The notes below the pieces were generated by a model, which was not told the origin of the DNA, did no database searches, and saw only the letters and a list, made by a program, of their open reading frames with translations. Of a stretch of DNA of 32,005 nucleotides, positions 1 to 32,005 are shown in pieces. A program made the translations under genes and the position numbers. How positions within the stretch are numbered: the stretch's first letter is position 1; the number at the start of each line of letters is the position of its first letter. Source of the stretch: Sphingomonadales bacterium (GTDB lineage: Bacteria > Pseudomonadota > Alphaproteobacteria > Sphingomonadales > Sphingomonadaceae); assembly GCA_025356275.1 (NCBI GenBank), contig JANXUK010000046.1, positions 1 through 32,005 on the forward strand, in the 5' to 3' direction.

Positions 1-7
1 ACGGGAA

Positions 8-766
8 ATGACCGTCCGCATCCGCATCATCCCCTGCCTTGATGTCCGCGATGGGCGCGTGGTGAAGGGCGTCAATTTCGTCGATCTGATCGATGCCGGC
101 GATCCGGTCGAGCAGGCGCGCGCTTACGACAAAGCCGGCGCCGACGAACTCTGCTTCCTCGACATTTCGGCCAGCCATGAGGGGCGCGGCACCTTGCTCG
201 ATGCGGTGCGCCGCACCGCCGAGGTGTGCTTTATGCCGCTGACCGTCGGCGGCGGGGTGCGCAGCGCCGAGGACGCGCGCGCGCTCCTCCTCGCCGGGGC
301 CGACAAGGTCGCGGTCAATTCCGCCGCCGTCTCCCGCCCCGAAGTGGTCAGCGAAATCGCAGCCCGCTTCGGCAGCCAATGCGTCGTGGCGTCGGTCGAT
401 GCGCGCAAGGTCGGCGATCATTGGGAGATCTTCACCTACGGCGGCCGCCGCGCCACCGGGATCGACGCGCTCGAACATGCTGTAAAGCTGGCGAAATTGG
501 GCGCGGGCGAATTGCTGGTCACCAGCATGGACGGCGACGGCACCAAAGCCGGATACGACCTCGCCCTGACCCGCGCGATTGCCGATGCGGTGCCGGTGCC
601 GGTGATCGCCAGCGGCGGGGTGGGCAATCTGGAGCACCTCGTGGCCGGGGTGACGGAGGGGCATGCCAGCGCGGTTCTGGCCGCATCGATCTTCCACTTC
701 GGCACGCATACGGTGGCAGAGGCGCATGCCGCCCTGCGCGCGGCGGGGTTGCCGGCGCGAGGATAA
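8..766 (+). CDS. hisF: Imidazole glycerol phosphate synthase, cyclase subunit HisF
   Basis: HisF is the (beta/alpha)8-barrel subunit that uses ammonia from HisH to convert PRFAR into imidazole glycerol phosphate and AICAR, in cytosolic histidine synthesis. At 252 residues it has normal length. Visible family signatures are [18 protein letters not shown] near the N-terminus, with the catalytic Asp of CLDV, then [15 protein letters not shown] with the second catalytic Asp, [13 protein letters not shown], and the phosphate-binding VIASGGVGN. The start lies seven bases into the window behind GGGAAATG, so upstream his genes (probably hisA or hisH) should lie just outside. hisE follows about 380 bases downstream, separated by an unrelated small gene. 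Identification is secure. Confidence 0.97.
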
Positions 767-848
767 GCGTCGGATTTATTAACACATCGTCGCGCAGGCT
801 CCGGCGCGTTAACCTTTTATTCCGCGGAAATACGCCAAAATCCGCATC

Positions 849-864
849 TGGCACGCGCATTGCA
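849..864 (+). promoter_or_regulatory. Sigma-54 (RpoN) -24/-12 promoter
   Basis: The sequence TGGCACGCGCATTGCA matches the sigma-54 consensus TGGCACG-N4-TTGCW at every fixed position, with the invariant GG and GC separated by exactly ten bases. Transcription would begin about base 874, giving a leader of about 20 bases that carries AGGAG (883-887) eight bases before the ATG at 896. Promoter, ribosome site and start are therefore all correctly spaced. Sigma-54 promoters need an enhancer-binding activator, whose site I could not identify in the 80 bases upstream. Confidence 0.8.
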
Positions 865-895
865 TTTACCTTTGTCGGTATCAGGAGTGCATGAA

Positions 896-1072
896 ATGCG
901 TTTGATTTTGCGAATTGGTGCGGTGATCCTTGTCGGCGGCATGGTGATTGAGCCGGCGATGGCGCAGAGCGCCGTGGTGATGGCGGCTTCGTCCGATCTG
1001 TCGCTGGTGGGCATGGGTCTGTTCGGGCTGGTGCTGGGTCAACGCGGTGGGCGCAAGCCGGCTGCGGCCTGA
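896..1072 (+). CDS. Small secreted peptide with a degenerate PEP-CTERM-like tail
   Basis: This encodes 58 residues. Residues 1-23 look like a signal peptide ending in AMA-Q. About ten residues later comes a hydrophobic segment (SLVGMGLFGLVLG, about 36-48) followed by the basic cluster QRGGRK and a short tail. The signal / hydrophobic helix / Arg-rich layout is that of exosortase-sorted PEP-CTERM proteins, in which Pro-Glu-Pro precedes the helix. Here the corresponding place reads AASSDL, so the recognition motif is missing or decayed. The start at 896 is chosen over an in-frame ATG at 860 because AGGAG lies eight bases before 896 and because 860 lies within or before the sigma-54 core. It may be an orphan CTERM anchor peptide or simply a small membrane peptide; its function is unknown. 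Confidence 0.6.
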   Translation: MRLILRIGAVILVGGMVIEPAMAQSAVVMAASSDLSLVGMGLFGLVLGQRGGRKPAAA

Positions 1073-1144
1073 GCGAAAGCCCTCTTGACCCGGACCTGAA
1101 CTGGTCGCATCCGGGCGGCCATGACTCCACCCCAAGATCATGCA

Positions 1145-1459
1145 ATGGCGCCTGACACGCTGGTCCGCCTCGAAGCCACGATCGCCACGCGCCGCGCCGC
1201 AGATCCCGCATCATCCTATGTCGCCAGCCTCCACGCTAAAGGCCTGTCCAAGATCTCGCAGAAGCTGGGCGAGGAGGCGGTCGAAACCATCATCGCCGCG
1301 CTGGCCGAGGACCGCTCCGCGCTGACCGCCGAGGCGGCCGACCTGTTGTTCCACCTGCTGATCCTGCTGGGCGCAAAGGATGTGCCGCTTGGCGATGTGA
1401 TGGCCGAGCTGGACCGCCGCGAGGGCGTATCGGGCATCGCCGAAAAGGCCGCGCGCTAA
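1145..1459 (+). CDS. hisE: Phosphoribosyl-ATP pyrophosphatase
   Basis: HisE hydrolyses phosphoribosyl-ATP to phosphoribosyl-AMP and pyrophosphate, the second step of histidine synthesis. The all-alpha MazG-like signature is clear: SYVASLHAKGLSKISQKLGEEAVETIIAAL, continued by TAEAADLLFHLLILL, with the Glu-rich metal site in GEEAVE and the Asp of EAADLLFH. Starting at 1145 gives 104 residues, close to the usual length, and homologues typically begin only a few residues before the LxxLEATI helix. An in-frame ATG at 1121 would add eight residues without a better ribosome site. It stands alone as HisE, not fused to HisI. The HIT gene begins two bases after its stop, so they are co-transcribed. Confidence 0.94.
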   Translation: MAPDTLVRLEATIATRRAADPASSYVASLHAKGLSKISQKLGEEAVETIIAALAEDRSALTAEAADLLFHLLILLGAKDVPLGDVMAELDRREGVSGIAEKAAR

Positions 1460-1460
1460 G

Positions 1461-1838
1461 ATGCCGATCGACCCCGGCCTGCCCTACGATCGCGCCAATA
1501 TCTTCGCCCGCATTCTGCGCGGCGAGGTCCCGTGCAAGCGGGTCTACGAGGACGAATACGCGCTGGCCTTCCACGACATCGCCCCACAGGCTCCTGTGCA
1601 TGTGCTGGTGATACCCAAGGGCGCATGGGTCAGTTGGGACGATTTTTCGGCCCGGGCCCCGGACGCGGAGATCGTCGGCTTCACCCGCGCCATCGGCCAT
1701 GTGACGCGTCTGCTGAAGCTTGAGGCGCCCGGCTATCGGCTGATGGTCAATATGGGCGGGCATGGGCATCAGGAGGTGCCGCATCTGCACGTGCATATCT
1801 TTGGTGGGCGGCAATTGGGCGCGATGATCGCCTCGTAA
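1461..1838 (+). CDS. HIT-family nucleotide hydrolase (HINT type)
   Basis: This 125-residue protein belongs to the histidine-triad superfamily, whose members hydrolyse nucleoside phosphoramidates or adenylated substrates. The catalytic triad motif HLHVHIFGG lies at the C-terminus, and the N-terminal NIFARILRGEVPCKRVYED plus AFHDIAPQAPVHVLVIPK are typical of the HINT branch. The length is complete. It starts one base after the hisE stop codon, an arrangement that suggests a shared transcript with hisE, although no functional link with histidine synthesis is implied by the sequence. The physiological substrate cannot be predicted. Confidence 0.93.
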   Translation: MPIDPGLPYDRANIFARILRGEVPCKRVYEDEYALAFHDIAPQAPVHVLVIPKGAWVSWDDFSARAPDAEIVGFTRAIGHVTRLLKLEAPGYRLMVNMGGHGHQEVPHLHVHIFGGRQLGAMIAS

Positions 1839-1905
1839 AGCCTGCCGTAAAGCGCGCAATTCCGCCTTGCCCTCACCGCATCCAAGCGCCTAGACCCGCG
1901 CCGCT

Positions 1906-2367
1906 ATGACGCAACTTCCCCAACTTGCCGCCGGCTGTTTTTCGGGCGCGCGGCATATCTATGCCTTGCGCGTCTATTTCGGCGATACCGACCTGTCGGG
2001 GGTGGCCTATCACGCCAATTACCTGCGCTGGTTTGAACGGGCGCGCTCCGACATGCTGCGGCTGCTCGGCATAGATCAGCGCGCTGCTTTCGATGCGGGT
2101 GAGGGCGCCTATACCGTCGCCGAGATCAACCTGCGCTATGTCGCGCCCGCCCGGCTCGACGATGTGGTGCGGATCGAGAGCGTGTGTGAGGCGATCGGCG
2201 CGGCCAGTTGCCGGATGCACCAACAGGCGTTCCGGGGCGAGCAATTGCTGGCCGAGGCGCGCCTGCGGATCGGCTTCGTCGGCCCCGATTTTCGCCCACG
2301 CCGCCAACCCGAGGCGTGGCGCGCCGCCATTACCGGCTTTATCAATGGAAGCACAATAACCCCATGA
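1906..2367 (+). CDS. ybgC: Tol-Pal-associated acyl-CoA thioesterase YbgC
   Basis: YbgC is a cytosolic hotdog-fold acyl-CoA thioesterase that heads tol-pal operons in many proteobacteria. The 153 residues contain the 4-hydroxybenzoyl-CoA thioesterase signature RVYFGDTDLSGVAYHANYL with the active-site Asp followed by RWFERARSDML. Its TGA (2365-2367) overlaps the tolQ ATG (2364-2366) in the arrangement ATGA, which implies translational coupling to the envelope genes. A 67-base gap separates it from the HIT gene, so the tol-pal promoter may lie there, but no convincing -35/-10 pair stands out. The in vivo substrate (phospholipid or short-chain acyl-CoA) is not settled for the family. Confidence 0.95.
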   Translation: MTQLPQLAAGCFSGARHIYALRVYFGDTDLSGVAYHANYLRWFERARSDMLRLLGIDQRAAFDAGEGAYTVAEINLRYVAPARLDDVVRIESVCEAIGAASCRMHQQAFRGEQLLAEARLRIGFVGPDFRPRRQPEAWRAAITGFINGSTITP

Positions 2368-3091
2368 CTTTGCTCCCCCTTCTGGCCGAGGCGGCCGCTG
2401 CGCCGACGCATGTCGATCCGCTGCGGCTGTTCCTTGATGCCGATATCGTGGTCCAGATCGTGATCGGCGCGTTGGTCGCGGCCAGCATCTGGGCGTGGAT
2501 GATCATCCTGTCCTTCGGCTATCGGATGACGGTCCTGCGCCGCCGCTGCCGCGCTTATGAGGCTGATTTCTGGCAGGCGCGCGATGTCGATGCCTATCAG
2601 GCCGAACGGGGCGGCAGCGCCGGCACCGGCGGCAGCAAGGTGGATATCCCATCGGCCAAGGTGGTCGCGGCGGCGCTGAGCGAATGGCGTCGCTCGCTCG
2701 GCGGCAAGGGGGTGGACCGCGATGCGGCGCGCGCGCGGATGGCGGCGGCGATGGAGAGCGTGGCGGCGCAGGAGGCCGAGATGCTGGGCGACCGGCTCAA
2801 TTTCCTCGCCACGGTGGGGTCGGTGGCGCCGTTTGTCGGCCTGTTCGGCACGGTATGGGGCATTATGAACAGCTTTTTCCAGATCGGTCAGGCGCAGAAT
2901 TCGTCGCTGGCGGTGGTGGCGCCGGGCATATCGGAGGCCTTGTTCGCCACCGCCATCGGACTGTTCGCGGCGATTCCCTCGGTCATCGCCTATAACCGCT
3001 TTACCCACCGCGTGAACGGGTTCGAGGCCGGGCTGTTCCGCTTTGCCGAGCGGTTCCACGCCAGCCTCAGCCGCGAACTGGACACGATATA

Positions 3092-3092
<1 letters not shown>
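2364..3092 (+). CDS. tolQ: Tol-Pal inner-membrane motor subunit TolQ
   Basis: TolQ is the MotA/ExbB-type channel subunit that, with TolR, uses proton motive force to energise TolA for outer-membrane constriction at division. The protein is 242 residues with three predicted membrane segments: around [20 protein letters not shown] near the N-terminus, [15 protein letters not shown] in the middle, and [20 protein letters not shown] near the C-terminus. The last two hold the conserved Thr/Pro/Gly-rich ion-path helices. The ATG at 2364 overlaps the ybgC stop. The reading frame is open further upstream, but that part is the ybgC coding region read in another frame. Its TAA shares one base with the tolR ATG. 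Confidence 0.96.
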
Positions 3093-3574
<482 letters not shown>

Positions 3575-3584
3575 CGCCCGAACT

Positions 3585-4490
3585 ATGCCTGCGGCAATTC
3601 TTCGCAATGATGAGCGCGTGGCGCTGGGGCTGGCGCTGGCGGTGCATGCCGGGGTGGCGGCGGCGTTGCTGCTGCATGTCGCCGCGCCGCCGCTGGCTCC
3701 GCCGGTGCGGATGAGCGTGACGCTGACGGATGACGCCGCGCCCGTCGCCACCGCGCCCAAGCCCGCCGCCAGCGCCGCCGCCGATGTGGCGCCCGCGATT
3801 GGGGAGGCGCCGGTGTTGCCGGTGCCTGTGCGCAAACCCGCGCCTCCGAAGCCGGCGCCAAAGCCCGTCACCAAGCCAGCCCCAGAGCCGGTCGCCAAGG
3901 CCAAACCAGCGCCCGTCAAGCCAGCGCCCGTCAAGCCAGCGCCGCTCAAGGCCCCCGCCAAACCGGCGCCCGAAAAAACCACGCCAAAAGCCAAAACCGC
4001 CCCCGCCGACCCGGTGGGCAGCGCCATCGCCGCCTCGCAGGCCAGCGCACCGCCGGCCCACAAGCCCAAGGCCCCCGCTGGTGGCAGCCGCATCGGCGCC
4101 AATTTCCTCCACGGCGTCACCAGCGCCAATACGCCCGCCAAGGCCTCCACCGCGCCCGCAGCCGCGGTTGGCCCCGAGGTCCGCGCCGCACTGGCCGGTG
4201 CCATCGCGCGTCAGCTCAAGCCGCATTGGCTGGCGCCTCAGGGGGCCGATGCCGATCAACTGGTCACGGTGCTGGCGTGGAGCCTCAATGCCGATGGCAC
4301 GCTGGCCGCGCCGCCGCATGTCATCAGCCAGAGCGGCATCACCGAATCGAACCGGCCTCAAGCGGCGCGCCATGCCGAACAGGCGATCCGTGCGGTGACG
4401 CTGGCGGCGCCATTCGACATGCCGCCCGAATTCTACAGCGCCTGGAAGCATGTTTCTGCCTTCCGCTTCGACAGGAAATTGTCGCAATGA
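3585..4490 (+). CDS. tolA: TolA, periplasm-spanning energy transducer
   Basis: TolA links the TolQR motor to Pal and TolB at the outer membrane. This 301-residue version has an N-terminal membrane anchor (VALGLALAVHAGVAAALLL, about residues 10-28). A long Pro/Ala/Lys-rich linker (about 45-185) follows, and then a small folded C-terminal domain (about 200-300) with ARQLKPHWLAPQG and DGTLAAPPHVI. Many enterobacterial TolA proteins have an alanine-rich helical domain II; the Pro-Lys-rich linker seen here resembles TonB. Position in the operon, rather than sequence, makes it TolA. Its TGA overlaps the tolB ATG (ATGA at 4487-4490). Confidence 0.9.
   Translation: MPAAILRNDERVALGLALAVHAGVAAALLLHVAAPPLAPPVRMSVTLTDDAAPVATAPKPAASAAADVAPAIGEAPVLPVPVRKPAPPKPAPKPVTKPAPEPVAKAKPAPVKPAPVKPAPLKAPAKPAPEKTTPKAKTAPADPVGSAIAASQASAPPAHKPKAPAGGSRIGANFLHGVTSANTPAKASTAPAAAVGPEVRAALAGAIARQLKPHWLAPQGADADQLVTVLAWSLNADGTLAAPPHVISQSGITESNRPQAARHAEQAIRAVTLAAPFDMPPEFYSAWKHVSAFRFDRKLSQ
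3906..3950 (+). repeat. Three tandem 15-base repeats in the tolA linker
   Basis: The unit CCAGCGCCCGTCAAG occurs at 3906-3920 and 3921-3935, and with two changes at 3936-3950. Each unit adds one Lys-Pro-Ala-Pro-type pentapeptide to the extended linker. Because the unit is 15 bases, copy-number change would alter linker length without shifting the frame. Confidence 0.9.
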
Positions 4491-5875
4491 ACCGTATTTT
4501 GCTCGCCGCGCTGCTGACCTGCGCGATCCCTTCGGCGGCTCTCGCCCAGCAGATCGATCCGGCGCCGGTCATCCCCAATAGCCAGACCGCGCCGCCCGCC
4601 GCCGATCAGGGGCTGAGCGGTACGGTGTCCGACGACAGCACGCTGGCCGATCTAGGCATCGACATACCGGCCTTCGCCACCGACGCCGACACCCCAACCG
4701 AGGCCAGTGCCGGGGGTACCGCCGCGCTCGGCCGTGCCATCGCCGAGATCATTACCGCCGACCTCAAGAACAACGGCCTGTTCAAACCGGTCGGCCCGGC
4801 CGCTTTGCCCGGCGTCGACTATGCCGGCGTGAAAACCCCCGACTATCCGGCATGGCACGCGCGCGGCGCCGAGATGCTGGTGCAGGGGAGTGTCTCCGCC
4901 GGCGCCGATGGGCAATTGGCGGTCGGCTGCGGGCTGTTCGATGTGGCGCTGAAGCAGCAGTTGATCACCGCCGACTGGCGCTTCACCGCCGCAGACTGGC
5001 GCCGCGCCGCGCATAAATGCGCCGATACGATCTATTCGCGCCTCTCGGGCGAGAGCCCGTTCTTCGACAGCCGCATCGCCTATATCGCTGAAACCGGGCC
5101 GAAGGCGCACCGGATGAAGCGGCTGGCGATCATGGATTCGGACGGCGCCAACCACCGTTTCATCACCACCGGCCAGGCGCTGGCGCTGACCCCGCGCTAT
5201 TCGCCCGATTATCAGTCGATCCTTTACCTGTCTTACCTGAACGGTGCCCCGCGCATCTATGTCTATGATGTCGCCGGCGCGACACAGCGGCTGGTGGCGG
5301 CGACCGGCAACCCCACGTTTGCGCCGCGCTGGTCGCCCGATGGCGCCTCGATCCTGTATTCGATGGCGATTGCGGGCAATACCAACATTTACCGCATCTC
5401 CGCCGCCGGGGGCGCCAGCACGCAGCTGACCGATACGCCCGGCATCAACATCGGCGGATCGTACTCGCCCGACGGCACGAAGATCGTCTTCGAGAGCGAC
5501 CGCTCGGGCAGCCAGCAAATTTATGTTATGAACGCCGACGGATCGGACCAGCACCGCATCAGCTTCAACGGCGGGCGCAGCGCCACCCCCGAATGGAGCC
5601 CGCGCGGCGACCTGATCGCGTTTACGCATATCGCTGGCAATCTGCGCATTGCGGTGATGACGCCGGAGGGCAAGAACATGCGCTATCTCACCGATGCGTG
5701 GCAGGATGAGGCGCCGACATGGTCGCCCAATGGCCGCATTATCCAGTTCTTTCGCACCGAAAAGGACAGCGGCGCCGCCAGCCTGTGGCAGGTCGACCTG
5801 ACCGGCCGCAATGCGCGCCGTCTTCCCACTCCGGTCGATGCGTCGGACCCATCATGGGGCTCGGTGCGCAAATGA
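4487..5875 (+). CDS. tolB: Tol-Pal periplasmic beta-propeller protein TolB
   Basis: TolB is a periplasmic protein that binds Pal and is displaced during Tol-driven cycling. It is 462 residues. The signal peptide is MNRILLAALLTCAIPSAALA, with cleavage expected before QQ. The N-terminal domain (about 60-200) includes AEIITADLKNNGLFKPVGP, and from about residue 205 comes the beta-propeller. Its WD40-like repeats show YSPDYQSILY, WSPDGASILYS, YSPDGTKIVFESDRSG and QIYVMNADGSDQHRI. The start at 4487 overlaps the tolA stop and gives a correct signal peptide; upstream open frame is tolA in another phase. Pal follows after 29 bases. Confidence 0.97.
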   Translation: MNRILLAALLTCAIPSAALAQQIDPAPVIPNSQTAPPAADQGLSGTVSDDSTLADLGIDIPAFATDADTPTEASAGGTAALGRAIAEIITADLKNNGLFKPVGPAALPGVDYAGVKTPDYPAWHARGAEMLVQGSVSAGADGQLAVGCGLFDVALKQQLITADWRFTAADWRRAAHKCADTIYSRLSGESPFFDSRIAYIAETGPKAHRMKRLAIMDSDGANHRFITTGQALALTPRYSPDYQSILYLSYLNGAPRIYVYDVAGATQRLVAATGNPTFAPRWSPDGASILYSMAIAGNTNIYRISAAGGASTQLTDTPGINIGGSYSPDGTKIVFESDRSGSQQIYVMNADGSDQHRISFNGGRSATPEWSPRGDLIAFTHIAGNLRIAVMTPEGKNMRYLTDAWQDEAPTWSPNGRIIQFFRTEKDSGAASLWQVDLTGRNARRLPTPVDASDPSWGSVRK

Positions 5876-5904
5876 GTAATATTGTGATTAAAGGAGATGA
5901 AACC

Positions 5905-6435
5905 ATGACCACGCAAGCCTCCCGCCGCCGGTATACGCCGGCTCTGGCGCTGCTCGGTGTTGCCGCGCTGTCGGCCTGTGTACCGTCGGCGCCCAAGCAG
6001 CTGCCGCCCGAGCCCGGCCCTGCGGTGGCCAGCGCCACAGACACCGCCCCCCGCCTGCGCGGGCCCGAGCCGGGCAGCTCCGCCGATTTCGTCGCCTCGC
6101 TGATGGGGCAGGACACCATCCATTTCGAGAACGACCGCTATAATATCGACGCTATCGCCACCAACGCCCTGCAAGCGCAGGCGCAGTGGCTGATGCGCTA
6201 TCCCACCAAGCGCGCCACCATCGAGGGGCATTGCGATGAGCGTGGCACTCGCGACTATAACCTGGCGTTGGGTGAGCGCCGGGCCACCGCCGCCAAGAAC
6301 TATCTGGTCAGCCTCGGAGTCAGCTCCAGCCGGCTGAACACCGTGTCCTATGGCAAGGAACGCCCGGTGGCGCTGGGCTCCAGCGAGGATGCCTGGGCCA
6401 AGAACCGCCGCGCGGTGACCGTAACCATCGAATAA
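5905..6435 (+). CDS. pal: Peptidoglycan-associated lipoprotein Pal
   Basis: Pal is an outer-membrane lipoprotein that holds peptidoglycan through an OmpA-like domain and interacts with TolA and TolB. The 176 residues begin with a lipoprotein signal whose lipobox is LSAC, Cys25 being the acylated residue. A Pro-rich spacer follows and then the OmpA domain, with IHFENDRYNID, IEGHCDERGTRDYNLALGERRA and VSYGKERPVALG. The conserved Asp and Arg of the diaminopimelate pocket lie in HCDERGT and NLALGERRA. The start is fixed by AAGGAGA (5891-5897) seven bases before ATG 5905. An in-frame ATG at 5872 overlapping the tolB stop is less likely. Confidence 0.97.
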   Translation: MTTQASRRRYTPALALLGVAALSACVPSAPKQLPPEPGPAVASATDTAPRLRGPEPGSSADFVASLMGQDTIHFENDRYNIDAIATNALQAQAQWLMRYPTKRATIEGHCDERGTRDYNLALGERRATAAKNYLVSLGVSSSRLNTVSYGKERPVALGSSEDAWAKNRRAVTVTIE

Positions 6436-6453
6436 TCGCGCTATTTCCGCAGG

Positions 6454-6473
6454 CAGGGGGCCGCAGCCCCTTG
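6454..6473 (+). terminator. GC-rich hairpin after pal
   Basis: An eight-base-pair stem with a CGCA tetraloop begins 19 bases after the pal stop codon. It lacks a T-run, so it may be a transcript-end stabiliser or a weak terminator rather than a classical intrinsic terminator. It lies directly before the J-domain gene. Confidence 0.35.
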
Positions 6474-6482
6474 CACCCGGCC

Positions 6483-7040
6483 ATGCCTCGCGCCTATCTG
6501 CCGGGGATGACCCGCGCGCGCAGTACCAATGATTGGGGTTTCCCCCGCTGGCGCGGCTATGAGAGCGGGCGCGAAGCGGCGCGCCTGCGGCTGTGTGATA
6601 AACATGGCTGCACCAACCCCGGCAATTGCCCCGCGCCCAAATCGCCCAACAGCCCCGACCGCTGGTATTTCTGTCAGCAGCACGCGGCCGAATACAATTC
6701 GGGCTGGGATTATTTCGAGGGCCTGTCGAAGGAAGAGGCCGCCAGCCGTGAGCAGGCCGAGACGCAGGAAAGCGCCGGTTATCGCGAATCGGCCTATTAC
6801 GGCTGGATCGATTCGGGCGACGGCAGCCGCACCCGCGACGAGATGCGTGCGCTGGACCTGCTAGGCCTCGCCCCCGATGCCGAGTTTGACATGGTCCGCA
6901 AGGCGTGGCGGATGAAGGCGAAGGAGGTCCACCCCGACGTCCGCCCCGGCGACGAGGACGCCGCCAAGGCGTTCCAGGCGCTGCAACTGGCCTACGAAGT
7001 GCTGCGCGCGGGCGAGGAACGGCGGACCTGGAAGGGGTGA
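6483..7040 (+). CDS. J-domain (DnaJ-like) protein with N-terminal Cys/His region
   Basis: The C-terminal part (about residues 120-185) is a J domain: LDLLGLAPDAEFDMVRKAWR, then HPDVRPGDEDAAKAFQ with the HPD tripeptide at about 150-152. That tripeptide stimulates DnaK ATPase. The N-terminal part holds DWGFPRWRGYE and a Cys/His arrangement (CDKHGC, NCPAPKSP, WYFCQQH) that could bind a metal. There are no Gly/Phe or zinc-finger DnaJ domains, so it is not DnaJ itself, and the client is unknown. The start is uncertain: ATG 6483, ATG 6507 (just before RARSTNDWGF) and TTG 6471 are all in frame and none has a good ribosome site. The stop at 7040 is firm. Confidence 0.85.
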   Translation: MPRAYLPGMTRARSTNDWGFPRWRGYESGREAARLRLCDKHGCTNPGNCPAPKSPNSPDRWYFCQQHAAEYNSGWDYFEGLSKEEAASREQAETQESAGYRESAYYGWIDSGDGSRTRDEMRALDLLGLAPDAEFDMVRKAWRMKAKEVHPDVRPGDEDAAKAFQALQLAYEVLRAGEERRTWKG

Positions 7041-7117
7041 GGCGGGCGTCATCTGGCGTTTGCCGGGCAATGCGGATGGGGCCACCGGAACACAGGAATG
7101 GTTCGCAAGTCGGCGGC

Positions 7118-7471
7118 TCAAAAGCCTATCCCCCCATGAAACCACCAACATTCAGTGCCTGAAGGGGAGGAAAAATGGCTTGCTAGGTCTGCGGAACCTA
7201 GAATTTCGGCTACAAACTCGGGTCCAAATTTTTCCTTTGAGAAATATCGCCTGAATCCATATGCACATGCGTCCGCAACTTGGTCGCCAAAAACTTGAGC
7301 AGCATGGAATACAAACCTCTCTTTCAAATGAGGAGGTACTGAACCAACCGCTTCTAACGCCAATGCCTCGGCGGCCATGACATGTTCATCCGCGTTTGCG
7401 ATTAAGCCGACGACGACGGTAACGGGTTCTTTTGCGGAGGTTCCGGCTTCATCCATGAAAATATAGCGCAC
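7118..7471 (-). pseudogene. Truncated DUF3800 protein
   Basis: The leftward reading frame begins VRYIFMDEAGTSAKEPVTVVVG, the N-terminus of DUF3800 proteins. These are RNase H-like proteins of unknown role, often found with mobile or defence genes. It continues through a FHA motif and FSKEKFGPEFVAEIL, then ends after an unrelated-looking tail (ECWWFHGGIGF). About 117 residues remain, whereas the family normally has more than 200, so the C-terminal half with further acidic residues is absent. The start is a GTG at 7471 with GGAGG (7484-7480) eight bases upstream; an ATG at 7486 is also in frame. The DNA at 7130-7470 is visibly richer in A+T than its surroundings, consistent with acquisition. 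It lies just behind the infC terminator. Confidence 0.6.
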
Positions 7472-7497
7472 GCGACAATCCTCCATAGGAGGCACGC

Positions 7498-7528
7498 AAA
7501 AGGCGCCTACCCTTACGAGCCGGCGCCT
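7498..7528 (-). terminator. Intrinsic terminator of infC
   Basis: Read on the minus strand, an AGGCGCC / GGCGCCT stem (7528-7522 with 7507-7501) around a 14-base loop is followed immediately by TTTT. It sits 67 bases after the infC stop and before the DUF3800 remnant, so it should end the infC transcript. Confidence 0.7.
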
Positions 7529-7540
7529 CTTCGTAGATCG

Positions 7541-7575
7541 GCCCCCACGCGCAAAATTGCGCGGCAGGTGGGGCG
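7541..7575 (-). other. Second stem-loop between infC and its terminator
   Basis: An interrupted inverted repeat pairs GCCCCCAC with GTGGGGC. Inside it, CGCGCAA and TTGCGCG form a seven-base-pair inner stem around AA. There is no T-run. It lies in the infC 3' untranslated region and may protect or attenuate the message. Confidence 0.45.
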
Positions 7576-7594
7576 AGGTAGCGTCCGTATAATG

Positions 7595-8137
7595 TTATTT
7601 CGGCGACAGCACCATCAGCATCTGCCGGCCTTCCATGCGCGGATAGGCCTCGATCTTGGCCAGTTCCGCCACATCGTCCTGCACCCGGCGCAGCAGGTTC
7701 ATGCCTAGCTGTTGATGCGACAATTCCCGCCCGCGAAAGCGCAGCGTGACCTTGACCTTGTCACCATCCTCCAGAAAACGGTTCATCGCGCGCATCTTCA
7801 CATCGTAATCGTGATCATCGATGTTGGGGCGCATCTTGATCTCCTTGATCTCCTGCGTCTTTTGCGATTTGCGCGCGGCATTGGCCTTTTTCTGCGCCTC
7901 GTAGCGGAATTTGCCGACATCGAGGAACTTGCACACCGGCGGATCGGCGTTGGGCGACACTTCGACCAGGTCCAGCCCCACTGCGGCTGCCTGTTCGATC
8001 GCTTCGGCGGTGTAAAGGATGCCGAGATTTTCACCCTCGCCGTCGATTACGCGCACGCGGGCCGAGGTGATCATATCGTTGAAACGTGGCCCGCTCTTGA
8101 CGGGGGGCGCCAGCATGCGCCGGGGTGGGGGGGCTAT
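7595..8137 (-). CDS. infC: Translation initiation factor IF-3, probable AUA start
   Basis: IF-3 binds the 30S subunit, prevents premature 50S joining and checks the start codon and initiator tRNA. The N-domain begins at [17 protein letters not shown]. The linker and C-domain follow, with [48 protein letters not shown] and [17 protein letters not shown]. The first ATG is at 8116, but it has no ribosome site. AGGAG at 8150-8146 is eight bases from an in-frame ATA at 8137, which would add IAPPPRR and give 180 residues. Many bacteria start infC at a rare codon (AUU in E. coli) so that IF-3 represses itself, and the same logic fits here. rpmI and rplT, the usual neighbours, are not downstream. Confidence 0.93.
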
Positions 8138-8145
8138 AGTCCGAT

Positions 8146-8150
8146 CTCCT
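8146..8150 (-). promoter_or_regulatory. Ribosome binding site that selects the AUA start of infC
   Basis: On the minus strand the sequence AGGAGATCGGACTATA places AGGAG eight bases before ATA (8137-8135). The next possible start, ATG 8116, lies 29 bases from AGGAG, too far for normal initiation, and the bases between are C-rich with no other purine tract. Confidence 0.7.
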
Positions 8151-8248
8151 GTAACATTATCGGGGCGTCCTTAAATCACAACGCGCGTTAGGGCAAAGTG
8201 TAAAACCGAATGGTTAACGGGTTTCATTGGGGTAGCTTTGGGGGAGGG

Positions 8249-8420
8249 GTTTGTGCCTTCGCGCGTTGAGTCTTTTGCGGCCGCCTGCCTGCGGGGGAAG
8301 CCTGTTCCATCCCGCGCCCCCTCCCGACCTCCCATTCAGGATGGAACGCTGTGGGAGGTCGGGAGGGGGCGCGGGCCAAATTCCGCCGGCAGACGGCAAA
8401 TAGATGCACAGGCTTTCCGA
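8249..8420. repeat. Palindromic intergenic repeat, copy 1
   Basis: The core is a perfect 24-base-pair inverted repeat (8311-8334 with 8352-8375) around a 17-base loop starting TTCAGG. The stem contains CTCCCGACCTCCCA, shared with three other places in the window. A weaker left half-module (TTGTGCCTTCGCGCG, about 8250) and a right half-module (CCGCCGGCAGACGGCAAATA, then GCACAGGCTTTCCG, to 8420) flank it. It occupies most of the roughly 350-base gap between the infC leader and the pdeM end. The remainder of that gap (8421-8487) holds a second GGCAAATAGACACGGGA fragment similar to the right module, and no gene. Confidence 0.85.
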
Positions 8421-8487
8421 AAAGCGCCCTTTTGCGTTTTTTGGCAAATAGACACGGGACGGGACCGCCTTTCCGGCAGCGTTCAAA

Positions 8488-9171
8488 TCACTCCCGCCAC
8501 AGGGCAAAGCTGGCCACTTTCGCCCCCGCCGGCACCAGCGCATCAATGTGCCGCGCCGGCTGCATCGCGGCGCGAATCGCCGGGCTCGCCGCATCGAGGC
8601 CGCCCGTCAGCGCGCCGAATGCCGGCAGGATCAGCCGCGTCTCACTCCGCACCGCGCAGGGCCGCGCGATCCTTCGTCCGCGCGCGAAGACCGCCAGCTT
8701 GGGGTGGAAATGCCCCGACAGTTCCGGCCCGATCGCGCCGCCGGGCCGCGCCTCATGCCGCAGGGTCACGCCGCCAACGGTCAGCTCATCGACCACAGTG
8801 CCGCCCCATTCGGCGCGCGCGTCATGGTTGCCCGCGATCCACACGAAGTCGGTGGCGCGTGTAAGAGCTGCCAGCATTCCCGCCGCATGTGGCTCCATCC
8901 GCGCCGGACCGCCGGCATCGTGGAACGAATCGCCGAGGCAGAACACCCGCCGCGCCCCGCTCGCCCGGATCGCCAGCGCGAGGCGCCCCAGCGTCTCCCG
9001 GCTGTCATAGGGCGGCAGCATCTGGCCCCGCGCGGCGTACCAGCTCGCCTTCTCGAGATGCAGATCGGCGACCAGCAACGCCTGCTCACGCGGCCAATAG
9101 AGCGCGCGCGCGGCGGATAGCAGCCACTCCTCGCCGGCAAAATCCAGCGGTGCGAACGAAACGGGAACCAT
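8488..9171 (-). CDS. pdeM: Ligase-associated DNA damage response endonuclease PdeM
   Basis: This is a 227-residue calcineurin-type metallophosphoesterase. Metal-binding motifs are in order: ADLHLEKAS (residues 35-43), LGDSFHDAG (79-87), AGNHDARAEWGG (about 115) and SGHFHPK (about 150). The combination with DLHLEK and PPYDSRETL is characteristic of the family annotated as PdeM, which elsewhere sits with an ATP-dependent DNA ligase, an exonuclease and an Lhr-type helicase. Those partners are not beside it here. ATG 9171 is chosen because the conserved protein begins there; the open frame extends upstream into the divergent hemF promoter region. It diverges from hemF with 44 bases between start codons. 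Substrate and precise role are inferred from the family. Confidence 0.88.
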   Translation of the reverse strand: MVPVSFAPLDFAGEEWLLSAARALYWPREQALLVADLHLEKASWYAARGQMLPPYDSRETLGRLALAIRASGARRVFCLGDSFHDAGGPARMEPHAAGMLAALTRATDFVWIAGNHDARAEWGGTVVDELTVGGVTLRHEARPGGAIGPELSGHFHPKLAVFARGRRIARPCAVRSETRLILPAFGALTGGLDAASPAIRAAMQPARHIDALVPAGAKVASFALWRE

Positions 9172-9215
9172 TACTCGCCCTTGCCGCAGGGCGCCGGGTT
9201 TGGCAAGGCCCCCGC

Positions 9216-10094
9216 ATGAGTGATTGGGCCCCCCAGACCGCGCGTGCGAAAACCGCTTTCGAAGGCCTGCGCGATGCGATCTGCGCCAGCTTTGAGGGCA
9301 TCGAGGCCGAGGCCGGCTCCTTCGCCAGCTTCGCCTACACACCATGGAGCCGCGAGGCCGTGGCCGGAGAAGCGTCCGAAAACTCCGGGCCTGAAACCGG
9401 CGGCGGTACGCGCGGGGTGATGAAAGGCTTGGTGTTCGAGAAGGTCGGCGTCAACGTCTCGACCGTCCACGGCGCGCTGGCGAAGGATTTTGCCGGCAGC
9501 ATCAATGGCGCCAGCGCCGATGCGCCCCGCTTCACCGCCACCGGGCTCAGCCTGGTCGCGCATATGGCCAATCCGCATGTGCCGGCGGTGCATATGAACC
9601 TGCGCTTCCTGACCACCACCAAGGCGTGGTTCGGCGGCGGCGCCGATCTCAACCCACCGCTGCCGCGCGATGAGGATACGGCGGATTTCCATGCGGCGAT
9701 GCGCGCGGCGTGTGATGCGCATGGCGCCGATTATTACGCGCGCTACAAGGCCTGGGCCGACGAGTATTTCTACATCCCCCACCGCCAGTGCCACCGGGGT
9801 GTCGGCGGGATCTTTTACGACCACCTCGAATGCCAGGATATGGCGCAATGGGAGGCCAATTTCGCTTTTACGTGCGCGGTCGGCGGGGCGTTTTTGGAGA
9901 TTTTCCCCGCGCTGGTCCGCCGCCGCATGGCCGAGGGTTTCACCCCCGCCGACAAGGCTCGCCAGCTCGCCTGGCGCGGGCGTTATGCCGAGTTTAATCT
10001 GGTCTATGACCGGGGCACGCTGTTCGGGCTGAAAACCGGCGGGAATATCGACGCCATCCTGATGAGCCTGCCGCCCGAGGCGACCTGGGTCTGA
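9216..10094 (+). CDS. hemF: Oxygen-dependent coproporphyrinogen III oxidase
   Basis: HemF decarboxylates coproporphyrinogen III to protoporphyrinogen IX using oxygen, in cytosolic haem synthesis. The 292 residues include VFEKVGVNVSTVHG, NPHVPAVHMNLRFL, WFGGGADLNPPLP, HRGVGGIFYDHL and the C-terminal EFNLVYDRGTLFGLKTGGN with SLPPEATW. These motifs bear the conserved histidines and arginines of the family. The start at 9216 gives the standard N-terminus. The oxygen-dependent form indicates aerobic metabolism. It is divergent from pdeM and its stop lies one base from the stop of the leftward small membrane gene. Confidence 0.97.
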   Translation: MSDWAPQTARAKTAFEGLRDAICASFEGIEAEAGSFASFAYTPWSREAVAGEASENSGPETGGGTRGVMKGLVFEKVGVNVSTVHGALAKDFAGSINGASADAPRFTATGLSLVAHMANPHVPAVHMNLRFLTTTKAWFGGGADLNPPLPRDEDTADFHAAMRAACDAHGADYYARYKAWADEYFYIPHRQCHRGVGGIFYDHLECQDMAQWEANFAFTCAVGGAFLEIFPALVRRRMAEGFTPADKARQLAWRGRYAEFNLVYDRGTLFGLKTGGNIDAILMSLPPEATWV

Positions 10095-10095
10095 A

Positions 10096-10335
10096 TCAGT
10101 CGTCCCTGGCATCCGTGGGCTTGGTGCCGTCGGAAATGCGCAGGTTCTTGGCCCGGCCGAACACCCATTCCCAGGTCTTGTAGCGGGCGATACTGCGCCG
10201 CCGGGATTTCTCGCGCTGGGAGTGGCGGAACGCCTCGCGGCGCTGGCTGAGCGCGCGCAGGACCAGTACTGCCGCGGCGACCAGCACGATCACCACCCAC
10301 AGCCAGATCGGAATGTTTGCGAAATGATTGATCAT
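10096..10335 (-). CDS. Small single-pass membrane protein, unknown function
   Basis: The reading frame gives 79 residues: a short N-terminus, one hydrophobic helix (IPIWLWVVIVLVAAAVLVL, about residues 8-26), then a strongly basic cytoplasmic-type tail rich in Arg and Gln (RREAFRHSQREKSRRR). It ends in polar residues. I do not recognise a family. The ATG at 10335 is the first that places the helix at the N-terminus; an open frame extends upstream without coding character. It is convergent with hemF, their stop codons separated by one base, which supports a real gene end. Confidence 0.55.
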   Translation of the reverse strand: MINHFANIPIWLWVVIVLVAAAVLVLRALSQRREAFRHSQREKSRRRSIARYKTWEWVFGRAKNLRISDGTKPTDARDD

Positions 10336-10643
10336 CAGAGCCAGCCGGCAGAGACCGCCGGGCGCGGCGCACGGTGCGGGACAGGGAACCTTTTGTGGCA
10401 GTTGGGCATGTCGCGGTCCTAACGCACAATTGTTACCACTAAGCATGGGGGCGCGGGGAGACGTACAGCCCTCAGGCCCCGGAAAGCTGTTTGTAAATTT
10501 CCATCCCACAATATCCCACAAGCTGCCTGAATTCCACCGGTTTGTCACTGCCGCACCGGATTGGCACGCCGGCTGATTGCCAAAATTGCTTGGCGCGCGC
10601 TTGGCGCTTGCCCTTTGTGCCGGCTTGCCCCCATCTATTGGTG
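10336..10643. other. Intergenic region upstream of rsh, with a tandem TGGGA motif
   Basis: These 308 bases separate two divergent genes and hold no convincing coding sequence. On the minus strand there is TGGGA-N5-TGGGA (10518-10504; TCCCACAA repeated at 10504 and 10514 on the plus strand), the spacing seen in MraZ boxes. Near the rsh start the sequence is repetitive (TTGGCGCGCGCTTGGCGCTTG, about 10589-10609). I see no clear promoter for rsh and no RNA gene. Confidence 0.4.
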
Positions 10644-12740
10644 ATGTTGCGTCAGTACGAACTTGTCGAAAGGGTGCGGGCCTACGATCCCGATGTCGAT
10701 GAGGCGATGCTTAACCGCGCCTATGTCTATACTGTTCAGAAACACGGCACCCAAAAGCGCGCCAGCGGCGATCCCTATTTCTCGCATCCGATAGAGGTCG
10801 CGGGTCTGATGACCGAGCTGAAGCTCGACGCCGAAACCATTATGACCGCGCTGCTGCACGATACGGTCGAGGATACGCTGGCCACCATTGGCGAGATCGA
10901 GGCGCTGTTCGGGCCCGATGTGGCGCGGCTGGTCGATGGGGTGACCAAGCTCTCCAAGATCGAGGCGATGACCGAGAATGAGCGTGCCGCCGAAAACCTG
11001 CGCAAATTCCTGCTGGCGATGAGCGAGGATCTGCGCGTGTTGCTGGTCAAGCTGGCCGACCGGCTGCACAATATGCGCACGTTGCATTTCATCAAAAGCG
11101 AGGAGAAACGCCGCCGGATCGCGCGCGAAACCATGGATATCTACGCGCCGCTGGCCGAGCGGGTGGGGATGTATGAATATATGCGGGAGATGCAGCTGCT
11201 CGCCTTCGAACAGCTGGAGCCGGACGGCTACGCCACGATCACCGGGCGACTGGCGCTGATCCGCAGCCAGGAAGGCGGGCAGGTCGAGACCATCGCGCTG
11301 GCGATCAGCCAGGTTCTGACCCAGGCGGGCATCCGCTGCACCGTGTCGGGCCGAGAAAAGCACCCCTATTCGATCTGGAAGAAGATCGCGGAGCGGCATG
11401 TCAGCTTTGAGCAGATTACCGACATCATGGCCTTTCGCGTCACCACCGGCTCGGTCGAGGATTGCTATCGCGCGATCGGCATCCTGCACACCACCTGGCA
11501 GATGATTCCTGGACGCTTCAAGGATTACATCTCGACCCCCAAGTCCAATGGCTATCGCTCGCTGCACACGGCGCTGATTTATGAGAATTCGATGCGGATG
11601 GAGGTGCAGGTGCGCACCGATGCGATGCACCGTACGAATGAATACGGCCTCGCGGCGCATTGGGCCTATAAGGCGGGCGGCGGGGTCAGGCCCGATGGGC
11701 AGGTCGGCTGGCTGCGCGACCTGATCGAGATCGTGGACGCCAGCCATGATGCCGAGGAGCTGCTGGAGCACACAAGGCTGGCGATTTATCAGGACCGCAT
11801 CTTTGCCTTCACCCCCAAGGGCACGCTGTTCCAATTGCCCAAAGGGGCGACGCCGGTCGATTTTGCCTATGCGGTCCACACCGATCTGGGTGACATGGCG
11901 GTGGGGGCCAAGATCAACGGGCGCCACATGCCGCTGCGAACCGCGCTGAACAATGGCGACGTGGTGGAGATCATCAAGAGCCGCTCGACCCAGCCGCAGC
12001 TGTCATGGCTGAGCTTTGTGGTCACCGGCAAGGCTCGCTCCGCCATCCGTCGCGCGGTGCGCCAGAAGGAACGCGCGGAGATCGCCGCGATCGGCACCAA
12101 ACTGCTTGAGGAAATCATCGACCGGCTGCCCGGCAAGATCGGCAAGAAGGCGATTGGCGCTGCCGCACGCCGGTTGGGCTTTGGCAGCACCGAGGAGCTG
12201 CTGATCGCGATCGGCACCGCCAAGGTCGGGGACCGCGACGTGATGGAGGCGCTGGTGCCCGGCAGCGCGCGGGGCCTCGCCGATCCCGATCACTGGCCCA
12301 AGCAGGAGCGAGCCATCTCGATCCGCGGCCTGACTGCGGGGATGGCGTTCCAGATGGCGCAATGCTGTCATGCGGTGCCCGGCGACCGCATTGTGGGCTT
12401 GCGCCGGCCGGGGCTGGGGGTGGAGGTGCATTCGATCGATTGCCTGACGCTGGCCGACGGAGTCGATGCCGACTGGCTCGACCTCAGCTGGGGCGAGCGG
12501 ACCACCGGCGCGGTCGGGCGGCTAAGCTGTGTGCTGTATAACCGTCCCGGCACGCTGGCCGAGGTGACCGGTATCTTCGCCGCCAACATGGCAAATATCG
12601 TGAGCCTGCGCCTGACCCAGCGCGACGAATTGTTCGGCACCTATGAGATGGACTTGGATGTGGCGGACCTGGCGCACTTGACCCGCATCGTCAGCTCGCT
12701 GCGGGCGAGTGATGCGGTGGCGCAGGCGGAGCGGATTTGA
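10644..12740 (+). CDS. Bifunctional (p)ppGpp synthetase/hydrolase (Rsh)
   Basis: This enzyme makes and degrades the alarmone (p)ppGpp. Domains in order over 698 residues: an HD hydrolase domain (about 20-190) with ALLHDTVEDT and ADRLHNMRTL; a synthetase domain (about 235-360) with ITDIMAFRV, FKDYISTPKSNGYRSLHT and EVQVRTDAMH; TGS (about 385-450) with FAFTPKGTLFQLPKGATPVD; a helical and Cys-containing zone (MAQCCHAVPGD); and a C-terminal ACT domain (about 625-695) with YNRPGTLAEVTGIFA. Intact HD residues suggest hydrolysis is retained, as expected for a single alphaproteobacterial Rsh. The ATG at 10644 gives the standard MLRQYELVERV start. It could be called relA or spoT by different annotators. 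Confidence 0.96.
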   Translation: MLRQYELVERVRAYDPDVDEAMLNRAYVYTVQKHGTQKRASGDPYFSHPIEVAGLMTELKLDAETIMTALLHDTVEDTLATIGEIEALFGPDVARLVDGVTKLSKIEAMTENERAAENLRKFLLAMSEDLRVLLVKLADRLHNMRTLHFIKSEEKRRRIARETMDIYAPLAERVGMYEYMREMQLLAFEQLEPDGYATITGRLALIRSQEGGQVETIALAISQVLTQAGIRCTVSGREKHPYSIWKKIAERHVSFEQITDIMAFRVTTGSVEDCYRAIGILHTTWQMIPGRFKDYISTPKSNGYRSLHTALIYENSMRMEVQVRTDAMHRTNEYGLAAHWAYKAGGGVRPDGQVGWLRDLIEIVDASHDAEELLEHTRLAIYQDRIFAFTPKGTLFQLPKGATPVDFAYAVHTDLGDMAVGAKINGRHMPLRTALNNGDVVEIIKSRSTQPQLSWLSFVVTGKARSAIRRAVRQKERAEIAAIGTKLLEEIIDRLPGKIGKKAIGAAARRLGFGSTEELLIAIGTAKVGDRDVMEALVPGSARGLADPDHWPKQERAISIRGLTAGMAFQMAQCCHAVPGDRIVGLRRPGLGVEVHSIDCLTLADGVDADWLDLSWGERTTGAVGRLSCVLYNRPGTLAEVTGIFAANMANIVSLRLTQRDELFGTYEMDLDVADLAHLTRIVSSLRASDAVAQAERI

Positions 12741-12754
12741 GGCTTTGTTGAGGT

Positions 12755-12940
12755 AAGCCTGTGCCACCAGGGTCTGTTTGACTGGCGACAATACGGTGCA
12801 GCCTGTGCCATCCCGCGCGCGCCCTCCCGACCTCCCACAGCGTATATCCTGAATGGGAGGTCGGGAGGGGGCGCGGGATGGCACAGGCTGCACCCGTCGG
12901 CAGGCGGCAAAGACCCTGCGCGGGATGACACAGGCTTCCG
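12755..12940. repeat. Palindromic intergenic repeat, copy 2
   Basis: The core inverted repeat pairs 12797-12837 with 12854-12892, about 39 base pairs with one two-base bulge around a 16-base loop. It shares CTCCCGACCTCCCA and GCCTGTGCCATCCCGCG with the other copies; the loop is in reverse orientation to copies 1 and 3. The left half-module (AAGCCTGTGCCA...GTTTGACTGGCG, 12755-12786) and right half-module (GTCGGCAGGCGGCAAAG then ACACAGGCTT, to about 12940) flank it. It fills the gap between rsh and the sulfotransferase gene and may act as a transcript-end hairpin for rsh. Confidence 0.88.
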
Positions 12941-13025
12941 GGCGCGGCGGCCAAACACCTCAAACCGCCCCAACATATCCCCCCGGTGATGCCCGCGCCC
13001 CTCGCCAAGCCCGCCGCCGCTGGGC

Positions 13026-14198
13026 ATGGTCGCCGCCATGCTGCAAACCCCCGCCACACTGATCGCCCGCGCCTGCGATGCCGCCCGGCTGGAACATTTC
13101 GGCGCCAGTGATTCTGGAGGGGGCAACCTGCGCGAGGGCCTCGTCCGGTTGATCGCATCCGCCAATGCCGAGGCGCGGCTCAATACCAATGGCGTCGCCG
13201 CATTGGAGCGTCAGATCGTGATGCTGCTGATCCGCCGGCTCGAGGTTGAGGACTGGTTCGCGCGCCATCCCGAGATCGAGGACCAGCGGATCACCGCGCC
13301 CCTTATGGTGCTGGGCCTGCCGCGCACCGGCTCGACCGCGCTGCACTGCCTGCTGGCCGAGGACCCGGCGGCGCGCACTATCCGCAATTGGGAGGGGATG
13401 CGCCCGTGCCCCCCGCCCGAGCTGGCCACCGCCGCCAGCGATCCGCGCATCGCCGAGATGCAGGGGCATATGGCGGGCCGCGCCGCGATGACCCCGCGCA
13501 TGCAGCAGATGGTGCCGAGCAGCGCGACCTCGCCGGTCGAGGACCAGCTGTTGATGGGGCATGATTTCGCCTCGCAGATATTCCAGGCGAGCCTGCACAT
13601 CCCCTCATACGTGCGCTGGTTCAACGAGGAGGCCGATCTGGTGCCCACCTTCGCCTATGTGAAGCGGGTGCTCAAACTGTTGCAATGGCGCTGCCCGCCG
13701 ACGCGGTGGCGGCTGAAAAGCCCGACCTACAGCCTCGCGGTGGAGGCGCTCGATGCGGTGTTCCCCGACGCGCGTTACTGCATGACGCACCGCGACGTGG
13801 CCTCGGTGATCCCCTCGGTGGCTGATCTTTATTACGAGATGCACAAACCCGGCACCGACACGCCCGACATGGCGTGGCTGGGCGCGGTCAACGCCGAATG
13901 GACCGAGCTGGGCATGCGGCGCGTGATGGCGTTCCGCGATGCGGGGCACGATCACCGCTTTTACGACATCCATTTTGCGGCGATGCAAAACGATCCCTTC
14001 GGCGAAATCGCGCGGCTCTATGCGTTTATCGGCGAGGAGTTCAGCGATGCGGCGCGGTTCGCAATGCAGGCATGGCGCACCAACACGCCGCGCGAAAAGC
14101 ATGGCCGGCACGAATATGAGGCCAGCGATTTCGGGCTGGACCCCGCCGCTTTGCGCCAGCGCTTCGCGTTTTACAGCGAGCGATTTGGGGTGGCTTAA
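13026..14198 (+). CDS. Sulfotransferase-family protein
   Basis: This 390-residue protein looks like the bacterial Sulfotransfer_3 type, which uses PAPS as sulfate donor. The 5'-phosphosulfate-binding P-loop is LGLPRTGSTALHCLL (about residue 96). A second region, MTHRDVASVIPSVADLY (about 253), matches the 3'-phosphate-binding Arg/Ser stretch. WRLKSPTY just before it is also usual in the family. The acceptor substrate cannot be inferred, and related proteins are widespread in sphingomonads without known function. The start may be ATG 13026 or ATG 13038. Its TAA (14196-14198) overlaps the stop of the opposing alpha-glucosidase gene. Confidence 0.8.
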   Translation: MVAAMLQTPATLIARACDAARLEHFGASDSGGGNLREGLVRLIASANAEARLNTNGVAALERQIVMLLIRRLEVEDWFARHPEIEDQRITAPLMVLGLPRTGSTALHCLLAEDPAARTIRNWEGMRPCPPPELATAASDPRIAEMQGHMAGRAAMTPRMQQMVPSSATSPVEDQLLMGHDFASQIFQASLHIPSYVRWFNEEADLVPTFAYVKRVLKLLQWRCPPTRWRLKSPTYSLAVEALDAVFPDARYCMTHRDVASVIPSVADLYYEMHKPGTDTPDMAWLGAVNAEWTELGMRRVMAFRDAGHDHRFYDIHFAAMQNDPFGEIARLYAFIGEEFSDAARFAMQAWRTNTPREKHGRHEYEASDFGLDPAALRQRFAFYSERFGVA

Positions 14199-15805
14199 GC
14201 CAGCGGCACAATCACCGTCTCATAAGCACCAATCGTGCGCCCAAGCTCCTTCACCCGGCGCGGCATGGCCCCCAGATTGAATGCGCAGGCGAGCCGCTCG
14301 TCGCCGTAAACCCGCTCAAAATACAGCATGTCGCCGCGCGCGACGCAATTCTCCAGCCGGCCCAGCCGCAGCGGCGCCGACCCGCGCCGCTGCGCCAGCA
14401 CCGCCCGCCAATGCGCCAGCAGCGCCGCGTCATCGCCCTCCTGCACCGCCACCGCCCGGCCCAGATTGCCCGCCGACAGCGGCAGCCACGGCTCACCATC
14501 GGTAAACCCGCCGAGCGGCGCACTGGTCCACGGCATCGGTGTGCGCACCCCGTCGCGGGACAGGGTCAGTGGCCAATTGGCGATCGCTTCGGGGTCTTTG
14601 AGCAAATGGAACGGGATCTCGTCCTGCTCCAGCCCCAGCTCCTGCCCCTGATAGACAAAGATATTGCCGCGCAGGCACACCAGCAGGCTCGCCGCCAGCC
14701 GTGCGAATGCATCGCGATGCTCGGACGCACACCAGCGCGAGACGAGGCGCGGCGCATCGTGGTTCTCGAACGCCCAGCTTGGCCAGCAGCCCCCGCCCCC
14801 GCCCCCGCCCTCGCCCTCGGCCCCGCCATCCGGCCATTGCGCCAGCGCCCGCGCGACCAGCCGCGCGGTCAGCGCCGGGGCGTAGAGGAACTCAAAGCCA
14901 TAGGCGCTGGACAGATGCGCCTCGCCCGCGGTGTAGGCCTGCATCAGCGGCAGCACGCCCTCGCCGCCCACCTCCGCCACGGTGAAGATCGCGCCGTATT
15001 CGTCGCATACACCCCGGATGCGCTTGATGAAATCCACCACGCCGGGGTGGTTCTGGCTATGCTCGCGGCGCTGATAATCGAATGATCGCGTCCGTTCGCG
15101 CTTGTCACGCGCGCCCAGCACAGGATTGTTGCGCAAGGCCGGATCGAACAGCGCATGGTTCAGCGCATCGAGCCGAAAGCCATCGACGCCGCGTTTCAGC
15201 CAGAACCGCGCCACGTCGAGCAGCGCATCCTGCACCGCCGGATTGTGACCATTGAGCTGCGGCTGCTCCTTCAGGAACTGATGCATGTAATATTGCCGCC
15301 GCCGCGCGTCCCAGGTCCAGGCCGGGCCACCGAACACCGATTGCCAGTTGCTGGGCGGGGTGCCGTCGCGCCTGGCATCGGCCCAGACGTACCAGTCGGC
15401 GCGCTCACTCGTCCGGCTGGCGCGGCTTTGGGTGAACCACGGATGCTGGTCCGAGGTATGCGCGAACACCAGATCGATGGTGACCCGCAGGCCCAGTTGA
15501 TGCGCCCGCGCCACCAGAGCATCGAAATCCGCCAGCGTGCCGAAGGTGGGGTCGACATCGCAATAATCCGCCACGTCATAGCCGTAATCCGCCATCGGCG
15601 AGGTGAAGAACGGCGAAATCCAGATCGCATCGACGCCAAGGCTGGCGACATGATCCAGATGCGCGGTGATGCCCGGCAGGTCGCCGATGCCATCGCCGTT
15701 GCTGTCGGCAAAGCTGCGCGGGTAGATCTGATAGATCGCGGCGCCTCGCCACCAGTCTTTGGGCCACCATTCGGGCGGCGCTGGGTGTGAATGATCGGTG
15801 ATCAT
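14195..15805 (-). CDS. GH13 alpha-glucosidase
   Basis: This glycoside hydrolase of 536 residues has the (beta/alpha)8 GH13 fold of the oligo-1,6-glucosidase/alpha-glucosidase type. Visible conserved regions: AAIYQIYPRSFADSNGDGIGD; DLVFAHTSDQHPWF (conserved region I, where His is usual as DxxxNH); GFRLDALNH with the nucleophile Asp near 212; FTVAEVGG with the general acid Glu near 276; and AFENHDAPR near 347. No signal peptide is present, so it is probably cytosolic and hydrolyses imported or glycogen-derived malto-oligosaccharides. The Gly-rich stretch EGEGGGGGGG before FENHD is unusual. The start at 15805 follows GGAG at a ten-base spacing. It faces the glg operon divergently across 358 bases. 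Confidence 0.9.
   Translation of the reverse strand: MITDHSHPAPPEWWPKDWWRGAAIYQIYPRSFADSNGDGIGDLPGITAHLDHVASLGVDAIWISPFFTSPMADYGYDVADYCDVDPTFGTLADFDALVARAHQLGLRVTIDLVFAHTSDQHPWFTQSRASRTSERADWYVWADARRDGTPPSNWQSVFGGPAWTWDARRRQYYMHQFLKEQPQLNGHNPAVQDALLDVARFWLKRGVDGFRLDALNHALFDPALRNNPVLGARDKRERTRSFDYQRREHSQNHPGVVDFIKRIRGVCDEYGAIFTVAEVGGEGVLPLMQAYTAGEAHLSSAYGFEFLYAPALTARLVARALAQWPDGGAEGEGGGGGGGCWPSWAFENHDAPRLVSRWCASEHRDAFARLAASLLVCLRGNIFVYQGQELGLEQDEIPFHLLKDPEAIANWPLTLSRDGVRTPMPWTSAPLGGFTDGEPWLPLSAGNLGRAVAVQEGDDAALLAHWRAVLAQRRGSAPLRLGRLENCVARGDMLYFERVYGDERLACAFNLGAMPRRVKELGRTIGAYETVIVPLA
14789..14818. repeat. Hexanucleotide repeat inside the alpha-glucosidase gene
   Basis: Three GCCCCC units (14789-14806) and two GCCCTC units (14807-14818) lie in tandem on the plus strand. 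Read leftward in the gene they encode Glu-Gly-Glu-Gly followed by a glycine run before the conserved FENHD strand. Gain or loss of whole units would preserve the frame and change loop length. Confidence 0.9.
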
Positions 15806-16163
15806 CGGTGGCGGGCTCCGGTGGGTTGACGCATGCGGTTGGGGTGGGCCGGGCGTGGTCCAGCCTGCTTCGCGGGTGCAGCATGCGCCCATGCAGGCCA
15901 TTCGTCCAAGAATTATGCCCGCCCGGACTGCCGAGCAGCCCTGAATACCTTTGCCCTGCCGATTTTACGCGCTTTTGCCCTAGCGCCCGGAGCCAAATGC
16001 GTGGACAACATCGGTCGGGATCGAAAAAAGGGAGGCACCGCATCGCCGGCCATGGCGGGCAGGGGGCCCCTGCGTGGGAGAGGTTGGAAGCATTGTTCAT
16101 ATGCAGGGCGGGTTGCCATCGGTGGCGGCCCGGCCAACATACCAACCGAGGGAGTTCCATCGC
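15806..16163. other. Divergent control region between the alpha-glucosidase and glgP genes
   Basis: The 358 bases must carry promoters for the glg operon to the right and the glucosidase gene to the left. I see the nearby direct/inverted pieces GCATGCGG, GCATGCGCCCATGC (about 15880-15895) and an A-rich purine tract, AAAAAAGGGAGG (about 16024-16035). I see no operator that I can assign to a known regulator. Short open frames here lack coding character. Confidence 0.4.
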
Positions 16164-18590
16164 TTGACCACCATTCGTATCAACCCCAGCGTTGCCAGCA
16201 ACACGGCGATCAAGGCCAGCATCATCGACATCCTGCGCCACCGTATCGGCAAGGATGAGCGTGCGGCAAAATCGCATGACTGGTTCACCGCATCGGTGCT
16301 GGCCGCGCGGGATCGGATGGTGGAAAGCTGGATGGGCTCGACCCGGCGCACGTATGACACTGCGGGCAAACGGGTCTATTACCTCAGCCTCGAATTCCTG
16401 ATCGGGCGGCTGCTGCGCGATGCGCTGGCCAACCTTGGACTGACCGAGGAGATGGAGGCCGCGCTGCACGAGCATGGCTATGACCTGGCCGAGCTGGAGG
16501 AGATCGAGCCCGATGCGGCGCTGGGCAATGGCGGGTTAGGCCGGCTGGCGGCATGTTTTATGGAGAGCCTGGCCAGCCTCGACATCCCCGCCTACGGCTA
16601 TGGCATCCGCTATGTGAACGGCATGTTCCGTCAGCGGATCGACGATGGCTGGCAGGTCGAATTGCCCGAAAACTGGCTGGTCCATGGCAACCCGTGGGAG
16701 TTTCGGCGCCGCGAAGCCGCCTATCAGATCGGCTTTGGTGGCGAAGTGGTGGAAACCAAGACCGGCGTGATCTGGCAACCGGCTGAGCATGTCGAGGCCA
16801 GCGCGGTGGACACGCCGGTGGTCGGCTGGCGCGGCAAACGGGTCAACACGCTGCGGCTGTGGACCGCGCGGGCGCTCGACCCACTGAAGCTCGATGCGTT
16901 CAATGCCGGCGATCATGTGGGTGCAATGTCCGAACAGGCGCGCGCCGATTCGCTGGTACGCGTGCTTTATCCCGCCGATTCCAACGCCGCCGGCCAGGAA
17001 TTGCGGCTGCGGCAGGAGTATTTCTTTTCCTCGGCCTCGATCCAGGACATCGTGCGGCGCCATCTGCAATATGGCGGCGATATCCGCACCTTACCGGATA
17101 AGGCTGCGATCCAGCTCAATGACACCCATCCCTCGGTCTCGGTGGCAGAGTTGATGCGGCTGCTGATCGACGACCATGGGCTCGATTTCAACGAGGCGTG
17201 GGACATCACCCGGCGCACCATCGCCTATACCAACCACACCTTGCTGCCCGAGGCGCTGGAAAGCTGGCCGCTGCCGCTGTTTGAGCGGATGCTGCCGCGC
17301 CATATGCAGATCATCTATGCGATCAACAGCCGGGTGCTGCGCGAGGCGCACAAGGCCGGGCTGGGCGATGCCGCGCTCTCCGCGATCAGCCTGATCGACG
17401 AGGGCGGTGACCGGCGGGTGCGGATGGCCAATCTGGCCTTCGTCGGCGCGCATAGCGTCAATGGCGTGGCCGCGCTGCACACCGAGCTGATGAAGGAGAC
17501 GGTGTTTTCCGATCTCCACAAGCTGTACCCGACCCGGATCAACAACAAGACCAATGGCGTGACCCCGCGGCGCTGGCTGCATCAGTGCAATCCGGGGCTG
17601 ACCGGCCTGCTGCGCGAGGTGATCGGCGACGAATTCCTGGATAATACCGATGCGCTGACCGCGCTCAATGCGATGGCCGACGACAGCGCGCTGGGTGACA
17701 GGATCTCAGGCGTGAAACGGGCCAACAAGGTCGCGCTGGCCGCGCATATCCGTGAGTTGACCGGGCATCACATCGATCCCGACGCGCTGTTCGATGTGCA
17801 GATCAAACGCATCCACGAATACAAGCGGCAATTGCTCAACCTGATCGAGACGGTGTCGCTATACGACCAGATCCGCAGCCATCCGGAGCGGGACTGGGTG
17901 CCGCGCGTCAAGATCTTTGGTGGCAAGGCGGCTTCGTCGTATCACAACGCCAAGCTCATCATCAAACTGTCCAACGACATCGCGCGGCGCATCAATGCCG
18001 ACCCGTCGGTGGGCGGGCTGCTGAAGGTTGTGTTCGTGCCCAATTACAATGTAAGTCTGGCCGAGCGGATCATCCCCGCCGCCGATCTGTCGGAACAGAT
18101 CTCGACCGCCGGGATGGAGGCCTCGGGCACCGGCAACATGAAATTCGCGCTGAACGGCGCGCTGACCATCGGTACGCTGGATGGCGCCAATATCGAGATC
18201 AAGGACCGGGTCGGCGATGACAATATCATCATCTTCGGCCTGACCGCGGCCGAGGTCGCGGCGCGGCGTTCGGGCGGTTATGTCCCGCGCAATGTGATCG
18301 AGGGTTCGCCCGAGCTGCGGCAGGCGGTGGAGGCGATTGCCGGCGGGGTGTTCTCACCCGATGAGCCGGCGCGCTATCGCGGGTTGATGGAGGGGCTTTA
18401 CGACCATGACTGGTTCATGGTGGCCGCCGATTTCGACGGCTACAGCGCGGCGCAGCGCAACGTCGAGGCGCGGTGGCAGGATCAGGCCGGGTGGCGCGCG
18501 TCGGCGATCCGCAATATCGCCAATGTCGGCTGGTTTTCGTCGGATCGTACCATCGGTGAGTACGCCAGGGAGATTTGGAACGTTTTGTGA
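16164..18590 (+). CDS. glgP: Glycogen/maltodextrin phosphorylase
   Basis: GlgP releases glucose-1-phosphate from alpha-1,4-glucan ends by phosphorolysis. The 808 residues match family length. Key stretches are KRVYYLSLEFLIGRLL, ALGNGGLGRLAACFMESLA, DGWQVELPENWLVHGNPWE, QLNDTHPSVSVAELMRLL, NKTNGVTPRRWL and, near residue 660, GTGNMKFALNGALTIGTLDG, whose Lys binds pyridoxal phosphate. The start is uncertain: a TTG at 16164 has GGAG (16151-16154) nine bases upstream and gives an N-terminus comparable with E. coli GlgP, while upstream in-frame ATGs (16101, 16074) would add residues without family character. It is the first gene of the glg run; its TGA overlaps the next start. Confidence 0.95.
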   Translation: MTTIRINPSVASNTAIKASIIDILRHRIGKDERAAKSHDWFTASVLAARDRMVESWMGSTRRTYDTAGKRVYYLSLEFLIGRLLRDALANLGLTEEMEAALHEHGYDLAELEEIEPDAALGNGGLGRLAACFMESLASLDIPAYGYGIRYVNGMFRQRIDDGWQVELPENWLVHGNPWEFRRREAAYQIGFGGEVVETKTGVIWQPAEHVEASAVDTPVVGWRGKRVNTLRLWTARALDPLKLDAFNAGDHVGAMSEQARADSLVRVLYPADSNAAGQELRLRQEYFFSSASIQDIVRRHLQYGGDIRTLPDKAAIQLNDTHPSVSVAELMRLLIDDHGLDFNEAWDITRRTIAYTNHTLLPEALESWPLPLFERMLPRHMQIIYAINSRVLREAHKAGLGDAALSAISLIDEGGDRRVRMANLAFVGAHSVNGVAALHTELMKETVFSDLHKLYPTRINNKTNGVTPRRWLHQCNPGLTGLLREVIGDEFLDNTDALTALNAMADDSALGDRISGVKRANKVALAAHIRELTGHHIDPDALFDVQIKRIHEYKRQLLNLIETVSLYDQIRSHPERDWVPRVKIFGGKAASSYHNAKLIIKLSNDIARRINADPSVGGLLKVVFVPNYNVSLAERIIPAADLSEQISTAGMEASGTGNMKFALNGALTIGTLDGANIEIKDRVGDDNIIIFGLTAAEVAARRSGGYVPRNVIEGSPELRQAVEAIAGGVFSPDEPARYRGLMEGLYDHDWFMVAADFDGYSAAQRNVEARWQDQAGWRASAIRNIANVGWFSSDRTIGEYAREIWNVL

Positions 18591-20773
18591 AGCCACCGAA
18601 ATCCGCCATCGATGCCCTGCTGGAGGGGCGGCATGCCGATCCCTTCGCGCTGCTTGGGGTGCATCAGGGGCCGGGTGGCCGCTTTGCGCGGGTGCTGCTG
18701 CCGGGGGCGGAGGGTGCGGAGGCGTTTACGCTGGCGGGGGAGGCCTTGGGCGCGCTGATTCAGACCGATCCGCGCGGGCTGTTCGAGGGGGGAATTGCCG
18801 GCACCGGCGATCCGCCCCACCCGGTCAAATACCACGCAACCGCCGGTGGCAGCGAGTGGTGGGTGACCGACCCGTACAGCTTCGGGCCGGTGCTGGGCCC
18901 GACCGACGATTACCTGATCGGGGAGGGCAGCCACTACCGCTTGTTCGATAAGCTGGGCGCGCATTGCATAAGCCATGAGGGCGCCGATGGCGTGCATTTC
19001 GCGGTCTGGGCGCCGAATGCGCGGCTGGTCGGGCTGGTCGGCGATTTCAACGATTGGGACGGCGCGCGCCACCCGATGCGGCGGCGCGGCGATACCGGCA
19101 TATGGGAGATTTTCCTGCCCGACATCGCCCCTGGCCGCGCCTATAAATACCGCATCACCGCCGCCGATGGCATGGTGCTGCCGCTGAAGGCCGATCCCTT
19201 TGCGCTCGCCTCCGAACTGCGCCCGGCCACCGCCTCGATCATCACCGCGCCGCCGCAGCACCAATGGGGCGACGATGCGCACCGCGCCTTCTGGGCCAGC
19301 GCCGATCCGCGCCGGCAAGCAATTGCCATCTACGAAGTCCACCCCGGATCGTGGCGCCGCGACGAACATGGCTGGTTCCAGAGCTGGGACGCGATGGCGG
19401 AAACGCTGATCCCTTACGTGGTGGACATGGGCTTTACCCATATCGAATTCATGCCAGTGTCGGAGCATCCGTATGATCCGTCCTGGGGCTATCAGACCAC
19501 CGGGCTTTATGCGCCCTCGGCCCGGTTTGGCGATGTCGAGGGGTTTGCCCGGCTGGTCGATGGGGCGCACCGGGCCGGCGTCGGCATCATCATCGACTGG
19601 GTTCCAGCGCATTTCCCCACCGACGAACACGGCCTTGCCCGCTTCGACGGCACCGCATTGTATGAGCATGAGGACCCGCGCCTCGGTTTCCACCCGGACT
19701 GGAACACCGCGATCTACAATTTCGGCCGTCGCGAAGTGGCCAGCTTTCTAGTTAATAATGCGCTGTTCTGGGCCGAGCGCTATCATGTCGATGCGCTGCG
19801 CGTCGATGCCGTCGCCTCGATGCTCTACCGCGATTATTCGCGCGAGGCGGGCGAGTGGATCCCCAACGAACAGGGCGGGCGCGAGAATTGGGAGGCGGTC
19901 GGCTTCCTGCGCGCGATGAACCGCGCGATTTACGCCGGGCACCCCGGCCTCATCACCATCGCCGAGGAATCGACCTCATGGCCCGGAGTCACTTTGCCCG
20001 CCTATGACGGCGCGTCCAACGCGGCCAACCTGGGCTTTGGCTTTAAGTGGAACATGGGGTTCATGCATGACACGCTGGAGTATATGGCGCGCGATCCGAT
20101 CCATCGGCGCTGGCATCACAATGCCATAACTTTCGGCCTTACATACGCGTTTGCCGAGAATTTCGTCCTCCCGCTCAGCCATGACGAGGTGGTGCATGGC
20201 AAGGGCAGCCTGCTGAACAAGATGGCCGGCGACGACTGGCAGAAATTCGCCAACCTGCGCGCCTATTACGCGATGATGTGGGGGTATCCGGGCAAGAAGC
20301 TGCTGTTTATGGGGCAGGAATTCGCCCAGAGCCGCGAATGGAGCGAAGAGCGCTCGCTCGACTGGCACCTGATGGATCAGTCGGCGCATGCCGGGGTTGC
20401 GGCTTTGGTTCGCGATCTCAACCATGCGTACCGGGGGCACGCGGCGCTGCACGCGCGCGATTGCGAGGGCGAGGGGTTCGGCTGGCTGATCGTTGATGAT
20501 GCGGCCAATTCGGTGTTCGCGTGGACACGCAAGGCGCCCGGCGCGGCGCCGGTGGTGGTGATCGCCAATCTGACGCCCGCGCTGCTGACCAATTACCGCT
20601 TGCCGCTGCCGCAGGGCGGGCGCTGGCGCGAGCTGATCAACAGCGACGCGGCGGTGTATGGTGGCAGCGGGCGGGGCAATCTGGGCGCGATCCATGCCGC
20701 CGATGATGGCGGGGGAAACGCGGCGCGGATCACCCTGCCGCCGCTCGCCACGCTGATGTTCACCCCGGACTGA
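18587..20773 (+). CDS. glgB: 1,4-alpha-glucan branching enzyme
   Basis: GlgB introduces alpha-1,6 branches into glycogen. The protein (about 728 residues) has an N-terminal domain typical of long-form GlgB (DPFALLGVHQG). A CBM48-like domain (about 115-210) with FAVWAPNARLVGLVGDFNDWDG follows, then the GH13 barrel: FMPVSEHPYDPSWGYQTTGLY, DWVPAHFPTDEHGL, VDALRVDAVASMLYRDY with the nucleophile Asp near 405, ITIAEESTSWPGVT with the acid Glu near 459, and LPLSHDEVVHGKGSL. No ATG is available: GTG 18587 overlaps the glgP stop as GTGA, and TTG 18575 is an alternative four codons earlier. Translation is probably coupled to glgP. Confidence 0.96.
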   Translation: MKPPKSAIDALLEGRHADPFALLGVHQGPGGRFARVLLPGAEGAEAFTLAGEALGALIQTDPRGLFEGGIAGTGDPPHPVKYHATAGGSEWWVTDPYSFGPVLGPTDDYLIGEGSHYRLFDKLGAHCISHEGADGVHFAVWAPNARLVGLVGDFNDWDGARHPMRRRGDTGIWEIFLPDIAPGRAYKYRITAADGMVLPLKADPFALASELRPATASIITAPPQHQWGDDAHRAFWASADPRRQAIAIYEVHPGSWRRDEHGWFQSWDAMAETLIPYVVDMGFTHIEFMPVSEHPYDPSWGYQTTGLYAPSARFGDVEGFARLVDGAHRAGVGIIIDWVPAHFPTDEHGLARFDGTALYEHEDPRLGFHPDWNTAIYNFGRREVASFLVNNALFWAERYHVDALRVDAVASMLYRDYSREAGEWIPNEQGGRENWEAVGFLRAMNRAIYAGHPGLITIAEESTSWPGVTLPAYDGASNAANLGFGFKWNMGFMHDTLEYMARDPIHRRWHHNAITFGLTYAFAENFVLPLSHDEVVHGKGSLLNKMAGDDWQKFANLRAYYAMMWGYPGKKLLFMGQEFAQSREWSEERSLDWHLMDQSAHAGVAALVRDLNHAYRGHAALHARDCEGEGFGWLIVDDAANSVFAWTRKAPGAAPVVVIANLTPALLTNYRLPLPQGGRWRELINSDAAVYGGSGRGNLGAIHAADDGGGNAARITLPPLATLMFTPD

Positions 20774-20809
20774 CCAGAGCGGCCGGAACCAAAGCAAAAG
20801 GAGAGAGCG

Positions 20810-22069
20810 ATGCAGGAGAGGATCGGTCAACCGCTGGCGCGCGACGCCATGGCCTATGTGCTGGCGGGCGGGCGCGGCAGCCGCCTGTACGAGATGACCG
20901 ACAACCGCGCCAAGCCGGCGGTGTATTTCGGCGGCAAGTCGCGGATCATCGATTTCGCGCTGTCCAATGCGATCAACTCGGGCATCCGCCGCATCGGCGT
21001 GGCGACGCAATACAAGGCACACAGCCTGATCCGCCATATGCAGCGCGCGTGGAATTTCATGCGGCCCGAACGCAACGAAAGCTTCGACATCCTGCCCGCC
21101 AGCCAGCGGATCGACGAGACCAACTGGTACGCCGGGACCGCCGATGCAGTGTTTCAGAACATCGACATCATCGCGTCGCACGCGCCCAAATATATGGTGA
21201 TCCTGGCCGGCGATCACATCTACAAGATGGATTACGAGACGATGCTGCGCCAGCATGTCAGCAGCGGCGCGGACGTGACCATTGGCTGTCTGGTGGTGCC
21301 CAAGGCCGAGGCCACCGAATTCGGGGTGATGAAGGTCGACAAAGCGAGCAACATCACTGCCTTCGTCGAAAAACCGGCCGACCCGCCCACGATCCCCGGC
21401 GATGCCGAGCATTCGCTGGCATCGATGGGTATCTATGTTTTCGAGACCAAATTCCTGTTCGAGGAATTGCGCCGCGACGCCGCCACGCCGGGCTCGTCAC
21501 GCGATTTCGGCAAGGATATCATCCCCTATATCGTCAAGCACGGCAAGGCGGTGGCGCACCGCTTTACCGACAGTTGCATCCGCGCCGCCGAGGAAATCGC
21601 CGAATACTGGCGCGATGTCGGCACGCTGGATGCCTATTTCGAGGCCAATATCGACCTGACCGACGTGGTGCCCAAGCTCAACCTCTATGACCGCGAATGG
21701 CCGATCTGGACCGATGCGATCGTTGCCGCCCCGGCCAAATTCGTCCATGACGAGGAAGGCCGGCGGGGGCACGCAATCTCCTCGCTAATCTCCAATGATT
21801 GCATCGTCTCGGGCGCCTTGGCGCGGCGCAGCCTGTTGTTCACCGGGGTCAAGATGGGCAGCTTCTCGGCCTGTACCGAGGCGGTGATCCTGCCCTATTC
21901 GAACATTGGCCGGCGCGCGCGCCTGTCACGCGTGATCGTCGATTCGGGGGTGCGCATCCCCGAGGGCCTGATCGTCGGTGAGGATCCCGAGCTGGATGCC
22001 ATCCGCTTTCGCCGCACCGCCGGCGGGGTGTGCCTGATCAACCAGGCGATGATCGACAGGCTGGTTTAA
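20810..22069 (+). CDS. glgC: Glucose-1-phosphate adenylyltransferase (ADP-glucose pyrophosphorylase)
   Basis: GlgC makes ADP-glucose from glucose-1-phosphate and ATP, the committed and normally allosterically controlled step of bacterial glycogen synthesis. The 419 residues include [20 protein letters not shown] near the N-terminus, the nucleotide-binding Gly-rich loop and catalytic Arg/Lys. [11 protein letters not shown] carries the metal-binding Asp, and VEKPADPP and the [15 protein letters not shown] segment bind sugar phosphate. The C-terminal part is the left-handed beta-helix. The start is set by AAAAGGAGAGAG a few bases before ATG 20810. It has the only non-overlapping gap (36 bases) in the upstream half of the operon. 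Confidence 0.97.
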
Positions 22070-22074
22070 GCTCG

Positions 22075-25205
<3,131 letters not shown>

Positions 25206-27041
25206 ATGCGGTTGGGCGCGTATGGCGATGGCGGGGTCACAAGGTTTGCGGTGCGCGCGCCGGATGCCTCGGCGCTGTCGCTATGCCTGTTCGATGCCAC
25301 GCGAACCGAGACGCGCTACCCGATGGCCCGCAGCGATGACGACGCGGCGGTGTGGACGGTGGCAATGCCCGGCGATTACGCAGGCGCTGCCTATGGCTAT
25401 CGCGCCGAGGGCGAATGGGCGCCGGGTCGAGGGCATTGGTTCGATCCGGCCAAGCTGCTGGTCGATCCCTATGCGGTGGCTTTGGATCGCCGCTTTGGCT
25501 ATGATCCGCGCCTGTCGCAATATGGCGCCGATACCGCCGCGTTGGTGCCGCGCGCGATAGTGCCGGGCTCGTTACCGCAAGCCGCGCCGCCGCCCCGCCT
25601 GCCGCCCGGCGCACTGATCTATGAACTCAACGTCAAAGGGTTCACCCATCTCCACCCCGATGTGCCCGAGGGTTTGCGCGGCACCGTGGCGGCGCTGGCC
25701 CATCCAGCCATCGTTGCGCATTTGCGCAAGCTGCACGTCGATGCGGTGGAGCTGATGCCGGTGATCGCGTGGATCGATGAGCGGCATCTGCCGCCCTTGG
25801 GCCTCAGCAATTTCTGGGGCTATAATCCGCTGGCGCCGATGGCGCTCGATCCCGGTCTGTGCCCCGGCGGGGTGGCGGAGCTGCGCGAGACGGTGGCGGC
25901 GCTGCATGCGGCGGGCATCGCGGTGATCCTCGACATCGTGCTCAACCATACGGGTGAGAGCGACAATGCCGGGCCTGTGGTGTGCCTGCGCGGGCTCGAC
26001 AATGCGGCCTATGCGCATGATGCGGCGGGCGCGCTGATCAACGATACCGGATGCGGCAATACGCTGGATTTCGCGTCGCCGTCGGTGCGGGCGCTGGCGC
26101 TGGATACGCTGCGGCATTTTGCCGGGCATTGCGGGGTGGCGGGGTTCCGCTTCGATCTGGCGCCGATCATGGCGCGCGGGCCGGGGTTCGACGCCCACGC
26201 GCCATTCTTTGCCGAGATTGCCGGCGATCCGCTGCTGGCGAGCCTCGCGATGATTGCCGAGCCGTGGGACATCGGTCCGGGCGGGTATCAGCTGGGGCAT
26301 TTCCCGGCGGGTTGGCTCGAATGGAACGACCGCTATCGCGACGATGTGCGGCGGTATTGGCGGCGCAATGCCAGCGAGGGGTTTGCGCCCGATGATGCCA
26401 CCGCCGGCACGCTGGCGACGCGGTTGGCGGGCTCGGCCGATGTGTTTGGCGAGCAGGCGTGCCGCAGCGTCAATTTCCTTGCAGCGCATGACGGGTTCAC
26501 CTTGGCCGATCTGGTCGCCTATGAAGGTCGCCACAATCAGGCCAATGGCGAGGACAATCGCGACGGCCACGGCGAGAATTTCAGCTGGAACTGCGGCGCG
26601 GAGGGTGCCAGCACCGACCCCGCCGTGCTGGCGCGCCGGGCCGAGGATGCGCGGGCCTTGCTGGGCACATTGTTTGCCAGCACCGGCGCGTGTCTGCTGG
26701 CGGCCGGGGATGAATTCGGGCGCAGCCAGCAGGGCAACAACAACGCCTATTGCCAGGACAGCGCGATCGGCTGGATCGACTGGGCGGGGCGCGACCGGGC
26801 TTTGGAGGATTACGTCGCGGGCCTTGCCGCATGGCGCGCAGGCCGGCGGGCGCGGTTTGCGCAATTCCCGCGCGCGGGGGTGTGGCAGCGGCTGGACGGC
26901 GGAGCGATGGCCCCCGATGACTGGAACGCGGCGGACGGGCCGGGCTTTGCCTATCGCTCGGCCGATGCGGAGCGGGCGTATGGGTTCAGGATCGAGCGTG
27001 AGGCGCGGCGCGTGACGTTGAACGAGTGCGACGAAAAATAA
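25206..27041 (+). CDS. glgX: Glycogen debranching enzyme GlgX
   Basis: GlgX is an isoamylase-type GH13 enzyme that removes the short branches left by glycogen phosphorylase. The 611 residues are slightly short but contain an N-terminal CBM48-like domain (about 10-100: FAVRAPDASALSLCLFD, YGYRAEGEWAP). The catalytic barrel has YELNVKGFTHLHPDVPEGLRG, ILDIVLNHTGESD, GFRFDLAPIMAR with the nucleophile Asp near 315, IAEPWDIGPGGYQLG with the acid Glu near 350, and NFLAAHDGFTLADLV. The ATG follows the pgm TGA with no gap. It is the last gene of the run; the candidate PadR operator begins two bases after its stop. Confidence 0.94.
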   Translation: MRLGAYGDGGVTRFAVRAPDASALSLCLFDATRTETRYPMARSDDDAAVWTVAMPGDYAGAAYGYRAEGEWAPGRGHWFDPAKLLVDPYAVALDRRFGYDPRLSQYGADTAALVPRAIVPGSLPQAAPPPRLPPGALIYELNVKGFTHLHPDVPEGLRGTVAALAHPAIVAHLRKLHVDAVELMPVIAWIDERHLPPLGLSNFWGYNPLAPMALDPGLCPGGVAELRETVAALHAAGIAVILDIVLNHTGESDNAGPVVCLRGLDNAAYAHDAAGALINDTGCGNTLDFASPSVRALALDTLRHFAGHCGVAGFRFDLAPIMARGPGFDAHAPFFAEIAGDPLLASLAMIAEPWDIGPGGYQLGHFPAGWLEWNDRYRDDVRRYWRRNASEGFAPDDATAGTLATRLAGSADVFGEQACRSVNFLAAHDGFTLADLVAYEGRHNQANGEDNRDGHGENFSWNCGAEGASTDPAVLARRAEDARALLGTLFASTGACLLAAGDEFGRSQQGNNNAYCQDSAIGWIDWAGRDRALEDYVAGLAAWRAGRRARFAQFPRAGVWQRLDGGAMAPDDWNAADGPGFAYRSADAERAYGFRIEREARRVTLNECDEK

Positions 27042-27042
27042 T

Positions 27043-27058
27043 TCAAGATATATCTTGA
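27043..27058. promoter_or_regulatory. Perfect 16-base palindrome, candidate PadR operator
   Basis: TCAAGATATATCTTGA is an exact inverted repeat. A possible -35 box TTGACT (27055-27060) overlaps its right end and a weak -10 (TACATA, 27077-27082) follows at 16 bases, so a bound regulator would block the promoter. It lies directly upstream of a PadR gene, and PadR-type regulators commonly repress their own promoter through such AT-rich dyads. Confidence 0.65.
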
Positions 27059-27113
27059 CTATCCAAGACAGACTTCTACATACGGTTCTATGACCGAATA
27101 TAGGAGATCAATT

Positions 27114-27764
27114 TTGTCATTTTTCAAAAACCCCCACCACAGCATGCGGCGCGGCGATGGAATGTCGCGCGGGCCGGAAGCTGACTTTGACATGGTCCAG
27201 CACGGGGGCCAGCACGGGGGCCACCGTCGCGGCGGCCTGCATGGCGGACGTGGCCGACACGGCGACGCTAGACCCGAGGGCGGCCCGCATGGCCCCCGGC
27301 GCGGCAAGCGTTTCGGCGGCGAGGAGCTGCGCCTGATGGTGCTCGGCCTGCTCGCATCCGAACCGCAGCATGGCTATCAACTGATCCGCAGCTTTGCCGC
27401 CAAAAGCGGTGACGCCTATGCGCCCAGCCCCGGGGTTATCTACCCGCTGCTGACGTTGCTGCTGGATATGGAATTGGTGGGCAGGCCGCAGGGCGAGCCG
27501 GGCACCCGCCAACTCTACGCGCTGACGGACACCGGCACCGCCGAGGTCGAGACCAATCGCGCAGCCATCGATGCGCTGTTCGCCCGGCTCGGCGCGATGG
27601 CCCAGATCGCGGCGCGGACCGATGGCGCTCCGGTGCGCCGCGCGGTGCATAATCTGCGCAGCGCCGTGGTCGAGCGGCTGGGGCGCGAGGGTACGCCAGA
27701 GAGCCTGCCGTTCGATGTCGCCGCCATCATCGATGCCGCCACCCAGCAGATCGAACGGCTGTAG
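27114..27764 (+). CDS. PadR-family regulator with His/Gly-rich N-terminus (YqjI-like)
   Basis: A winged-helix PadR domain (about residues 65-150) has ELRLMVLGLLASEPQHGYQL and SPGVIYPLLTLLLDMELVG. It is preceded by a flexible extension rich in Gly, Arg and His, with eight histidines including HH, QHGGQHGGH, LHGG and RHGD. This layout resembles E. coli YqjI, a nickel-responsive PadR repressor whose His-rich extension binds metal. The C-terminal part (about 150-216) is helical and probably dimerises. The start is TTG 27114, because AGGAG (27102-27106) lies seven bases upstream; ATG 27090 is in frame but lies at the expected transcript start without a ribosome site. DUF2218 follows after 14 bases. 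Confidence 0.85.
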   Translation: MSFFKNPHHSMRRGDGMSRGPEADFDMVQHGGQHGGHRRGGLHGGRGRHGDARPEGGPHGPRRGKRFGGEELRLMVLGLLASEPQHGYQLIRSFAAKSGDAYAPSPGVIYPLLTLLLDMELVGRPQGEPGTRQLYALTDTGTAEVETNRAAIDALFARLGAMAQIAARTDGAPVRRAVHNLRSAVVERLGREGTPESLPFDVAAIIDAATQQIERL

Positions 27765-27778
27765 AAAGGAAGTATACC

Positions 27779-28081
27779 ATGCAAGCCAGCATCATACAGC
27801 GATCGACCGCGATCGTCCCCACCGCCAGCGCCAGCCGCTACCTCCAGCAATTGTGCAAGCATTGGAGCCACAAGTTCGCGGTGACTTTTGATCCGGCGCA
27901 GGGCGAGATTGCGCTGCCGATGGGCACGCTGACGCTTGCCGCCGGGGACATGGCGTTGACGCTATGCTGTGCGGTGAAGGCGGGCGGCGATCTGGAGCGG
28001 ATGCAGCAGGTGGTCGGCGATCACCTCAATCGCTTCGCCTTCCGCGAGGGTGAGCTGGCGTTCAGCTGGCAGGCGGGCTGA
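27779..28081 (+). CDS. DUF2218 protein
   Basis: This protein of 100 residues matches the DUF2218 pattern: STAIVPTASASRYLQQLCKHW, then FAVTFDPAQGEI, and LERMQQVVGDHLNRFAFREGE. In other bacteria this domain stands alone beside, or is fused to, siderophore-interacting (FAD-binding ferric reductase) proteins. It is also paired with PadR regulators, which suggests a role in iron or other metal handling; the biochemical activity is unknown. It shares a transcript with the PadR gene, with GGAAG a few bases before its ATG. No ferric reductase gene follows, since repeat copy 3 and a convergent gene come next. Confidence 0.85.
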   Translation: MQASIIQRSTAIVPTASASRYLQQLCKHWSHKFAVTFDPAQGEIALPMGTLTLAAGDMALTLCCAVKAGGDLERMQQVVGDHLNRFAFREGELAFSWQAG

Positions 28082-28096
28082 GCGTTTTGCGTCGGT

Positions 28097-28187
28097 AGTC
28101 TGTGCCGTCCCGCGTGCGCCATCCCGACCTCCCATTCAGATTACACGCTGAGGGAGGTCGGGAGGGGGAGCGGGATGGCGCAGGCTT
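28097..28187. repeat. Palindromic intergenic repeat, copy 3
   Basis: The core arms are 28097-28133 and 28152-28187, with several mismatches in the lower stem, around a loop containing ATTCAGATTACACGCTG, in the same orientation as copy 1. It shares CCCGACCTCCC and GGGAGGTCGGGAGGGGG with the other copies. The flanking half-modules are not evident. It lies between convergent genes (DUF2218 and the CoA transferase), so it can serve as a transcript end for both. Confidence 0.82.
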
Positions 28188-28230
28188 TCCTATGCGACAA
28201 GCGCTCCTCCGCGCTTTTCGTCAAACAGGC

Positions 28231-29487
28231 TCAGACGATCCCGAGCGCTTCCAGTTCGGCGATCCGCGCCTCGCTGAGCCCCAGCAGGCCTTGCAGCACC
28301 TCCGTATTATGCTCACCCAGCATCGGCGGAGCCAGGCGGATCGTCGCCGGGGTGGCCGACATTTGCGCCATCGGGCTGGCGATCAGGTCGATGCTGCCCG
28401 CCGCCGCAAAGGCATGCGGCGTGGTGACGCGCAAACCGCGGTGCTTGACCTGCGGCTCCTCCCAGACATCGGCCAGCTCGTTGAAACGCGCGCCGGGGAT
28501 GCCGGCACCGTCGAGCTTGGCCATCACCTCGATGACGGTAAAGCGGCTGCTCCACTGGCAGATGATGGCGATCAGCTCGGCGCGGTTGGCTTTGCCGCGG
28601 AGCAGATTGCTGGCAAAGCGCGGGTCATCGTTGAGCTCGGGCTGTTCCATCAGCACGGTCAGCCGGCGCCAGTGTTCGTCGGTGCCGGCGGTGAGGTAGA
28701 CGATACCGTCGCTGCACGAGATCAGATCCGCCGGCCCCCCGCCATTGCCGCCATTGCCAAGCCGGGGCGGGGCATTTCCGCTGATCAGGTAATCCTGCAT
28801 GATATGCGAGATCAGCGCCACCGACGTATCGAGCAGCGCGATGTCGATATATTGCCCCTCGCCGGTGCGCTCCCGGTGCATCAGCGCGGCGAGCACTGCG
28901 ATGGCGGTGTTGTGCCCGGTGACCAGATCGACCAGGCTGGGCCCGGTTTTCAGCGGCCCGGCGCCGGGCTGACCCTCGGCAAGGCCGGTCACCGCCATCA
29001 TCCCGCCCTGCGCCTGAAACAATCCGTCATAGCCAGGCAGCGCGGCGCTGGGCCCGGTCTGGCCAAAGCCGGTCACCGAGCAATAGATCAGGCGCGGGTT
29101 GATCACGCGCAATGTCTCGTAATCGAGATTGAAGCGCTTGAGGTCGCCGACCTTGTAATTCTCGATCAGCACGTCGCTTTGTGCGACCAGTTGCCGGATG
29201 ATGTCCTGCCCCTCGGGCTTGGCCAGATTGACGGTTACCGAGCGTTTGTTGCGGTTGGAGCAAACGAAGAAGCTGGAATGGCGGGTGTTGTTGCCGTCCT
29301 TGCCCTTGACCCATGAAAAACCGTAGCCGCGCCCATCGTCGCCGACCACCGGACGCTCGACCTTGATGACATCGGCGCCAAGGTCGCCCAGGATCTGCGC
29401 CCCGAACGGCGCGGCCAGGACCCGGCTGAGGTCCAGAACGCGGATGTCCGAAAGGGATTGGGCAGTAGGGGATTGCTGTGTGGTCAT
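28231..29487 (-). CDS. CaiB/BaiF (formyl-CoA transferase) family CoA transferase
   Basis: Class III CoA transferases move CoA between carboxylic acids through an aspartyl-CoA intermediate. The 418 residues start with DIRVLDLSRVLAAPFGAQIL and GDLGADVIKVERP, with the conserved CoA-binding stretch RNKRSVTVNLAKPEGQDIIR and DVLIENYKVG. The active-site Asp is in LPGYDGLFQAQGG near residue 153. TGEGQYIDIALLDTSVAL and GIPGARFNELADVWEEPQ follow. The start at 29487 precedes the conserved N-terminus. It is in the same orientation as the Rieske protein gene 75 bases upstream, probably co-transcribed. The substrate is not identifiable; such enzymes often activate acids in carboxylate, carnitine, bile-acid or aromatic degradation. 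Confidence 0.92.
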   Translation of the reverse strand: MTTQQSPTAQSLSDIRVLDLSRVLAAPFGAQILGDLGADVIKVERPVVGDDGRGYGFSWVKGKDGNNTRHSSFFVCSNRNKRSVTVNLAKPEGQDIIRQLVAQSDVLIENYKVGDLKRFNLDYETLRVINPRLIYCSVTGFGQTGPSAALPGYDGLFQAQGGMMAVTGLAEGQPGAGPLKTGPSLVDLVTGHNTAIAVLAALMHRERTGEGQYIDIALLDTSVALISHIMQDYLISGNAPPRLGNGGNGGGPADLISCSDGIVYLTAGTDEHWRRLTVLMEQPELNDDPRFASNLLRGKANRAELIAIICQWSSRFTVIEVMAKLDGAGIPGARFNELADVWEEPQVKHRGLRVTTPHAFAAAGSIDLIASPMAQMSATPATIRLAPPMLGEHNTEVLQGLLGLSEARIAELEALGIV

Positions 29488-29562
29488 CGATCGATCGCCA
29501 GAATGAGAGAGCGGGGAATTCCTATCCTGTCGGCCCGGCCGGGCCAAGGCGCAGGAGCGATA

Positions 29563-29874
29563 TCAGATCGGCAAATCGGCCTCGATCCAGCCATCCGTCA
29601 CGCGCGCCTGGTACCGCGCGATGGCGTCCTTGGCCGGCGGGCCCAGCGCATCGCCGGTGGCCAGATCGAAGCGCGCGCCATGCACCGGGCACGCGATCAT
29701 GCCGCCGCGCACCCGCCCGCAAGCGAGCGGCTCCTGCGCGTGGCTGCATTGGTTGGCGACGACGAAGAACGCGCCGCCGCTGTGACAGATCAGCAGCGAC
29801 ATCCCGCCGTGCTGCACCGCCAGACTGCGTTCGGGCGCGATATCGGCGGCGGGGGCAAGGCGGGTGAACGGCAT
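29563..29874 (-). CDS. Rieske [2Fe-2S] ferredoxin
   Basis: The protein of 103 residues carries the Rieske cluster ligands C43-x-H45 in NQCSHAQEPL and C62-x2-H65 in IACPVHGARFDLATG. It has no membrane segment or extra domain. It is therefore a soluble Rieske ferredoxin of the type that carries electrons to ring-hydroxylating or other oxygenases, related to NirD-like proteins. The terminal oxygenase is not in the window. It is the first gene of a leftward pair with the CoA transferase and is divergent from the SDR gene across 170 bases, which suggests one catabolic cluster with shared control. That context is inferred, not shown. Confidence 0.9.
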   Translation of the reverse strand: MPFTRLAPAADIAPERSLAVQHGGMSLLICHSGGAFFVVANQCSHAQEPLACGRVRGGMIACPVHGARFDLATGDALGPPAKDAIARYQARVTDGWIEADLPI

Positions 29875-30044
29875 CGGGCTTCCGGGGGCGGGGCAGGGGT
29901 GCCCTCAGCGGCTGATAGCGGCATCCGGCCCCCGCGAAAAGCCGGGCCAGCGATCATGTCACCGGCGCATCTGGTCATCGCCGGCCAAGCTGATATGTCG
30001 CCCCGGTACCGCCAGATGTCCCGCAACACGAAGGTAGCTCAGCC
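29875..30044. promoter_or_regulatory. Divergent intergenic region, Rieske and SDR genes
   Basis: These 170 bases separate the Rieske and SDR start codons and must contain both promoters. Related pieces GATATGTCGCC (29991) and CCAGATGTCCCGC (30011) are in direct order, but I do not see a clean dyad or consensus promoter. Confidence 0.35.
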
Positions 30045-30839
30045 ATGGTCCAGACCGCAATCATCACCGGCGCCGGCAGCGGTATCGGCCTCGCCGTGGC
30101 GAAAATGCTGCACGCGCAGGGGCTGGCGGTGGTCGGCGTGGGGCGCGATGCCGCCAAGCTCGCGGCGATGGCGGCGGCGATTGGCGATACTGGCGGCGAT
30201 GCGGCGCGGGTGGCGACGATCTCGGTCGATGTGACCGCCACGGATGCCCCGCAACGCATCGCCGCGACCGCGCTCGAAAATTTCGGCAGCATCACCTTCC
30301 TGATCAACAATGCCGGCGTCGGCAGCCCCAAGCCGCTGCACGAGACCGATGATGACAGCCTCGATTATTTCCTCAACATCATGCTGCGCGCGCCGTTCCG
30401 CCTGTGCCGCGAGGTGGTCGGGCATATGGCGCCGGGCAGCGGTATCGTCAACGTGACCAGCACTTTTGCGATGATCGGCGGACGGCGCGGCGGCGCCTAT
30501 TCGGCGGCGAAGGGCGGGCTGAAATCGCTGACCGAACATATGGCCTGCGAATATGGTCCCGCCGGCATCCGCAGCAATTGCGTCGCGCCGGGGGTGACGA
30601 TGACCGACATGGTACGGCACCGATTTGCCGACGAGACGTTTCAGCGCAGCAATGTCGACACCACCCCCTATCCGCGCCTGGCCGAGCCCGAGGATGTGGC
30701 CAGCGTCATCGCCTATCTGTGCTCGCCGGGGGCGGAGATGGTCAACGGCCAGTCGATCGTGGTCGACGGTGGCTGGACCAAGACCAAATACCTGAGCCCG
30801 CGCGCCACGACCTCGACATGGATACCGGCGGAAGGTTAA
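30045..30839 (+). CDS. SDR-family NAD(P)-dependent dehydrogenase/reductase
   Basis: This classical short-chain dehydrogenase has 264 residues. The Rossmann cofactor motif TGAGSGIGLAVAKML is at about 7-21, NNAGVG at about 89, the catalytic Ser in VNVTSTFAMIGG, Tyr and Lys in AYSAAKGG (about 152-156), and the usual CVAPGVTMTDM after strand six. The C-terminal MVNGQSIVVDGGW is typical of oxidoreductases for hydroxy-acyl or alcohol substrates. No acidic residue clearly marks NAD over NADP specificity after strand two (VGVGRDAAK suggests that Arg could favour NADP). Substrate unknown. It is divergent from the Rieske and CoA-transferase genes; repeat copy 4 begins 15 bases after the stop. Confidence 0.93.
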   Translation: MVQTAIITGAGSGIGLAVAKMLHAQGLAVVGVGRDAAKLAAMAAAIGDTGGDAARVATISVDVTATDAPQRIAATALENFGSITFLINNAGVGSPKPLHETDDDSLDYFLNIMLRAPFRLCREVVGHMAPGSGIVNVTSTFAMIGGRRGGAYSAAKGGLKSLTEHMACEYGPAGIRSNCVAPGVTMTDMVRHRFADETFQRSNVDTTPYPRLAEPEDVASVIAYLCSPGAEMVNGQSIVVDGGWTKTKYLSPRATTSTWIPAEG

Positions 30840-30854
30840 GGCGCTTCTCGTGGG

Positions 30855-31034
30855 AAGCCTGTGCCATCCCGCGCGGAGTCGGTTTGATTGGCGGTCCTGA
30901 CGACCCGCAAGCCTGCGCCATCCCGCGCCCCCTCCCGACCTCCCACGTGATACACACTGAACGGGTGGTCGGGAGGGCGCGCGGGATGGCACAGGCTTTT
31001 CCGCCGGCAGGTCAACAATAAGCACAGGCTTTCC
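30855..31034. repeat. Palindromic intergenic repeat, copy 4
   Basis: The core arms are about 30909-30945 and 30963-30998, around a loop GTGATACACACTGAA, reverse to copies 1 and 3. The left half-module (AAGCCTGTGCCATCCCGCGC...GGTTTGATTGGCG, 30855-30893) closely matches the left module of copy 2. The right module (CCGCCGGCAGGTCAACAATA then GCACAGGCTTTCCCG) matches that of copy 1. It fills most of the 320 bases between the SDR gene and the next gene; the remaining 31035-31159 holds no recognisable gene and presumably the next promoter. Confidence 0.87.
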
Positions 31035-31159
31035 CGCCCACAAACCGTTCATAATCTGCTCATCGCACCGCCGCTATACCAAGCCTGTCCGCCGTTGCGG
31101 CTGGACGAACAGTTTTGTGCGAATTAGACAGCGCCCGATTTCACGGAGGGACCGACGAT

Positions 31160-31480
31160 ATGACCAAGACCATGATGCTGGCCGCGATGGCAGCGATGCT
31201 TGCGCCGCTCGCGGCGTTGCCGGTGGCGGCCCAGGCCGCGACTGTGCCGATGAAGGCGACCTATACGTCGGCTGACACCGATCTGGGCACGCTGCTTGAC
31301 AATCCGGCCACCAAGGCGGTGCTGATGAAGCACATCCCGGCGATGATCTCGAACCCGCAGATCGACATGGCGCGCGCGATGACGCTGAAGCAGTTGCAGA
31401 ATTACGCTGCCGATCAGCTGACCGATGCGAAACTGGCGATGATCGACGCCGATCTCGCCAAGGTTCCGGCCGCGAAGTAA
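31160..31480 (+). CDS. Small periplasmic protein of unknown function
   Basis: The protein has 106 residues. Residues 1-26 form a signal peptide (hydrophobic LAAMAAMLAPLAALPVA, cleavage near AQA-A). The mature part reads DLGTLLDNPATKAVLMKHIP, then ISNPQIDMARAMTLKQLQNY and LTDAKLAMIDADLAKVP. It is compact, alpha-helical in character and without cysteines. I recall similar short domains in sphingomonad secreted proteins but can assign no activity. ATG 31160 is preferred, because GGAGG (31145-31149) lies ten bases upstream and it starts the signal peptide exactly; the frame is open from 31115. The following cytochrome gene is in the same direction 47 bases on. Confidence 0.72.
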   Translation: MTKTMMLAAMAAMLAPLAALPVAAQAATVPMKATYTSADTDLGTLLDNPATKAVLMKHIPAMISNPQIDMARAMTLKQLQNYAADQLTDAKLAMIDADLAKVPAAK

Positions 31481-31527
31481 GGGCGCAGGAGGGCGGTCCG
31501 GTTCGCCGGGCGGCCCGCCGCTTTGGC

Positions 31528-32005
31528 ATGATGCTGTCGCGCCCCATCCTTGCTGCCGCGCTGACGCTCGTTATCGCGGCGATCATGCCGCATGCGGCGC
31601 AGGCCGGGGATGCTCCGGATGTTGCGGCGGGCGCTGCTTTGGTGAAGCAACGCTGTGCGCTGTGTCACGCGGTCACTGCCGGGCAGAAGTCGGGCTTCGC
31701 GCCCAATCTGGCTGGCGTGGTCGGACGCCAGGCGGGCAGCACCGATGCCACCGGCTATTCTCCGGCGCGCAAGGCCTCGGGCCTAGTGGATTGATTTTGA
31801 TATTCGATTCCCGCTTGCGGCAAAGGGTGCTTTCGAATGTCAAAATCATAAAATCCACTAGAATCAAAATCTTCTAGTGGTCAGAAAAGATTCTGACATT
31901 CGAGCGCGACTTGGCCTCAAGCGGTATCGAATGTCAGAATCGGACCACTAGTGTGGACCCGCGCCGCCCTCGACCAATATCTCACCGCGCCGCAGCAGAT
32001 GGTGC
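31528..32005 (+). pseudogene. Class I cytochrome c, disrupted by an insertion
   Basis: The first 87 codons encode a signal peptide (ILAAALTLVIAAIMPHAAQA) and a haem-binding CALCH (residues 43-47). They continue as FAPNLAGVVGRQAGS and YSPARKASGLV, typical of small periplasmic c-type cytochromes. After the codons CTA GTG at 31783-31788 the frame runs into the insertion and stops at TGA 31792. At 31948 CTA GTG recurs and the original frame resumes with WTRAALDQYLTAPQQMV, the sequence expected after SGLV in this family. The axial Met region lies beyond the window. Without the insertion the frame is intact, so the break looks recent. ATG 31531 is an alternative start. As it stands, only a truncated, haem-bearing fragment lacking its Met ligand would be made. 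Confidence 0.85.
31783..31951. mobile_element. Twin-palindrome miniature insertion element
   Basis: The element has two tandem units of 79 (31783-31861) and 78 bases (31874-31951) joined by 12 bases. Each unit begins CTAGTGG and ends CCACTAG. Each also has an inner inverted pair of a 15-base motif, GATTYTGAYATTCGA, at 31793-31807 and 31889-31903 and its complement at 31833-31847 and 31927-31941. The whole element has imperfect terminal inverted repeats of about 35 bases. CTAG (or CTAGTG, ambiguous) is duplicated at the borders; removing 165 bases restores the cytochrome frame. It encodes no protein and is AT-richer than its host gene, so it would need a transposase in trans. Confidence 0.85.

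Follow-up and report, generated by a model that had tools for sequence, protein, structure and literature searches.

What is a small reading frame doing between hisF and hisE, when its product looks like an exosortase substrate with almost no cargo and no sorting motif, and a sigma-54 promoter stands in front of it? An earlier note on this DNA had taken the frame for the orphan target of a PrsK/PrsR regulon, either free of exosortase or using a variant signal. The window (the whole stretch of DNA that was analysed) is one complete contig of 32,005 bp from a genome of 3.18 Mb in 143 contigs, 99.76% complete. The peptide and its neighbours, which we take to be hisF and hisE, are laid out as follows:

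8–766, plus strand: hisF (context), a 252-aa frame, used as a query for synteny
883–887, plus strand: ribosome-binding site AGGAG, read from the sequence
896–1072 (frame with stop), plus strand: putative cargo-less PEP-CTERM-like microprotein of 58 aa (MRLILRIGAVILVGGMVIEPAMAQSAVVMAASSDLSLVGMGLFGLVLGQRGGRKPAAA), with ATG at 896, recognized as an open frame and by its orthologues
896–964, plus strand: signal peptide, residues 1–23, predicted to be cut after AMA (AxA-like pattern in the alignment, by inspection)
983–991, plus strand: A-A-S, residues 30–32, in the place of Pro-Glu-Pro in aligned relatives
995–1051, plus strand: C-terminal helix, residues 34–52, then R50, R53 and K54 (AlphaFold2 helix; invariant columns)
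1121–1459, plus strand: hisE (context), a 112-aa frame starting 48 nt past the peptide stop

The small frame does split hisF from hisE, and its product is made up of a signal peptide, a helix and an Arg cluster, both as the earlier note had it; about six residues separate the signal peptide from the helix.

PEP-CTERM proteins (TIGR02595 / PF07589) carry a near-invariant Pro-Glu-Pro. The window peptide has AAS at residues 30–32, and neither NCBIfam nor Pfam models matched it at E<=10; at that threshold PF07589 matched 10 and TIGR02595 7 of 14 aligned members of its family. The remainder of the layout is present, with a signal peptide, a helix and a basic cluster at the extreme C terminus (alignment and predicted model, by inspection). 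SDLSL is retained directly after AAS, and G41, G44 and G48 of the helix are invariant among the 14 aligned members. The AlphaFold2 model of the peptide, of modest confidence (mean pLDDT 72, pTM 0.33), contains helices at residues 2–31 and 34–52. Searches with the peptide found no family in PHROGs and only four weak matches in PDB, the best with E 0.13. Orthologues at the same locus have an intact PEP, which establishes descent from a PEP-CTERM protein and agrees with the earlier proposal that PEP was lost here.

With the window peptide as query, matches came from 14 of 98 genomes, all from the same genus and its own among them; with the 14 aligned members, 241 of the family's 397 genomes matched at E<=0.01. 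Since weak family-wide matches may be ordinary PEP-CTERM proteins, only loci whose flanks were read were counted. There were 102 of these: 14 from the window-peptide search, 28 from the 14-member search and 60 fetched, picked among the best matches. Two loci (L049 and L050) were left out as duplicates of L040 and L032, and L046, a match to a transporter-like protein, was dropped as chance. The peptide lies between hisF and hisE, on one strand, in 96 of the 102 Sphingomonadaceae loci, window included; at the other six just one flank was visible. Its frame is thus conserved in orthologues, and the word "orphan" does not apply to a locus found family-wide. A second sample, of 80 named loci fetched via HisE and partly overlapping the first, had the peptide between the two genes in 28 (profile score >10). 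The two best named loci of that sample belong to Novosphingobium, which is the probable genus of the window's organism. None was present in nine loci of that sample titled Mesorhizobium, Aquamicrobium, Parvibaculum and Phyllobacterium. Because it was also absent from many other sphingomonad records of the HisE sample, the peptide is widespread in the family, yet not universal.

A typical member consists of a signal peptide, about 5–9 residues, [IV]PEP, a helix with G-xx-G-xxx-G and Arg residues, and appears from its sequence to be a sorting tag with nearly no cargo. PEP or PDP is kept in 69 of the 96 loci and changed, with the helix retained, in 27 (scored by reading, one row corrected by eye); the changed forms are PEG, PEA, SEP, AEP, TEP, DAP and none. 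On the tree, which is poorly resolved and has one row mis-scored, PEP was replaced at least 11 times. On HisF+HisE+HIT the four PEP-changed sequences of the window's genus are not a single clade: L034 pairs with L035, and L033 and the window stand apart. Exosortases are mostly treated as cargo sorters; a nearly cargo-free substrate family kept at one locus across a bacterial family, with only the cutting motif changing repeatedly, makes a natural test of the tag's own role.

Two further variants were seen at this site. Several Sphingomonas and Sphingomonadales loci (L184, L192, L196, L207 and similar) have PELSD or PEASD and an altered helix, probably another erosion of PEP. At two of the 96 loci (L092 and L131) the tag carries a long Gly/Ser-rich stretch, so cargo can be gained or lost between hisF and hisE.

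A scan of the genome found the genes that the earlier note had suggested looking for: rpoN, PrsR (667 bits; cut-off 502.6), an adjoining PrsK (421 bits; cut-off 300) and exosortase XrtA with an EpsI domain (305 bits; cut-off 208). The motifs Cys-x-Gly, Asn-x-x-Arg and His-x-x-x-Gly named by Haft are readable in the XrtA sequence. The peptide is therefore not free of exosortase, and the change sits in the recognition motif of the substrate. A second, XrtV-like exosortase (306.4 bits, slightly below the XrtV cut-off of 313) and a PEPxxWA-type PEP-CTERM protein with a weaker neighbour are also encoded. Across the family, PrsR is found in 336 of 397 genomes at E<=1e-130 (335 over the curated cut-off) and an exosortase in 329 of 397 at E<=1e-10. 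The idea that PEP loss follows exosortase loss was rejected, since at the latter threshold 23 of the 24 scanned PEP-changed genomes have an exosortase, with G489 as the exception; the PEP-changed loci L033–L035 sit in genomes outside these 24.

With two exosortases in the genome, the peptide might be an ordinary substrate with a variant motif, cut near AASS by XrtA or the XrtV-like enzyme to release a tiny stub, perhaps secreted or EPS-linked. PEP was changed at 27 of 96 loci without loss of the gene, the PEG and PEA forms recur, and the names of curated models pair other exosortases with other motifs (VPDSG, VPLPA). However, AAS retains nothing of P-E-P, and the stub would be short and is variable in sequence; we consider such cleavage unlikely.

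The promoter region upstream of the peptide contains the following elements:

769–784, plus strand: predicted PrsR binding site, motif 1 (GTCGGATTTATTAACA), a match to GTCGG-N6-TNACA directly past the hisF stop
808–814, plus strand: GTTAACC element, 41 nt upstream of the −24 element (GTTAA/TTAAC is common to sigma-54-type loci)
849–863, plus strand: sigma-54 promoter TGGCACG-N4-TTGC, an exact match (TGGCACG at 849–855, TTGC at 860–863), with rpoN in the genome
875, plus strand: predicted transcript start, from promoter geometry, 12 nt past the −12 C (874 in the earlier note)

The exact sigma-54 site, the AGGAG and the ATG were thus read correctly before. Ahead of PEP-CTERM genes of Proteobacteria, the text of Haft 2006 (PMC1569441) places a motif 1 of 17 nt that ends in TTTACA, then a spacer of 62.8 +/- 10.6 nt and a sigma-54 motif, with motif 1 as the predicted binding site of the cognate activator. 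Compared with that text description, the window has the same succession of motif 1, a spacer of about 63 nt and motif 2: 64 nt lie between the end of motif 1 and the −24 element, and motif 1 ends in TTAACA where Haft has TTTACA. A terminator-like hairpin was predicted at 752–773, at the end of hisF (scan of 700–1250; 0.4 such sites expected in shuffles), and the GTCGG of motif 1 shares bases with its 3′ arm.

The earlier note had also proposed a check for further TGGCAC-N5-TTGC promoters. The core TGGCACN5TTGC matched the genome 20 times, against 4 for the reversed pattern; some of the 20 sites precede P-II, pspA and flagellar genes and many lie within open frames (by reading, without a profile search). 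The core by itself is hence weak evidence, and a lone core was rejected as sufficient proof of a promoter. The check succeeded with a strict composite pattern, GTCGGN6TNAC-N50-80-TGGCN7TTGC, with the reversed pattern as control. It has a single match in the window's genome, at 769–863 (control 0), and 92 matches in 61 genomes (control 1), with at least one in 36 of the 61. Among 29 of these 92 that were read in relatives, 15 have a PEP-CTERM-like protein downstream, judged by reading, and 14 precede other genes or are apparent chance matches; the hisF-hisE peptide accounts for four of the 15, retrieved without the peptide as query. A relaxed composite (TGGCN9GC) matched the genome 12 times against 9 for its reverse, a count that alone cannot part signal from chance.

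The lengths of the 92 matches, which include homologous and so non-independent promoters, fall into classes of 82–85 (n=20), 92–97 (n=55) and 103–107 nt (n=12), with five outside. Three classes about 11 nt apart fit an activator bound on one face of the DNA. By eye, the two spacing classes seem alike in how far the GTTAACC of the window and related loci stands from motif 1, and GTTAACC may for this reason be part of the activator site. Judged from these sequence features, the peptide is very probably a cargo-less PEP-CTERM microprotein regulated by PrsK-PrsR and sigma-54.

Sigma-54 sites before the peptide were scored at 92 loci, four of the 96 being omitted for a missing start or upstream length. 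Sites with at least 9 of 11 matches occur at 20 of the 92 loci (1.6% in shuffles) and with at least 10 at 16 (0.19%); at 37 there is no GG-N10-GC whatever upstream of the peptide. GTTAA or TTAAC is found at −43 to −40 in all 20 sigma-54-type loci, and motif 1 (relaxed pattern) in 19 of the 20 versus 7 of the 74 others. As a good sigma-54 site is absent from 74 of 94 loci, control by PrsR is not essential to the gene, and the distribution of the peptide is wider than that of its sigma-54 control. PrsR (E<=1e-130) accompanies all 14 sigma-54-type loci with scanned genomes, against a base rate that is itself high (336/397). No tie of PEP loss to sigma-54 control was seen: sigma-54 loci comprise 13 PEP/PDP and 7 changed forms, the others 56 and 20. 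The 13 and 7 correct the tree counts of 14 and 6: L099, scored wrongly by the pattern because of its tail, was moved. The count of 11 replacements predates this move.

The peptide is kept without a PrsR match in G129, G167 and G489, the last two also lacking an exosortase match, and further peptide-bearing genomes of this kind exist, e.g., G253 and some incomplete ones. At 10 of the 20 sigma-54-type loci (L040, L041, L067, L078, L100, L103, L105, L107, L116 and L132) the −24 T lies just 27–29 nt ahead of the script-chosen start codon, so that the transcript would be nearly leaderless.

The promoter could also serve hisE and the downstream HIT-family gene and tie histidine synthesis to the EPS programme, the peptide being a translated leader. 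The short 48-nt distance to hisE and the lack of a terminator-like site between peptide and hisE (scan of 700–1250) would suit this arrangement. On the other hand, the peptide is conserved as a protein even at loci without a sigma-54 site, and elsewhere such promoters precede PEP-CTERM genes distant from hisE. Service to hisE as the role of this promoter is highly improbable.

The explanation that we prefer, and hold as a whole to be moderately probable, is that PrsR induces a membrane peptide with one helix, which docks on XrtA and, in the window's genome, is not cut by it. PrsK-PrsR with sigma-54 would switch on the peptide alongside the exosortase programme. Export by Sec and removal of the signal peptide would leave about 35 residues, predicted to form a short periplasmic stub and one membrane helix whose Arg cluster lies on the inner side. 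Where relatives have PEP, the exosortase would cleave there and release a stub of about 5–9 residues; with PEP replaced by AAS, the helix would most likely stay whole in the membrane. The uncut product, made at all times when the PrsR regulon is active, might then be a docking partner or regulator of the exosortase, its helix giving feedback by binding to XrtA or the sensor. The helix is a better candidate for function than the freed stub, because PEP was repeatedly replaced while helix and locus persisted and exosortase remained in 23 of 24 genomes. Taken separately, the docking or regulatory role is tentative and we lean slightly against it. Counted against the main explanation are the many loci without a good sigma-54 site, G489 without exosortase, the overlap of motif 1 with the hairpin and a raised pN/pS of the window peptide.

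This last measure bears on decay, a real and serious rival of docking, according to which a former exosortase substrate lost PEP and is drifting, with the promoter as a leftover. For the window peptide pN/pS was 0.52–0.72 versus three PEP-changed or SEP relatives and 0.80–0.91 versus two PEP/PDP relatives, rough values with synonymous change near saturation; they exceed those of six of seven closer PEP/PDP pairs (0.24–0.38; 0.59 in the seventh). Decay would also suit a peptide that Pfam and NCBIfam PEP-CTERM models fail to recognize at E<=10, and in G253, which has no PrsR match, the peptide match contains an internal stop. Yet in the window the start, frame, signal peptide, helix glycines, Arg cluster and promoter elements are all intact, the promoter is the sole strict-composite match in the genome, and the repeated changes of PEP (at least 11, on the poorly resolved tree with its mis-scored row) left the rest in place, which makes decay quite unlikely. 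Similar flags in two other genomes, G340 and G429, were dismissed: these are just early ends, and L082 and L088 show both peptides to be complete.

The preferred reading of the window peptide, as a docking membrane peptide of the PrsR regulon, can be compared with small single-pass regulatory membrane proteins. These, too, are short, have one helix, are induced by a regulon and likely have a membrane enzyme as partner; the window peptide differs from them in being derived from a sorting tag, and we know of no homology between the two. A likeness is also found with PEP-CTERM proteins of PrsK/PrsR/sigma-54 systems, as far as the available text of two papers describes them (Haft 2006, PMC1569441; Aquincola pepA, PMC9850573). 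Shared features are the signal peptide, the position of the motif-helix-Arg tag, motif 1 and a sigma-54 promoter at matching spacing, and rpoN, prsK, prsR and xrtA in the genome. Unlike known PEP-CTERM proteins, the window peptide is nearly cargo-free and has AAS for PEP, and the hisF-hisE peptide has a fixed place between two genes, whereas the accessible part of Haft 2006 (PMC1569441) has mostly single-gene operons. The nearest experimental precedent found, in the available text of PMC9850573, is a PEP-CTERM gene that depends on rpoN1, has TGGCAC/CTGCTT motifs and had its start mapped. Within the accessible parts of both papers, the basis for exosortase regulation consists of promoter prediction and a single gene that depends on rpoN.

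Together, motif 1, GTTAACC, the −24/−12 elements and their phased spacing make a usable search pattern for PrsR regulons, which has already yielded a hairpin RNA outside the window. Nine of the 11 relaxed-pattern matches besides the window lie within open frames of at least 256 aa. Of the other two, L255 falls in short frames close to the end of a contig and L250 in no open frame:

G000:C37:19423–19517 and downstream, minus strand: predicted hairpin RNA beside grxD, behind a relaxed composite promoter match

At this locus GTCGGAAAAACTGACA begins 80 nt ahead of TGGCACGAACAATGC, and no gene comes next, but a strong hairpin (z −3.46), facing grxD. The block was found in 16 of 98 genomes, its own included (relatives L258–L272). 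In all 16 the block comes after motif 1, at 80–81 nt (14 exact, 2 with one base changed), and after a TGGCAC/TGC sigma-54 site. Rfam gave no match over threshold for the hairpin RNA, and rough duplex energies against five translation starts of the window carried no informative signal. Among the literature matches listed, judged by titles and abstract starts and with subscription journals mostly outside, no description of the hisF-hisE peptide locus or the grxD-side RNA was recognized. By its sequence context the hairpin RNA is predicted to be a second output of a PrsR-type sigma-54 promoter. That PrsK-PrsR outputs include products other than surface proteins, namely an uncleavable tag peptide feeding back on exosortase or sensor and this RNA, is a possibility that we regard as doubtful; if true, exosortase regulation would include a microprotein and a small RNA.

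The consensus of the RNA reads UACCCC-AAGCAGUCUCGAUAGAGGCGGGGCCG-AGUCUCC-CGGCCCCGCCUC. Nearly all variation in its 12-pair main stem preserves pairing; covariation is thin, as both sides changed in just two stem pairs, in one sequence each. A Nudix-type gene is near the RNA block in all 16 genomes, and in 12 of these grxD was found as well (gene names by reading).
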